Of a stretch of 64,000 nt of DNA, positions 1 to 64,000 are shown piece after piece. Position numbers and translations under genes: made by a program. The number at the start of each line of letters is the position of its first letter. The first letter of the stretch is position 1. The stretch is from an uncultured Candidatus Poseidoniales archaeon (lineage in GTDB: Archaea; Thermoplasmatota; Poseidoniia; Poseidoniales; Thalassarchaeaceae). The notes below the pieces were generated by a model that saw only the letters and a list, made by a program, of their open reading frames with translations, was not told where the DNA came from and ran no database searches. The stretch lies in assembly GCA_902601345.1 (NCBI GenBank), contig CACKMK010000001.1, positions 111,810 to 175,809 on the forward strand, read 5' to 3'.

Positions 1-576
1 ACATGAATATCCTCTGGTCATCTTCTGCAGACTCATGGTGCCAGACACCGGGATCTTCACCCGTGAGAGTTACGATCAAAAATGGCAATATTGTTAACTC
101 GAATAAGACTTATTGATACTACCAGTGAATAATAATAATATCTATTCGAATATCTGTATAAAATCATATTTTCGAGATCCATTACTTAGGAAGTGTCGTA
201 AACCAACAAAAATATCGCTTAATATTGTGCCGATAACATAGGTTATCAGAATTTTTTTTGACTATATTTGCGATAATATGCTCCCAGTAAAGCGATTTGT
301 GAAGAAATATAAAATTTTAACCAAATAACCCCTACTACATCAAAAATTGAATACTTGAATGATCACCACATCATGTGGTATCAGAGCATAGTGGGTTCTG
401 CATGAAATGTAAGAGCTACGTAAGAGTCTCCAGACCAGAATTGATCAGGATGAGTAATGGCAGAACCAGGATTGCAGGGAGATGTTCAATTTCAGGTTGT
501 GATGGAAAAATCTCGAAAATTGTCTCGTGAGGCATTAGAATCATTCTTGTGTGTGTTTCAATTCGAAGGAGGGCCG

Positions 577-652
577 GGCTCGTGGTCTAGGGGTTATGAC
601 GTCGCCTTGACATGGCGAAGATCGCAGGTTCAATTCCTGCCGAGCCCACCAA
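577..652 (+). tRNA. tRNA-Val(GAC), CCA encoded
   Basis: Cloverleaf: acceptor GGGCTCG/CGAGCCC, anticodon arm TCGCC-TTGACAT-GGCGA (anticodon GAC), T arm GCAGG-TTCAATT-CCTGC, ending ACCA. Confidence 0.95.
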
Positions 653-672
653 TAGAAATGATACCACTTAAT

Positions 673-1398
673 TTATTTATCAAATTCGTACGAAATTCTC
701 AATCTGCCCTTCCCCTTGTTCTTCTTTGAGATGAATTTCACCTTGGGTATCATAGACGTGTTAGAAGCGTGTGTTCCAGCACAGGGGCATAGATCGATAT
801 CCTCGATTTCAACTACTCTAAGGTGTGTGATTGAATCTGGAATCCTGTGCATGAACTTTGTATGCCTCATTTTCTCGTGGGACATTATTGTCTCCCTGTC
901 CCATTGATGGATGTTCACGGGAATTTTGGAATTAAGTATAGAATTTACTTCGTCGATTATGATATCCGGATCGAAAACGTCTTTGTTATCGAATAGCAGG
1001 TCAACTCTGGAGCTTTCTACTCCAATTTGGTTTCCCACGGTTTCAGCCCCCCAGATATCCTCAGATATTGCAGAGAAGATATGCTGTGCGGTGTGCATGA
1101 GAGTGAGTTCATTCCTTCGGTCACGATCTATGGTGCAAATGACTTCTTGACCGTCTGTGAATATCGTGGCATCGTCAACGGGATGCAGGGTCATTTTTCC
1201 CGGCAGTACCTCGTTCATATTGCACGATTCGCCTTCTATTGATGTAATCTCCCCAGTATCTCCTGGCTGCCCGCCCCCCCTTGGATAGCAGTAAGTTTCC
1301 TCCAATAGAAGCGAGTTCCCATCCTTCCCTACGATCCTGGTAATGAATGGTGGAGGATCCGTTCCAGGATGTTGATTCATGTGCAATTTTTCTTGCAT
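673..1398 (-). CDS. alaX: AlaX-type alanyl-tRNA editing protein
   Basis: ORF 241 aa with GGGQPGDTG, HTAQHIFSA (HxxxH) and CxGTH-type motif (CPCAGTHASNT). Confidence 0.88.
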   Translation of the reverse strand: MQEKLHMNQHPGTDPPPFITRIVGKDGNSLLLEETYCYPRGGGQPGDTGEITSIEGESCNMNEVLPGKMTLHPVDDATIFTDGQEVICTIDRDRRNELTLMHTAQHIFSAISEDIWGAETVGNQIGVESSRVDLLFDNKDVFDPDIIIDEVNSILNSKIPVNIHQWDRETIMSHEKMRHTKFMHRIPDSITHLRVVEIEDIDLCPCAGTHASNTSMIPKVKFISKKNKGKGRLRISYEFDK

Positions 1399-1402
1399 AT
1401 AT

Positions 1403-2950
1403 TCACCCGAAAATTTCTGTTAATCCACCGTCTAGAATCGATTCTGATAGTTGTTCGCATTCACTTGTCATCGATCTGTCGCCATCCAGTCTATCTACAT
1501 AGGAGCGAACCCAGCTGACTAGCTTTCTGACTCCAATCCCAGGGGATTCTTCTATGGCCTCTATGGCCTCTGTAGAACAGATGAATTCATTCGCTAAAAC
1601 CTGGGACAATAGAATTGAAGATTGTAGTGACCTGTGTGCTCCAGTGGCTCCCATTGAAACATGATCTTCCTTGCCCATGCTAACAGGTACATTGCTAATT
1701 GTAGCTGGACTGGAGAGAATATGTAGTTCCGATATGATTGCCGCTGCTACGTACTGAACAATCATTAATCCGCTTTCTAATCCCTCGTTGCCGGCAAGGA
1801 ACGCTTTCTGTCCACTCCAATTTGGGTCAAGGATCTGATTAATCCTCCTTTCAGAAATACTGGCAAGCTCGTGGCAGGCTACGGCAATGGCGTCACTGGT
1901 AAGAGCCAGGTTTTGGCCGTGGAAATTGCCCCCGCTGATTATTGATGCTCCGTTATCCTCGACGAACACTAGAGGGTTGTCTGTAGCGCTGTTGATTTCT
2001 ATCTCCAGAATTCTCCTGGTTTCCCTTATCAGATCCACGACTGGTCCGTGGACCTGAGGGGCGCATCGAAATGAGTAGGCATCTTGCACCCTTTCACAGT
2101 TTTCATGGGAAATTTTGATGTTTGAATGAGAAAGGAATTCAGAAATTCTGGCGGCTGATATTGATTGTCCGACTTGCGGTCTAGAATCGTGTACTCTCCT
2201 ATCGAATGGCTTGTGAGAACCTCTAATTGCCTCCACTGAACATGCGACGGAGGCGTCTGCTGTGAGACACAAGATCTCCATGTTTAGTACAGTTTGTGTG
2301 AGAAATGCACACATTTGGCTTGTTCCATTAATCAAGGAGAGTCCCTCCTTTGCCTGCAGTTTGACTGGTTCCAATCCTGCTTCCTCTAATGCGGTTCGGG
2401 AATCCTTGGAGACCCATTTGTCAGCGACTTGCACGAGGCACTGGCCCTCGCCCATCATTCCCATAGTCATATGGGAGAGTGGAGCTAAGTCCCCTGAAGC
2501 TCCTAATGATCCTATTCTGGGGATTGATGGTGCTATTCTTGAGTTGACCATCCCAAGAAGGGTTTCCACAACAGATGGCCTAATTCCAGATACTCCCTTT
2601 GCAAGAGAGTTTGCACGAATAGTCATCATCATTAGAACAATATCTGGGTCCATTGTTTCGCCAATTCCACATGCATGGCTTCTCACGAGATTGGATTGTA
2701 GTTCCTCTAACTGGCTGTCTTCTATGCGGACAGATGAAAGCGCCCCGAATCCAGTATTTATCCCGTAAACAACCTCTCCTGAGTCCAAGATGTCTTCTAC
2801 GGCCTTTCTAGAAGCCTGCATCCTCTCTCTTGAATCAGATGAAAGAGATATTTCCATGGAGCCAAGTGATACGGCCTTGACCATCTCAAGAGTTAGATTT
2901 CCTCCATCAATGACAACCTTGTCCATGCATCTGGCGTAGCGGTCTGTCAA
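1403..2950 (-). CDS. hutH: Histidine ammonia-lyase
   Basis: 515 aa; MIO-forming motif GSLGASGDLAPLSH; NGTSQM, GNFHGQ signatures. Confidence 0.97.
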   Translation of the reverse strand: MTDRYARCMDKVVIDGGNLTLEMVKAVSLGSMEISLSSDSRERMQASRKAVEDILDSGEVVYGINTGFGALSSVRIEDSQLEELQSNLVRSHACGIGETMDPDIVLMMMTIRANSLAKGVSGIRPSVVETLLGMVNSRIAPSIPRIGSLGASGDLAPLSHMTMGMMGEGQCLVQVADKWVSKDSRTALEEAGLEPVKLQAKEGLSLINGTSQMCAFLTQTVLNMEILCLTADASVACSVEAIRGSHKPFDRRVHDSRPQVGQSISAARISEFLSHSNIKISHENCERVQDAYSFRCAPQVHGPVVDLIRETRRILEIEINSATDNPLVFVEDNGASIISGGNFHGQNLALTSDAIAVACHELASISERRINQILDPNWSGQKAFLAGNEGLESGLMIVQYVAAAIISELHILSSPATISNVPVSMGKEDHVSMGATGAHRSLQSSILLSQVLANEFICSTEAIEAIEESPGIGVRKLVSWVRSYVDRLDGDRSMTSECEQLSESILDGGLTEIFG

Positions 2951-2956
2951 ATAGAG

Positions 2957-4978
2957 TCATCGAGTCTTTTCAAAAAGGTCATCAAGGATTGTCGAATCCA
3001 CTAATTTTGGTAAGGTTACGTCCAATTTTGAGTCTTTTTCCATGGCTTTGGTGATGGCGAAGGTTGCCCCCGCATTCCTAGCCCATGACCTCCTTGCAAT
3101 TCCATTATTCACGTCCCATGAAATCATCGAGTCTATGTTTCTCTCAGAAACTACTGACCCATCTATTACCATGCCGAAGCCTCCGTTGACTACCTCTCCC
3201 CAACCGACTCCTCCGCCGTTATGCAGGCTGACCCATGTGGCTCCTCTGAATGAGTCGCCAACGAAGTTGTGTACTGCCATATCTGCAGTAAACATCGAAC
3301 CGTCGTAGATATTAGCTGTTTCTCTGTATGGACTGTCCGTACCAGCTACGTCGTGGTGATCACGTCCTAGTACTATCGGTGCGGTGATCAAACCTTCAGA
3401 AATGGCCTCATTGAAGCGGAGGGCGATTTGTCTGCGGCCTTCCTCATCCGCGTACAATATCCTTGCCATACTTCCCACTACTAGATCGTGTTTTTCTGCT
3501 TCGGAAATCCACTTGATATTATCCAAGTACTGCGTTCGAATTACTTCAGGACATCGAGAAGCAAGTTCTTCAAGTACGTCCTTTGCTATTTGGTCGGTGG
3601 TTGCGAGATCCTGCTTTGTGCCGGAAGTACAGACCCATCTGAAAGGGCCGAAGCCGTAGTCGAAGCACATCGGTCCCATAATATCCTCAACATATGAGGG
3701 GTATCGGAATGAGCCGTCTTCTGAGAATACCTCAGCATCGGCTCTTCCAGATTCAAGTAAGAAAGCGTTCCCATAGTCCCAGAACCGGGTTCCCATCTCA
3801 GATAGAGTGTTCACAGCATTGACGTGCCTATTCAGAGAGGATTGAACTAGTCCTCTGAATTTTTTGGGATCTGAGCTTAGTAGAGAAATGCCGTCCTCGA
3901 ATGAAATGCCTGCCGGCATATATCCACCGAGCCAGGGGTTGTGTAGACTTGTCTGATCGCTAGCTAAATCGGGAGTGATTCCCCTCTGTATAAGATACTC
4001 CAACAAGTCGACAATATTTCCTAGGTATCCCAGCGATACCGCTTCCGAATTAGCCACTGCTGTCTCTGCTCTATTACAAAGTTCATCGAGGTCATCGAAT
4101 AACTCAGTTAACCATCCCTGAGTGTGACGCTTTCTAGCAGGGGTTGGATCTATCTCAGCAATGATGCAGACGGCCCCGGCGATGACTGCAGCCTTGGCCT
4201 GAGCACCCGACATCCCTCCTAATCCGGAGGTCACATAGAGGACTCCTCCAAGGCCACTCTCAGACGTCTTACCAAGGTATTTCCTAGCAGCGTTAAGTAT
4301 CGTAATTGTGGTACCGTGAACTATTCCCTGAGGGCCGATATACATGTAAGATCCTGCTGTCATCTGCCCGAACTGGGACACTCCTAATGCGTTCATTCTC
4401 TCGTAGTCTTCCTGTGAAGAATAGTTTGGTATGACCATGCCATTTGTAACAACTACTCGCGGGGATTCGGATGATGATGGGAACAGCCCCAGGGGGTGTC
4501 CCGAATACATCACCAATGTCTGGTCTTCCTCCATTTTGGATAGGTACTCCATTGTCACGAGGTACTGAGCCCAATTCTGGAATACGGAGCCGTTTCCACC
4601 GTAAGTTATCAGCTCGTGGGGGTATTGAGCGACTTTTGGGTCGAGGTTGTTCTGAATCATCAGCATTATTGCAGCGGCACTCTTACAATTGGACTTGTAT
4701 TCGTGAATAGGTCTTGAGCGTATTTCATTGTCTGGTCTAAATCTATGCATGTATACGTGGCCAAGACTATCCAGTTCCTCGAGGAAATCTATAGCAAGTT
4801 CCTTGTGCCATTTTTCTGGGAAGTATCTAAGGGAGTTCTCAACTGCTAGCCTTCTCTCTTTTTGAGTGAGAATCTGAGGCCTAACCGGGGCATGTGGAAC
4901 TGAATCGTCAGTCTCCCTTTTTGGAGGAAGGGAATCTGGAATTCCATACTTCTCTGGTTTCCTGGCCGACATTACCAC
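2957..4978 (-). CDS. hutU: Urocanate hydratase
   Basis: 673 aa; urocanase motifs such as TSGLGGMSGAQAKAA and SLHNGGGVGWGEV; operonic with hutH. Confidence 0.96.
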   Translation of the reverse strand: MVMSARKPEKYGIPDSLPPKRETDDSVPHAPVRPQILTQKERRLAVENSLRYFPEKWHKELAIDFLEELDSLGHVYMHRFRPDNEIRSRPIHEYKSNCKSAAAIMLMIQNNLDPKVAQYPHELITYGGNGSVFQNWAQYLVTMEYLSKMEEDQTLVMYSGHPLGLFPSSSESPRVVVTNGMVIPNYSSQEDYERMNALGVSQFGQMTAGSYMYIGPQGIVHGTTITILNAARKYLGKTSESGLGGVLYVTSGLGGMSGAQAKAAVIAGAVCIIAEIDPTPARKRHTQGWLTELFDDLDELCNRAETAVANSEAVSLGYLGNIVDLLEYLIQRGITPDLASDQTSLHNPWLGGYMPAGISFEDGISLLSSDPKKFRGLVQSSLNRHVNAVNTLSEMGTRFWDYGNAFLLESGRADAEVFSEDGSFRYPSYVEDIMGPMCFDYGFGPFRWVCTSGTKQDLATTDQIAKDVLEELASRCPEVIRTQYLDNIKWISEAEKHDLVVGSMARILYADEEGRRQIALRFNEAISEGLITAPIVLGRDHHDVAGTDSPYRETANIYDGSMFTADMAVHNFVGDSFRGATWVSLHNGGGVGWGEVVNGGFGMVIDGSVVSERNIDSMISWDVNNGIARRSWARNAGATFAITKAMEKDSKLDVTLPKLVDSTILDDLFEKTR

Positions 4979-5616
4979 TCCAACCTTTTGTTAACCATCT
5001 GTTCTACGATATTCGCTGATTTTATCGACTGCTCAACGGCTGTGTTTATCTTCGAATTGAGTAAGTCCGCTTCCTCCCCATCGATGTACTCCAAATTGAT
5101 TCTGACGTTCAATGATGCAATTTTCACCGCTGAAAGAGCCATCTCAGAAGCGGAGGCCAGGTCAGTAAGTGCATTGGGGTTGCAAGAAGCGGATTGTTTT
5201 TCGAGATTGGTTAGTAGTTTTTGAGCGCTCCTTGCAGTATTGAGAGGTGCCAATGCGGCCCCAATCGTGGCTTTCCTTATTTCCTTCAATCGATGTTTTT
5301 TCTCGTCTTCTGTTTCCTTGGATAGGCGGTATGCAGACATGACTGATTCGAATGCATCGGAGTCTGAGATAGCCAGAAGAATTGCCTCTTCCAAAGCCGA
5401 TTCTGATAGTTCTATCGAACCCTTTGCGGCATCATGCCCTTCCACCCACTTCTCATTCGCCAACGTCAGTCTCGCCACCATCAAGGACAATGAGTGTGCG
5501 TGAGCCAGGGAGAGTGCTGCGACTGAGCCGCCGCCAGGCGTTGGTTCTGAACTGGCTATAGACCTTAGAACATCCATGTAACCCTCGTTCATCAAACCAC
5601 CTTTTTGATTGCCCAT
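4972..5616 (-). CDS. Formiminotransferase-cyclodeaminase C-terminal-type protein (cyclodeaminase/methenyl-THF cyclohydrolase)
   Basis: 214 aa; SSEPTPGGGSVAALSLAHAHSLSLMVARLT is the FTCD_C signature; overlaps hutU start. Confidence 0.9.
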   Translation of the reverse strand: MGNQKGGLMNEGYMDVLRSIASSEPTPGGGSVAALSLAHAHSLSLMVARLTLANEKWVEGHDAAKGSIELSESALEEAILLAISDSDAFESVMSAYRLSKETEDEKKHRLKEIRKATIGAALAPLNTARSAQKLLTNLEKQSASCNPNALTDLASASEMALSAVKIASLNVRINLEYIDGEEADLLNSKINTAVEQSIKSANIVEQMVNKRLEW

Positions 5617-6632
5617 TCGATTATGCTTGACTCTGGCTCGAAGTCATCCAGCACGTCTAGCATTAGTCCAGATATGGCTTTTTGTACAAGCACTTTTTCA
5701 TCAACTATAGAATCATCGTCTATGTAGAATCTACCTGCAGAAAGCATCGCTTCTAGCGGCACTAAACCCACCAGCTCGCCTGCTGTTACGTTAAGTCCGA
5801 TAATGGAGGCCTCTTTCCTGATTTCCTCGGTGACATCGTGAAGTCCAGTTACAGAGAAATCTAGTAGATTCATGGATACTTGTGCCGTGGATTCATCGAA
5901 CATCCAACCGGCGGCCTGCAGTGATTTGAAGAGACCGGGATTTCTGAGAGGCTTGCCATCTTCACCGGTGATTTTCTGTCCTTGTTCGTCTTTAACCAGT
6001 GATCCGCTAGTCCTTATCGATGAGGCAATTGTATTTGCTTTGGCCTTATCATTGGTATCAAGATTGACATTGAAAGCAATGAGAATTTGACGGGCTCCCG
6101 TAGCCGTAACCCCCATTCTTGAATTGAATGAGGAAGGGCCGAAGTCTGGAGTCCAATCAGGATCAGAAATTTTTTCTTCAAATCCTTCATATTCGCCCCT
6201 TCTAATATTTGGAAGACTTACTCTATTTGGATTTGTAGCAGCCTCCGCATATAGGTAAACGGGAAGATCCAGTTCGTGGGAGACTGACTCGGCATATCTC
6301 TTTGAGAGGTTGACACACTGTTCCATTGAAATTCCGGATATCGGGATGAATGGGACTACATCCACAGCTCCCATCCTAGCGTGCTCGCCTGTGTGCTTTC
6401 TCATGTCTATTATCCTGGTCGCGATTCTAGTACACTCGATCACCGTTTTGAGTACATGTTCTGGCTCTCCCACCATCGTGACTACCGTTCTGTTGAAATC
6501 TGCGCCCATATCTACATCCAGCAGGTGGACTCCACTCTCATTGAGAATAGGTTGCGTAATCTGGTCGATAATCTGCTGGTCCTTGCCCTCACTGAAATTT
6601 GGTACACACTCTACAAGTTGAGCCATGTGCAT
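5592..6632 (-). CDS. Glutamate formimidoyltransferase (FTCD N-terminal type)
   Basis: 346 aa; QLVECVPNFSEGKD N-terminus, VVDVVPFIPISG-like and GVTATGARQILIAFNVNL motifs. Confidence 0.92.
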   Translation of the reverse strand: MHMAQLVECVPNFSEGKDQQIIDQITQPILNESGVHLLDVDMGADFNRTVVTMVGEPEHVLKTVIECTRIATRIIDMRKHTGEHARMGAVDVVPFIPISGISMEQCVNLSKRYAESVSHELDLPVYLYAEAATNPNRVSLPNIRRGEYEGFEEKISDPDWTPDFGPSSFNSRMGVTATGARQILIAFNVNLDTNDKAKANTIASSIRTSGSLVKDEQGQKITGEDGKPLRNPGLFKSLQAAGWMFDESTAQVSMNLLDFSVTGLHDVTEEIRKEASIIGLNVTAGELVGLVPLEAMLSAGRFYIDDDSIVDEKVLVQKAISGLMLDVLDDFEPESSIIEWAIKKVV

Positions 6633-6661
6633 CGGGAGGGCCTCATCATCAAGACCTTTCC

Positions 6662-7894
6662 TTAGGTGTATATTCCTTCAGAGTTTGAGTCAGTAGGGGC
6701 CTTCCTGTTATCCTGTACCTTCTTAATTGCTAGAACAAAATCCTCTTTGTTTACGGATTTCCTCCTATCCGAAATGGCTGAGATTCCTGCTTCCAGGACA
6801 GCAGACTTGATTTCCGCGCCACTGAATCCCTCAGTCATAGATGCTAGTTTGCGGTCATCGACACCCGTTCCCTTAGGCATTTCTCCGCAATGAACTCGGA
6901 AAATCGCCTCTCGAGCATCTATTTCGGGTAGTGGTATCTCGATGATCCTGTCAAACCTTCCCGGTCTAAGCAAAGCTGCATCCAGAAGTTCAGGACGATT
7001 TGTGGCAGCAATCACCTTCACGTCGTCTAGACTGTCGAAACCATCTATCTCGGACAGCAGCTGCATAAGCGTCCTTTGAACCTCGCGATCGCCAGAGGTG
7101 GAAACATCGAGTCTTTTTGAGCCGATTGAGTCTATTTCGTCTATGAAGATGATGGAAGGCGACTTTTGTCTTGCCATTTCGAATAGTTCTCTGACCATCC
7201 TGCCTCCTTCGCCTATGTACTTCTGGGCTAGTTCCGCTCCTACTAAACCTAGGAAAGTAGCGTTTGTAGAGTTGGCGACGGCCTTCGCTAGCATGGTCTT
7301 GCCTGTCCCAGGCGGTCCGGTCAGAAGGACTCCCTTGGGCGGCTCAATCCCCATGTCGGAGAAAGCCTTCGGATTTTCGAACGGTAGCTCGATTGCCTCT
7401 TTGAGTTCCTTGATCTGCGCCTCTAAACCCCCAATAGAGGAATAAGGGACGTCGGGAGTGTCAATAATCTCGGTATTGCTAACTAAAGGGTCCCAGGAAT
7501 CTGCGAGTATCTCGACCACGGAAAGAGTATCCTGATTGAGTGCTACTCTAGTTCCGGGTTTTATCTTCGACCTATCCAGACGACGATTTACAGAGACTAG
7601 GAATACTGTGCCATTTGAGCTTCTGACAATGGCCTGCTCATCTACTACGTCCTGGATGAAGCCGACGATTAATGGAGGAGTTCGAATGTTGCTGAGTTCC
7701 TCCTCGAGTCGGTTTGAGCGCTTCTTCAGTTGGTTCATCTCATTCTCCAGAAATAGCTTCTCAGTCAACAACTGTTGTGACTTTTCTGAGAGATCCTGAT
7801 AGTCCTTAGTGAGGCGGTCTAGAGCGGCTCTATTTGGATCGCCTTTTTCGAGTATATTGTCGTCGGAGCTAGGCTCACCGGCCTCTGAAGACAT
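6662..7894 (-). CDS. pan: Proteasome-activating nucleotidase (AAA+ ATPase)
   Basis: 410 aa; coiled-coil N-terminus, Walker A GPPGTGKT, Walker B IIFIDEID, RPGRFDR; C-terminal IYT fits the HbYX motif. Confidence 0.94.
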   Translation of the reverse strand: MSSEAGEPSSDDNILEKGDPNRAALDRLTKDYQDLSEKSQQLLTEKLFLENEMNQLKKRSNRLEEELSNIRTPPLIVGFIQDVVDEQAIVRSSNGTVFLVSVNRRLDRSKIKPGTRVALNQDTLSVVEILADSWDPLVSNTEIIDTPDVPYSSIGGLEAQIKELKEAIELPFENPKAFSDMGIEPPKGVLLTGPPGTGKTMLAKAVANSTNATFLGLVGAELAQKYIGEGGRMVRELFEMARQKSPSIIFIDEIDSIGSKRLDVSTSGDREVQRTLMQLLSEIDGFDSLDDVKVIAATNRPELLDAALLRPGRFDRIIEIPLPEIDAREAIFRVHCGEMPKGTGVDDRKLASMTEGFSGAEIKSAVLEAGISAISDRRKSVNKEDFVLAIKKVQDNRKAPTDSNSEGIYT

Positions 7895-7964
7895 GGTTCT
7901 GACACAAAGAGGATACTTATGACCCCTACGAAGCCCTCATGTTGCCCTCACGCCTCGCTATAGC

Positions 7965-8528
7965 ATGGGTGCTTGCGAGCTCTGCGGAAAGGAAGGAGTG
8001 GGCACTAGGAGGGCAAAGGTATCGCAATCCGTTCTGGAATGCTGCTCTGGATGCATAGCTTCGATGAGATTGGTAGTAGAGCAAAGGCCCACGAAGGTGA
8101 TCCAGAATAATGAGCAATCGAGCCTGGTGACGGGCAAGGGGGTTTCAGGAATAGACATCATGACCAAAGATGCAACTGAGCTTGCAGGAGATTTTTATTC
8201 GAGAATAAGGAACGGCAGGAAAATCAAGGGCTTGTCGCAGGGAGATTTAGCGAGAATAATGAATGTCAAGATAGGAGTCATCCAGAAGGCGGAGAATGGG
8301 AATAGACCAACCGATTCGATTCTGGAAAAATTCGAGAGGGCTTTGGGTATTTCCCTCTTCGTAGAAGCCATACCAAGAAACAATACCATGGTGGCAAATG
8401 AGTCGTCGAGTCAAATGACCATCTCTGATGCTAAGAATGACCTAGTGGACAAGACTAGGAAAAGGCCTGAAAAGAAGAAGGGCCGTAGGTTTGGAGTTTC
8501 TAGATCTGGTTCTCGTACCAGGAGATAG
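7965..8528 (+). CDS. Archaeal multiprotein bridging factor 1 (zinc ribbon + HTH)
   Basis: 187 aa; MGACELCGKEG zinc-binding N-terminus, HTH GLSQGDLARIMNVKIGVIQKAENG; basic C-terminal tail. Confidence 0.9.
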   Translation: MGACELCGKEGVGTRRAKVSQSVLECCSGCIASMRLVVEQRPTKVIQNNEQSSLVTGKGVSGIDIMTKDATELAGDFYSRIRNGRKIKGLSQGDLARIMNVKIGVIQKAENGNRPTDSILEKFERALGISLFVEAIPRNNTMVANESSSQMTISDAKNDLVDKTRKRPEKKKGRRFGVSRSGSRTRR

Positions 8529-8532
8529 TATC

Positions 8533-9057
8533 GTGCGAAGCGTACCGCTACATGTTATTCATCTAGATCAGGATGATCCGAAGAAGTGCACATCTAGAAA
8601 GTTGCATCAGAGTGGTCTGATAAATCTCCATGAATCGGCTAATTCCGCGCCCAGGAGAGGTTACTTGTTGGATCCTCGTGCTAAGACCGTACTAGCTCCA
8701 GAAGATGGTGATCTAATTTCTCTGGGGGGTTCGATTGTAGTGCTTGACTGCTCGTGGAAACATATAGAGGAGTCTCTAGATTTGATTGACGGTAGAACCA
8801 GACTGGAAGGTAGGATTCTGCCATTGCTGCTTGCTGCGAATCCAGTTTCTTGGGGTAAGGTGGGGAGGCTCTCGTCTGCAGAGGCTCTTGGAGCCTCATT
8901 AGCCATTTTAGGACTATGGGAGCAAGCGAGGGCTGTTGTGGGGCCATTCCCTTTTGGAAATCAATTCTTGGATTTGAACAGGGAGCCATTGGAGGCTTAC
9001 TCAAGTGCAGATTCAAGGACAGAAATACTAGAAATCCAGACTGAATTCTTCAATTAA
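8533..9057 (+). CDS. Tsr3-like rRNA aminocarboxypropyltransferase (DUF367)
   Basis: VPLHVIHLDQDDPKKCTSRKL and APEDGDL..GGSIVVLDCSWK signature regions; probable GTG start at 8533 just after the upstream stop. Confidence 0.85.
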   Translation: MRSVPLHVIHLDQDDPKKCTSRKLHQSGLINLHESANSAPRRGYLLDPRAKTVLAPEDGDLISLGGSIVVLDCSWKHIEESLDLIDGRTRLEGRILPLLLAANPVSWGKVGRLSSAEALGASLAILGLWEQARAVVGPFPFGNQFLDLNREPLEAYSSADSRTEILEIQTEFFN

Positions 9058-9133
9058 GACGATAATCTCGTGGTGTTTCGTGTCAAGATCGGGGAGTTTC
9101 CCTCCCCGATCTGCTTTCGTTCGTTACTATCTG

Positions 9134-9529
9134 CTACTGTAAATCATCTGAGTACTCTGTAACCCTGATACCGAGCTTGCCCGTACGGGCCTTCCTCGTC
9201 ATCACCCTGTCCATCTTCTTGTGGAACTCCCCTTCTAGATCCACTTCCATGGCAAGCGAGTGCCCCAAGAGGAGGATGAGTAGGTCTGCTAGTTCCTCGG
9301 CTGCCTCCTCGTCTGGCTTGCCCTTGGTGATTGCAGCTGAGAGTTCGCCAAGCTCCTCCACAGTCAATGCGATGCGGAATCCCATATCGTGACCATGGTT
9401 CTCTTCGGATGAGAATCGATGCTTGTGGTGGAAACTGGCAACTCTGGCCATCATGGTAAGCCATGATCCATCGGGAATATCGGAATACTCTACACTCAAC
9501 CAATCATCAACGCTCAGCCTTCTGGACAT
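9134..9529 (-). CDS. MazG-like nucleotide pyrophosphohydrolase
   Basis: 131 aa; EELGELSAAITKGKPDEEAAEELADLLILLL matches ExxE..ExxD MazG-like pattern. Confidence 0.75.
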   Translation of the reverse strand: MSRRLSVDDWLSVEYSDIPDGSWLTMMARVASFHHKHRFSSEENHGHDMGFRIALTVEELGELSAAITKGKPDEEAAEELADLLILLLGHSLAMEVDLEGEFHKKMDRVMTRKARTGKLGIRVTEYSDDLQ

Positions 9530-9568
9530 GGTTATGCTACCGGCTAGGGGGCCATCAAGGTAGTGATT

Positions 9569-10330
9569 TCATAATTCTCCACTTAGCAGTGCAGTAATGC
9601 AGTGAGTCACCAAATCACGCATATTTGATGCCATTGAATCGACCGATTCGTGGTCTATCTCCGCATCGGGTTCGCCCGGAGTCCGTCCTGAAGCCCAGTT
9701 AGAAGAACAGAGCAATGACACGTGAGGAATGCCTGTCTCGGATATCAACCTCTGCTCGGGACCAAGAGTCATACCTACCACATTGGCCCCTAGTCTCTCT
9801 AGTGCGTCTATCTCGTGGGGACTCTCGAATTGGGGTCCGATACACTGGGCCACTACTACCCTTGGTGGGGCGCTTCCTTGCTCGGCAGTCAGAGTTTGCG
9901 CGCAAATTTCTGAGTAAAGATCGTCGAATGGGTTGGTTCTATCGGAATGGAACGCATCCTTGTCGTGGAAAGTCCACGGCTTTTCTGAGAGGTCCAGCAT
10001 ACCACTGCCGACCCCTACTGTCCCCGGAGGCATAGTTTCAATCATTGAGCCAACGGAGTTGACGCTGACCAATAAATCCGGTTTGCAACTCGATGCAGCG
10101 TGGATGTTTGCCCTATGCTCAATGGCATGTGGCGGGGTTCTTGAACCTCCAGGAGAATGGTGCCTGTCTATGACAAACACCTCCACATTGGCCGTACTGA
10201 CGACGTTTACGGGGACTTCTCCCCATTCGGATTCGATGACAATTAGCTCCGCAGTTGCTTCTAAGGAGGATGACAAGCCCGTGGAGAAAGCACTCATGCC
10301 AGTTCCGCACAGCACCGCTATGCGGTTCAT
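9569..10330 (-). CDS. MTAP/PNP-family nucleoside phosphorylase
   Basis: 253 aa; RHHSPGGSRTPPHAIEHRANI, VNSVGSM, GPQFESPHEI..LERLGANVVGMT typical of methylthioadenosine phosphorylases. Confidence 0.85.
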   Translation of the reverse strand: MNRIAVLCGTGMSAFSTGLSSSLEATAELIVIESEWGEVPVNVVSTANVEVFVIDRHHSPGGSRTPPHAIEHRANIHAASSCKPDLLVSVNSVGSMIETMPPGTVGVGSGMLDLSEKPWTFHDKDAFHSDRTNPFDDLYSEICAQTLTAEQGSAPPRVVVAQCIGPQFESPHEIDALERLGANVVGMTLGPEQRLISETGIPHVSLLCSSNWASGRTPGEPDAEIDHESVDSMASNMRDLVTHCITALLSGEL

Positions 10331-10334
10331 CTCC

Positions 10335-11237
10335 TCACTCCGTGAGTCGTGCTATCAGGTCTGCCTTCTTGCCGGAGACAGGTAGGCCTTCTTTCTTCAG
10401 CAGTTCCTTTAGTTGCGCTACGGTCATAGATCCAAAATCTGGTTTTACGTCTTCTGATGTATCCTCTTCCTTTGGAGGGGCTTCGTCTCCGACCTGAGCA
10501 TCAGTCGTAACCTCATTGTCTTCGGGCTCTGCTGAGTCAAGGGATTCTTGGGTTTCGTCGAGAGATTCTTGGGTTTCCTTGGCTGCCTTCTCCTCGGCCT
10601 TAATTTCCTCCAGAGTCGGGCCATCATCCACCACTACACCTTCCTGAATAAGCTGACTTCGCCTGAAGAATACCGCTCTAACCGGTTGAATCTTGGAGAT
10701 TGCAGTAGTCACGCTCTCCTCCAACGAACCGTCCATGAGTGCCTTTTGGACGTTAATCCAAGTAGAGTTCGCGCAGAATTTCAGTACGACGTCTCTAGCA
10801 ACGCTGCGAGTCTCGCTCTTCTGACTTGCCTTTACACTTGATCGGGTCACGATGAATGGCTTGATTCGAACGAAGAAGCCGTCATCAGTAACCACATCTA
10901 TCGTATCATCTACCTTTCCCCTATCTCTCCTGATCTGACGCCTGACGAAGTCCTTCATCACGTCATGGCCAATGAACTCGGTTATTGCGTCGTTGCCTAC
11001 TACATCAGATATCCTAAACTTGAGTTTGACATGCATCTTGGTGAAGTCACCATCAAGTTCGTTCTGCATTATCTCGTAAGTACGCCCAATTAGCAAGGCC
11101 TCCTCCTCTGCCAGGGTTTCCCCGATTACCTTGAAGGACCATGGGTTTCTGGGAGCTCTTATCGAGTACCACCTCTTGGCCTTCCACTTGTCTTTCTGCC
11201 TACGAGCAGCTGCTCTAGCCGATGCACCTTTGGCCAT
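10335..11237 (-). CDS. Ribosomal protein S3Ae/eS1 with C-terminal SAP domain
   Basis: 300 aa; N-terminal ~200 aa eS1-like (KDKWKAKRWYSIRAP...), acidic linker, then MTVAQLKELLKKEGLPVSGKKADLIARLTE (SAP pattern). Confidence 0.88.
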   Translation of the reverse strand: MAKGASARAAARRQKDKWKAKRWYSIRAPRNPWSFKVIGETLAEEEALLIGRTYEIMQNELDGDFTKMHVKLKFRISDVVGNDAITEFIGHDVMKDFVRRQIRRDRGKVDDTIDVVTDDGFFVRIKPFIVTRSSVKASQKSETRSVARDVVLKFCANSTWINVQKALMDGSLEESVTTAISKIQPVRAVFFRRSQLIQEGVVVDDGPTLEEIKAEEKAAKETQESLDETQESLDSAEPEDNEVTTDAQVGDEAPPKEEDTSEDVKPDFGSMTVAQLKELLKKEGLPVSGKKADLIARLTE

Positions 11238-11368
11238 TGAAATGTCTCCATAATTCGGGGGCTGCCCCGTTTGCGAGCCGTGCGAACTGCAACCAGTATT
11301 TGAACGGAGTGCTACGAATTGTTTCTTGAATGGGTGGCATTCAAGAAATGTTCCGGACAGGCGAAGAC

Positions 11369-11794
11369 ATGAGTGTGCACCGAGGAGAGTGGAGAGTTCA
11401 CGCGAGTGCCGTAGACGATATTCAGGTTATTGAGGACTCATTAGTCTGGTTGTGTGGGGATGGAGTCACAATATCTACACAAAAGGAAAAATCCACTCTA
11501 GGGGCTCCTATGTACACAATCTACGCGAATATGACTGCGAAGCAAACAATGTTCTCACTGGGTAGATTGGAGAAGGTTTCTATCGAGGGGATCCTATCCT
11601 CAGGATTGGAATCCAGGATAGACGAGGACAAGTACCTTCACTTGAGGATAGATTTAGCTGCACTGTCTAGGGGTAAAGGGGAAGTGACTCTAGACAAGGA
11701 CAAAATGGTTGCGAAGGGGAAATTCAAGTTGGAGGTTTATCCAGGTCAATCGACACATGGAGTCGCCAGGAGTATTTTCGAAGCTCTAATTTGA
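11369..11794 (+). CDS. PF01877/COG1325-like RNA-binding protein
   Basis: EWRVHASAVDD..., YLHLRIDLAALSRGKGEVTL pattern; likely start is internal Met at 11369. Confidence 0.55.
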   Translation: MSVHRGEWRVHASAVDDIQVIEDSLVWLCGDGVTISTQKEKSTLGAPMYTIYANMTAKQTMFSLGRLEKVSIEGILSSGLESRIDEDKYLHLRIDLAALSRGKGEVTLDKDKMVAKGKFKLEVYPGQSTHGVARSIFEALI

Positions 11795-11829
11795 AAATGA
11801 TACAAGTATTCATATGCCGTTAACTAGGC

Positions 11830-12120
11830 ATGCGCTTCAATATGACTCACGTAGTAACCAGCGCATGTGTTCAATGCAAGTACCAAGATTGCGTGCATGT
11901 TTGCCCAGTAGAAGCCTTTAGGGAAGCCGAAGAATATCTTGTTATTGATCCTGATGAGTGTATAGACTGCGCGGCTTGCATTCCCGAGTGTCCAGCAGAG
12001 GCAATATACGCCGATACTGACCTACCAGAAGAGGAAATGTCGTGGCTAGATAAAAATGAGGAAGAGGCCCCTGGCCTTCCCATCGCAGAGGGAGACTCTC
12101 CGGTTTTAGCCGACCAGTAG
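11830..12120 (+). CDS. Ferredoxin (7Fe FdxA-like)
   Basis: 96 aa; [15 protein letters not shown] and [12 protein letters not shown] cluster motifs. Confidence 0.88.
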
Positions 12121-12168
12121 TCACGGGCCACTACATAGGTTCTTGAATATCGACTTAGAGGAATTGGC

Positions 12169-13158
12169 ATGAAGAAGAGGGTTGATTTAGGCGAAATGAG
12201 GCATGGCACGGAGCTCCTCAAGAGGGGTTTCGCAAAGATGCAAGAGGGAGGAGTCGTGATGGATGTAGTCACGGCAGAGGAAGCGCATATTGCGGAAGAA
12301 GCGGGAGCAGTCTCAGTGATGGCCCTAGAACGAGTCCCTGCTGATATCCGTGCTTCGGGAGGAGTTGCAAGGATGAGTCATCCTCAACTGATCAAAGAAA
12401 TCATGGAGACCACTAGCATACCAGTCATGGCCAAGGCCAGAATTGGACATGATGAGGAGGCCAGAGTGCTAGAAGCTCTGGGTGTCGACATGATAGATGA
12501 ATCCGAGGTTTTGACACCTGCTGACCCGTTCTACCATATCCCAAAGAACGACTTCACTATCCCTTTTGTCTGTGGTTGTACCAGTCTAGGTGAGGCGGTG
12601 AGGAGGATTGCCGAGGGGGCTGCTATGATCAGAACCAAGGGTGAGGCGGGCACAGGAAATGTGGTAAGTGCAGTCAAGCATGCTAGATTGCTAGAGGCAG
12701 AAATTGAGACGTCCAGTAATGCTGACTCAGATTCAAGAGCAGATATTGTCGAAAAGATCCTCGAAGGATACAGGAGGTTGGAAGAAAAATCCGAGATTGG
12801 TGCGAAAGTGGCTAAGACTCCTTTTGGAGAAATTGAGACCATAAGAAGCAATCTTGCGAGCGTTCTCGAAGAGGTCATTGATCTTGGTAGGCTGCCCGTG
12901 GTAACTTTCTCTGCTGGAGGCATTGCAACACCATCGGATGCGGCCCTGATGATGAGTCATGGTATGGATGGTGTTTTCGTCGGATCTGGCATCTTCAAGA
13001 GCTCTGACCCTGCAAGAACTGCGGAAGCGATAGTTCTAGCAACTCATCACTTCGAAGATCCCCAAGTAGTCGCAGAGGCTTCTGAAATGTTGGGAGAAGC
13101 TATGCCCGGACTGGAAATAGACAGTCTGGAAGTCAAGCTCGACGAACGTGGATGGTGA
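12169..13158 (+). CDS. pdxS: Pyridoxal 5'-phosphate synthase lyase subunit
   Basis: 329 aa; [44 protein letters not shown], characteristic of PdxS. Confidence 0.97.
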
Positions 13159-14148
13159 CTAGCGCTTTCCGCCACGGGAGGTACCGAGTCTCCTAGATTT
13201 CCGTCTTAATGTTGAGCTTTTTTCACCTTGTTGCGATTCACCCTCCCCGGATACTAAGCCACCAAAAGTAACTGAGTTTCCTTCCAGAAGCATGTCAGCT
13301 AGGGAGTCTGCTAATTCCTCGTTCTGGTCGGGCCCCCTTAGCGCCTGCCTGACGGATTTGTTGTGATCTCGTACCATCTTCTCTCTCTGTTCATGCTGAG
13401 AACGTAGTTCGTCCCTAATCTCATTGACCTTGGATAGCATTTCTACCAGGGATGCGTGTGTCTCGTCTGCCTTTCCTCTTTCATGCACGAAAATTGCATG
13501 CAGCCTGTCTCCTTCACCTCTGAGGAAGTCACGTTCCTCGAACATCGGCTTTATTTCATTCCAAATTTCGTCGGCTAGAGAATTCTGTTCAAGCATTAGT
13601 TTGTGCTCATTATCGGCCTCGGCCCTCAGCCTCTGAATTGACTCGTCCATATCGCTCAAATCGATTGATATTATCCTCTGCTGCTCAACATGGGGAATTA
13701 ACTCGTCCCTTCTAGAAATCAAAGCCCTCAGCTTCTTGATCATCGAATTCTCTTTTTCCAATGTCAACGCGCCATCGGTCATGATTCTATTCTCGATCCT
13801 CTCTATCTCGCCGACTGTCTCCGAGAGCTGGATGACCACGGACTTTCCAGGACTTTGGTCCCTCGTACCCTTCTTTCTGGCGATGACCTCCCTGATGCTC
13901 TGTTGTATCTCATCCCTACTGGCTTGGTGAAGCTTGGCCTGAGCCCTGACTTTCTTTTGTTCTTCCATCTTAGCGGATATTGTTTCGTGGACTTCCTTCC
14001 TCTTCTCGTGAGCAGAGTTCCTCTGGTCTGCAGCACTCCTTGCAGAATCGTTATGAGAGTCTCTTTGGCTCCTAATTCTGCTAAGTTTTGATTCCATGGC
14101 ATGGAGCCTTGTCCTTAGGTCATCAGAACCCCTGTTGTCATGCTCCAT
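13159..14148 (-). CDS. Coiled-coil protein (COG1340-like)
   Basis: 329 aa almost entirely heptad-like charged coil, basic C-terminus RRKSRRLGTSRGGKR. Confidence 0.7.
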   Translation of the reverse strand: MEHDNRGSDDLRTRLHAMESKLSRIRSQRDSHNDSARSAADQRNSAHEKRKEVHETISAKMEEQKKVRAQAKLHQASRDEIQQSIREVIARKKGTRDQSPGKSVVIQLSETVGEIERIENRIMTDGALTLEKENSMIKKLRALISRRDELIPHVEQQRIISIDLSDMDESIQRLRAEADNEHKLMLEQNSLADEIWNEIKPMFEERDFLRGEGDRLHAIFVHERGKADETHASLVEMLSKVNEIRDELRSQHEQREKMVRDHNKSVRQALRGPDQNEELADSLADMLLEGNSVTFGGLVSGEGESQQGEKSSTLRRKSRRLGTSRGGKR

Positions 14149-14182
14149 GCAATTCGGACTAGTTTCCCCTTATTGAAGAGAC

Positions 14183-15757
14183 CTAAAGCCCGAATAACCT
14201 CGCTGCGAAAGGAAGAATGGGGGAAATAACTGCCAGAGCAGCACCAAACATGAATACTGCTCCGGTAGTCATCCTCAATCTGGTGAATAAGTCGGAGCGA
14301 ACCTGAGATGTCAGTACCTTTCCAGAGATTAGATTGCCCGACGAGTCCTCGAGCCTAACAGTGACTGTCGCATCGCCCATAGAAGAAGGGATCAGAGTTT
14401 GCCAGACAATTCTGGACTTTGACATAGAGGATGAAATTCTATGATATTCTGGTTTACCACTTTGTGGTTCTTTTTGGGGTTCAGACCTCAGTCTGTAGAC
14501 GCACTCGTTGGGTCTGAAATCGGGCGTCTGGACGCGCAGAATCAGATCTTGTACTTCGTCTGTGTGGTTGAGGACGTAAGCAAATAGATTAGCCTGCCCT
14601 AGAGTTAAATTCTCCATGTCAACATCGAACCAAATACCTCGTTTTGAAGGGCTTCCAAGATGCATACGCATTCTGTCATTAAGCCTGAAGAAAGGCGCAC
14701 AGCGCTCCCTTGCGTGCATAAGTAGGCGGTCTAGGGTCTCTTCTCCTAGTTCTTCATGATTGATAATCTGATCGATCGTCCTAGAGTCAACCAATTCGGA
14801 AAGTGCGAGGTGAAACTCATCCTCTTCTATAAGTCCTGACCGGTACATGTCTAAAATCAGAAGAAGGTACTCCTGTAAATCTGAGATATTTACGCCCTTC
14901 TTAAGGTCTGAATTGAAAGAGGATACATACTTGGAGAACCTCACTGCTAGGACGGGGTCGACATGAGCCCTGATAACGTCCGTGAAAGGTCTGTTTAGCA
15001 AGGCTGGGTGCATTGGAGGGGAGAATGCTTCTAGGAGGCCCCAGGGCTCTACCGTGTTGAACCTGGGTCGATTGGAAACCATGTATACGCTATGACCGGA
15101 AAGAAGTGCTCCGGTGGATAATGCGATTAGAACCGGTATTCCATCGGTTTCTGATGGAAATATTAAGCCAAGTCCGAGCATTATTGTGGACAGTGTCATC
15201 AGTGTTGTAGTGAGATTAAGTTGGTTTGAAGCTCCGTCAATGACGGCCTTCATCTCGCTATAGCCGTGTGCGCTACGGAAAGTAATGCCAGTAGAGACTA
15301 TTTCATCCGTCTCAATTTGGAAAATCCTCTTCGTGACCCATAGCAAGTAATGCAAGACGAATAGCAGAAGTAGATCTGCTACCATAAGAGCAAGAGAAAG
15401 CAGGTATACCGATTTTGAGAATGATAAGTCAAGGAATAGATCTCGTACACCGCCTTGCCACCATTCAGGATCGGAGCTTCGATAAGATTGAGCCAATCCA
15501 AATAACACTACAACAACGATTGGAAGGAATAGAATCAGGCGAGCGCCGCGGCTGATTAGTAAGTCATCGATGCCAGAGAGTATAGCCTCACGCCCCTTCA
15601 ATGTGGACTTTTGATCTGATTCGCTTGGATTTTCCTCGGACTTCGTAATCTCTTTGATGTCTGGAGCTGGGGGCGCTTCTGAGTGAAGTACTGACACCAT
15701 CGAGTCTATGTCGCTCTCCAAGTCAATAACGGTGGGGTTTTCTTCTTTAAGTGACAT
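14183..15757 (-). CDS. Membrane protein of unknown function
   Basis: 524 aa; several hydrophobic segments at N- and C-terminal regions; no recognised family. Confidence 0.75.
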   Translation of the reverse strand: MSLKEENPTVIDLESDIDSMVSVLHSEAPPAPDIKEITKSEENPSESDQKSTLKGREAILSGIDDLLISRGARLILFLPIVVVVLFGLAQSYRSSDPEWWQGGVRDLFLDLSFSKSVYLLSLALMVADLLLLFVLHYLLWVTKRIFQIETDEIVSTGITFRSAHGYSEMKAVIDGASNQLNLTTTLMTLSTIMLGLGLIFPSETDGIPVLIALSTGALLSGHSVYMVSNRPRFNTVEPWGLLEAFSPPMHPALLNRPFTDVIRAHVDPVLAVRFSKYVSSFNSDLKKGVNISDLQEYLLLILDMYRSGLIEEDEFHLALSELVDSRTIDQIINHEELGEETLDRLLMHARERCAPFFRLNDRMRMHLGSPSKRGIWFDVDMENLTLGQANLFAYVLNHTDEVQDLILRVQTPDFRPNECVYRLRSEPQKEPQSGKPEYHRISSSMSKSRIVWQTLIPSSMGDATVTVRLEDSSGNLISGKVLTSQVRSDLFTRLRMTTGAVFMFGAALAVISPILPFAARLFGL

Positions 15758-15761
15758 TTTT

Positions 15762-16430
15762 TTAACCGCCGATAGAATTTATTCTAGCCAGAATTCTCAT
15801 AGCGAGGGAGTCGGAAATAGTGAGAATGTTGCCATCACATGTCCTTGAGTCGGCTGAGGTTTCGATAACCGATCCAATCGTTATTCCGCACTCTCTGATA
15901 GTTACTGCCTCGCTAACTGAAGAAATTATCAGCTCCACTGTAGCAGAAGAATGGACTGGAAGTTTGGCAAGAGGAAGAAGGGTGGATATGCCTGTAGTTT
16001 CGAAGTCTCGCTCCACACTGGGTATCCTCTTCCCTTCTCTCGAAAACTCCGGATACCCAAGTAGACGATCAAGAGTAGATTCAAGATCAGAGCCAACTGC
16101 GTGTTCCATCTTACATGCCACTCCATGGACATCTCCATCAAATCCGATTACATCAGTAAGAAGTATTTCAAGTAGGATTTCCCTCCTTTTAATCCTTGCA
16201 GCAAGCTGGAATCCAGAGGGCGTTAGCCTAAATCCTCGATAGGGGATGTGTGTGACCATGTCTCGACTCGAGAGGCGTTGTATCATTTCAGTCACCGATG
16301 CTGCGCTGACTCCCTTGATGTCAGCAAGTTGATTGGTCTTTACGATGGCAGCGGGATTATCCGAGTGTATCTCGAACATAGTCTTCAGATACATCTCCTC
16401 TATTTCACTAAAATCAGACATTCTACACAC
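15762..16430 (-). CDS. DtxR/MntR-family metal-dependent transcriptional regulator
   Basis: 222 aa; EEMYLKTMFEI, LADIKGVSAASVTEMIQRLSSRDMV winged HTH, CKMEHAVGSDLESTL dimerisation region, C-terminal FeoA-like part. Confidence 0.88.
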   Translation of the reverse strand: MCRMSDFSEIEEMYLKTMFEIHSDNPAAIVKTNQLADIKGVSAASVTEMIQRLSSRDMVTHIPYRGFRLTPSGFQLAARIKRREILLEILLTDVIGFDGDVHGVACKMEHAVGSDLESTLDRLLGYPEFSREGKRIPSVERDFETTGISTLLPLAKLPVHSSATVELIISSVSEAVTIRECGITIGSVIETSADSRTCDGNILTISDSLAMRILARINSIGG

Positions 16431-17973
16431 CCTCTGCCTCGGCCATGAATTTGGTCTTACAAACCGGGCACCTAGACATTACCGGTCTCTTCTCAATCTG
16501 CACCCTCAGGGCCTGATCGCATGTGGGGCAATGGAGTATGTCATCAGAAGATTTCACAACGTTGATTTCTTCAGATTCTTCGTTTGACTCATCTGGCCCT
16601 CCAACCATGAATTCCATGGAGCACGCTGGGCACCTGACGCCACCTACGTGGTCATTCGGTACCATAAGTCTCTGATCGCAAAAACTACACGCAATCTCTC
16701 TTTTTTCAACTCTAAGTTGACTGCTCTGTGACTCCTTTGCCTCCCTCAGACGTAGATTAGAAGTATTTGGAGTCCTAGAGGAAACAGCTCTCCAAGAGAA
16801 TGTCCCTACGAGTATTATGAGGATGCCCGCGAGAATCCCGTATCCTGCAGCTAAAATATCGAATGGTAGCTCAGGTTCTTGGTCGTCGGTATTTGGCTCG
16901 ATTGAATAGATTCGCGTCGAAATAACGCCGTTTGATGACCATTGGACTTCCACGTCCACGTTATCATTCTCCATCCATTCAGAGATTGACATTTCAGTAA
17001 TTACAACTGATCCAGGAATTAAAGATGGGACTGTAGATTCGGCGAGAATCGTTCTCTCCGAAGATGATATCAGTCGCAATATCCCAGATTGTGTATTATG
17101 GTTACCCTCATTACTAAGTGTAATTGTAACCAAAACTCGTTTCCCGGGAGAGGGATGTTCTGGATTGAAAATAGCTTCCAATTTGATGGATGATGGATCG
17201 ATATTGGGAGCAGCAACAGATTCTGTCGTAATATTCTGAGAAAAGATGGATGACGTCCATTGTACCGGAATTGCCTGAATGGTGATCTCTGTGGTTTCTG
17301 GATTCCCTAAAGAGAAATCTATCACCCTGCGTCCAGGGTTTGCTTCAACTAGGATCTCCTGTAAATTCTCAGTCCCTCCGGCTATTTCAGTAGACACTGC
17401 TAGTAGAATTGGGCGAGCCTTTCCCTCGGATAGGAAAACGGAGACGTCAATTTCAAGCCCTTCGGTTGCAGACCAGGAAATCGAGTCTGTAGTTAGATTG
17501 AGAATCTGACTATTTGATACCTCAATAGACAGGTTTCCCTCCAAGTTAGTATGCCCTGTTTGCCCTAGGACTGAGAGTTGCCAGTTGAATTCATTGGTAC
17601 CAGGAAGCTCCAGGATGAAGCCGGTAGGAACCTCTCTGGTTGAGCCGGGGGAAATAGGGATATATTCTCCCTGAAATATTCGTTCGCTGTAGGTATGCTT
17701 GATTTGGAGAGACACCGAACCGCTGGAGTTGCCTTTATTGGTTACCATCAATGAGGCAATAAGGGTATCTCCGACATAGGCAGGCTCACCAGAGATTACT
17801 AGACCAGAATCTCCTGAAGATGTGAAATTAGTCGCGTTACTAGGGGTATTAGACTGCATTTCTGAGGTTTTATCATTAAGAATATCTGGTTCAGAGGCAT
17901 TGTCCACAATAGGAATTTGAAGAAGAATTACCATGACAGGAATGAGGATCTGGTACCTCAATGTCACTTTCAT
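16423..17973 (-). CDS. Secreted/membrane-anchored protein with CARDB-like Ig domains, TM and two C-terminal zinc ribbons
   Basis: Signal-like N-terminus; repeats like ISGEPAYVGDTLIASLMVTNKGNSSG and NPEHPSPGKRVLVTITLSNEGNH; TM; CSFCD...CPAC and CPTCD...CPVC. Confidence 0.75.
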   Translation of the reverse strand: MKVTLRYQILIPVMVILLQIPIVDNASEPDILNDKTSEMQSNTPSNATNFTSSGDSGLVISGEPAYVGDTLIASLMVTNKGNSSGSVSLQIKHTYSERIFQGEYIPISPGSTREVPTGFILELPGTNEFNWQLSVLGQTGHTNLEGNLSIEVSNSQILNLTTDSISWSATEGLEIDVSVFLSEGKARPILLAVSTEIAGGTENLQEILVEANPGRRVIDFSLGNPETTEITIQAIPVQWTSSIFSQNITTESVAAPNIDPSSIKLEAIFNPEHPSPGKRVLVTITLSNEGNHNTQSGILRLISSSERTILAESTVPSLIPGSVVITEMSISEWMENDNVDVEVQWSSNGVISTRIYSIEPNTDDQEPELPFDILAAGYGILAGILIILVGTFSWRAVSSRTPNTSNLRLREAKESQSSQLRVEKREIACSFCDQRLMVPNDHVGGVRCPACSMEFMVGGPDESNEESEEINVVKSSDDILHCPTCDQALRVQIEKRPVMSRCPVCKTKFMAEAEGV

Positions 17974-18066
17974 GTATGATGGCTCGAATGGGCATCGTAT
18001 GAATCAAACGCAGAAAAACACTCTGCATAGGGCTATAACAGAGGCATTTGCTCGATTCGAACAGAA

Positions 18067-18894
18067 ATGGACACTAGTGAACTGATGAGGGTGACTCCGG
18101 ATGAGCTTGCATCTGCACTACTAAATAGGAGAATGTTGCTCAAGGATAGCCTACCCGGAGTAATTAGGAATCTTGAGGCTGAAGAAGATACCCTATCTCC
18201 AAGGCTGGATAGGATGAGGAAATCCTTCGATGAAGCCAATGAAAAGGTTGCCAAATTCAAGGCCGAGAGGGATGATTTTCAGACCAGCGCTGGCGCTCTA
18301 ATTCCCGATGTTAAACGAATCAGGAAAAAACTGAATGAGTCCGGGGGAATGATCAGTCTTGATCCTAAATGGAAGAAGATGATGTTGCTGGAACAAATTG
18401 AGGAAATTGAGAGCAAGATCCAGACGTCAGCGTTAGACCATAAATCCGAAAGGAAACTACTGGAGGAAAGAAGAGCGTTAATTTCGGAAAATGACAAATG
18501 GATTAGAGATAGGAAGGACTCGAACCCGGAAATGGCAGAGTATCTGGAAAAGAATAAGCAGATGTCTAGATTATTCAAGAAAGCGGATAAGGCACATTCT
18601 CAAATGATTGGTGCCGTTTCTAAAGCACAACCACTCTATGAGAAGTTGACTAGTGCCTCATCGGAGATAAGAGAAATTAGGAGCCAATTGGACCGTGCCA
18701 AGGAGTTGCTCGCTCAGAGCGATAAAGCGATTGACTATTGGGAAAAAAGGATAGAAAACGGATTTGGAGATTTGGGGCCGGGTTTCAGAGATCTCCTCAA
18801 AGGGCAAAAAAACGTTGATACGGGGGGCAGTTCTTCTTTCGCCAAACGTTCTGGGAAATTGGAACAAACGAAATCTAGAGGTGAAGAGGAATGA
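18067..18894 (+). CDS. Coiled-coil protein (COG1340-like)
   Basis: 275 aa; extended charged coil; first of three adjacent coiled-coil genes. Confidence 0.7.
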   Translation: MDTSELMRVTPDELASALLNRRMLLKDSLPGVIRNLEAEEDTLSPRLDRMRKSFDEANEKVAKFKAERDDFQTSAGALIPDVKRIRKKLNESGGMISLDPKWKKMMLLEQIEEIESKIQTSALDHKSERKLLEERRALISENDKWIRDRKDSNPEMAEYLEKNKQMSRLFKKADKAHSQMIGAVSKAQPLYEKLTSASSEIREIRSQLDRAKELLAQSDKAIDYWEKRIENGFGDLGPGFRDLLKGQKNVDTGGSSSFAKRSGKLEQTKSRGEEE

Positions 18895-19850
18895 ATGATT
18901 CTTCAAAGGTTTACCAAAGTGATTTCGAGGACCTTTCTACCGATGAAATGGAGGCAATGATTGCTGAAAAGAAGAGCACTTTGAGATCATTGGATTCAGA
19001 GAAGAGGAATCTACAGACGGAAAGGAAGGAGCAAGTGCAGATTGTAAAGGCGCTCAGATCTGCGGTAGTTGGTTTAGAGCGATCCGGAACTGGGAGAAAG
19101 AAGCTTCTGGGGGAGTTTCATTCCATGAGAAAACAGGCCAAGATTCACAGAGAGAAAAGAGATGAAATCAACATAAGAGTCCCTCCCCCGTCGAAAATTC
19201 TAGAGGAGTGGCTTGGCGAAACCTACCTCACATTGACGAAAATAGACAATGACCTGACCGCAGTACCAATGTTGAATCCAGAACTATCGGCATTTAGCAG
19301 ATTCTTCGAGATCCAGTCTTCAATCAAAAAGAAGAGAGAAGCAGAGAAATCTCATTCTAAGTATATTTCCAAATTAAGTGAGATGCGAAAGATCTCTACC
19401 AAACTGGATCAAAACAAAGAAGAGATCGGCAAGGCAAAATCTGAATTGAAGGGAAATGCCCAAATCGAAGTGGACAAAATCAGTAGGAAAGATATAAGCA
19501 AGATTAGTAGAAGTATTTCCTCTATTGACGAGAGAATTGAATCAATCAAGATCGAAACAAATAGCGAAAGAAGTGTGTTGAAGAAGCTCCAGAAGTACTC
19601 TAGACTATCTGCAGTCAGAGGTTCTTCCAGCATAGATGATATTCGCGGAATCGCCGCTAAGGGGGGTTATCTTAGCTCTGAAGAATTAGGGCTGATACTA
19701 GAGACTGGTGGTTTTTCGTCAATCAATGATAGGAAGGATTCACTTCAAGGAGTACCAAAACAGGGTCGAATACCCAAAAAGAAGACCAGAAAGCTTGGTG
19801 TTTCCAGAAGAGGGGGGAGAAAAGGAAAGTCTGCCAGTCGTAGGGACTAA
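18891..19850 (+). CDS. Coiled-coil protein with basic C-terminal tail
   Basis: 319 aa; coil plus tail KKKTRKLGVSRRGGRKGKSASRRD; ATGA overlap with upstream gene. Confidence 0.7.
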   Translation: MNDSSKVYQSDFEDLSTDEMEAMIAEKKSTLRSLDSEKRNLQTERKEQVQIVKALRSAVVGLERSGTGRKKLLGEFHSMRKQAKIHREKRDEINIRVPPPSKILEEWLGETYLTLTKIDNDLTAVPMLNPELSAFSRFFEIQSSIKKKREAEKSHSKYISKLSEMRKISTKLDQNKEEIGKAKSELKGNAQIEVDKISRKDISKISRSISSIDERIESIKIETNSERSVLKKLQKYSRLSAVRGSSSIDDIRGIAAKGGYLSSEELGLILETGGFSSINDRKDSLQGVPKQGRIPKKKTRKLGVSRRGGRKGKSASRRD

Positions 19851-19875
19851 AGGCAAAATAATCGGTATGGCTTAA

Positions 19876-20772
19876 ATGGAACTCCAAATTCGAAGCACCA
19901 GAGGGTTAACATTGGGGCTCAACCAGTCGAATATCTCATCCGTTTTCGAAAAGAATTCGGAATTGGTCAGCAAGAAGTTGGCCCAATACAAAGAACGTCG
20001 CGATGAGTTGAACGTTAAGGTAAGGGTTCAGCTGGATAAAAGGAACGAAATAAATCTGCAGGTAAAGCAATTAATCACCGAAGTTCAGAAGCAGAAGAGC
20101 TTGAGGAACGAGGCTAATAGCAAGGTTGCTGAATTGAGGAAAGTAAGACTAGAGAGAACAAATGAATTGAGGGATATTAGAGCAAAACTGAGAAGTTCGG
20201 TTGAGAAGAGCACTAGTCAGTCAGGAAAGAAGAGGGGCGGTCCAAGCTCTCGGAGTATTAGAGAACAGATGAACAAGCTTGAGTGGCGCCATCAAACTGG
20301 ACAAATTAGTCCGAGTAAAGAGAAGGATTTCTTTGCAAAGATGAAAAGGCTGCAGGCAGATTTCAAAAAGCTCAAGAAAGAAGAAGAGGATAGTAGTTCA
20401 AGCGTTTTGAGAGAGGTTAGACAGGCAGAAAAAAAGCAGCAGAAGGCTCATGATGCAGTCACTGATGCATCAGAGAAATCTGAAGAAGCCCATTCACTAA
20501 TGATGGAGTTATCAAATGAAGTTGATAGATTGAGGGGTATGGCAAATTCTGAACACTTGGGCCTAACTTCAACCAAGTCAAGTGCTGATGAATTGCATAA
20601 CAAGTATATCATTTCACTAAGGTGCATTCATTCTATGCAGGACATCCTGAAGCTATCTGGTTCCAAGAAGGACCACGAAGAAGAGAGAGTGGAGGTTTCC
20701 GACTTAATGTCCAGATTAATGAGCGGTGACACGCTTTCTGATGAGGACATGATGCTACTTCAGCGGAACTAA
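19876..20772 (+). CDS. Coiled-coil protein (COG1340-like)
   Basis: 298 aa; YKERRDELNVKVRVQLDKRNEINLQVKQL... and EWRHQTGQISPSKEKDFFAKMKRLQ. Confidence 0.75.
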   Translation: MELQIRSTRGLTLGLNQSNISSVFEKNSELVSKKLAQYKERRDELNVKVRVQLDKRNEINLQVKQLITEVQKQKSLRNEANSKVAELRKVRLERTNELRDIRAKLRSSVEKSTSQSGKKRGGPSSRSIREQMNKLEWRHQTGQISPSKEKDFFAKMKRLQADFKKLKKEEEDSSSSVLREVRQAEKKQQKAHDAVTDASEKSEEAHSLMMELSNEVDRLRGMANSEHLGLTSTKSSADELHNKYIISLRCIHSMQDILKLSGSKKDHEEERVEVSDLMSRLMSGDTLSDEDMMLLQRN

Positions 20773-21705
20773 GTCGTACAAACGGCCGTTTCTTCCATGC
20801 AGAATCTTGTCTGATTCGAGATTTATCAACCAGCCTGGGATGAATATTCTGTGGTGCTTGATCACTGCCATGTGTATATCCAAAACCCATTTTTCAAGTA
20901 GCATGCTCCTGACAGTACCGGAGATGCTCACCTCACCAGAGTCCCCCCTTCTCCTCTCCTCCACTATCTTGGAAATCTGGATTTTTAGCCTGTCTTCGCT
21001 TAGCCAATTCACATTCGGAGGCTCTATTGACCTGATATTCGGGGATTTTTGCATACTTTCTGATTCACCAATGATGCTGAGTCTCTGAGACCAAGGATCC
21101 TCCAGTATTGTCCACTGGCCGTTTTCACTACTTCCACTAGGACCATGCAAATTTCCCGATACTCTCCAAATTCGAGCCTCTAGCAACATTGGTGATGATG
21201 AAAATCCCTCAATTCCTCGGCTTGCAGTCCAAGAGTCTATGTCAATCTTCGAACTGAGTACTTGCAACTCTTCCTCAATGGAACGATTAGAGACGTCATT
21301 AGATTCTATGCCATCTGAGTCTTCCAGAACAGCCGAAGCGACAATATCTCCCGAAAGAACCGCGCTTCCGATCCACTGGGAAATCTGATTTGGCGGAACT
21401 ATCTGAAATTTGGTTCCGTCAATGGGATCGCAATCAGAATGAGTCGGTCGCTCACTAAGTATCAGGTGGAAACCATCTGGGGAATCCATCTCGAATCTGT
21501 CTAGCTCGCTTCTAGTAATTGGTAGAATTCCCGGAGGTGCATGCCAGATGAAGGTTCTTCCTGAATGAATGCCGAAGTCTGGTACTGCTGTGGCTATGCC
21601 GATTGGTTCGAATGGGGATCCAGGTATCCCTATATTGAATGAGTCAAATTCTACTGACCTGATGCTAAGTAGTGCTCGCAATATACCCTCCATGGCCCTA
21701 GGCAT
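20755..21705 (-). CDS. Hypothetical protein
   Basis: 316 aa continuous ORF filling the gap between convergent coiled-coil gene and the RNAP operon; no recognised family. Confidence 0.65.
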   Translation of the reverse strand: MPRAMEGILRALLSIRSVEFDSFNIGIPGSPFEPIGIATAVPDFGIHSGRTFIWHAPPGILPITRSELDRFEMDSPDGFHLILSERPTHSDCDPIDGTKFQIVPPNQISQWIGSAVLSGDIVASAVLEDSDGIESNDVSNRSIEEELQVLSSKIDIDSWTASRGIEGFSSSPMLLEARIWRVSGNLHGPSGSSENGQWTILEDPWSQRLSIIGESESMQKSPNIRSIEPPNVNWLSEDRLKIQISKIVEERRRGDSGEVSISGTVRSMLLEKWVLDIHMAVIKHHRIFIPGWLINLESDKILHGRNGRLYDLVPLK

Positions 21706-21762
21706 ATGGTTACATCTTTCAATGGAACGCCATTCTTCATGGCTTAGACCCCGATTTCTAAC

Positions 21763-22065
21763 TCAGACGTTTGGGGCTAGCTGCAATAGATCGCTCTGTC
21801 CCGGATCAATTACGCACAGAGAGCTGACAGGGAATGGCTTTCCGCATGCAGCTCCAAGCTGCCGATTTACCATGGTAACCTGGTGAATTGGTACTGATGG
21901 ATGCGAGTTCCTCAAATCATCAATAAACGACTCGGGGCAATTTGAGGCAACTAGGACTAACTTTGCACCTCCCTTGGTGCAGTTTGATACTGTCTGTCTT
22001 TGTCCGAAGACTAGTTCACCTGAGTTAATTCCTTGCTTGAGCTGCCTTGCTATGTCCATTTTCAA
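21763..22065 (-). CDS. rpl30e: Ribosomal protein L30e (eL30)
   Basis: 100 aa; GELVFGQRQTVSNCTKGGAKLVLVASNCP; position directly after rpoA2 as in many archaea. Confidence 0.92.
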   Translation of the reverse strand: MKMDIARQLKQGINSGELVFGQRQTVSNCTKGGAKLVLVASNCPESFIDDLRNSHPSVPIHQVTMVNRQLGAACGKPFPVSSLCVIDPGQSDLLQLAPNV

Positions 22066-22068
22066 GCC

Positions 22069-23649
22069 TCAGTTGTTTTCTTCGGGGATGTAGAATAGTT
22101 CAACGCTACCCGTTCCTAGCGCTACCGGTTGGCCCACGATAATGTTCTCAGTTACTCCGGATAGGTTGTCCCTTTCGCCGATTACTCCGGCCTTTAGCAG
22201 ATGTGTAACTGTGACCTCGAAAGCCGAACGAGCGAGGATGGAGTGCTTTGTCCCGCTTACACCGTGACGGCCAATTGCCCTAACCTCTCCACCAGTAGTC
22301 ATAACATCTGAGACCATAATCAGATGCCTCACGTCGACATCGAGACCTGCGCCCTCTAGAGTGTCCCACATTTCGTTAATTATGGCCTGTCTGGCGGCCT
22401 CTATACCAAGGTAGTCATGTATCTCATTGATGTTGTTCGTGTACGTTCTTGATCGGTCGACCCCGTCGAACTCACTGACCTTTGATAGGTTTGAGCCGAT
22501 TGTCGAGATGTAATATTCACCTGTTTCGGACATTGGGCCCTGTACCGTGGCTCTGCTAATTCCGGGGAGGCCTTTCAATCGCAGTTTCTTGATCTTGTCC
22601 TCGAGTTGAAGAAGAGCGGTGTAGGTAGGGGGATCGGATGCAAGGGATGCGAGATCTTCTTCCTTTGACACGCCTGGAATGATCCTTAGAGACTTTGGGC
22701 GGTCATCGTCATCAGCCTGCACGTACAGCCTTAGAGCTCTTGAGAGCTTATCTCTGACCTCCGCACCGGTCATTTTCTTCAGCTTCATGTTTTTGTTATT
22801 CAGTTGGAGTAATATGTTCCTCTGAGCTACATCGACGTCAATAGTTGCAATATCTATAGCTGTGGTTGTCTCTATGGATGCCGCTAAGTCTCGCACCAGC
22901 TTTTCATTAGTCCTCAGTGGCTTCCCCTTGGAGTTCTTTTCGTCCATGTAAATTATCATGGTCGGAGTTTGGGGTACCTTCCTAGCGTCGACAATCTCGA
23001 TTATCCTAGGTAGACCCTGGGTAACATTCACTGTAGCCACACCTGCATAGTGAAATGTACGCATCGTCATCTGAGTACCGGGTTCACCAATAGACTGGGC
23101 CGTGGTAATTCCCACTGCCTCATGTGGAACGGCCTTAGCGTCGTTATAGAAATTACTTGCCGAGTTGATTATTTTCTTTGCCTTAGCGGGTGTGACCTTC
23201 TTCTCCCCCCTGCTGTGCAACCCTTGGACAAGTTGGTCTATCATCCTTGGAGTTAGGTTTGAGTCGCTTTCCTCAGCGGCTTTGTTCAGCTGGATGAACA
23301 TCTCGTCATCACTATCGACATCACGGAAGAGTTGCTTCATCTTGGTTTCATAGTCATAGTCCTGCAAGGGGAGCGACCTCTTCGTCCTCCGTGCTCTGGA
23401 CACTGTTCTTCTACGGACAATGGTCTTCTCTGTACTAGCAGCAGAAGCCCTGCTGGATTTTACTGAGCTGGCCATGACATCGTGGATTCTCTGAGAAGTT
23501 CCAGAATCGATTCCACATATCTGAGCGATTTGGCCCGGAGAGAGCCCCTTAACATCGTCCCATTTGCGGTCATCCGCTAACTTGTGAGCGTACTCTTCTT
23601 CGATTCCCAGATCCATCAACTTCTTCTTAGTCGCACTCTTAACTACCAT
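22069..23649 (-). CDS. rpoA2: DNA-directed RNA polymerase subunit A'' with N-terminal extension
   Basis: 526 aa; [26 protein letters not shown]; ~90-aa N-terminal extension. Confidence 0.97.
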
Positions 23650-26600
23650 CAGTTAGCACCCCCAAGGGCATCGTTAAGCACCTGATCTACATCGAATGGG
23701 CTTCCCTTTCTGCTTCTGGCAGGATCGGTCCCATCCTCCCCGTACTCGAATTGGATAATGCGGTTTGCAGTATTTCTTACCGAGGCCTTCGTGTCATTAG
23801 AAACCTTGAGATCGTCCATGGCGTTAATTAGCCTTCTCTGCATGTAACCTGACTTACTAGTTCTGACAGCGGTGTCGACCAGTGATTCCCTACCAGAAAC
23901 TGAAAGCATGAAGAATTCGGTTGGTTCGAGGCCTCGCTTGAAAGATGAAGAAACGAAACCCTTCTCCTTTGATCCCTTGACCTTCCTAGGGAAGTGGGAA
24001 AGGACTCTGTCTTGATAGCCTCGCTCAAGTCGCTTGCCTCGTACTTTCGGCTGGCCAATGGATCCCGCCATCATCGCTAGATTGTCCATTGAACCCCTCG
24101 CTCCTGAGGTTGCCATAAGAACGGCTGAATTGTCTTCGCCAAGTTGTGCCTTCGCGACGTTTCCAGTTTCAGCCTTTGCGGCGTCTAGGATTGTCAGTAT
24201 GTTCTCCTCGAGAGTTTCGTGTGGAGTTCTTCCTGGCCTAGCCTCGTACTTCCTTCCGTCCTTTCCGAACTTTTCTAGTTCGGAATCAACACTAGCACTG
24301 GCCTCAGAGTTGATTCTTACGATCTCTTCCTTAGCCTCGGGAGGCAGGTCTTCGTCATCTATTCCAGTGGTGAATCCCATTGCTGTACAGATGGCGATTG
24401 TCATCTTTGTCATCTTATTGATGAAATCTGCCCCCCTGTCTGTTCCATGTGTCTGGACGACTGCGTCCAGAAGACGTCCATCCTCCGCTCCGATTCCTCT
24501 CTTGTCGATAGAACCGGAAACGTCTCCTTGAGATACCTTGACTTCTTCACCTGCACGATTCTTGAAGTTCAGAGTGAAGCCTCCCTTCACAAGAAGGCTG
24601 AAGACTTCGTTTCCTAACAGTCCGACCTGTCCGTTTCTCTCCACTGGTGGAGGAATGTCGCCCTCCCATCCAATAGAGCTGAGAACATCCATTGCAACTG
24701 GCATTGGAAGGAAGGCCTCTCCATGCGTCAAAAGGTAAGCACCCGTTATGTGATCGTGTATCCCACCAATGACGCTACCTCCATATCTTGGCGATATGAT
24801 GTGTTCCTGGACCCTCATTAGGATTCTTGCCTCGGCCCTGGCTTCCTCACTTTGAATAACGTGTAGGTTCATCTCGTCACCATCAAAATCTGCATTGTAG
24901 GGTGTGCAGTCAGCAAGGTTGAATCTGAATGTCTTGCCATCCATGACTCTTATTTCGTGAACTAGCATTGACATCCTATGGAGTGATGGTTGCCGATTGA
25001 AAATGGTTACATCTCCGTCAATAAGGTGCCTTTCGACAACAACGCCTGGCCTTGGATTGCCATCTCTATCGTACGTGCTTAATCGATCCTCCACATCTGT
25101 GGGGTAGAGGTTACCGTGTTCATCCTCGATATCTGGGCTTCCACAGTGCGGGCATTTCACCTCGAGGTGATCGGGAAGGTACTCGTCCGGATTTTCCACT
25201 TCCCACTTCCAGCGATGATGTATTGCCGCATCTGGGTCGTCTTCAGCTAGGGGGCTTCCATCTTCCCCCTCCCCTCTAAGGTTTGACAGAGTCCTATCCA
25301 AATCCACACTCCACTCAGGAAGGAGCTCGTCAGTCATTGGGTCCCTCCGCATTTGCTCCTTCAAAACAAGGCCTGGGAGGAAGTTAGGAGCTGGGAGGAC
25401 CTCATTCAAATCAGGCCTGTAACCCGGGTACGGCTCCTCTTCACTACCACAATGACAATCTGGATTCAAGCACCTAAATCCTGCCCAGATGTACTTCGTT
25501 CTGTCGGTAATCCTAACCCTGAACCTATCACCCCTGATGATGTAGTTTACACCAGGATGGACATCTGGGCCTCTCAGGATCATCTGTCTGAGTTGTTCCC
25601 TGTTTCTACTTGTGGCCCTGATAGGCACTGTCAGCTCCTTGGCCGTCTTAACTGGGACTCCCACTTCGTTGATCCCGAGGTTCGGATCTGGGCTGATTAC
25701 TGTTCTAGCACAGAAGTTAACTCTCTTTCCAGACAGATTACTCCTGAATCGGCCCTCCTTTCCCTTTAGCCTCTGAGATAGGGTCTTTAGTGGCCTTCCG
25801 GATCTGTGTCGGGCGGGAGGGATGCCACTGGTCTGATTATCAAAATACGTCGTGCAATGATACTGCAGCAGTTCCCAGAGATCTTCGACTATCAGTTGTG
25901 GGGCTCCTGAATCACGATTTTCTCTGAGTCGCTGGTTTATCCTTAGAACGTCTACTAGCTTGTGGGTGAGGTCATCCTCGGATCTATCTCCACTTTCAAG
26001 AGTGATAGATGGCCTAACAGTAATTGGAGGAACTGGTAGTACCTTCATGATTGTCCATTCTGGTCTACTAACGTCTCTCTCCATTCCGAGGAAAATTAAG
26101 TGCTCATCGGGTATCTTTTCAAGCCACTCGCGGATATCACGAGCATTCAGTTTGTGCTCTCCCTTATCCGCCTTCTTTTCTTTGAAGGTTGTAGGCTTAT
26201 CTAGAATTATCTTGCCCTGTTCCGCGCCGCAATGCATGCATATTGCACGCTTAGGGCCGGCGCAAATATTCTCGATATCCTTAATGATTTTCTTAAATTC
26301 CCTCCCGCCAACTCCGTGCTTTAGGATGATGTCGTTCACTCTGTCTCTGTAGTAGTCCTGCTCGGACTTCTCTGGGTCAGTAGGATGCGTTTGCGGAGCA
26401 TCGTGTAGCAAGGCCTTACTGCACGAGTTGCAGGTTGTTTTCAAGCACGTCTTAATTAGACCGGTGAATCCAATGTGCATCACGGGAAGCTCTAGGGCTA
26501 TATGACCGAAGTGACTGGGGCATTCTTCGTGCTTGTTTCCACAGGTTTCACACCTGATACCTGGATCGATTACCCCCATCTTTGGGTCCATCAGGCCTTG

Positions 26601-26744
26601 TTTGAATGCATGGCCATCATCCTTGTAGGTGTCTGCTGTCTTTACTTCGACAGATGACATCTTCCTTATCTCATTTGGATCCATCAGTGTGAATCTAATC
26701 GAGTCTATTCTCTTGGGTATCTTTGCTGCATCTCGGGCGCTCAT
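23649..26744 (-). CDS. rpoA1: DNA-directed RNA polymerase subunit A'
   Basis: 1031 aa; catalytic [13 protein letters not shown] motif and N-terminal zinc motifs. Confidence 0.98.
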
Positions 26745-29700
26745 CTTCTATCCTCCAGTTCTAGTCTCATTGCTACTCCAAGACTCTTCATTTCGTCCAG
26801 GAGTAGTTTGAATGCATAGGAGGTCTGGACGCTATGGACGTCTGACCTATCGCCGCAAACGGGACAGATCGTAGTCCTTCTCTTCCAATCGTAATATGCG
26901 ATATGGCCGCACCTGGGAGTGTTGCAGACCATTAGATTCCAGCCATCTGACTCGTCAAGAAGCCGGTCCTTGATTACCATTGATGCACCATGAGAAATTA
27001 GACAATCACGCTCCATCTCTCCGAATCTAAGACCACCTTGCCTTGCTCTACCTTCTGTTGGTTGCCTAGTTAGGATTTGCACCCTTCCTCTGCTTCTAGC
27101 GTGGAGTTTGCTGCTAACCAGATGGTGGAGTCTCTGGTAATAGATGACTCCTACGAAAGTATCGACAGGGAAGCTCTCTCCCGTCTCTCCGTTAATCATC
27201 GGCTCCCTGCCAGTGTGCCTCAGACCGTTTCTGAGTAGTCCCGATCTGAGTGACTCTTCCTTTTCCCCGGTGAATGCGGTTCCATCTATTCTTCTGCCTT
27301 CCATGGATCCAACCTTCCCTCCGATCATCTCTAACACGTGGGCCACAGTCATTCTCGAAGGTATAGCATGAGGATTGATGAGGAGATCGGGTATTACGCC
27401 GTCTTCTGTGAATGGCATGTCCTCCTCATTTACCAGTCTACCAATTATTCCCTTTTGTCCGTGTCTGCTGGCGAACTTGTCTCCAAGTTCGGGAACCTTG
27501 TTTGTCCTAAGGGTAATTCGAACTAGTCTGCCAGAGTCGAGGGACTCTGTAACGAAGATATTGTCCACCCAACCCTTTTCACCGTGACGAACTAACATAG
27601 AGGACTCCCTTCGTTCCTGCGCCTGCAGGAATGCCCCGTGTGATTCTTCCAGGAATCGGGGTGGACTAGTCTTACCTACAAGGATAGACCTGCCTCCTTC
27701 TTGGCTGGTCAGCTCAATCTCTGGAACTGGTAGTCCATCTCTTTCCAGGTGAGAGTAGGAATCCCACGACTTGAGCCCCTTGATTTCATCGAGGCCCGTA
27801 CCTGGAACCTCGATTCTCTCCTCTTGTCCGCCTGGGAACCTCTTGTTCTCTGCATTGTAAGTCCGGATGAACGCAGATCTTCCGAGGGCCCTCTCAACGG
27901 ACGCTTTGTTCATAATCACGGCGTCTTGCATGTTGTAACCGTGATGGCTGAGGATTGCAACAACAAAGTTCTGACCTCCGGGTCTTTCATCGAATTTGGT
28001 GGACTTCATAGCCCGTGTTCCCACGATTGATCTCTGAGGGTAGTGCATCACATGTGCACGAGTATCGGGTCTAAGTCTGAAATTCGCACTGGCCACTCCT
28101 AGGCTCTGCTTGACCATGGCCGTTCCACCCGTAACCCTTGGTGTTGAGTTGTGTTCAGGATACGGGACCAGAGAGGCGCAAACGCCCATAATGAGTTGGG
28201 GATCGATCTCTACGTGAGTGTAAACCAGAACTGTGTGATCCTTTTTCTCTTTCCTCTTGAGGGCGTCCATGTTTTCTTGATAGTAGTTTAGTGGGACCTT
28301 GAATTTCTCCTTCTTTGACTCCCCATTGGGCATAGTTACTTCTGCAGAAACCTCGGCATGGGATATTCCATGCTCGCCAAGGTTGGTCCACTCTACCTTT
28401 GCTGGATTAATGGGCCGTTTGTTCTTTGGAGAGACTGCTGGCAAATCGAAAGGTCTTGGAGCTATCAAGAGATCTTCTTCCTCTTCGGCATCTACCCATT
28501 CTACAACACCCCCAGATACAAGGTCTGAGAATGTTATCTCACCCGACTCTAATGCTTCCAAGTGCATCTTGGTAATTTGTAGGCTACCATGATCGATTAT
28601 GAGAAGTGGGCGTAGCATTCTACCCCTATCTGTGTTGATGAAAACGTCCCGATTCTCATGGTCATGCCTGATGCTAACCTCTGGTCTTATTCTGCCTGAT
28701 CTGCGTCTCCTCTTGAATTGGCTTACGAGCTTATGCGGTCTCTTGTGAAGGCCAAAGATATCTCCGTTTACATGTATCCTGGAGCCGTCTGCCCATCCTT
28801 CAGGATTATCGTCTACTCCAGCTTCCTTCAACAGTGCCTTGACGTCTTGTTCGGGAACTTCCTCTGAGACGTCTATCATTTGTGCTGCATTCTTTACAAG
28901 GCCACAATTTTGCCCCTCGGGAGTCTCATTGGGACATAGTCTGCCCCACTGTGTAGGGTGCAAATCTCTTGCCTCGAAATGGGGCTGGCTTCGAACGAGT
29001 GGGCTTGTGACCCTCCTCATGTGAGAGAGGGCAGACAAGTATGTCGTCCTATCTAGGAGCTGGCTTACTCCTGACCTCCCCCCGACCCAATTTCCTGTAG
29101 CAAGGGCATGCATAATCTTGGTTGTTAGGACGTCAGGACGAAGGCAAGAAGAAATTCTTAGTTCCCTCTTTCTATTGTGGTGTCTCTCCAACTGGTACTT
29201 CAAGTCCCGAGCCAGTTGTTGTAGGCTTACCCTAAAGAGATCCTCCACAAGATCGCCTGCTAGGCGAACACGCTTGTTTGCGTAGTGATCTTTGTCATTG
29301 GGATCCTTATCCATTATGGCCATCTCTAGAACTTGTCTGGCAATACGGCCTAGGAAAATTGCTTTCTTCTCTCTATTATCGAATTTCGATCCTAGGTGAG
29401 GTAGTAGTTCGTTATCAAGTAAGTTTTGAATTCTAGATTCTCTGTACTCCTTCTGCTGACCTGCTGCGAATTTCTTCTCCAGCCAAGCTAGGGCCTCCTC
29501 GGATGTGTCAACACCATACTCCTCATTGTCCCTAAGGTCGTTGAGATTAGCAACAGTGTACTTCATGGCCTCGGGAGGTCCTGCAATGGAGGCGAAGATA
29601 TCCATATCCTTGGCTACTCCAAGTGCTCTCATCAGGAGCACGAGAGGAATGGGCGTAGTTCCGGCACTAGGAATCTTAACCATTAGCATTCCATCTCTTC

Positions 29701-30433
29701 TCTTTTCGACGTTCAATGGTTTCCTTACGCCGTCTTTCTGGGAGAATATTTTTGCAACCTGGGTTTCATGGGCATACTTCTTGTTCTTCTCTACCGTTAC
29801 CCTGTTTGGAGCGAGATCCTCCATAGAAATCAGAACTCTCTCTGTCCCGTTGATAATGAAGTAACCTCCAGGATCAAGAGGATCTTCACCGTACTTTCGT
29901 AGAAGTTGTGTATACCTTTCCGAATCCTCAGTGGAGGTTTCAGGGGAAAGTCGTCGATTCTCATCTGCATGGTTTGGGTTCAGGTTGCACCTAGCTGATC
30001 TGACCATTATCGGTAAATTTCCTATGTGAACGCTGGTTTCTTCCTGGAATCCCATCTCGGATCCAGGCGACGGGGGCAAATCGTCACGAAAAATCTTGAA
30101 GTCCAGATAGACGGGTGAGAAGTAAGTAAGCTTTCTAAGTCTACATTCCATTGGAGTTGCATTGTGTTCTGCCCCGTTGGCTTCCTTTATTGTGGGCCTG
30201 CCCAGTCTGAGATTCTTCAGTCTGACAATAATTTCTTTGTCCAAAAGATCGAGTTTGACCAACCCTCCCTCTTCGTCTTCCACTGGTTCGTCACTACCAA
30301 TCCTAATGTTCCGCACAATGTTCTCCATCCTACTCTCCTTTCCATCTCCGATGGGGATGCAGTCGTTGTACGAAGCAAGTTGGTGGTTCACTAGGCTTCT
30401 ATGCTTGAAATAACTCTCAACAATCTCTCTCAA
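26741..30433 (-). CDS. rpoB: DNA-directed RNA polymerase subunit B (unsplit)
   Basis: 1230 aa; GYNMQDAVIMNKASVERALGRS, KFASRHGQKGIIG, RFGEMERDCLISHGAS. Confidence 0.98.
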   Translation of the reverse strand: MREIVESYFKHRSLVNHQLASYNDCIPIGDGKESRMENIVRNIRIGSDEPVEDEEGGLVKLDLLDKEIIVRLKNLRLGRPTIKEANGAEHNATPMECRLRKLTYFSPVYLDFKIFRDDLPPSPGSEMGFQEETSVHIGNLPIMVRSARCNLNPNHADENRRLSPETSTEDSERYTQLLRKYGEDPLDPGGYFIINGTERVLISMEDLAPNRVTVEKNKKYAHETQVAKIFSQKDGVRKPLNVEKRRDGMLMVKIPSAGTTPIPLVLLMRALGVAKDMDIFASIAGPPEAMKYTVANLNDLRDNEEYGVDTSEEALAWLEKKFAAGQQKEYRESRIQNLLDNELLPHLGSKFDNREKKAIFLGRIARQVLEMAIMDKDPNDKDHYANKRVRLAGDLVEDLFRVSLQQLARDLKYQLERHHNRKRELRISSCLRPDVLTTKIMHALATGNWVGGRSGVSQLLDRTTYLSALSHMRRVTSPLVRSQPHFEARDLHPTQWGRLCPNETPEGQNCGLVKNAAQMIDVSEEVPEQDVKALLKEAGVDDNPEGWADGSRIHVNGDIFGLHKRPHKLVSQFKRRRRSGRIRPEVSIRHDHENRDVFINTDRGRMLRPLLIIDHGSLQITKMHLEALESGEITFSDLVSGGVVEWVDAEEEEDLLIAPRPFDLPAVSPKNKRPINPAKVEWTNLGEHGISHAEVSAEVTMPNGESKKEKFKVPLNYYQENMDALKRKEKKDHTVLVYTHVEIDPQLIMGVCASLVPYPEHNSTPRVTGGTAMVKQSLGVASANFRLRPDTRAHVMHYPQRSIVGTRAMKSTKFDERPGGQNFVVAILSHHGYNMQDAVIMNKASVERALGRSAFIRTYNAENKRFPGGQEERIEVPGTGLDEIKGLKSWDSYSHLERDGLPVPEIELTSQEGGRSILVGKTSPPRFLEESHGAFLQAQERRESSMLVRHGEKGWVDNIFVTESLDSGRLVRITLRTNKVPELGDKFASRHGQKGIIGRLVNEEDMPFTEDGVIPDLLINPHAIPSRMTVAHVLEMIGGKVGSMEGRRIDGTAFTGEKEESLRSGLLRNGLRHTGREPMINGETGESFPVDTFVGVIYYQRLHHLVSSKLHARSRGRVQILTRQPTEGRARQGGLRFGEMERDCLISHGASMVIKDRLLDESDGWNLMVCNTPRCGHIAYYDWKRRTTICPVCGDRSDVHSVQTSYAFKLLLDEMKSLGVAMRLELEDRR

Positions 30434-30445
30434 TTAACTTCCTCC

Positions 30446-31033
30446 TTATGCGCTCTCCACTATTAGCCTGAATGCCACTGATTGTCCTGCGGACCTGCTG
30501 TATCGAACGACCTTGACAACTCTATTTGCTAGCCATCCCGCAGGAAGCTCATCGTTCTCAGATTCTTCGACCTCCTTGATAACCTGGATTGCAGGGTCGG
30601 TAATCAGGATCTTAGGCAGTAGTTCCTTTGCAAGCCTGTCCTTTCCGAAGGCATCATCTGTTTTGAGCCCCCATGGCTCAAGAATCCGTGCTTCATCATC
30701 GATTGGGACTAGTTCATGATGAGGAACGAGCACATGGTTAAGCACGTTGAATCTGTAGTCCCCAGTAGGGATGTCCTCGTCCAGAAGTGCTTTCCGGGAA
30801 ATAGTGATTCTGTTGCTCTTACTCCTCTTGCGAGAGCCGACGTGTTCACTAATCACGCTCATGATATGCTCAAGTTCAGAGACCCCATCCTCAAGGCCGA
30901 CCTTTTTCCCAACCTGCTCCCTGGACATTCTCTTTATTGTATCCAGATTTGCGTCGTCCGCCAACTTGTGGGCGTGATCCTCCGGGATCCCCAGCTCTAT
31001 CAATCTCTTTTTTGTTGAGCTCTTTACTGCCAT
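30446..31033 (-). CDS. rpoH: DNA-directed RNA polymerase subunit H with N-terminal extension
   Basis: 195 aa; FNVLNHVLVPHHELV ... LPKILITDPAIQVI ... VVKVVRYSRSAGQSVAFRLIV; first gene of RNAP operon. Confidence 0.93.
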   Translation of the reverse strand: MAVKSSTKKRLIELGIPEDHAHKLADDANLDTIKRMSREQVGKKVGLEDGVSELEHIMSVISEHVGSRKRSKSNRITISRKALLDEDIPTGDYRFNVLNHVLVPHHELVPIDDEARILEPWGLKTDDAFGKDRLAKELLPKILITDPAIQVIKEVEESENDELPAGWLANRVVKVVRYSRSAGQSVAFRLIVESA

Positions 31034-31079
31034 AACTCTTCCCCCGCCCAGAAAAACGAGGGCCTGAGAAGCCGTCAGG

Positions 31080-31153
31080 CGGGCCTGAGGGGATTCGAAC
31101 CCCCGGCCACCGGGTTAAAAGCCCGGCGCTCTACCTGACTAAGCTACAGGCCC
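31080..31153 (-). tRNA. tRNA-Lys(TTT)
   Basis: Reverse complement GGGCCTGTAGCTTAGTCAGGTAGAGCGCCGGGCTTTTAACCCGGTGGCCGGGGGTTCGAATCCCCTCAGGCCC folds as tRNA; anticodon TTT; CCA not encoded. Confidence 0.95.
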
Positions 31154-31350
31154 ATGGCTGATGCTGGGCTATCCTCCGTCCGGAGGGGTCTTCAAAAGGC
31201 TTGCGTATAGCAACGCTCTCGCAAATTGATGAGACGCCCGGGGGGAGGCGGCTCGGTACACAGTAAATTAGCCTACGACATAAATGTTGTTGAAACCGCG
31301 AAAGAACGGATAGCACAACAATTTTGTCTCTAAGCGAGTTGAAGAAAACG

Positions 31351-32694
31351 ATGACGAAGACCAAAGTCTCATTGGAAGGAATTGGGGAGTGGGAAGTAAT
31401 CTCACCTCAGACTGTTTATCCTCCAAGGGAGGATTCCTTACTATTATGCAGGGTAATTTCAGAATTTACCACCATTCCAGGAGTCAAGGTACTGGAAATT
31501 GGATGCGGATCTGGAATAGTTACTATGGTCTTAGCGACTCTTGGTTGGGAAGTTTCAGCTTGCGACTTGAATCCATTTGCAGTTTCAGCGACAAGGGGGA
31601 ATATGGAGAATAACGGAATTCCAGGGAGTCATAAAATAATCGAATCTGGAATAGGAGAGAATTTGGTAATCCCGGAGGGAACAGGATTAGTAATATGGAA
31701 TCTCCCTTATCTTGAAAGAGGGGATGAAGATGATATATTTGAGAAAATAGAAGAAATTGCATGGTCTGAACTTCCAGAAAAGGGTTGGGGTGGAGAGCTT
31801 CTAAATTTCTTAGATTCTCAGCATAACGTGAATGAGTTATTGGCATTGATGGTAATGAAGACAGAGCCTGAGGGAAAAAGTAAGATCGTTGACTGGGAAC
31901 GAAAAGGGTGGACGTCTCGTGCGCTCGCTTCGGAGAGATTTGGGAAAGAAAAGATCGATATTGTGGCTTTTTGGAAGACCGGAGCCGGTCAGACTCCAAC
32001 TATCATTGATACTTGCTCTTCGACAATGGAAGAAGTGATGGAAATATCGGGGGGAGATTGGGTGAGAGTCATGTCCAAGACTCAGACGAATGGGAGAGGG
32101 AGAAAGAATGCCCGATGGATCTCAGAGGAAGGCGGAGTTTTTGCGACGTGGAAATTAGGGTCGAACCTGATTGACGAGTTCTCTCCGGGAATTATCCAAA
32201 CTACTGTTGGAGCTGTAGTCTCCACGGCTCTTGAAGCAGAAATGAAATGGCCGAACGATATTCTCAACAAAAAAGGAGAGAAGATGGGAGGGGTGCTTGT
32301 TGAGTCTTCGAATGACGTAGCTAGCGGACTCAGAATAGGGATTGGAATAAATCGATTTGGTTTTTCTAGAGAGAAGAAAATTAGGGGTTGCGGATGGGAA
32401 GAGACCCTCGGTGACGTTGATGCGGAGGAGGTCTTCAAAAAAATAGATAGGGGGATTTCATCTATTTTCGAGAAGACTGGTATCTTACCACTCCCAAGCA
32501 AGGATAACCTGGTCATCCAATCTTGGTTATCCCTATCAAAATCTCTGTCCAGAGGTATTGCTGTAAGATTGGGCAATGAAGTAGTTAGACCGTCGGGATT
32601 GAACGAGTTAGGCGAGTTGCGGGTCACTGGGGGATCTATTGGAAGTGTAAATATCGGGGATTTAGACACAATTGAGTGGTTAGGCTACAAGTAG
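31351..32694 (+). CDS. Fusion: HemK-like class I methyltransferase + biotin-protein ligase
   Basis: N-term YPPREDSLLLCRV...VLEIGCGSGIVTMVLA...IWNLPYLER; C-term IDTCSSTMEE, SKTQTNGRGRKNARWISEEGGVFATWKL, KWPNDIL, KMGGVLVE. Confidence 0.88.
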   Translation: MTKTKVSLEGIGEWEVISPQTVYPPREDSLLLCRVISEFTTIPGVKVLEIGCGSGIVTMVLATLGWEVSACDLNPFAVSATRGNMENNGIPGSHKIIESGIGENLVIPEGTGLVIWNLPYLERGDEDDIFEKIEEIAWSELPEKGWGGELLNFLDSQHNVNELLALMVMKTEPEGKSKIVDWERKGWTSRALASERFGKEKIDIVAFWKTGAGQTPTIIDTCSSTMEEVMEISGGDWVRVMSKTQTNGRGRKNARWISEEGGVFATWKLGSNLIDEFSPGIIQTTVGAVVSTALEAEMKWPNDILNKKGEKMGGVLVESSNDVASGLRIGIGINRFGFSREKKIRGCGWEETLGDVDAEEVFKKIDRGISSIFEKTGILPLPSKDNLVIQSWLSLSKSLSRGIAVRLGNEVVRPSGLNELGELRVTGGSIGSVNIGDLDTIEWLGYK

Positions 32695-32978
32695 GATTTC
32701 AAACGTTCCCTTACTAGTCTAATCTTTCCAGAACTAGTGATAGTTTCAAATCCGGAAATCTCGTTCAATTTTGTTAGAGCCTGTCGATAGTCGGATAGAG
32801 TTATTTTGATAACAGAAAATGTTCTATTCGCCTTTTTCTCTAAGTCGAATAGTTTCCATTCTAACCCCTCCAATTTTTCTCCTAGGAGTTTCTTCATACT
32901 ATCTCTTTGAATGGATTTATTGACCTGTATAGCAATCCACCTGTGTTTACCCCTTGCTGCCTTTTTTCCCTTCGGCAT
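32685..32978 (-). CDS. Pop5-like RNase P protein component 2
   Basis: 97 aa; KHRWIAIQV N-terminal strand and ETITSSGKIRLVRERL C-terminal pattern. Confidence 0.55.
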   Translation of the reverse strand: MPKGKKAARGKHRWIAIQVNKSIQRDSMKKLLGEKLEGLEWKLFDLEKKANRTFSVIKITLSDYRQALTKLNEISGFETITSSGKIRLVRERLKSYL

Positions 32979-33009
32979 GGTATCCCGAAGGGGTTTACCT
33001 TAACCAATA

Positions 33010-34239
33010 ATGGGTTCACGCGGACGTGTGAACAACGGTACCCCTGAAGAGCCTCGCAAGGTCGAAAGCCCGTTCACTATTTTCTCTGACCCGTCAACTC
33101 TCCCCCATATCGTCCTACTTGTGATATTCTCAGGCTCTCTGTATGGTGCAATGAGTATGGATGTATTCGGATCAGAAAGTCAAGGCGCAGCAATATTTGT
33201 GTCACTGTCGTTATCATACATGGTTGCGGCATTGATTCGTCCCAGCAGATTGGGAAAATTCCTACTAACAGTCGAGAGCAATGGCGAAGGAATACTAGAT
33301 AGGAAATACCTAGCCGAAGGTCTGGTCAAGACTCTACCTGTTATTGCCTTGGCAACCTTAATCTGGTATTTCTTGAACACCATTCTAAATAAAGAAAATT
33401 TGAACGATTTGAAATTGATTCTAGCAATGTTGTTCATTGCAATGTCGTTGTTTCAGGGACTTACTCTGACTGTTGGTTGGGTTGAGTACGGAAAGAAAAT
33501 CAGAGGCCCACCCAGAGATAGTAGGACTGGAGCTAATCCAACGCTATTGAGAATAGTAATTTCCTTGCTTCTACTCGTACCTTTAGTTTGGTGGTTTGGA
33601 TATGGAGCAATTAATCCCTCAAATGCGAATTTTTCGACTAACTTTGTATGGTTCATTTTCCTTATCATAATTGTTTTTCTGGGAGTGCTGATGGAGCGTT
33701 ACACGAAATCATCCAGAGGGGAGGTGGGAGTAGATGGAAAAGCTCGTGACAGGGTGTACTTTCTTATTTTCATAACTTCCTGCTGGCATCTTCTAGGTTC
33801 ATGGAGAAGGGCCCCGTTCACTGTTGATCAGTCCTCAGTCGGCCTCTTTATTGAAGAAGTCTTTTTGATGTCAATCACTATAGTTTTGGCTGTCTGGTCA
33901 TTGTCAAAGAAAGGGCATAAAAGAGATTGGAGGATTTTCCAAGGGCAATCAGCAATTTTCTGGGGAGTATGTTTCGGACTTGCATATTGCGGCAGTGTAT
34001 CTTCCTTGACTGTGCTTTCTGAGGGCAGCCTAATGACAACAACTTCTATTGGACATGCTATCACTGCGATTGTGATGTTAGCTATCTGTCCAATCGCGCT
34101 CTACCGTGTAGGTCTATCCGAGGAATTGGGGGTACGACCTGAGGCTTCTGAGCATTCACTGACTCCTGAGGTAGAGCCTCATTCCCAACCTATTCCAGCT
34201 GAAGAGTCTGGAGATGATATCGTTGAGATTGTGCGCTAG
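33010..34239 (+). CDS. Multi-pass membrane protein of unknown function
   Basis: 409 aa; about ten hydrophobic segments by eye. Confidence 0.7.
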   Translation: MGSRGRVNNGTPEEPRKVESPFTIFSDPSTLPHIVLLVIFSGSLYGAMSMDVFGSESQGAAIFVSLSLSYMVAALIRPSRLGKFLLTVESNGEGILDRKYLAEGLVKTLPVIALATLIWYFLNTILNKENLNDLKLILAMLFIAMSLFQGLTLTVGWVEYGKKIRGPPRDSRTGANPTLLRIVISLLLLVPLVWWFGYGAINPSNANFSTNFVWFIFLIIIVFLGVLMERYTKSSRGEVGVDGKARDRVYFLIFITSCWHLLGSWRRAPFTVDQSSVGLFIEEVFLMSITIVLAVWSLSKKGHKRDWRIFQGQSAIFWGVCFGLAYCGSVSSLTVLSEGSLMTTTSIGHAITAIVMLAICPIALYRVGLSEELGVRPEASEHSLTPEVEPHSQPIPAEESGDDIVEIVR

Positions 34240-35141
34240 AGGCCGCTAACAACGGCTACAAGCCGTAACCTTCCAACTAAATCATCGCTTGCTCTTGCAC
34301 CAAGAATAACCTGGCAATCCTCATCCAGGGTTGATACGAACGCCTCCGAAACCATGTTCAGGTGGCCAAGCGTCATATCTGGCCCCCCCTCGACTTGTAT
34401 CATACATCCCTTGGCCCCGTCAATTGATGTTTCTGACAGGGGCGAGTTTCTTGCCATCCTAACTACCTCATCTGGATCTGAAGTAGTCCCATTGCCTACT
34501 ATCAATGTTGCATTACCTGGCCTACCAACTATCGTTCGAAGGTCCATCAGGTCGAGATTCATCTTCCCGACTCTGGCTAGAGTTGTTACCAGGCCTTCAA
34601 TTAATTCCCCTATCCATTCTGACCCCATCTTCCAGTCAGATTCACGATGCCGAGCCTGCCAGGCAAGTCTCTCAAGGCTGACTCGAATGCACAGATCAGA
34701 GTTCCTCTCTATTGCGGGAATGGCCTTATCTGCAATAGCGGAACGTAGAGGTTGCTCGGCAAAGGGCATTCCAACAATACTGATTACAAGGCTTCCTGCC
34801 TCTACAGATCGAGCAGCGATTTCTGCGGCTGCACCGGATCCAGTTCCCCCTCCTAAGGCGGCAAGGATAATTACGAGTTCCGAGTTTTTTAGCATCGCTT
34901 GAATGTTGGCTATTCCTTCGTTGAGCCGATGTGCAGCCAAATTTGGCAGAGCGGCTGTTCCCTTGCCACTTCCTGATGCATCTAGATGAAGGCAATGGGC
35001 TTCATATTCAGAAGAGAAAGAAGATTCATCGGCATCAACAAGTAATAATTCAGAAAGTTTTTGACATCTACCGTGTGCACGTGATGACCACTTACAACCT
35101 ATACCACCAACGCCTACAATTAGTATGGATTCGGCTTCCAT
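34236..35141 (-). CDS. Divergent FtsZ/tubulin-superfamily protein
   Basis: 301 aa; VGVGGIGCKWS, tubulin signature LGGGTGSGAAAEIA, NLDLMDLRTIVGRPGNA, SIDGAKGCMIQVEGGPDMTL. Confidence 0.82.
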   Translation of the reverse strand: MEAESILIVGVGGIGCKWSSRAHGRCQKLSELLLVDADESSFSSEYEAHCLHLDASGSGKGTAALPNLAAHRLNEGIANIQAMLKNSELVIILAALGGGTGSGAAAEIAARSVEAGSLVISIVGMPFAEQPLRSAIADKAIPAIERNSDLCIRVSLERLAWQARHRESDWKMGSEWIGELIEGLVTTLARVGKMNLDLMDLRTIVGRPGNATLIVGNGTTSDPDEVVRMARNSPLSETSIDGAKGCMIQVEGGPDMTLGHLNMVSEAFVSTLDEDCQVILGARASDDLVGRLRLVAVVSGL

Positions 35142-35175
35142 GGCTTCTGAACCCAGGTAGCCAGTTTATATTGTT

Positions 35176-35613
35176 CTAGTCGTAGTTTAAGTATCGGCGA
35201 TATCTTCTTCTTTCATCTCTAGCCCAAGCATTTTCCGGTTCTAGCATCAACACCTTGTCGTAGTATTCAATGGCTATCTCGAAGTCCGAGAGATGCCTTC
35301 CATTTAGATGACCGAGTACATTCAGGGCCGGAATACAGTTTGAATCAGATCTAATCATTGAAAGAAGAATTTCTTCTGCTTTGTTAATTTCCATAGATTC
35401 CATCTTATCCTCTGCCTCCTCAAGTTGACTGATTTGTTCGTGACTAAGCGAGTAAGTGTTCCTCCACATGGGGGATGCCATGTTTTTGACTATTGCGCAA
35501 TACATTTCAATTTTTTGAAAAACGATATTACTGCGCGGCCCCGAAGGAGTCGTAGTGTAAGGTTCATATCCCCCTTTTTTCTGGTACATATTAACAGAAG
35601 CCTGGGGGGGCAA
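35176..35613 (-). CDS. TPR-like protein
   Basis: 145 aa; ALNVLGHLNGRHLSDFEIAIEYYDKVLMLEPENAWARDER; start uncertain. Confidence 0.55.
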   Translation of the reverse strand: MPPQASVNMYQKKGGYEPYTTTPSGPRSNIVFQKIEMYCAIVKNMASPMWRNTYSLSHEQISQLEEAEDKMESMEINKAEEILLSMIRSDSNCIPALNVLGHLNGRHLSDFEIAIEYYDKVLMLEPENAWARDERRRYRRYLNYD

Positions 35614-35615
35614 AA

Positions 35616-36419
35616 ATGGCTACACCGCGTAAAGTATTGAGTATCTTAATTGTCTCGTTATTCGTTGCGGGATCCGGTGAGGCTCTGCATAGCGGAGTGG
35701 GCGGAAACGCAAACGGACAGGGTGAAGTTTCCATCGCCGGGTGCACTTGTCATGCCGAGGAACCAGACAACTCAGTTACCGTCATCATTGATGGGGTGCC
35801 ATTCCACTATGCACCGGATAGTTCCTACGAGATGAAATTGCAACTAATTGGGGGTCCGGAAGCGAATCTTGATTCGCACACTGCCGGATTTGCGATGACT
35901 GTCACCCAAGGGTCGCTTAGCGCCTCGGAAGGATCTGAGTCAATGGTTCAGAATTGGGAAGGGGACCCAGCCACCCTAACACATACCGATGCGGGTTCGA
36001 GGACTTCTGATAGATCGTGGATGTTTGTTTGGACAAGTCCGTCTGAAGGGTCTGGCTCTGTGGTTTTCAATGTTGCAGGGAACTCAGTAAACGGAGATTT
36101 GGCTCCATCCAGTCTGGATCGCTGGAACCGCCTCACGACCAGTATTGACGAAGGCGAGGACAATGGGAGAACAAAGACTGTATTCTCGGGGAACGGAGAC
36201 ATTAATCCTCCGGCCCCCGTTGAGGGTAAGAAAGACATCCATAAAATGGGTGCCAAGCTCCTAGCCCATTGGCTTGGACTTCTTGGCTTCGGGGCAGTAA
36301 TACTTGTGATTTTCTTCTGCGGTCTGTTCCTCAGATACGGCTTCTCCAGGAATTACAAAGGAAGGAGCAACCTACTGAAACTAAGAATAAAGCATCTAAG
36401 AAGAGGTGATCAACTATGA
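35616..36419 (+). CDS. Secreted Reeler/choice-of-anchor-V-like protein with CxCH motif and C-terminal TM
   Basis: 267 aa; signal peptide, GCTCHAEEPDNSVTVIIDG..., HTAGFAMTVTQGSLS, C-terminal TM and basic tail; just upstream of Rieske/cyt b genes. Confidence 0.7.
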   Translation: MATPRKVLSILIVSLFVAGSGEALHSGVGGNANGQGEVSIAGCTCHAEEPDNSVTVIIDGVPFHYAPDSSYEMKLQLIGGPEANLDSHTAGFAMTVTQGSLSASEGSESMVQNWEGDPATLTHTDAGSRTSDRSWMFVWTSPSEGSGSVVFNVAGNSVNGDLAPSSLDRWNRLTTSIDEGEDNGRTKTVFSGNGDINPPAPVEGKKDIHKMGAKLLAHWLGLLGFGAVILVIFFCGLFLRYGFSRNYKGRSNLLKLRIKHLRRGDQL

Positions 36420-36865
36420 AGGACGACGTAGTAATGAGGCTGTTACGAGAGGTAAAGGCCGGAAAGGTCAGTATCGAAGACGCAAGGGTCGCACTTGAAG
36501 ACGCCGCATTGACAGAAGAGGCCTTCGATGCAGCGGTGAATCATGGGGTATTCAACGAAGTCAAGCCAGGTACCATTGTGAGGGCAAGTCTGGCACCCTC
36601 CGGAGATTCTTGGCTGATTATAATGGTAGGCCTATGGGGCATTCTTTGGACCCTCTATTGGGCTGGCGCGTTGGCTTATGGCCTGTACCAACAGTGGGAT
36701 CAACAATTGCTGGCGTTTAACCTGGCAATGACGCTCCTTACGCTAATAATAATGGGAATTGTGTACCTAAAATATGTCTTGCCAGATGTAGTGATAGTAA
36801 AGCACAGGAGAAACAAGTACATAACGAGTCACGATACAAACTCTTGGAAAAAATATGAGGTCTAA
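36416..36865 (+). CDS. Small two-TM protein in Rieske/cytochrome b cluster
   Basis: 149 aa; overlaps upstream stop; two hydrophobic segments; followed directly by Rieske gene. Confidence 0.75.
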   Translation: MKDDVVMRLLREVKAGKVSIEDARVALEDAALTEEAFDAAVNHGVFNEVKPGTIVRASLAPSGDSWLIIMVGLWGILWTLYWAGALAYGLYQQWDQQLLAFNLAMTLLTLIIMGIVYLKYVLPDVVIVKHRRNKYITSHDTNSWKKYEV

Positions 36866-36867
36866 AA

Positions 36868-37716
36868 ATGGCAAGGAAATTTAAGCTACGTCCTATCTCC
36901 TCTGAGGATGATGTCACTCACGAGAGAAGCGGTGCAATAGACAGAAGGCAATTTATGAGGCTGTCTTTCAATACAGCAGCTGGATTGATTACCACCGCCT
37001 CATTAGGTAGTGTCGGATTTGCCTCCTTCCTAATGGGTCAATCGGAGGGAGGGTCATCCGATTCCGCAATAAAATTCTACGTTCCAAAGGGTTCTGATGT
37101 GTGGTACGGATCTATGGACAAACAGCCCATGACTTTGCAAGCCTTCGTAGACGAGTCAGCCAATACAACAACAGGAATGGTGGGAGCTGCCGGGTTATGG
37201 TCGGGTTTACCAATCATAGCAACTTATGTCCCACATGAGGAGAACAAAAACAAGCCATTAGAAGCAGGCACCCCTCGTTTCCAAATGATGGACGGGTACA
37301 CCGCAGGCGGGGCTTATGTAGGATCCGGGTACGAAATAGAGGAAAAAGAAGAGTATGCATCATTGAATATTCATGACAACCTAATCATAGTCTTCGCGAG
37401 ATGCCCTCACTTGTGTTGTATTCCCGGATGGCAACTCGTTAGCAACGACTTCACTGCGGATAGCTGGTTACCTGGTGGGACTGACTCTAGTGGAAACAAA
37501 TCATTCTGCATCTGCCACTCCAGCAGGTATGACCACACCGTAATTGAGAAGAATACAGCTAGAAACAGGTCTAATGGACAAGAATTTGACTTCATAGGTG
37601 TGAAGAAGACCGGTGGTCCGGCTCCATATGGGATGCCACTGATTCCGTTCACGGTGAATGGCGGAATGATAGAGGCTCTTCCAGATTTCATGGATTGGTA
37701 CACATTCTGCGGGTGA
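36868..37716 (+). CDS. Rieske iron-sulfur protein
   Basis: 282 aa; ARCPHLCCIPGW and FCICHSSRYD (CxH...CxxH with extra Cys pair); N-terminal membrane anchor after RRQFMRLS. Confidence 0.93.
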   Translation: MARKFKLRPISSEDDVTHERSGAIDRRQFMRLSFNTAAGLITTASLGSVGFASFLMGQSEGGSSDSAIKFYVPKGSDVWYGSMDKQPMTLQAFVDESANTTTGMVGAAGLWSGLPIIATYVPHEENKNKPLEAGTPRFQMMDGYTAGGAYVGSGYEIEEKEEYASLNIHDNLIIVFARCPHLCCIPGWQLVSNDFTADSWLPGGTDSSGNKSFCICHSSRYDHTVIEKNTARNRSNGQEFDFIGVKKTGGPAPYGMPLIPFTVNGGMIEALPDFMDWYTFCG

Positions 37717-38598
37717 GTGAAAAATATGATTCAATTCTGGTTCTTGTGGATTTTCATTGCCTTCGTAGTCGTGATTGTAGCCTTCACGCTCAGAAGAGAG
37801 AGGGACGACATGCCGAGGAAGGACATCTTGAGGGCCGTGGAGACAAATGCCGGTAGCATGGGATTGGCCGAGAAGTTGTTCCTCTGGGCCTTTTCTTGGC
37901 TAGACACCAGATTTAGGATTCAAGACTATTGGGGTATGAGCAAAGATTCCTACTACAGCATGCATCGCCAGATGCCATTGACCCACGCCGAAAAATACAA
38001 ACTGAGGATAATCTGGTATTGGTACCCTCTCTATTGCTTAGGAGGGATTTCATTCTTGGCGTTCATAATCTTGGTAATTAGCGGGACCATACTAGGATTT
38101 TATTACGTGCCCGGGGGAGACTTAGACTCAGATCCGACACCAGCCTACGCATCAATGGAATTCATCATGCTAGAGCTACCCTTCGGATACATCATCAGGT
38201 CTATTCACCATTGGACCACGCATTTCTTCGTAGCAGCCGTATTTCTGCACATGTGCAGAGTCTATTTCACCGGTGCGTATAGAAATCCGAGAGAGCTAAA
38301 TTGGTTGATTGGAGTCGCTTTAATGTTCTTCTCGATATTCTTCGGTTACTCTGGTTATTTGTTACCTTGGGACAGCTTGGCATTCGGAGCCGCCACCATC
38401 GGAATCAACATGGCGATGGCCACCCCTCTGATTGGGGAATGGGTGGCCAATGCGATGTTTGGCGGAACAACACTGACGGGCCAGACAGTCGTCAGGATGT
38501 ACTTCCTACACGTTTTTGTACTACCGCTGATTGTAACAGTACTGATTTTGGCCCATCTTTTCATTGTCTGGGTTCAAGGAATTGCGGAGCCGCACTGA
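37717..38598 (+). CDS. Cytochrome b N-terminal domain protein (b6-like)
   Basis: 293 aa; RSIHHWTTHFFVAAVFLHMCRVY, YRNPRELNWLIG, GYSGYLLPWD, second His pair in YFLHVFVLP...LAHLF. Confidence 0.94.
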   Translation: MKNMIQFWFLWIFIAFVVVIVAFTLRRERDDMPRKDILRAVETNAGSMGLAEKLFLWAFSWLDTRFRIQDYWGMSKDSYYSMHRQMPLTHAEKYKLRIIWYWYPLYCLGGISFLAFIILVISGTILGFYYVPGGDLDSDPTPAYASMEFIMLELPFGYIIRSIHHWTTHFFVAAVFLHMCRVYFTGAYRNPRELNWLIGVALMFFSIFFGYSGYLLPWDSLAFGAATIGINMAMATPLIGEWVANAMFGGTTLTGQTVVRMYFLHVFVLPLIVTVLILAHLFIVWVQGIAEPH

Positions 38599-38607
38599 GG
38601 TGATTAT

Positions 38608-41421
38608 ATGGGTCTGATTGAGAGATTTGGAAGGATTGCTGACACATATGTCAGTGAGAAAGAGCAATTGCTAGGAGCAGAAGAGGAAAGGAGGAGAGTC
38701 CACACAGGGCACGGTTTTTGGCCTACTGAAGTACTCAGAGATACAATAATTTTCGCCTCGATTGTGATGGTTATAGCATTCTACTCTTGGATTATCCCCC
38801 CACCTTTGCACAACGCTGCGGACCCGTACGCGCAAGCTGGTTTCGTCTTCCCTGACTGGTACGTTCTGTTCTCTTACGGATACCTAAGGTGGGGCGAGTA
38901 TTTGCCACAGTTTGACATCCCTGCTGGGCCGATAGGGGAGTTCTTCGGTCAGCCAATCGTGTCTTGGAACGCCGGAGTGTGGGGGGCAATGATTACCGGG
39001 ATTCCAGTAGCAATTCTCGCCCTGCCACCATTCATCATCGGAAAAAGGGAAAAGAGGGGCGTTGAGGATCCGTGGTTCGCTACAGCGGGAGCAGTATACC
39101 TGGCGCATGTGTGGTTCATCTCTGTATTCTCGATAAACATCTTCCTCGAGATGTACGGCCAGAATCGAAGCGATTACTGTTGGGCAGGTCCTCATGGAAC
39201 ATTTTTCTGCGGAACTCAGCCACCATGGACTGCTGAAGTATTCAATGCGGTTCCGTGGATCCTTACCGGTGTTTTCATCTTCGTTGTCCTATATTTCTCG
39301 GTCAGGAAGTTCCTGATTGGTCCGATGGGTTCCAGGTTGACTCCCGTTCTTGGTAGACAGGTGGCCGTCGGGTCTTTGGTCGCAACCGTTCTACTCTGTA
39401 CGGTTACTTGGCCGGTTTACGAGAATGGTTTCTGGAACCAAAGAGGACTTGGGACTATGGGATTCTGGGAGTACCAGTATGATGCCAAGCTGGAGGAGTT
39501 GGATGGGATAAGAGGGCAACCAGGGGACACCCTGATACACGTAGAAAAGGGACCCGTGTGGGAAGAGTGGGAGGATGAGTGCCTTCCGTACGAGCAAACT
39601 AGCTCTCTGTCTGTCTGGGAAACTATGGAAGAGGGGACAACTCATTCGGAATGGTGTGTCTTGCCCGCGAAACATTTTGTAAACTGGGGGATCTTTCAGC
39701 CTACTCGTAGTCAGATAATAGACTTCAGCGGAGTCAATGAGCACGCGGATACTCAAACATCCAGGAATATAGGGGCAAATGAGGTCATCTATCAAGGTTC
39801 AGATGATGGCAGCCCTATCTCAATTTCTGAATCTATACAATTCGAGGTTGAGGACCTTGGAATATCGAAAGTTCAGACAGACATAGGTTGCAACTTCAGA
39901 ACCACCGTGCGAAACGCAGGTGACCACGCTCAGAGTTTGACGCTGACTGATGATTCGGGGCAGGAAATTTGGTCGAATTCGGGTTCTACTTGCGAGTCTG
40001 GCACAATTTACCTGGACTCTGGGAGATCATACACAATTTCCTTCACAACTAACTCTGAGCAGGTCAATGACTCAGTTACCATGATTTCGGACTTCTCAGC
40101 AGTATCCTATCAGCCTCTACTACTCAAGGAAGACGGGACGGCACTGATAAGATCGGAAGTTAGCCTTAGCGATGAGGAGCTGGCATCGTTATCAGTGACA
40201 AATCCGACCTTCCAGAAAAACCCAAAGAGCCTTGATGCCAAGCTAATTTACTCGATGTTCATACCGTGCTTGGGTGTAGGGGCGCTAGTTTTCATGTTGC
40301 TCAGGAGTATGGCTCGCGGCTACGAGTGGGAAATGAACAAGTGCTATGGATGCGATTTGTGTGACGATGCCTGCCCTGTTAGGTTGTTCAACGCTGGGGA
40401 TAAACTGAATATAATCTACAACACGTGGAACAATGAAGACGATGGAGTCCCACTTTACTCCTGCCTGACCTGCACGGCATGTACCAACGCATGTCCACAA
40501 TTGGTTGATTACGACTCATATATCGATATTAGAAGGAATCTTGTGGTAGGTGGCCCCCCTGCTACGGAGATACCGCACACGGTGCTGCAGGCGGTACTAG
40601 CTGCAGAGGCGGAAGAAGACGCAGACGACTCTTTCATACCCGTGGAGGATTACCCGTTGGACTCTAGCATAGGATACTATCCTGGATGTGTAGACTATAT
40701 TGACCAAGAAATGGTCTTCAGCCATGTGAATAAAGGAACAATGGATCTTGGAGATGCGACGACTTCAGCTTTCACGATTTTCGAAGAGATGGGAGAGGAT
40801 GTAACATACCTGGGTCGAGATTTCTTGAAATGCTGTGGGCACGACCAAAAGTGGCAAGGGATGAGTGAGGTTTTTGAGAAGTTGAAGGCTTACAACCAGA
40901 AAAAGCTCGGGGAGAGCGGGATTGAGACACTAGTCACTTCTTGCGCTGAGTGTTTCAGGACCTTTGCTCTAGATTACGAGCTGGATGACATGAAAGTGAT
41001 GCACACGACAGAGTTCCTAATTGAGAATGGATTCGACATGAATCTGAAGTCAAACGACGAAGTCACAGTGACTTACCATGACCCGTGCAGGTTGGGCAGG
41101 CAAATGAACATCTATGATGAGCCGCGGGATCTAGTAGGCTCTGTAGAAGGAGTGAATCTAGTGGAAATGGAGCATACCGGCGAAGATGCCCTATGCTGCG
41201 GTGTCTCAAGCATGATGTCCTGTAATGAGAACAGCAGGGCGCTAAGGGTTCAGAGATTCGATGAAGTCAGGGAAACCGGAGCGGACATTATGCTCACTTC
41301 ATGCCCAAAATGCGTAGCGCACTTCGAGTGTCTGAAGTTCGAGGGAGACCCAAGACATGATTTCGAGATTCTAGATGTAGTGAGCTTCCTAGCCAGGCAG
41401 ATAGAGGAATCGAAAAACTAG
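38608..41421 (+). CDS. Fusion: cytochrome b C-terminal (subunit IV-like) membrane domain + extracytoplasmic insert + HdrD-like 2x[4Fe-4S]/2xCCG module
   Basis: 937 aa; VFPDWYVLFSYGYLR (PEWY-equivalent), several TMs, then CYGCDLCDDACP, CLTCTACTNACP, and two Cx(n)CCG...CxxC domains (YYPGC...KCCGHDQ...SCAEC; HDPCR...LCCGVSS...SCPKC). Confidence 0.92.
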   Translation: MGLIERFGRIADTYVSEKEQLLGAEEERRRVHTGHGFWPTEVLRDTIIFASIVMVIAFYSWIIPPPLHNAADPYAQAGFVFPDWYVLFSYGYLRWGEYLPQFDIPAGPIGEFFGQPIVSWNAGVWGAMITGIPVAILALPPFIIGKREKRGVEDPWFATAGAVYLAHVWFISVFSINIFLEMYGQNRSDYCWAGPHGTFFCGTQPPWTAEVFNAVPWILTGVFIFVVLYFSVRKFLIGPMGSRLTPVLGRQVAVGSLVATVLLCTVTWPVYENGFWNQRGLGTMGFWEYQYDAKLEELDGIRGQPGDTLIHVEKGPVWEEWEDECLPYEQTSSLSVWETMEEGTTHSEWCVLPAKHFVNWGIFQPTRSQIIDFSGVNEHADTQTSRNIGANEVIYQGSDDGSPISISESIQFEVEDLGISKVQTDIGCNFRTTVRNAGDHAQSLTLTDDSGQEIWSNSGSTCESGTIYLDSGRSYTISFTTNSEQVNDSVTMISDFSAVSYQPLLLKEDGTALIRSEVSLSDEELASLSVTNPTFQKNPKSLDAKLIYSMFIPCLGVGALVFMLLRSMARGYEWEMNKCYGCDLCDDACPVRLFNAGDKLNIIYNTWNNEDDGVPLYSCLTCTACTNACPQLVDYDSYIDIRRNLVVGGPPATEIPHTVLQAVLAAEAEEDADDSFIPVEDYPLDSSIGYYPGCVDYIDQEMVFSHVNKGTMDLGDATTSAFTIFEEMGEDVTYLGRDFLKCCGHDQKWQGMSEVFEKLKAYNQKKLGESGIETLVTSCAECFRTFALDYELDDMKVMHTTEFLIENGFDMNLKSNDEVTVTYHDPCRLGRQMNIYDEPRDLVGSVEGVNLVEMEHTGEDALCCGVSSMMSCNENSRALRVQRFDEVRETGADIMLTSCPKCVAHFECLKFEGDPRHDFEILDVVSFLARQIEESKN

Positions 41422-41693
41422 AACTGATCGGTGAATGCAAGAATAGCGGAAAACGAAGAAAGCAAGACATTCATCACGAAGCCAACAAGGATTGCTCTAG
41501 CGAAACGGTAGTCCTGATATCCCAATGCTACCAAGTACAAGAAAAACCCTATGAGGAATCCACAAGCGAAGGAAATCCAAGCGGAAGGAATACTGAGGTA
41601 GACAGCCATGAAGGCCCATATTGTTGCACCGTGAAGAACGCCCAGCCAAACCATTGGGTCCCCCCACCACTTCTGTGAGTAGGTGGCTACCAT
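41418..41693 (-). CDS. Small membrane protein
   Basis: 91 aa with three hydrophobic segments; fits in the gap between flanking + genes. Confidence 0.5.
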   Translation of the reverse strand: MVATYSQKWWGDPMVWLGVLHGATIWAFMAVYLSIPSAWISFACGFLIGFFLYLVALGYQDYRFARAILVGFVMNVLLSSFSAILAFTDQF

Positions 41694-41711
41694 GTAACAA
41701 CGACATAGGGG

Positions 41712-42098
41712 ATGCCAATCAAACTCACTATGATAAGGGTGGACTTGATGGAAACAGTGAGGAACATGACCAAAATCGATGATGTGCTCAAGAGGAGGGC
41801 TGTTGAGCAGTCAAGAATTAGGATGCAGCTCAACTCGGTTAGGGCTGAGGAGGAAGCTCTCCTGAAAGGCGGAGAGGACACAGTTGCGTGGGTTAAGGAA
41901 GAATTGTGCATAGGCTGTGATCAGTGCACTATAGTATGTGAGGATGATGCAATAGAGTTGTACGATACACCACTGCTAAGTCCTGTAATGAATGTGGATG
42001 TAAATAAAAAGGCAAAAATTCTGAGAGACCCTTGTACTGGATGCAAGATTTGTGTATTGGCTTGCCCGACCGATGCGATAATTATGATTGACAGGTGA
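41712..42098 (+). CDS. 2x[4Fe-4S] ferredoxin
   Basis: 128 aa; CIGCDQCTIVCEDDAIEL and CTGCKICVLACPTDAI. Confidence 0.9.
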   Translation: MPIKLTMIRVDLMETVRNMTKIDDVLKRRAVEQSRIRMQLNSVRAEEEALLKGGEDTVAWVKEELCIGCDQCTIVCEDDAIELYDTPLLSPVMNVDVNKKAKILRDPCTGCKICVLACPTDAIIMIDR

Positions 42099-42102
42099 TT
42101 GC

Positions 42103-42387
42103 ATGGGGAAGGATGATCCGGTAAGATTCGGGGCGGAGTTTGGCCCACATAGAACAAAGAGGGCGAGTGGGGTTTCATTATCTACTTTCAAGACCCTGGT
42201 GTGGGTTTCTAATCTTGGTGGCCTATTCCTATTCGCAATTGGAATGGAGTTGATGATAACCGGCTCATTCTGGTTCGGAATCACATGTATAGTAATTGGA
42301 GTTGCCATTGCACTCTTCCCTTCGAACTATGAGATAGTAGGGATGGAGGAAATTGATGACGGATGGTTGGCGGGGGAAGAAGAATAA
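42103..42387 (+). CDS. Small two-TM protein
   Basis: MGKDDPVRFGAEFGPHRTKR... two hydrophobic segments; start codon at 42103 just after ferredoxin stop. Confidence 0.65.
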   Translation: MGKDDPVRFGAEFGPHRTKRASGVSLSTFKTLVWVSNLGGLFLFAIGMELMITGSFWFGITCIVIGVAIALFPSNYEIVGMEEIDDGWLAGEEE

Positions 42388-42669
42388 ATGACAGGGACGC
42401 CATTCCAGAATAGGGTCTGGAATGAAATCAAAAAAATCCCCGCAGGTCAAACTAGGACATACAAAGAAATTGCAGTTTCAATCGGAAATCCCGGATCATC
42501 GAGAGCTGTCGCCAATGCTTGCGCTGCCAACCCGAACCCGATCGAAGTACCATGTCATAGGGTAGTTCGTTCTGATGGTAGACACGGGGGATACAGTGGG
42601 CCGGGAGGGACTAATGGGAAGAGTGCGCTAATTTCATCGGAAAGGGAAATTGCGGCTAAAAATACTTGA
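42388..42669 (+). CDS. Minimal methylated-DNA-protein cysteine methyltransferase domain
   Basis: 93 aa; TPFQNRVWNEIKKIPAGQTRTYKEIA...NPNPIEVPCHRVVRSDGRHGGYSGP. Confidence 0.9.
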   Translation: MTGTPFQNRVWNEIKKIPAGQTRTYKEIAVSIGNPGSSRAVANACAANPNPIEVPCHRVVRSDGRHGGYSGPGGTNGKSALISSEREIAAKNT

Positions 42670-42819
42670 TGAAAACGGCGAAAGATGCTATCGAAGCTAT
42701 TGCCCAGATAAACATGTATGTACTCTGTTTCAGAGGAGATTCCCACAAATCTGAATCTTGTTCGACCATATTATGGATCCTGGATTTGAAATTAGAATGT
42801 AAACATGACGGGAGCAGAA

Positions 42820-43464
42820 TCACAGCAATGGCAATAGCAGCACTAGACCGCTGAGGGGGAAAAGAACCATTGTCGCATTGTCGTCTATTGCCTTCGTTGA
42901 GGGCAACTCACCAAGCACCGTCAATGGGGCTAGCAAGATTGCTACAATTAAATCAGTACCAATCCAGAAGTGACAACCAAGCCACACGAAGTAAGAAACA
43001 ACTAGTCCAGAGAGTATTGCCAATCTAAGGTCTTTCATTTTCCTCTTTACCTCGCCCATTGTGGGGTCGACTAGAGTCATGCCTAGGACAATTGGGGCTC
43101 CATACAACCCCGCCTCCATTCCGTCTCCATCTCCCTCAGGAGAAATTAGCAAGGCCAATGCTACCGCAAGAGCCCCCCATGCTAGCGCGGAAATCTGTTT
43201 GGATTCATATTCTCTCTGACCTATGATAACAATACCTGTCCTAAGTCGTATAGCCTCAATAACAAGAGTCAGGATGCAAACTACGCTAACAAACTCCCTC
43301 ATCTCGAGAGAGAAAATTGAGGATATTTCTTCTCCGTGGACATAGTATAGATAGGGTATACAAGCCATTGAGATGTGGGTAAGCCTTCTGAAAGCATGAC
43401 CTCCAAATCCCCCAATCGAATGATTTACGTGATCTACGAATAAGTCGTTTTCATCTGATGACAC
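42820..43464 (-). CDS. Dolichol kinase/CTP-transferase-like polytopic membrane protein
   Basis: 214 aa; FRRLTHISMACIP, IRLRTG, ISALAWGALAVALALLI, ELPSTKAIDDNATMVLFPLSGL resemble SEC59-type family. Confidence 0.5.
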   Translation of the reverse strand: MSSDENDLFVDHVNHSIGGFGGHAFRRLTHISMACIPYLYYVHGEEISSIFSLEMREFVSVVCILTLVIEAIRLRTGIVIIGQREYESKQISALAWGALAVALALLISPEGDGDGMEAGLYGAPIVLGMTLVDPTMGEVKRKMKDLRLAILSGLVVSYFVWLGCHFWIGTDLIVAILLAPLTVLGELPSTKAIDDNATMVLFPLSGLVLLLPLL

Positions 43465-44382
43465 TTACGAACCACCATCTCTAATCGACGAAACCAATAT
43501 TTCGATGGCCTCCCTAAGGGTTATAGAACCGTCACATAGTTCAGAAACGATATTGTCTATTTCAGGATGAGAAACTAAAACCGAATCCCATTCGGAGATT
43601 AATCTCTCCCTCATCATCATCTTTCCTCGTGCATTCTGAGGTTCGCATCTTTCTATGATCTCAACAAGTTCCTGGATGCCATGTCCTTCTTTTGCCGAAA
43701 CCAGGACAACCTCGCGATTGTCATCGCTCGCTAGATTTAGTGAGGAGCGTATATGCTGTGCTGCTGAAGACGCATTTGGCAAATCTGATTTGTTAACTGC
43801 AATTACATCTGCCAGCTCAAGAATCCCTGCTTTTTCTGCTTGGATGATGTCCCCCCTATCCGGGCCGTCAACAAGAAGTAGTCGATCTACCAAGGCGGCT
43901 ATTCTGAACTCAGACTGTCCAGTTCCTACAGTCTCAACAATTATTCGAGTCCATCCGCATTCAGAGAGTACACTACATATCGGCCAAAGGATAGGAGAAA
44001 TGGCACCTGGGGTCTTTCCAGAGGGTATAGACCTCACAAACACGTTCTCTTTCAGGTCATCCCCCTCCATTCTGATTCTATCAGCAAGCAAAGAGCCGCC
44101 GGATAACGGAGATGTGGGATCTAGGGCAAGTACAGCGACACGTTCACCTGTAGATGCCCATTTTCTCACCATCTGTCCGATAAGAGTTGATTTTCCCGAT
44201 CCAGGAGGCCCTGTGACTCCGAGAATCCAGCTCGTCGCTGAGTTGATACTTGGGGAGTCCCCGGATTCAGAAATTGCAGAAATGAGCATAGATAGGCTTC
44301 TTCGATCGCCTAATTTTGCTGATTCCAATAGACCACTGATGTCAGTCATTCCAATTCCACCCCAAATCGTCTCCGACTCCAA
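43465..44382 (-). CDS. meaB: MeaB/ArgK-type GTPase for methylmalonyl-CoA mutase
   Basis: 305 aa; GVTGPPGSGKSTLIGQMV, VAVLALDPTSPLSGGSLLADRIRM, IVETVGTGQSE. Confidence 0.95.
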   Translation of the reverse strand: MESETIWGGIGMTDISGLLESAKLGDRRSLSMLISAISESGDSPSINSATSWILGVTGPPGSGKSTLIGQMVRKWASTGERVAVLALDPTSPLSGGSLLADRIRMEGDDLKENVFVRSIPSGKTPGAISPILWPICSVLSECGWTRIIVETVGTGQSEFRIAALVDRLLLVDGPDRGDIIQAEKAGILELADVIAVNKSDLPNASSAAQHIRSSLNLASDDNREVVLVSAKEGHGIQELVEIIERCEPQNARGKMMMRERLISEWDSVLVSHPEIDNIVSELCDGSITLREAIEILVSSIRDGGS

Positions 44383-44782
44383 CTGGATTACCGTTTTGTT
44401 TTCGAATCAGAGCCTTATTCAAGAAATCTAAAACATCCGAAGTGGGAGTTCCGGGACCGAAGACTGCTCTGACACCAGATCGAAATAGGGCTTCTATATC
44501 TCTTTCCGGAATAATGCCTCCTGCGAACACAATTACACTTCCTAGTCTATTCTCCACTAGCTGCTCGCAAATCTTTGGTATTAGGGAATCATGTGCTCCA
44601 GAGAGCGTGGATAAGCCGAGAACCTCTGCATCCTCGTCGTTTACGATGCGTACAATCTCCTCTGGAGTCTTTCTGAGGCCAGTATAGATGACATCATGGC
44701 CTCCATCTCTCAATGCTCTGGAAATTACTTTTGCTCCTCTGTCGTGTCCATCTAGTCCAGGTTTAGCAATCACAATTCGCAT
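44342..44782 (-). CDS. Methylmalonyl-CoA mutase B12-binding subunit (stand-alone)
   Basis: MRIVIAKPGLDGHDRGAKVISRALRDGGHDVIYTG (DxHxxG); internal Met at 44782 chosen over the longer ORF. Confidence 0.93.
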   Translation of the reverse strand: MRIVIAKPGLDGHDRGAKVISRALRDGGHDVIYTGLRKTPEEIVRIVNDEDAEVLGLSTLSGAHDSLIPKICEQLVENRLGSVIVFAGGIIPERDIEALFRSGVRAVFGPGTPTSDVLDFLNKALIRKQNGNPVGVGDDLGWNWND

Positions 44783-44849
44783 GTTTATGTAAGTTGCAAG
44801 TGGCATTATGACTTCAAGCAACCGCATATGAAATTCCATTTTCTCAGGA

Positions 44850-46436
44850 ATGCTCATGTGCGGCCTATTCCCATTCACCCTCGTGAGTGGAAACTCCGAC
44901 AAGATTGACGAGCTCAGGCGTCGAAAGGCGAAGTCTCGATCAGGAGGGGGCCAAAATAGGATTTCGGCGCAGCACGCTAAAGGGAAGTTGACAGCGAGAG
45001 AGAGAATCCAAGAATTACTGGATGAGGACTCTTTCACTGAAGTTGATGCTTTGGTTGAGCACAGGTGTAGAGACTTTGATATGGATAGGAATATAATCCC
45101 TGGAGATGGAGTTGTTTGTGGTTATGGGACCATTGATGGAAGATTAGTTTACTGTTTTGCTCAAGATTTTACTGTATATGGTGGATCCCTAGGTGAGATG
45201 CACGGGCTAAAGATATGCAAAATTCTAGATATGGCACTGAAAACAGGAGCCCCAGTAATTGGTTTGAATGATAGTGGTGGGGCGAGGATTCAGGAAGGGG
45301 TCGCCAGTTTGGGTTCCTACGCAGAGATTTTCTTCAGAAACGTAAGATCGAGTGGAGTCATCCCGCAGATTTCTGTCATCATGGGACCATGTGCTGGAGG
45401 GGCAGTATATTCGCCTGCGATTACTGATTTCGTTGTAATGGTTGAAGAGACATCTCACATGTTCATTACTGGTCCAGAAGTTATCAAGACCGTTACGAAT
45501 GAAGAAGTAGGCTTCGAAGATTTAGGGGGGGCGACCACACATGCAACAAAATCAGGAGTAACTCACTTCACCGCAAAGGATGATCATGTAGCATTAGAAA
45601 TAGTTAGGGAGCTGGTATCACTAATTCCATCCAACAACCTAGACACTGCCCCTTCGATTGAGACTAGTGATCCACTCGAGAGAAGTTGCGATTCTCTGGA
45701 CTCTCTTGTTCCCGAGGATCCTAGTCGACCCTACGACATGGGCGAGGTGATTCAGGAGGTTTTAGACTTGGATAGTTTTCTAGAAGTTCAGGATGGTTTT
45801 GCTCCAAATATAATTATTGGACTAGGTAGGCTTGGTGGGCAGTCAATCGGAGTTGTGGCAAACCAGCCAATGCATCTAGCGGGTTGTTTAGATATCGACG
45901 CCTCAATTAAAGCAGCAAGATTTGTGCGCTTTTGTGACGCTTTCAACATCCCGCTGTTGACTTTTGTTGACGTTCCAGGTTTTCTACCGGGTGCTAGCCA
46001 GGAGTGGGGGGGAATAATCAGGCACGGTGCCAAACTGCTCTACGCCTTCGCAGAGGCAACGGTTCCCAAGATGACAGTTATCACAAGGAAGGCGTATGGT
46101 GGTGCCTATGATGTGATGTCATCGAAGCACATAAGAGGGGATTACAACATTGCTTGGCCGACTGCTGAACTTGCAGTGATGGGTGCAAAGGGGGCCGTGC
46201 AGATTATCCATAGGAGGAGAATAGGAAGTTCGAAAAATCCCGAGCAGGAGAGGCAAAGGCTAGTTGATGATTATGAGGAGTCGTTTGCAAACCCATACAA
46301 GGCTGCTGCATTGGGTTATCTAGACGATGTTATCGTGCCTTCCGAAACTAGGTCTGTTCTAGTCAAGGCATTGGGAGTAATTCTAGAGAAAGAAGAGCCC
46401 AGGCCCGAGAAGAAGCATGGAAATATCCCGTTGTGA
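44850..46436 (+). CDS. Acyl-CoA (propionyl/methylmalonyl) carboxyltransferase subunit
   Basis: 528 aa; [53 protein letters not shown]; start uncertain (GTG at 44884 also possible). Confidence 0.95.
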
Positions 46437-46638
46437 GATCATGAGCGCTGGGAAATTAGAGCCTGAGGAAATAGTCGCGGTTATCTCAGCAGTACTATTG
46501 AGCGGAGAATTGGGAGAGGTAATTGCTCCTTCTAAGGGGAGAGAACCTGGAAGTAACTGGTCGGTTTCGCATAGAAGGATGGCCTCGGGAAACTCCTCAT
46601 TGCTAAACTCCAAATCAAGTAGGAGCTCTAAGAGGTGA
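46417..46638 (+). CDS. Small carboxylase-associated protein (possible epsilon/delta-type subunit)
   Basis: 73 aa between carboxyltransferase and BCCP genes, overlapping both; [17 protein letters not shown]...[12 protein letters not shown]. Confidence 0.5.
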
Positions 46639-47054
46639 GTAGTTTGTCTGAGAAGAGGAAAGTGACTGTTAATGGAGTAGAGTACCAAGTGGAAATTCAA
46701 TTCGATGATGGTAAATGGGGGGTTTCCATAGATGGAAATTTGTACGAAGTCGAGATAGATCAAGGGTCGAGGAGAGGCCCGCGGAAGAAGCGAGATTCTA
46801 GCAGAGGAGGGAGCCCGAGTTCAGGACTTATTTCCTCAGCGATTCCAGGAAAAATAGTGGCACTACTAGTTACCGAAGGTGATAAAGTAGACAGTGATAG
46901 TGTAGTTATTGTACTTGAGGCGATGAAGATGCAAAACGAAATTAAGGCCGGTATTGATGGGAAGGTAGAGAAGATCATGTGCAAACCGGGAGAGAGAATT
47001 GAGGCGAATGTACCTCTAATGGAAATTGTGGATAGCAAAAAAGAGGTTGAATGA
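46635..47054 (+). CDS. Biotin carboxyl carrier protein
   Basis: 139 aa; VIVLEAMKMQNEIKAG biotinylation motif. Confidence 0.94.
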   Translation: MSSLSEKRKVTVNGVEYQVEIQFDDGKWGVSIDGNLYEVEIDQGSRRGPRKKRDSSRGGSPSSGLISSAIPGKIVALLVTEGDKVDSDSVVIVLEAMKMQNEIKAGIDGKVEKIMCKPGERIEANVPLMEIVDSKKEVE

Positions 47055-47284
47055 TGACTACTTGCGATTTCGATGATTGCTCTTCCAAAGCAACACTTGT
47101 GAGCAGGCTTTCTCCTAATGGTTATCTTGTCTCGAGCGGAAAGAAGGCATATTCTTTCAGAGAGGCATACGAACGATTCAACTATTGCAGGGACTGCCAT
47201 GATAATCTCATGAAAGAAGCCTGGAACAGAGTGAGGAGTTCTGGTTCAAAAAATGAGGATCACGTTGCCCCGACTGCGGTTTAG
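47051..47284 (+). CDS. Small CxxxxC..CxxC zinc-finger-like protein
   Basis: 77 aa; TTCDFDDCSSKA and NYCRDCHDNL; overlaps BCCP stop. Confidence 0.5.
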   Translation: MMTTCDFDDCSSKATLVSRLSPNGYLVSSGKKAYSFREAYERFNYCRDCHDNLMKEAWNRVRSSGSKNEDHVAPTAV

Positions 47285-47322
47285 AGCGGCATATTCATCG
47301 AACACCTCGCTCATTGGGATTC

Positions 47323-48546
47323 ATGAGGAGTTACGTAAGTCACCTAGAATGCGCATATTCGGGAGAGAGGTTTGATCGTGGAATCATCCACACGACATCC
47401 ACAATAGGGAAGCCGATAGTCGTAAAATACGATTTGCAGAGACTATCAAAGGAGATCTCTAGAAGTTCTATCAAAGATTCGAGAAAACCCGGTTTCTGGA
47501 GGTATTCGCCACTTCTACCTGTAACATCTGAGGAGAATATGGTCTCTCTCGGAGAGGTAATCACTCCTTTGATCAGGCTTGAAAATCTCTCTACAATTTT
47601 AGGATTCGAGGCTGAATCAGTTTTTATCAAAGATGAGTCGAGGCTACCTACCGGGTCATTCAAGGCTAGAGGACTTGGTATGGCAGTCTCAATGGCTAAA
47701 GAACTGGGAATTAGGCATCTTTCAATTCCAACCAATGGGAATGCGGGATCTGCCTTGGCAGCCTACGCATCCAGAGCGGGGATCCGTTGCACAGTTCTAT
47801 GTCCTGACAATACTCCAGAAATCAACATAAGGGAGACACAGATTCAAGGCGCTTCTACACATATCGTTAACGGTTTAATTGGAGAGTGTGGAAGTATAAT
47901 CTCAGATGGAATGGAACATATAGACTGGTTCGCAGTCTCGACCCTAAAAGAGCCTTACAGAATCGAAGGTAAGAAAACCATGGGTCTCGAACTTGCTGAG
48001 CAGATGAATTGGAATCTTCCTGATGTAATATTCTACCCCACGGGAGGAGGGACTGGAATTATTGGAATGTGGAAGTGCTTTCACGAGTTGAAAGAGCTCG
48101 GGTGGATCGACTGTAAATTGCCCAAGATGATATCAGTACAGTCCACAGGATGCGCGCCAATAGTAAAGGCATGGGAAGAAGGTAGCGAATTCGCAGAGTT
48201 CTGGAAAAATGCGGAGACGATCTCCTCTGGCATTAGAGTACCATCGGCTCTCGGTGATTTCCTAATCTTAGACGCTGTAAGATCATCAGGGGGGTTAGCG
48301 ATGGCGGTGTCTGACGAAGAGACTTTGGAAATACAGGAGCAAGTTGGAAAGACGGAGGGGCTCCTCCTATGCCCGGAGGGTGCTGCAGTAGTAGCCGCTT
48401 ACCGAGAATGTATCAAGACTGGCTCAGTCTCAACGAATGATTCTGTAGTCCTTTTTAACACAGCGACGGGTCTGAAATATCCAATGCCAGAGGTTGTATC
48501 TTCAATTGATAAGAATAATGTTGATTACTCTGTATTCTCTAAATGA
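47323..48546 (+). CDS. thrC: Threonine synthase
   Basis: HLECAYSGERFD N-terminus, KDESRLPTGSFKARGLGMAVS (PLP Lys), PTNGNAGSALAAYASRAG, YPTGGGTGIIGMW. Confidence 0.94.
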   Translation: MRSYVSHLECAYSGERFDRGIIHTTSTIGKPIVVKYDLQRLSKEISRSSIKDSRKPGFWRYSPLLPVTSEENMVSLGEVITPLIRLENLSTILGFEAESVFIKDESRLPTGSFKARGLGMAVSMAKELGIRHLSIPTNGNAGSALAAYASRAGIRCTVLCPDNTPEINIRETQIQGASTHIVNGLIGECGSIISDGMEHIDWFAVSTLKEPYRIEGKKTMGLELAEQMNWNLPDVIFYPTGGGTGIIGMWKCFHELKELGWIDCKLPKMISVQSTGCAPIVKAWEEGSEFAEFWKNAETISSGIRVPSALGDFLILDAVRSSGGLAMAVSDEETLEIQEQVGKTEGLLLCPEGAAVVAAYRECIKTGSVSTNDSVVLFNTATGLKYPMPEVVSSIDKNNVDYSVFSK

Positions 48547-49201
48547 GTCCGAGTGCATCCTCTATCCGATTTAATTCCGGGCCAGTTGAGCCTGAGCCAA
48601 CTAAAGCGTGTGTATCGCTAGCACAGCATCCAGCGCCAACGAATGGGGAGCCGAAGGTCACAGTTCCGACCATAACAGGAGCCTCCATTGCCTGCTCTAT
48701 CGCCTCTGCTTCTGCACTCTTAACGTCAGGATGAATCAGGACTCCGTTGTTGTTAGCTACCATCATGCTTCCAACAGTTCCGTGACCTGCGACCTGGGAG
48801 CGAATTGCTGTCACGGATAACACGTCAGAAATCATCTCCGCTCCAGCAACTGGGATTGTCGGGCTTACTACGGCCCCTTTGTCATTACATTCGATTAGAT
48901 TCCCGGCGGCATTGACTCCACTTTCCAAAATTACCACATCGCCGAAGCTGGATAATTCGTCCAAATCATCCTGTGTTGCAATATCTGCCACTGCCACTCC
49001 CTTCTTGTTTCCGCGAATCAGGCTCCCCAGGAGGGCGGATCCGCCGATTGTAATCCTATGAGATTCCATATCGAATGATGACTCAATCTCATTTGCAATC
49101 TCGTCTTCCAATGTACTGGGTATGAATAGAACATCACCGACGACACTTAGGTAAACTCCAACTTGAGAGTGCCCGAGTATATCGCCGGTTGAAATTGGCA
49201 T
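48539..49201 (-). CDS. Translation initiation factor aIF6
   Basis: IGGSALLGSLIRGNKKGVAV, VAGHGTVGSMMVANNNGVLIHP; start set at internal Met 49201 because the longer ORF runs through 5S rRNA. Confidence 0.93.
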   Translation of the reverse strand: MPISTGDILGHSQVGVYLSVVGDVLFIPSTLEDEIANEIESSFDMESHRITIGGSALLGSLIRGNKKGVAVADIATQDDLDELSSFGDVVILESGVNAAGNLIECNDKGAVVSPTIPVAGAEMISDVLSVTAIRSQVAGHGTVGSMMVANNNGVLIHPDVKSAEAEAIEQAMEAPVMVGTVTFGSPFVGAGCCASDTHALVGSGSTGPELNRIEDALGLI

Positions 49202-49262
49202 CTTGACACCTGAATTGACTACGTCTATCGTTAAAATTTTGTTGCGGGGAGGTGAAGGAGAG

Positions 49263-49382
49263 TGGCACAGCGACGGTCTTTCCCGTGGGCTTTCGCACCA
49301 CAGTACCGGAACCGACGCAGGAGGGCTTGACTTCCGGGTTCGATATGGGACCGGGTAGGGCCCCTCCGCTATGGCCGTGCAC
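49263..49382 (-). rRNA. 5S rRNA
   Basis: Reverse strand reads GTGCACGGCCATAGCGG...CCCGGTCCCATATCGAACCCGGAAGTCAAGCCC...GCTGTGCCAC; terminal helix GCACGGC/GCTGTGC. Confidence 0.92.
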
Positions 49383-49400
49383 AACTCTTCCTTCGAATGT

Positions 49401-49440
49401 GAATTGATATGGACTTTTGGACAGAGACTCACATGTAGTG
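49401..49440 (-). other. 3' arm of pre-23S rRNA processing stem
   Basis: gaattgatatggacttttggacagagactcacatgtagtg is imperfectly inverse-complementary to 52354-52392. Confidence 0.8.
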
Positions 49441-49454
49441 TGTATCTCGAAATT

Positions 49455-52337
<2,883 letters not shown>

Positions 52338-52353
52338 TATTTCTTATTGTACT

Positions 52354-52392
52354 CACTAATGTGAGGCCTCTGGTGTCCAGGCATATCAATTC
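52354..52392 (-). other. 5' arm of pre-23S rRNA processing stem
   Basis: cactaatgtgaggcctctggtgtccaggcatatcaattc pairs with 49401-49440 (11-bp GAATTGATATG block, TGGACA block, TCACAT block, TAGTG block). Confidence 0.8.
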
Positions 52393-52573
52393 TGGTTTCT
52401 CGGGCCACTACGTCTCCCCGCAGGGCGCAGCAGCCTCAACCACTTACCCTGATAGGCAATCTATCAGAGCGCACAAAGCAAGCTTGCGACCAACCTATGG
52501 TATTTGAACAAGACGGGAGACTAGCCACATCGGACAAAGCATAACAACAGTACCAACTAACGAAATTTTGGAG

Positions 52574-52786
52574 TTATGGAGCGTGATTTATTCCATATGG
52601 TATGCTTATTTCTTCGAGCAGATGTGGAGCATACTCTATTCCGTATGGCAAATCAAATTCTTCGTATCTGGACCCACCTTCTTTACTCGTAAGAGTTCTT
52701 TGATTGTGGCCGCAAGCCGGACATATTCCGATTTGAAGAAGTTCCATCCCACAAACATCACATGTACTGATTATTGGATCTCCCAT
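52574..52786 (-). CDS. Small zinc-ribbon protein with two 16-aa C-terminal repeats
   Basis: 70 aa; CDVCGMELLQIGICPACGH; EEFDLPYGIEYAPHLL / EEISIPYGINHAP. Confidence 0.6.
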   Translation of the reverse strand: MGDPIISTCDVCGMELLQIGICPACGHNQRTLTSKEGGSRYEEFDLPYGIEYAPHLLEEISIPYGINHAP

Positions 52787-52790
52787 CTAC

Positions 52791-54416
52791 TCACTCCAAC
52801 TCATAATCAATCATCGACTCTCTTGGCGGTGGTCCGTATATCATTGGAGTGAGGGATAAAGATGCTAACATCATCGCTCCAATGATAGTTGCCGGAATCA
52901 GTCCATTATCCCACTGAATTGCGTACCTGACAACGCAGTAAACTGTCGCTAGTGCTACACTAAGAAGCATTATTGGATAACCTGTTTTGAAGAATCTATT
53001 GAAAGATATGTCATGACCAGATTCCTCCGCAAGTCCAGCAGCAACAACGTTTGCAGAGGCCCCGATTATGGTGCCGTTTCCACCCAAGCAGGCCCCTAGT
53101 GCCAATGCCCATGCAAGAGGCCCCAGTTGCAGGCCTAATTCCGGATCTTCTGCTAGCTTTATTACAACAGGAACCATAGTAGCGGTATACGGTATATTAT
53201 CAATGAAAGCCGATGCAATAGCGGACACCCATAGTAGCAGGAGTACAGAAATCATCAGTCTATTTTCCTCTGAAGCTCCCTTTATAGTATCTGAAATTCC
53301 GTCTGCTATAGTGTCAATCATCCCCATGTTCTCAAGACCGTGGATCATAATAAATAATCCAGCGAAGAAAATTATTGTTGTCCATTCGACTCCATCTAAT
53401 TGTTCCTCTACGTGGTGCGGCGAGGTTACCAAAAGCATCAGGACTGCGCCTCCCAAGGCTATTGTCGCGACTGTAAGTAATGGGTGATGGAATGCGGAGT
53501 GCGCAAAGAATGCTATGATGACTAATGACAAAATAGCACCTGATTTCTTTAGCAATTTTACATCCTTTATCCCATACCTGAGCCTCAGTAGGTCCACGTT
53601 CCTATGTTTCTCACCAGATAAGCCGTCGGATTCCAACTTAGATAGCAACCAGAAGGAAGGAGCCATCGCGATTACCACTGCCGGCCCAACATGGATTATG
53701 AAATCAAGGAACGTGATACCCTGATCTGCTAAGCCGGTTCCGGATAGCGCCTGTGTAGATAGTTGGGCTCCGATTATGATGTTTGGAGGATCTCCAATTT
53801 GTGTTGCTGCTCCCCCAATGTTCGAAAACATTACTTCTGCGATAATGAGTGGCACCGGTTCTAAGTCCAGTACCTTGGCGATTTGTATGGTAACCGGAAC
53901 GATTAGCAAAATCGTTGTAACGTTGTCTAGGAAGGCCGAAAATACAGCCGTTATCGTGCACAGTATGACCGAAAGCCGCCATATAGAACCTCCACTAAGA
54001 GCATAGGCTTGCACAGCAGCCCATTCGAAAACCCCTGTTTTCCCCAGTATGTCGACTATTACCATCATACCGATCAATAATCCGATTGTTTCCTCATCGA
54101 TCCAGGTAACAATAGTTCCAAGGTCGGGCCCATCACCTACGAAGTGTAAGGTCACCACAGCCGCTATCCCCCCTAGAGCGGCAGCAAGAGCTCTGTGGAC
54201 GACCTCGAAAATAATCAATGTGTAGACCGCAATCAGAATGGCGAAAGATGCAGGCACTGCCCAACTGGGCATCTCTGGCGGCTCCCATATTCCAGAGCTA
54301 GAGGAAGCAGCCATTACAGACGGTAAAAAAATGATTAGCAACATTATTGCGTATGTCGCCGAATTAATACGACTTCTTGCTACACTGAAGATGTTCATTG
54401 TACGTCCCTCTGACAT
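52791..54416 (-). CDS. NhaD/ArsB-like ion transporter
   Basis: 541 aa polytopic; SAFLDNVTTILLIVPVTI, NIGGAATQIGDPPNIIIG, SAFIDNIPYTATMVPV, LGACLGGNGTIIGASANVV. Confidence 0.88.
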   Translation of the reverse strand: MSEGRTMNIFSVARSRINSATYAIMLLIIFLPSVMAASSSSGIWEPPEMPSWAVPASFAILIAVYTLIIFEVVHRALAAALGGIAAVVTLHFVGDGPDLGTIVTWIDEETIGLLIGMMVIVDILGKTGVFEWAAVQAYALSGGSIWRLSVILCTITAVFSAFLDNVTTILLIVPVTIQIAKVLDLEPVPLIIAEVMFSNIGGAATQIGDPPNIIIGAQLSTQALSGTGLADQGITFLDFIIHVGPAVVIAMAPSFWLLSKLESDGLSGEKHRNVDLLRLRYGIKDVKLLKKSGAILSLVIIAFFAHSAFHHPLLTVATIALGGAVLMLLVTSPHHVEEQLDGVEWTTIIFFAGLFIMIHGLENMGMIDTIADGISDTIKGASEENRLMISVLLLLWVSAIASAFIDNIPYTATMVPVVIKLAEDPELGLQLGPLAWALALGACLGGNGTIIGASANVVAAGLAEESGHDISFNRFFKTGYPIMLLSVALATVYCVVRYAIQWDNGLIPATIIGAMMLASLSLTPMIYGPPPRESMIDYELE

Positions 54417-54430
54417 GGAGAATATGAACG

Positions 54431-54712
54431 CTACTGGGCACCGGCCTTAGTAAAAACCGCAACATTGCCCCTTTGAAATATCACAAGAGAGTCAGATTCA
54501 TCCGCTATCCTGGCGAAAATCTGGTTTCTATCCTCCTTATTCGGGGCCATTCCTTTGTTTATCTTTAGCTTGACAACGGTCCTTTTTTCCAGTTGGTTCT
54601 CTAATTCCGAGATCAGGCTGTTATTAACCCCATCTTTTCCGATTCTAATGGAGACTCGCAACGACTCGCTTTTTGCCAATTTGAGCAGATGTGCCTGTGG
54701 TCGTTTCTTCAT
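54431..54712 (-). CDS. YhbY/CRM-domain RNA-binding protein
   Basis: 93 aa; LRVSIRIGKDGVNNSLISELENQLEKRTVVKLKINK pattern. Confidence 0.75.
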   Translation of the reverse strand: MKKRPQAHLLKLAKSESLRVSIRIGKDGVNNSLISELENQLEKRTVVKLKINKGMAPNKEDRNQIFARIADESDSLVIFQRGNVAVFTKAGAQ

Positions 54713-55038
54713 TGTTTATCACCACCAATACTCAGAATCTCGCGATTCACTCGCCCACACCTGAGGCATGTTCTGAAAATAACTTTTGATCTGACTCTAA
54801 TCCTAGATGTTTTTCCTGGCAATAGAGATTTCTTACAGGACCGGCAAATCATTTTTTTTACACTGCGGTCTGGCCTTTTTCCGTGTTTCTTCCCAATAGC
54901 CAGAATGTGCTTAGCGGCCGTATCGGAGGTCTGCGAATCGTCAAGTAGAGATCGTTCGAATATTTTCTCTAGGAAATCCACGGATTCCTTCGCTTGTTCA
55001 TTTTTATTGGGCCTTATTCTTCGACTCCTTCTGGCCAT
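54709..55038 (-). CDS. RNase P protein component 4 (Rpr2-like)
   Basis: 109 aa; CRSCKKSLLPG...FRTCLRCGRVNR zinc ribbon; overlaps YhbY start. Confidence 0.8.
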   Translation of the reverse strand: MARRSRRIRPNKNEQAKESVDFLEKIFERSLLDDSQTSDTAAKHILAIGKKHGKRPDRSVKKMICRSCKKSLLPGKTSRIRVRSKVIFRTCLRCGRVNREILSIGGDKQ

Positions 55039-55048
55039 TTTTTCGACC

Positions 55049-55672
55049 TCAAAGATAAGTCAATATCTTGGATATGGATTTCGCCACCTCTTCAATGGAC
55101 CCAGTCCCCTCTATGGCGTGTAGTATTCCTTTTTCCGTGTACCAATCACCAAGCGGTTTTGTTTGTTCATGGTAGGATGATAGCCGCATCCTCACTGTCT
55201 CTTCGTTGTCGTCCTTCCTCTGGACAAGACGGTGTGCAATTTCAGGAGGAGGGGGTTTGAAATTGATATGGTAGATTTCACCGTTTTCAGGGTCCATCCT
55301 CCTGCCTATTATCCTGTTTACTATATCTTCATCTGGAACCTCTATGGAAATGACGGTCGATACCTCAGTAATCGATTCAAGGGCCTCTGCTTGAGGAATC
55401 GTCCTCGGAAACCCATCGAATAAGACCCCATTGCTGGCGTCAGATTCATGCATTCTGTCTTTAATCAGTCCTATGATCACATTATCGGGTACTAGTTGTC
55501 CTGCCTCCATATATTTCTTGGCCTCTAAACCGAGTTCCGTCTCCTTGGATAGGGCCAATCTAAGCATATCCCCGGTTGAGACCTGAGGCTTACCAGTCAA
55601 TTGTACAATCTTTTCTGCCTGGGTCCCCTTGCCCGCTCCGGGAGGTCCAAACAATACTATTGAGCCTGTCAT
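55049..55672 (-). CDS. adk: Adenylate kinase
   Basis: 207 aa; LFGPPGAGKGTQAEKI, STGDMLR, FDGFPRTIPQAEAL. Confidence 0.96.
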   Translation of the reverse strand: MTGSIVLFGPPGAGKGTQAEKIVQLTGKPQVSTGDMLRLALSKETELGLEAKKYMEAGQLVPDNVIIGLIKDRMHESDASNGVLFDGFPRTIPQAEALESITEVSTVISIEVPDEDIVNRIIGRRMDPENGEIYHINFKPPPPEIAHRLVQRKDDNEETVRMRLSSYHEQTKPLGDWYTEKGILHAIEGTGSIEEVAKSISKILTYL

Positions 55673-55711
55673 GAATTTACGGCGCGAGAAGTCACAGAAA
55701 AATGAACCGGC

Positions 55712-58700
55712 TCAGGGACCGTTCTGCTCCCACCAAAGGTGCCCATATGCTGCCCATTGCTCCATTGACCATCCATCTGGAAGTCCGGTGATTGGTAGCG
55801 GCATCGCTCCTTCGGGAACTTGGTGAGTGGGGAGAGTGGGGACAGTTGCCTGAAGCGTTTCATTAATCTCTGACTCCGAGACCCCCCCAGTAACAACGTC
55901 CCCTGTTGTGTAGGTGTCGAGAGCGGCAGCCCTTCTTTCTTCCTTAGTCCCTGCCTGGAGGGCTGAACCGCGAGGAATCAGTTCTTCATCCGAATCAACT
56001 GGGGAGAATTCCTGTCTGGCTCTAATGCCAAGTGAGATTAGTGCACCCAATGCAACCACGAACAGTACTGCTAAAGTCCAAGCTGGAAGGCCTAAACTTT
56101 CGAACAATCCTGATATGCCCCCTTGATTGGAGGACTTAGATTTGCTGACATCAAAAACAAATGACGCATTAGTCAGAGTTGCCATACTGTCCTGAGATGT
56201 TGAGTTGGCATAGAATCGTAACTGAGTGAGTCCGTCTTCTGCCGATTTTCTAGGGGTAATTGAGACTGTAATTTCATAATTTTGCCCTGGTTCTAATTCC
56301 TCTTCTGGCCATTGGTATTTTACAGTCCAACCATCGAGTTCTTCATGATTAATTATTACCGGGGATTCGGTGTTACCTTTGTTTTGCACTTCCAATACTA
56401 GAGTTGTTTCCACTCCCTCGGCAATTCCCTGAATGCTGGGGGTTCCAGATTGAACTTCCAGCCAAACTGAGGGTAAGACGGTCACATCCAAATCCAATGT
56501 GACTGTTTCAGTGGAAAGGCTGGGCGATGTAGACTGTATTATCACTGGAACCTTATTTGATAAAGTTCCTGGGGGAGTGCCGCTAGGTAACTGTAGTGCG
56601 ATATTGACTACAGACTCTCGATTCATGTCCATTGTGAAAGTGCTCCCTGTCAGGAAGCCTCCGGACCAACCCTCAGGAAGAGTTCCCAGTGTTAGTTCAA
56701 TTAGCAGTGGTACATTTCCAGAATTGTGCAAGAAAATATTGGCATTCCCATCCCTGCCCAAAGAGATGGAGAATCCTTCTTCCGCCTGTACGTCCAGAGT
56801 TGTGATTTCTTTCACTTCTAGGACCGTCGCATTAGTCACGATATTGTCGTCTAAAGTAGTCTTGATAGTCACGGTATTTCTGTCACCTTTTATTGAAGCT
56901 AGGGGAACAATGGTCCTGATAATTATTCTAGATTCTGAACCTGGATCGATATCTGTTTGTATTGTTGTGGCCTCTCCCAATGGAGGGTCTTCGTCGAACA
57001 GGTAAACCTGTATTGGCCAAGTATTGCTAGATGATAGCGCCCTCACGTCGAAATTTAGTGGAATATTTCCTCTGTTGGAAATTGTCAGAATTGTAGAAAT
57101 TGTGTCTCCATTTTGGACCGCACGAGATTCAGTTATGGCTACGGGACCTAATTCGTTTCCTTGTATATCTGAAATCTGGGTTGAGAATGCCCTGCTCTCT
57201 AGAACTTCGACTGTGGCTGTCTCCGTAGTTTGCAGATTTGGATCATTGACCGAAGTTGTGATGCAGGTTACTAGATTTGTATCTCCTGCGAGGATACCAG
57301 AAGAGGCTGGTGGGACCTTTACGCGAATCGGGACAGGAACGAATTGGAGCCTGCTGAGCGGACCAATTGTTACTTCGGGAACCTGGCTGCTTCCTACGTG
57401 AACAATCCATCTATCTTCTGTTTCACAAGAAATTCCGTATTCAGTGGGGCCATTTCCTATGTTCCTAACTGAGAGTGTGAAAAGCGCGAATTCGTTTGGT
57501 TCGGCCCCTAGATCTTCCGTCCCGGCAGGAACAGTGAAGAGTCCCTCGACCCGGTCGATAACGACAGAAAGTCTGACAGAATGCGAAATTGTTGGTGCCA
57601 TCTTGTCGTATAGAATCAGGTCAGTCACGAAATGGCCGGGAAGTGCGAATCTACTCTCTACGTCAGCATCTTCGTCTGTTAAATTAAGAGAAATTAGGAC
57701 TCTGTCTCCAGACTCTCCTGATGGAGACAGAACCCATGGTCCTGAGTCGCTAAGGGTCTCAGACCACTCATCCTGAGGAGACGACATGATTCCAGATTCT
57801 CCTATTTCCTGGACTGCAGAAATCGAAAGTTCCACGGTGGTTTCCGAGGTTCCTTCGTTAACTAACTCCAACTGGAAGTTTGCCCAGCTCTCGGTGCTGG
57901 GGTTGATATCCCTATTCCTAGCAGACTGAGATTCGATGAAATCAATAGGATAAGCCCCATTTTCCATTAGGGGTATGATTCTTACACCAATCTCTGTAAC
58001 GTTGAATTCTAGATCGAAGATGTTGTTATTCGTCCCGATGGTCTCGTCGTTCAATTCATCGACTTGAGAAAGGTAATCCAGGGTTAATCTGACCAAATGA
58101 GTCCCGGTCGACTGGAATGAGTGGTAAATGGAGAATGTCTCTATCTGCCCCCCTGGCAGTGAGGGCATTGAGTAAGTCCCTATTTCGTTTCCATCGGTAA
58201 CATCTTCAAGAGATATTGAGTACTGTCCAGTTGGAGCTGCAGCCTGATTTATCCAAGAAAGTTGCATGGATATTGTGTCTCCCTTCAGAGGACTCGTTTC
58301 AGAACTGAAGATTGAATTGGGAACTACTGTTAAGTCGGCCTCTTGCAATTCGACTGCGTTGGAAGAAACAACCAGTGAGAAGTCTTGAGAGAATCCTCCT
58401 GAATGCCCTATCTTGACTGTCCAAATTCCTGATTCCGTAGATGCGATTCTGACCCTCTCTAGATTGTTCAAATTGTCGATATTGCCAGTCGACTGACTAA
58501 AACCACTTGTGAAGTCGTTGCCGTTGAACTGCTCTCCTGATGGCGAGGTTACGACCAAGTCTAGATCGTTTACTAACCGACTTGTATTCTGGTCTGCTGA
58601 TGCGGATCCTTCCCTGTCGTTCCAAGACAGAGTAGCATCAAGTGCGTTGTTCCCGGATACTTCGAAGGTATAGATGAAACTGTGACCTGGTAAGAGATTT

Positions 58701-60472
58701 CTATCCTGATCCAAAAATAGCGTTTGGTTTACACCGTTGCTTTGGGGGAAAATACTGTTTGAGATGTTTAGTTGCCCCCATCCCTCTTGCGGATTTGGGA
58801 CATCTAATTCTCCAATATCTTCGGCACCGTTTACTAGTATTGCTCTAATCAGATCAGAGTTTGGGGTCGTTAGCCCGACTTCCTCTCTCAGGAATTGTCG
58901 AGCCATTGCGGAAGCACCTGCAACCACCGGAGTAGCCATAGAAGACCCGCTTAGGGTCATGTACAGGGGAGTCGTTCCATCCGTATGCATCGACTCAGAG
59001 CAACTACCTCCTGTAGTTAGACCAGCCTCTTGTGCTCTAGCAGAGCAGATCATAACACCTGGTGAAACCAATTCAGGCTTTATTCGGCCATCTGAAGTAG
59101 GTCCCGATGATGATTCGTCAGAGACCTGGCCTGGAGGTTCAGAACCGAATGCACCTGTTGTGGAAGCTCCAACAGTGAGGGAATTCTTTGCCGTGCTCGG
59201 AGATGCGACACCCGAGTTTGACATATCTCCCGAGGAGAAGATAACTAACATCTCTGGATAGTCGTTCGCGAATAAATCAATTGATCTGGAATCGGAAGTG
59301 TACTCGCCGACCAGGTTCTCACTACCCCAACTGTTTGTGTGGATATTTGCATCGTTAAGAAAAGAGTGTTCGAACATATCGTACAGAGAACCCCACCGTG
59401 CGAGTATTCCAGAACTATCCACTTCTAACTGGTAGAAGTGAAATGTAGACTCGGGGACAATGCCCGTAGAGTTCGAGTCTCCAGAGCCGTCCCCCAGAAG
59501 AGTGGCGGTAACATGGGTGCCGTGGCCAGTATTTGAGTCAGCACCAGAGCTGTCTGGGCCAAATAGGTTGTAGATAGGATTTCGGAGGCGATTTCCAAAG
59601 TCTCCGTGATCTACGTCAAGGCCCGTGTCTGAAATGCCTATGACTTCCCCCTCTCCATGTAAACCTAATTCAGATAGTGATCTTGCGTAGTCTACTCCCG
59701 AGATTATGCTAGCATTTGAATTGTGTATTGTCAAGACGGGACCCAACTCCACCCTCAGAACGCGGAAATCGGCAGCAAGGGCGGGGATTAGAGAGGTTTT
59801 AGCTGATTTTACCTTACACAGATATTGGTCGCAGTGAGACTGCGCGTGTAATTCTCCCGTTTTTTCAAAAAGTTCCCTTTCAAGATTTGATAGGTCGTCG
59901 GGAGAGTTAGAGGGAGAGGGAGTGATGTCGAGATCTATTAGAGCCCCATCCAGATCCATTATCGGGTACAGTGTCTTAGATATCTTCCAAATCGCGGGAA
60001 ACTGGCCGACCCACCTAACTTGATTCAATTCTTGGATGGTGTCGATTTGCTCGCTTGTTCTCGATGATGCAATGCTAATGACGACGGAATCGTCTGGAAA
60101 ATGATCGATGATTTGTATTCCTAGGAAATTTAACGAGTCCTCCAATTCCTGTAGGTCGGAGCTATGTGACTGTACGATGAATAGTCTTCCATCATTGAAT
60201 TTGGGGAGGCCTATCTTTTCCCATGGTCCTGCTGGGGTAGCTTCTGTCAAAGGATCGAATTGTCCGAATGGAGAGTGGATCAATCCTGAAGACTCACTAA
60301 TTGGATAATCGCCAATTGCTGGATTATCGAGAACTACCCAATTATTTTCTGTTATGGGCGAGGACGTGGATTTTGTCCTTTCCTCATCAATACTTTCCAT
60401 TGAAATTTTAGAAGAAATTGGTGAAAGTAAAATCAACGAGACTGCAAAGTAAATTGCTTTTGTAGAAGTCAT
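55712..60472 (-). CDS. Large subtilisin-like (S8) serine protease with CARDB-like repeats, TM and cytoplasmic tail
   Basis: 1586 aa; signal peptide; Asp GISDTGLDVDHGDF, His GHGTHVTATLLG, Ser SGSSMATPVVAG; repeated Ig-like domains; TM LAVLFVVALGALISLGIRAR. Confidence 0.92.
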   Translation of the reverse strand: MTSTKAIYFAVSLILLSPISSKISMESIDEERTKSTSSPITENNWVVLDNPAIGDYPISESSGLIHSPFGQFDPLTEATPAGPWEKIGLPKFNDGRLFIVQSHSSDLQELEDSLNFLGIQIIDHFPDDSVVISIASSRTSEQIDTIQELNQVRWVGQFPAIWKISKTLYPIMDLDGALIDLDITPSPSNSPDDLSNLERELFEKTGELHAQSHCDQYLCKVKSAKTSLIPALAADFRVLRVELGPVLTIHNSNASIISGVDYARSLSELGLHGEGEVIGISDTGLDVDHGDFGNRLRNPIYNLFGPDSSGADSNTGHGTHVTATLLGDGSGDSNSTGIVPESTFHFYQLEVDSSGILARWGSLYDMFEHSFLNDANIHTNSWGSENLVGEYTSDSRSIDLFANDYPEMLVIFSSGDMSNSGVASPSTAKNSLTVGASTTGAFGSEPPGQVSDESSSGPTSDGRIKPELVSPGVMICSARAQEAGLTTGGSCSESMHTDGTTPLYMTLSGSSMATPVVAGASAMARQFLREEVGLTTPNSDLIRAILVNGAEDIGELDVPNPQEGWGQLNISNSIFPQSNGVNQTLFLDQDRNLLPGHSFIYTFEVSGNNALDATLSWNDREGSASADQNTSRLVNDLDLVVTSPSGEQFNGNDFTSGFSQSTGNIDNLNNLERVRIASTESGIWTVKIGHSGGFSQDFSLVVSSNAVELQEADLTVVPNSIFSSETSPLKGDTISMQLSWINQAAAPTGQYSISLEDVTDGNEIGTYSMPSLPGGQIETFSIYHSFQSTGTHLVRLTLDYLSQVDELNDETIGTNNNIFDLEFNVTEIGVRIIPLMENGAYPIDFIESQSARNRDINPSTESWANFQLELVNEGTSETTVELSISAVQEIGESGIMSSPQDEWSETLSDSGPWVLSPSGESGDRVLISLNLTDEDADVESRFALPGHFVTDLILYDKMAPTISHSVRLSVVIDRVEGLFTVPAGTEDLGAEPNEFALFTLSVRNIGNGPTEYGISCETEDRWIVHVGSSQVPEVTIGPLSRLQFVPVPIRVKVPPASSGILAGDTNLVTCITTSVNDPNLQTTETATVEVLESRAFSTQISDIQGNELGPVAITESRAVQNGDTISTILTISNRGNIPLNFDVRALSSSNTWPIQVYLFDEDPPLGEATTIQTDIDPGSESRIIIRTIVPLASIKGDRNTVTIKTTLDDNIVTNATVLEVKEITTLDVQAEEGFSISLGRDGNANIFLHNSGNVPLLIELTLGTLPEGWSGGFLTGSTFTMDMNRESVVNIALQLPSGTPPGTLSNKVPVIIQSTSPSLSTETVTLDLDVTVLPSVWLEVQSGTPSIQGIAEGVETTLVLEVQNKGNTESPVIINHEELDGWTVKYQWPEEELEPGQNYEITVSITPRKSAEDGLTQLRFYANSTSQDSMATLTNASFVFDVSKSKSSNQGGISGLFESLGLPAWTLAVLFVVALGALISLGIRARQEFSPVDSDEELIPRGSALQAGTKEERRAAALDTYTTGDVVTGGVSESEINETLQATVPTLPTHQVPEGAMPLPITGLPDGWSMEQWAAYGHLWWEQNGP

Positions 60473-60533
60473 TCGCTTTTCGGATGCTAGGGCCTCTTTT
60501 GACTATTGACTCTTTCCGGGCTGGCCAAATATG

Positions 60534-61574
60534 TCATGTAGAGTAGTAAGTACTGATGGCTGAATCGGTCTTTTCGACGGATATCCTCCAGTCTTCTTCG
60601 ACGCCCATTAGTGCCCTGATGCAATCTACATTCTCCGGGATTACGTCACTCTCTTGGTGGATGGCTTGGAAGTAATATAGCCGGTCTCCCACGAGTTTCA
60701 CTCCGTCCTCCCAAACGAATATCTCATGCAAGTCTCCCCACTTCCTACCTATATCTCTAGCCATCTCCATCACCTCTGCAGTAGTGGGGATTCTATCATC
60801 GGCACCATTCATGATAATCACCCTAGGGGTGTCCGACCACATTTCGATTACCAACTCTGTAGATAGGCCGTGGCCCTTCGGTAAATCTGCAATAATACAG
60901 TGAACATGCATTATCGTGGTGGGAACTGCGACCGCAAGGCTGTTTATCTCAATCTCGGGTTTCACCGTCATGACATCTGGCCCATGATGGCTAGGGACTT
61001 TGAGAACGGGTTTTATAGCATTGATCGGGCCCTTACTCGAGTCTCCTGGATCAGCCGAACGCCTCACCATTGTACACTCAACTTTCAACGAGCCACAGTG
61101 CTCGTATAGGGGAACAAGTGTTCTAGATAGGCCAGTTGTATTACAAGAAACTACTCTTGTACCTTCTGCATTCAAATTCTCCTTATGATTAGCGGAAGAA
61201 GTGTAGGAGAGACCGGTCAGACTGTGTTTTTCTCCTCCTTGGAAAATATATTTTACTCCTGCAGAGCGATATTTCTCTAGGTTCTCAGCACCCAATTTAC
61301 CAGGAGCGCAATCGACAACCACATCCGCAATCGAAAGCAACTCGGAAAGCCCCCCAGAGCAACCGTACCCCTTTTTCTCAAATAGGGATATTCTTTCTTT
61401 ATCATCGAAGGTGCAGTAAAGCGGGAAACCTTTCTTTATTGCCAGTTCACAACCGAAGCTCGGACCAGTCTTGGTAACTCCAACAACTTCCATATCATCT
61501 TGGGCGTCTACCGCATCTGCCACTCGCTTACCTATCGTTCCGAAACCATTAATCGCCACTTTTATGCTTTCCAT
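60534..61574 (-). CDS. gap: Type II (archaeal) glyceraldehyde-3-phosphate dehydrogenase
   Basis: 346 aa; KVAINGFGTIGKRVADAV, catalytic SCNTTGLSRTL. Confidence 0.95.
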   Translation of the reverse strand: MESIKVAINGFGTIGKRVADAVDAQDDMEVVGVTKTGPSFGCELAIKKGFPLYCTFDDKERISLFEKKGYGCSGGLSELLSIADVVVDCAPGKLGAENLEKYRSAGVKYIFQGGEKHSLTGLSYTSSANHKENLNAEGTRVVSCNTTGLSRTLVPLYEHCGSLKVECTMVRRSADPGDSSKGPINAIKPVLKVPSHHGPDVMTVKPEIEINSLAVAVPTTIMHVHCIIADLPKGHGLSTELVIEMWSDTPRVIIMNGADDRIPTTAEVMEMARDIGRKWGDLHEIFVWEDGVKLVGDRLYYFQAIHQESDVIPENVDCIRALMGVEEDWRISVEKTDSAISTYYST

Positions 61575-61705
61575 GATAGAATCCCCATGTTGTTGCTTAT
61601 GGAGTTCCTAGTCTAAGGGATGCCTATGAACATAGCGAATTCGGGAAGAGTCAATAATGGGTCGCCTCCTTCTGATATCAGAGTATTACAAAGGGGAGGA
61701 CCAAA

Positions 61706-63247
61706 GTGAAGGAATTGGCAACCAAGAGTATGAAACTCAATAGAGATCTCGATAGATACGTTGAGCAGGCTCTGGAGCAAGGTAGGCCAGTGAAAATTGG
61801 ATGGGGAAGAGCCGGAGACGAGAGACCGAAGGATGGAGAGTTTGGCGTGCTCACTCACCTGCCGGAAGGGGCCAAGGTACTATGCCTGGGCAACCTAGGG
61901 TCACTAGTAGGAGCTGCAAATAGAGGAGGGACCCTAACTCTTAGAGGAAGTACTGGATCAATGGTGGCGGCATTCCATGTCAAAGGAAAGACCGTGGTTG
62001 AGAAGGATGTAGGAAATAAAGCTGGATTTGGGATGCGAGGGGGAGAGCTAACCATCCAAGGCTCTTCTGGTAGTGAAACAGGTTCAGCCATGGAGGGAGG
62101 AGTCTTGTTGGTCAGAGGACATGCAGGAGACTACCTCGGATCTAGAATGTCTGGAGGAGCTGTTATTGTTATGGGTTCAGTAGGATCTGATCCTGGAAAC
62201 GGAATGACTGGAGGGAGAATTATTGTCTCGGGGAGCTGCCCTCCCCCGCCCGATGGTGTAGAGATGAGATCGATAAAGAAATCAGAAATCAAAGAGTTCT
62301 CAAAAATCCTAGAGCCTATGGGACTTGAGCTAAATGATGATGCGTTGGTTCTAGAACCGGGAGAAATAATTCACGGTGAGGATAGTCGCCCTGAGTGCTC
62401 AATCCTAGAAGGATTTGAGAAGATTTCCTTACACCCCAATGAAGACTCTCTTGCAGACAATGCAATACTGGATCACTATACTCTTCTTGTGCAGGGCGAC
62501 TCAGATTCAGAAGGCGCGCTACTTGAAATTCCCTGGCTAATTAGCTGTCAGACGACATTGGGATCAGAAGAATGGGATGAGGTGGTAGCGCCAGCAATTG
62601 TACGCTCGGAAACGAGGGCTAATGACCTACTTCTAGTGGGGAGGAATGAGTTCCCAGAGTCAATAGATTTTGTTAGAAATTGTTCTGGACTAATTTTGGA
62701 TATTACCGATTTTCCCGGTCTTAATGACTCAGAAATTGAGGCTATGGTAATTTCTATGAGGAGTAGAATGGATAATAACGCGATAATTCTCCTTAGGGGA
62801 AGAGTTGACAGAATTGAGAGGGTGTTCAGATTGGTGATGGACTTAGAACTAGACGGCGCAGTAGTTATGTGTTCAACTCCTGGTGGTTCAAGACTTGCAT
62901 CTTCCCTACCGAAGATTGGCCTTGCATCGAAGGCAATGGGAATTAGTGAGACAGGTAAGTTCGTGATGTTGGAGATCGACTTTGAGCCCGAGGCCAAGGA
63001 TATGCTAATCGCTGTAGCATCTGGTTGTACTGCTATAGTTTCCCCTTACATGGGTGGGAGCGTGGATTCAAAGATTGAGGTTCTTGGAAAGGAAGTACGG
63101 GGTTGGATGAGAGATATAGGAGTTGATCGAATAGATAGGATTGGAAGAAGGAATCTCAGAGCCAATGACTATGATACTGCTGCAATATCCGGACTGAGGC
63201 TTGTGGGGTATGAACGTCCGCTGAAAATGTGGTTAGAACTAGGGTGA
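61706..63247 (+). CDS. GXGXG-domain + degenerate glutamate-synthase-like FMN-domain protein
   Basis: 513 aa from GTG; repeated GG.l.i.GssGs...G..M.GG motifs then LRANDYDTAAISGLRLVGYERPL as in GltS FMN domain ends. Confidence 0.7.
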   Translation: MKELATKSMKLNRDLDRYVEQALEQGRPVKIGWGRAGDERPKDGEFGVLTHLPEGAKVLCLGNLGSLVGAANRGGTLTLRGSTGSMVAAFHVKGKTVVEKDVGNKAGFGMRGGELTIQGSSGSETGSAMEGGVLLVRGHAGDYLGSRMSGGAVIVMGSVGSDPGNGMTGGRIIVSGSCPPPPDGVEMRSIKKSEIKEFSKILEPMGLELNDDALVLEPGEIIHGEDSRPECSILEGFEKISLHPNEDSLADNAILDHYTLLVQGDSDSEGALLEIPWLISCQTTLGSEEWDEVVAPAIVRSETRANDLLLVGRNEFPESIDFVRNCSGLILDITDFPGLNDSEIEAMVISMRSRMDNNAIILLRGRVDRIERVFRLVMDLELDGAVVMCSTPGGSRLASSLPKIGLASKAMGISETGKFVMLEIDFEPEAKDMLIAVASGCTAIVSPYMGGSVDSKIEVLGKEVRGWMRDIGVDRIDRIGRRNLRANDYDTAAISGLRLVGYERPLKMWLELG

Positions 63248-63251
63248 ATTA

Positions 63252-64000
63252 ATGCCTACCTTGGACTTAAAACACTCTATTCTCGAATTTGTACAGAAAA
63301 TCAATGGAATTGAACATAGTTGGAAAGAATGGTCAGATTGGCTCCCCGAGATTGGTTGCCCCGTTGATAGGAATGACGAACAGTCTGTGGAAGTGGAGGT
63401 TTTCCCTGATCGTCCAGACCTACTAAGCCATGAGACAATGAGTAGGGCATCCAGGTCATTCCTTTGTCTAAGTGAGGAAGAACCGGACATGGCTGTAACA
63501 ACGGGCGAAATTTCTCTCACAGTTGATCCCGAACTGGCAAGTGTGAGGCCTGTTGTAATGGGAGCAGTTGTTAGAGCCGTAGATACTGGTGCTAATTCTG
63601 ATGAAAAGGGAGATTTCATCCAGAGTTTGATGGACCATCAAGAAAAGTTGCATATGACACTTGGGAGAAAGAGAAGATTTGCTTCGATTGGAGTCCATGA
63701 TCTAAGTACGCTCAGACCTCCATTTAGGGTAACAACTGTGTCGTCAGGATTTTCTTTCACTCCTCTAGCTAGTATGGAGGAGATGAGTATTGAGAAAATA
63801 CTTACAGACCATCCCAAGGGAATAGAATATGCCCATCTCATGCAGAATCTGAAGAAATTCCCGCTAATTCTTGATTCTGATGATAAGGTGTTATCATTTC
63901 CACCAATAATCAATGGAAGTCACACAACAGTAAGCGAAGAGACAACTGACTTTTTCATTGATGTAACGGGTTGGGACAGAAGAGCGTGTGAAGCATCCCT
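63252..64000 (+). CDS. pheT: Phenylalanyl-tRNA synthetase beta subunit (5' part, runs off window)
   Basis: Translation from ATG 63252: VEVFPDRPDLLSHETMSRASRSFL ... HDLSTLRPPFRVTTVS ... FPPIINGSHTTVS; open at window end. Confidence 0.9.
   Translation, partial: MPTLDLKHSILEFVQKINGIEHSWKEWSDWLPEIGCPVDRNDEQSVEVEVFPDRPDLLSHETMSRASRSFLCLSEEEPDMAVTTGEISLTVDPELASVRPVVMGAVVRAVDTGANSDEKGDFIQSLMDHQEKLHMTLGRKRRFASIGVHDLSTLRPPFRVTTVSSGFSFTPLASMEEMSIEKILTDHPKGIEYAHLMQNLKKFPLILDSDDKVLSFPPIINGSHTTVSEETTDFFIDVTGWDRRACEAS

Follow-up and report, generated by a model that had tools for sequence, protein, structure and literature searches.

Marine Poseidoniia encode a Rieske/cytochrome b6-type complex in which a Reeler-type CxCH protein apparently replaces cytochrome c1/f and subunit IV is fused to HdrC-HdrB

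Introduction

Marine Group II archaea occur worldwide in the ocean and are very common there. Most of them carry cytochrome b and Rieske genes and lack a canonical bc1 complex, and in many of them RnfB is encoded while the remaining Rnf subunits are missing (PMC6336850). Which protein, then, stands in the place of cytochrome c1/f, and by what route are electrons exchanged with the cytosol? We address these questions for a gene cluster of a Candidatus Thalassarchaeaceae (Marine Group II) genome, found within a 64,000-nucleotide stretch of DNA (the window), and for its counterparts in related genomes.

Results

Gene order and conservation of the cluster

The cluster begins with a core of five genes on the forward strand, which encode, in order, a Reeler-like protein, a DUF7318-like membrane protein, a Rieske protein, a b6-type cytochrome b and a fusion of subunit IV with HdrC and HdrB, with spacings between consecutive genes of -4, +2, 0 and +9 bp. 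Every gene of the Rieske/cytochrome b cluster described in an initial annotation of the window was found where it had been placed, and the order, for which that annotation had suggested a comparison with relatives, proved to be kept: the complete core has identical order and orientation in 84/98 loci, at least one core gene went undetected in the remaining 14/98, many of these at contig ends, and a broken order or orientation was seen in 0/98. This conservation is far above chance. The deepest relatives (L093-L099) have as their fifth gene a subunit IV without Hdr.

Downstream of the core, beyond an opposite-strand ORF of 91 aa (41418-41693, reverse strand) that lies upstream of the ferredoxin gene, are genes for a 2x[4Fe-4S] ferredoxin (41712..42098, forward strand; Fer4_21, 8.2e-12) and, beside it, a small membrane protein of 99 aa (42088..42387, forward strand; 67 loci, including those near ends). 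The latter had been labelled a two-TM protein; its hydropathy profile shows a single clear peak. The orientation of both genes is less strictly kept than that of the core, the ferredoxin gene being downstream and co-directional in MGIIb and in certain distant lineages, and opposite in 2/3 of the Poseidoniaceae loci where it was detected. Because its orientation varies in this way and no ferredoxin gene was found adjoining the cluster in G013, we place the ferredoxin outside the strict operon as a looser member of the cluster; the idea that it belongs to the operon everywhere was rejected on the orientation counts. Its match to the RnfB model TIGR01944 (42.4 bits) is below the cut-off of 68.7, and it may be the protein annotated as RnfB in the published survey.

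The membrane core resembles cytochrome b6f

The DUF7318-like membrane protein (149 aa; 36416..36865, forward strand) matches PF24002 with an E-value of 1.3e-5 and 25.7 bits, slightly below the cut-off of 27. The Rieske protein (36868..37716, forward strand) has a twin-arginine N-terminus and is assigned from its motifs and a TIGR01416 match (5.5e-8) that falls below the model's curated cut-off; searches for Pfam and PDB matches found none, and both [2Fe-2S] motifs, CPHLCC (CxHLCC) and CICHSSR (CxCH), are kept in relatives. The cytochrome b (37717..38598, forward strand; PF00033, 5.6e-41) is of b6 type, its four heme-ligating His residues being H164/H178 and H265/H280 by alignment and b6-like spacing. 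The alignment with b6 also identifies Cys107 (38035..38037, forward strand), which is kept in MGIIb, as the equivalent of b6 Cys35, where heme c_n is attached. In b6f this Cys is at the inner side. The idea that the heme c_n Cys and the Hdr fusion strictly go together was rejected on the evidence of MGIII genus g20, which has Ser at this position and Hdr nonetheless, and of L095, which retains the Cys and has no Hdr. Rieske, the b6-like His spacing, the Cys35 equivalent and a cytochrome b split into b6 and subunit IV are all common to cytochrome b6f.

A Reeler-type protein in the position of cytochrome c1/f

No CxxCH protein is present within the cluster. A c-type subunit was sought by CxxCH there and by PF13442 across 60 genomes, and no cytochrome f was found by these means, unlike in b6f. 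Instead, the first core gene (35616..36419, forward strand) encodes a Reeler/choice-of-anchor V protein that scores 86.1 bits against NF041895, above the curated cut-off of 42, and has F-spondin reeler domains as its best fold matches. It has a signal peptide, an N-terminal CxCH motif (C43-T44-C45-H46; 35742..35753, forward strand) and a C-terminal TM anchor; cytochrome b6f likewise uses a beta-sandwich carrier with an N-terminal Cys-His motif and a C-terminal TM anchor. The earlier statement that the cluster has no CxxCH is literally correct and overlooks this invariant CxCH, which takes the place of CxxCH, is kept in 72/73 loci and is also seen in alignment A1. A candidate distal ligand, His123 (35982..35984, forward strand), is present in at least 90% of alignment A1 and in 99/101 copies by pattern. 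Deviating copies include L098 with a single Cys, L094 with Gln at the distal His and L119 with CxxxxCH, and across the Reeler copies it is the first Cys that shifts its spacing or is absent while the CH persists.

The Reeler domain occurs in 79/79 Poseidoniia genomes and a CxCH copy of it is fused to subunit I (COX1) of the oxidase in the source genome and in two relatives, G131 and G003. COX2 has a CuA-like motif, CxxxCxxxHxxM. The CxCH motif in nearly all copies examined, and the presence in both the complex III operon and COX1, would set these proteins apart from the wider choice-of-anchor V family. In a tree with an arbitrary root the branching order of the complex III and COX1 copies was left unresolved, and a plasmid search for a bacterial CxCH comparison gave no match. 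The CxCH domain also stands at the head of large repeat-bearing surface-type proteins, so it is not restricted to respiration, and the neighbours of NF041895 are, judged by name, surface-anchored proteins. These observations, and the availability of cupredoxins in the genomes, would fit a structural or surface subunit next to which a separate cupredoxin takes electrons straight from Rieske. We regard this as improbable, given that the Reeler gene is the first of a strictly conserved five-gene core, that a cupredoxin replaces it in relatives and that its domain is fused to COX1.

Heme or copper at the CxCH motif

To our knowledge, CxCH is no recognised heme c motif, and nothing was found for it as a motif in a literature search. 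In bacteria, altered Cys spacing upsets the chemistry of the Ccm system (PMC3601427). Genes for cytochrome c maturation are encoded: CcmC/F-type genes (PF01578) are present in 79/79 Poseidoniia genomes and CcmE in 65/79, and in the source genome CcmE ends in CxxxY and CcmF has WGGYWAWD. Canonical class-I cytochrome c (PF13442) was found in 0/60 Poseidoniia genomes, and among 100 CxxCH sites listed for G052, none of those in a dominant frame of at least 90 aa resembles an exported cytochrome c. Cupredoxins are present in 37/40 genomes, and in two of the deep relatives (L096 and L097) a type-1 cupredoxin with a similar anchor occupies the Reeler slot. The CxCH might instead bind copper or act as a dithiol and pass electrons on without heme, which the cupredoxin in the same slot and the non-standard motif would favor. 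We consider this rather unlikely, as Ccm genes occur throughout the class as sampled, with no class-I cytochrome c found, and as the variable or missing first Cys beside a retained CH is the behaviour of heme c motifs. Judging from the sequences, the Reeler-type protein apparently stands where a cytochrome c1/f would usually be, and its CxCH probably carries a covalent heme.

Since the Reeler CxCH protein, or a cupredoxin in some relatives, fills the c1/f slot, the acceptor side is not empty. The initial claim that the electron partners differ from those of bc1 and b6f is supported for the acceptor side, as is the non-canonical nature of the complex; a vacancy on that side is not. Haloarchaeal-type Rieske/b clusters presumably share the DUF7318-like gene and the cupredoxin that some relatives have at the acceptor position, which makes them a lead; the clusters here differ in the CxCH Reeler acceptor and the Hdr fusion.

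The subunit IV-HdrC-HdrB fusion

The last core gene (38608..41421, forward strand) joins subunit IV to extra TM helices, an outside domain, an HdrC-like dicluster domain and two HdrB-like CCG domains, additions by which it differs from subunit IV of b6f. The Hdr-like module that had been noted is thereby hard-wired to subunit IV. The subunit IV part (38608..39162, forward strand) has a profile match to b6f subunit 4, with PDWY at residue 82 as a conserved variant of the Qo motif PEWY. An outside domain with a beta-sandwich (39475..40227, forward strand), missing in MGIII, is predicted by AF2; the model of the entire fusion is poor (pLDDT 59.9), with residues 380-500 at pLDDT 77-92. The 2x[4Fe-4S] domain (40324..40512, forward strand) is assigned from Fer4_8 and an HdrC match, and the CCG domains (40669..41325, forward strand) from PF02754 (9.7e-23) and invariant Cys residues. 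Profile searches with the fusion matched b6f subunit IV, HdrC, HdrB and EtfD, and its cluster Cys residues are invariant (18/18) across 16 sequences. As in HdrD/HdrCB, a dicluster precedes two full CCG domains linked to the membrane; here, however, the partner is subunit IV of a Rieske/b complex rather than HdrE, and two Cys residues, C872 and C908, are specific to the family.

The closest solved structure to the HdrCB part is mycobacterial EtfD (EMO; PDB 9ojn; E 1.5e-21), also a membrane protein with a dicluster and two CCG domains. After this match ETF became the leading idea for the donor, which would give complex III an attached ETF:quinone reductase, and the genomic distribution of ETF agrees with it (ETF alpha in 37/40 genomes, a classical ETF-QO domain above cut-off in just 3/40). 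The membrane part, however, is different, and the first CCG site of the fusion has CC + CAEC, not the C + CPHC (linear cluster) of the EtfD signature. ETF was demoted because a separate EtfD-like protein with that signature is encoded, adjoining the etf genes in MGIII, and because the fusion lacks it; we now find this reading doubtful and ETF a less likely donor to the Hdr module.

The CC doublets, retained in both CCG domains as in HdrB, and the best NCBIfam match of the fusion, the thiol-linked enzyme TfrB, could instead point to a thiol:quinone oxidoreductase whose HdrB part reduces or oxidises a cellular thiol or disulfide. We give this little credence, in view of a cluster without a thiol partner gene and of the loss of a single CCG Cys in each of MGIII g20 and L087. 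Electrons might also flow outward, low-potential electrons from Qo passing through bH/c_n and Hdr to a cytosolic acceptor in a quinone-based bifurcation. The complete CCG pairs, like those of catalytic Hdr, and a heme c_n Cys that b6f leads us to expect at the inner side are compatible with such a route; it is unlikely, being strongly uphill to ferredoxin, with no acceptor known and with the Cys lost in part of MGIII. HdrC-HdrB is probably an electron port on the cytosolic side, for which we infer both direction and partner, and possibly one that carries electrons from ferredoxin into the quinone pool.

Discussion

In the scheme that we infer, including its type of quinone, quinol would be oxidised by the Rieske/cytochrome b6-type complex of marine Poseidoniia. 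On the outside face, Rieske would pass electrons to the membrane-anchored Reeler beta-sandwich, to whose N-terminal CxCH the archaeal Ccm system would probably attach heme covalently, and from there, perhaps through a small halocyanin-like cupredoxin, they would reach the CuA oxidase, where subunit I bears a CxCH Reeler domain of its own. At the cytosolic face, HdrC-HdrB would bring an iron-sulfur chain close to heme bH, to the Cys for heme c_n and to the Qi site, and ferredoxin or another soluble donor would, as the most likely direction, feed the Hdr module and through it the quinone pool, comparable to the ferredoxin-driven reduction of b6f. The coupling of the quinone pool to low-potential cytosolic carriers suggested initially would take this form.

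We hold it moderately probable that this is a Rieske/b6-type complex III with a Reeler CxCH protein, probably a heme protein, replacing c1/f and with fused HdrC-HdrB as cytosolic entry port. In its favor we count the core order and the b6-type cytochrome b with its Cys35 equivalent; the CxCH, the downstream His in nearly all copies and the COX1 fusion; the CuA-like COX2 and the cupredoxin in the same slot; the Ccm genes and the universal Reeler domain, with no class-I match and no exported CxxCH cytochrome in G052; and the profile matches and invariant cluster Cys of the fusion. Against it we count a motif outside the heme c motifs known to us, the disturbance of bacterial Ccm chemistry by altered Cys spacing, the Reeler domain on surface-type proteins, the deviating motifs of L098, L094 and L119, the Ser of MGIII g20 and a ferredoxin not strictly in the operon. 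The fuller proposal, a new class of c-type cytochrome with a Reeler fold and a CxCH heme attached by archaeal Ccm, which replaces c1/f, recurs on the oxidase and works beside the Hdr port, is more tentative.

In a review of archaeal cytochromes c, CxxCH was the sole motif searched, and it was suggested that the cytochrome c missing from haloarchaeal bc complexes may rely on a non-standard motif (PMC4429474). CxCH Reeler proteins would escape detection in searches limited to CxxCH. For the c1/f that Marine Group II seems to lack, the cluster supplies a specific candidate, and the apparent replacement by a Reeler CxCH protein, together with the Hdr fusion, may account for the seeming incompleteness of the complex in genome surveys.

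Results

On sequence grounds, we assign the window to a Marine Group IIb genome, since near-identical loci belong to uncultured Poseidoniales and Candidatus Thalassarchaeaceae and genes for archaeal RNA polymerase, eIF-6 and S3Ae lie within the window; its own assembly comprises 37 contigs and is ∼64% complete. The Rieske/cytochrome b cluster of the initial annotation is present at 35616-42387, with its first five genes (the core, from the Reeler-like protein to the subunit IV-HdrC-HdrB fusion) packed almost end to end. An FtsZ-family gene and a small gene on the opposite strand (34236-35613) adjoin it in most MGII loci, and a small hydrophobic ORF with weak FecCD similarity (41418-41693, minus strand) is matched in 43 of 98 loci, antisense in 38 of those 43. 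Elsewhere in the window (1403-6632) lie histidine degradation genes, namely an aromatic amino acid lyase family member, urocanase and formiminotransferase-cyclodeaminase parts.

Conservation of the gene neighborhood across relatives, a check proposed with the initial annotation, holds: all five core genes are collinear in 84 of the 98 loci and their order is broken in none. In other records, 80 loci share both the genes of the cluster and their order. The core persists in Poseidoniaceae (L083-L086, named from their place in the order), in L087-L090, which form a third family within the class and are in our view Marine Group III, and in deeper Thermoplasmatota. Poseidoniales and two further loci, L091 and L092, encode the Hdr part as a fusion with subunit IV. 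In L088-L090 it is divided between two ORFs, one for subunit IV joined to HdrC and the other for a CCG protein; L087 has a similar arrangement, with overlapping reading frames at this point. No Hdr part is attached to subunit IV in L093-L099, so the module may either have joined an older Reeler-DUF7318-Rieske-b-IV cluster or have been lost in these loci. Two public contigs labeled Acidimicrobiaceae (L033 and L078) carry this archaeal cluster and are probably misbinned. Cytochrome b has a large, apparently extracytoplasmic N-terminal extension in L092 (413-3610) and L091 (3-1889, both minus-strand coordinates), which in L092 includes CGNTEGCH.

The Reeler-like protein (35616-36419) scores 86 bits against NF041895, and its AF2 model (pLDDT 81.5) finds its best fold matches in F-spondin reeler domains. 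It bears an N-terminal C-x-C-H motif and a C-terminal transmembrane helix, and this CxCH is found in 72 of 73 loci, the sole exception being a 67-aa fragment. Across 42 diverse Reeler copies Cys-45 and His-46 are invariant, and Cys-43 and His-123, a candidate distal ligand, nearly so. Cytochrome f combines an N-terminal Cys-His motif, a β-sandwich and a C-terminal anchor, and the Reeler-like protein shares this layout. In L096 and L097 the place of cytochrome c1/f, the acceptor slot, holds a cupredoxin whose sequence shows a type-1 copper pattern and whose anchor helix is closely similar. That the Reeler protein occupies this slot is well supported and that it is an electron carrier moderately so, whereas we only infer that it is a heme c protein.

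All 79 genomes have PF01578, in most cases in two proteins, one long and CcmF-like and the other short and CcmC-like; CcmE is present in 65. The organism's own CcmF has a WWD-type motif, and its CcmE has the C-terminal CxxxY of the archaeal form (PMC9084895). No class-I cytochrome c was found in 60 genomes with the PF13442 profile, which matched 7 of 14 controls. The 92% complete relative G052 has 109 CxxCH codon patterns, compared with 66 for a reversed-pattern control; 26 of 100 listed sites lie in frames 90 aa or longer, and among the seven of these flagged for a dominant frame or an upstream hydrophobic stretch no exported cytochrome c was apparent, several being zinc-ribbon-like, one ferredoxin-type and one thioredoxin-type. 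Reeler domains occur in all 79 genomes (1-8 copies each), and CxCH is present in the sampled paralogues apart from a few (L095 has CxxCH, L098 only one Cys and L119 CxxxxCH). The simplest reading would be that CxCH Reeler domains are Ccm substrates, although Ccm chemistry is known to suffer from altered Cys spacing (PMC3601427), which counts against it. The L119 motif, CGAGACH, lies in a 1757-aa ORF. Large predicted surface proteins also start with a CxCH Reeler domain (L108, L110-L112, L115, L116 and L121); repeats and a hydrophobic segment close to the C terminus are seen in the three whose complete sequences (690-932 aa) were read.

The oxidase subunit I gene in the organism's own genome (L103, 7705-10056) starts with a CxCH Reeler domain (motif CNCH), a fusion also present in two relatives (G131 and G003), with COX2 just upstream and a COX3-like gene downstream. 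Because this COX2 has a CuA-like motif, the gene set suggests that the donor is a one-electron carrier and not quinol. Small membrane-anchored cupredoxins (L142, 5308-5925; L143, 3838-4569), of which the one in G013 is encoded not far from ccmF, are candidate mobile carriers.

Discussion

The cluster is a real, deeply conserved variant of complex III. Tully (PMC6336850) noted cytochrome b and Rieske without a canonical bc1, and RnfB without partner subunits; Kletzin et al. (PMC4429474) restricted their search to CxxCH and suspected that haloarchaeal bc complexes use non-standard heme c motifs; and a study of archaeal fusions discusses those of Hdr, with Rieske absent from its main text. Our literature search, which covered few subscription journals, found no paper describing this complex.

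On the cytosolic side, alignment of the cytochrome b to cyanobacterial b6 (3.9e-41) places Cys-107 at b6 Cys-35, the heme c_n site. The fusion (38608-41421) has six hydropathy peaks, so with its N terminus inside as in b6f, its C-terminal HdrC-HdrB part would lie inside. Its profile matches subunit IV, HdrC, HdrB and EtfD, each in the expected segment, and its 8 ferredoxin-type and 10 CCG cysteines are all invariant in 16 sequences. EtfD has been described as an ETF:menaquinone electron wire (PMC13083937), and there is therefore precedent for a wire from the cytosol to a quinone site; ETF might by analogy be the donor to the fused Hdr module. However, ETF is made a less likely donor by the presence in these genomes of a distinct EtfD-like protein, encoded beside etf genes in Marine Group III. 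A ferredoxin gene accompanies the fusion in Marine Groups IIb and III and in L091, and in Poseidoniaceae it is reversed in two of the three loci where it is found. Since electrons leaving toward ferredoxin would have to move uphill, we favor a route in which electrons would enter through the Hdr module from ferredoxin or a similar donor.

Follow-up and report, generated by a model that had tools for sequence, protein, structure and literature searches.

Fusion of a predicted b6f-type subunit IV to an HdrCB-like iron–sulfur module in Poseidoniales archaea, a candidate ferredoxin inlet to complex III

The operon and its fused gene

The window analysed here, 64,000 nucleotides from an uncultured Candidatus Poseidoniales archaeon of the Thalassarchaeaceae (contig CACKMK010000001.1, positions 111,810 to 175,809), carries a plus-strand operon for a Rieske/cytochrome b complex. 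Its genes encode a choice-of-anchor V protein with a CxCH motif (GCTCH; 35616..36419; NCBIfam NF041895, 2.4e-24), a DUF7318-like small membrane protein that is a conserved operon member (36416..36865; Pfam DUF7318, 1.3e-5, just under the cut-off), a Rieske iron–sulfur protein with ligands CPH...CICH (36868..37716; motif scan, and NCBIfam Rieske_proteo at 5.5e-8, under that model's cut-off), a b6-type cytochrome b (37717..38598; PF00033, 5.6e-41), a fusion protein directly downstream of the Rieske and cytochrome b genes (38608..41421) and a dicluster, RnfB-like ferredoxin (41712..42098; Fer4_21, 8.2e-12; nearest NCBIfam model rnfB, 5.2e-11, under the cut-off). Near the operon lie a short FtsZ/tubulin-family protein on the minus strand (34236-35141; Tubulin 3.9e-17, FtsZ_C 1.1e-16), with similar-looking genes near the operon at two other loci (L064 and L065), and an ordinary methylmalonyl-CoA cluster (43465-47054; carboxyltransferase, biotin carrier, MeaB and a B12-binding mutase-like protein).

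The features of a b6f-type complex found in the operon were the Rieske 2Fe-2S ligands, a four-helix cytochrome b with two histidine pairs (H164/H178 and H265/H280), a P(E/D)WY motif in subunit IV and the cysteine associated with heme c(n). The five best PDB matches of the cytochrome b were all cytochrome b6 (3.9e-41), and its Cys107 aligns with the cysteine of the b6 motif YCLGG, which binds heme c(n) in b6f; from this one cysteine, a heme c(n) is predicted on the cytochrome b. The arginine that holds the propionate of this heme in b6 (Arg207 in spinach; PMC9342900) seems not to be conserved (WVQG here versus IRKQG in b6). Among the operon genes read there was no cytochrome f, only the CxCH-bearing choice-of-anchor V protein, whose gene is conserved in fused and most unfused operons and which is a possible electron acceptor of the Rieske protein. 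The motif reads CxCH in Marine Group II (MGII) and Marine Group III (MGIII), CTSCH in L103 and CVSCH in the L135 protein. A CVSCH-type sequence is the canonical heme c motif, and the choice-of-anchor V protein may be an unusual c-type cytochrome that takes Rieske electrons.

The fusion gene starts nine bases past the cytochrome b stop, with GGTGAT just upstream, and runs as one uninterrupted frame of 937 amino acids, in which subunit IV with PDWY is succeeded by an extracytoplasmic insert, one more helix, a pair of 4Fe-4S motifs and, last, two complete CCG domains. This frame and its motifs had been described in an earlier note on this DNA, and the reading frame, Pfam (CCG twice, 9.7e-23, and Fer4) and the cysteine positions bear the description out. 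The subunit IV core (residues 41-185; 38728..39162; homology, profile, hydropathy) has three helices, with PDWY at the Qo position, and is followed by two additional, order-specific helices (residues ~206-270; 39223..39417; hydropathy, AF2, missing in fused relatives outside the order), which AF2 places at 206-236 and 246-276. Next come the extracytoplasmic domain (residues 271-545; 39418..40242), the equivalent of helix H, which takes the chain to the cytoplasm (40243..40311), the HdrC-like module with 4Fe-4S cysteines 579/582/585/589 and 619/622/625/629 (40324..40527) and the HdrB-like module (40657..41418) with CCG1 cysteines 694, 742/743 and 779/782 and CCG2 cysteines 827, 863/864 and 899/902. 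Hydropathy and charge predict six transmembrane helices, with both termini and the Fe-S part inside and residues 271-545 outside, so that the Fe-S module is, by predicted topology, cytoplasmic. The earlier note had correctly recognized an extracytoplasmic insert but had sized it at about 250 residues rather than 275 (~271-545) and had missed two helices (214-232 and 252-270). The ectodomain, which had no Pfam match, is partly beta in the predicted structure, acidic and has a conserved Cys 428/462 pair. The structure model of the whole fusion was too weak to use (mean pLDDT 52.8), and that of an insert-free relative was better but still weak (65.4); a fold search with the latter matched the Fe-S part to EtfD, LutA and HdrB and gave a weak cytochrome b match.

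Recognition of the N-terminus required relatives and a family profile, Pfam on the fusion alone being insufficient. Stand-alone subunit IV proteins of about 234-273 amino acids occur in other Thermoplasmatota in the same operon (choice-of-anchor V, DUF7318, Rieske, cytochrome b, subunit IV), and eight of them matched residues ~4-233 of the fusion (BLAST, 1.6e-24 to 2.3e-16). Against the PDB, the family profile matched bc1 cytochrome b (3.3e-9) and b6f subunit IV (8.6e-8). The co-occurrence of Cytochrom_B_C and CCG in one protein, which the earlier note had proposed to look for, was absent by Pfam from the window protein, which had no Cytochrom_B_C match; a fused relative (L059) and two of the stand-alone proteins tested (L099 and L104) passed the Cytochrom_B_C cut-off. 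By these homologies, the N-terminus of the fusion is subunit IV of a b6f-type Rieske/cytochrome b complex.

Occurrence and history of the fusion

Both families of the order, which is Marine Group II-like, have the full-length fusion, at 61-96% identity. In two further Thermoplasmatota families it occurs minus the insert (789 amino acids in L059/L136, the Thermoplasmata isolate nzgw66; 606 amino acids in L060/L137). In MGIII, subunit IV is fused to HdrC and HdrB is the next gene, the split falling just before HdrB. The order-wide conservation of the intact fusion rules out a chimera or assembly artefact, a judgement made without reads from the recurrence in both families and from the similar G+C content across the domains. 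In a few fragmentary metagenome-assembled copies (G001, G014 and G109) the frame is shifted, at different places, probably through assembly errors and possibly through a genuine gene split in some strains. Outside the phylum, one scan with two short patterns yielded confirmed loci titled only Euryarchaeota, MGIII, Poseidoniia or Thermoplasmata, plus one contig labelled as a Chloroflexi bacterium (L134; NZTZ01000011.1), which carries the MGIII operon and looks mis-binned; a search of viral contigs for the fusion gave no match.

Unfused subunit IV ends in YEfnLNrtYYkvR, and the same stretch in fused proteins reads YEfkLNrCYqCglCddiCP; because the HdrC-like module starts exactly at this end (YE.xLNrtYYkvR), the Fe-S module was evidently added at the natural C terminus of subunit IV. 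In a tree rooted on EtfD-like proteins, the cytochrome-b-linked HdrB sequences formed one clade (100/99) relative to HdrD-like and EtfD-like proteins, and the Hdr part was therefore recruited once. The cytochrome tree placed the Hdr-linked rows on one side of a branch (100/99.9) only with the long-branched L103 left out; with L103 included, their monophyly was not rejected (p-AU 0.27). The simplest history read from these sequences would be one recruitment, after which the gene was split in MGIII and the two helices and the ectodomain were inserted in MGII. An unfused subunit IV elsewhere (L100:4994-6733) carries an independent insert of ~250 amino acids, LamG-like by eye, in the loop equivalent to the MGII ectodomain.

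Electron carriers, rival donors and a proposed route

Wherever the gene neighbouring the Hdr module could be read, it encoded a redox carrier. In MGII, a dicluster ferredoxin lay within 2.1 kb of the fusion in 32 of the 34 genomes holding both genes; the MGIII partner is a ferredoxin fused either to a Sulfolobus-type Zn-ferredoxin (1xer, 9.2e-28) or to a flavodoxin (Flavodoxin_1, 6e-27); L059 has a double ferredoxin; and L060 has an HdrA-like FAD protein (3e-16; L060:5435-6379), directly downstream of the fusion and truncated where the contig ends. As electron carriers, ferredoxin and flavodoxin classically stand in for each other, and their exchange at this position marks it as one of electron delivery. 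The domain that replaces the Zn-ferredoxin in some MGIII is CysJ-like (L063, L127-L130 and L132-L134, downstream of HdrB), a change that scarce iron in surface water may explain. POR, which reduces ferredoxin, was present in the genomes tested, the near-complete MGII ones among them (as a sub-threshold fragment only in G124), except that none was found in the incomplete window genome. NuoF was absent from every MGII and MGIII genome tested and, among all genomes tested, present only in G063; most had a complex I membrane subunit, and a complex I without NuoF could be an alternative ferredoxin oxidiser. Electron-transferring flavoprotein (ETF) is also encoded in these genomes.

Our preferred reading, put forward with modest confidence, is a complex III of b6f type in which a ferredoxin inlet is hard-wired to the cytoplasmic quinone site (Qn). 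Helix H of subunit IV would continue into a cytoplasmic HdrC-HdrB relay; ferredoxin reduced by 2-oxoacid:ferredoxin oxidoreductase would pass its electrons to the operon's dicluster ferredoxin and on to the CCG and 4Fe-4S clusters, and these would deliver them to Qn, probably via heme c(n) on the cytochrome b. There, ferredoxin electrons would meet the electron returning from Qo via hemes bL and bH, forming quinol that would be reoxidised at Qo, with electrons leaving through the Rieske protein to an acceptor, and the whole complex would act as a proton-translocating ferredoxin oxidase. We infer the direction of flow and the identities of donor and acceptor, and it is the gene neighbourhood that suggests ferredoxin oxidation by the complex. 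The reading is favoured because of the subunit IV homology, the b6-type cytochrome b with its heme c(n) cysteine, the inside location of the Fe-S module, the clean fusion point, the single HdrB clade, the redox-carrier neighbours, the presence of POR and the absence of NuoF. A ferredoxin–heme c(n)–quinone route has been proposed for cyclic flow in plant and algal b6f (PMC9342900), and EtfD reaches quinone by the same kind of relay (PMC13083937). Against it stands the seemingly missing heme c(n) arginine, and the link between cysteine and module is loose, because the position is Ser in many MGIII that nonetheless keep the module, Cys in L103 without the module (T, S or A in other unfused lineages) and has few evolutionary transitions.

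The earlier note had suggested a Rieske/cytochrome b complex covalently wired to a cytosolic Hdr-like module, which homology, conservation, topology and the HdrB clade support well, and had added a disulfide or bifurcating two-electron site. Such a quinol-driven enzyme, in which low-potential electrons from Qo would reach two noncubane clusters by way of bL, bH and the HdrC clusters and there reduce a thiol disulfide, appears unlikely. It would account for the retention of all ten HdrB cysteines in the 937-amino-acid protein, including the last Cys of each CxxC, which exceeds what a simple relay needs and argues against one in MGII; for the lack of EtfD's ligand histidine (PMC13083937; CAEC instead of CxHC, with the CC pair kept); and for the closest relatives of the Fe-S module, which are HdrD-like cytosolic proteins from within the phylum, in some cases carrying an FlpD/MvhD domain (MvhD-HdrCB). 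However, whereas MGII has two CCG domains with all cluster cysteines, CCG1 in MGIII has lost a ligand, most copies reading CSG and the rest CAEG: either the CC pair lacks its second Cys or the final Cys is gone. Conservation thus does not extend to the paired noncubane site, and the disulfide idea, though possible, is weaker than the ferredoxin inlet. The two losses occur at different MGIII loci (CAEG or CSG: L061 and L117-L119 versus L062, L122 and L130). Nor is a disulfide substrate evident, and the partner genes encode ferredoxins (including the Zn-ferredoxin type), flavodoxin or HdrA, which leaves the earlier chemistry unsupported, the ten kept cysteines apart.

Still less probable is an EtfD-like inlet for ETF or another flavoprotein dehydrogenase. 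EtfD is the top PDB match by both sequence and fold (1.9e-21 and 1.6e-36; 9.5e-13 for the relative L136), and a donor ETF is encoded, but MGII has its own separate EtfD-like protein of 662-678 amino acids, with its own membrane domain and CPHC (CxHC) and CSG signatures, which makes ETF an unlikely donor to the fusion. The fusion, by comparison, has no CxHC, its second Cys is not replaced and its membrane part is subunit IV instead of a five-helix b-heme domain; the module also clusters with HdrD-like rather than EtfD-like proteins, and the adjoining gene encodes ferredoxin, not ETF. The least probable reading is that an HdrA-type complex, bifurcating or confurcating through flavin, docks on complex III and couples a cytosolic donor to both ferredoxin and quinone; it rests on the HdrA-like gene that adjoins the fusion in L060 only, ferredoxin or flavodoxin taking that place in MGII, MGIII and L059.

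Beyond the ferredoxin inlet itself, we tentatively propose, as an idea that may well not hold, a complex III class of its own, where a ferredoxin electron and a Q-cycle electron meet at the cytoplasmic quinone site, making a proton-translocating ferredoxin oxidase of aerobic marine archaea. In MGII, cytochrome b and Rieske have been reported in the absence of a canonical bc1, together with a lone RnfB (Tully et al. 2019, PMC6336850). The operon behind that report is very probably the one described here, and its isolated 'RnfB' probably corresponds to the ferredoxin at 41712-42098; in the available part of that account, the hidden subunit IV and Hdr fusion do not appear. The hidden subunit IV and the adjacent ferredoxin probably explain both the missing bc1 and the lone RnfB. 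No published description of the fusion was found in the open literature, most subscription journals lying outside our coverage; its parts are known families, and the proposed function would be new. The fusion accounts for the half of complex III that was missing from these abundant marine archaea, and it is a concrete candidate for the reoxidation of reduced ferredoxin in aerobic archaea, a stated open question (PMC2946596). If the ferredoxin inlet is real, ferredoxin electrons are fed straight into complex III in abundant ocean archaea, and a natural fusion points to electron entry on the cytoplasmic side of a b6f-type complex, as a covalently wired version of a debated b6f cyclic-flow route; such entry in photosynthetic cyclic flow is proposed and unproven (PMC9342900).

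Comparison with known systems

The complex resembles b6f in its split cytochrome b, b6-type histidine spacing (14/15), heme c(n) cysteine, P-D/E-W-Y in subunit IV and Rieske gene in the same operon, and differs from it in that no cytochrome f was seen, the arginine holding heme c(n) is seemingly absent and subunit IV is extended by helix H, by an ectodomain specific to the order and, at its C terminus, by an HdrCB module. That module, otherwise familiar from methanogens, has the layout of HdrD and HdrBC, the two CCG domains coming after the two 4Fe-4S motifs and all ten HdrB cysteines being present. Unlike those enzymes, it has a bc-type cytochrome b as membrane partner, through subunit IV, rather than NarI-type HdrE, has HdrA beside it only in L060, has lost CCG1 ligands in MGIII and belongs to hosts described as aerobic (PMC6336850). 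With EtfD (ETF:menaquinone oxidoreductase), the best PDB match, the fusion shares a membrane-anchored 4Fe-4S and CCG wire to the quinone pool; it differs in its membrane domain, in lacking the CxHC ligand and in having a ferredoxin neighbour instead of ETF, with an EtfD-like protein encoded elsewhere in the genomes.
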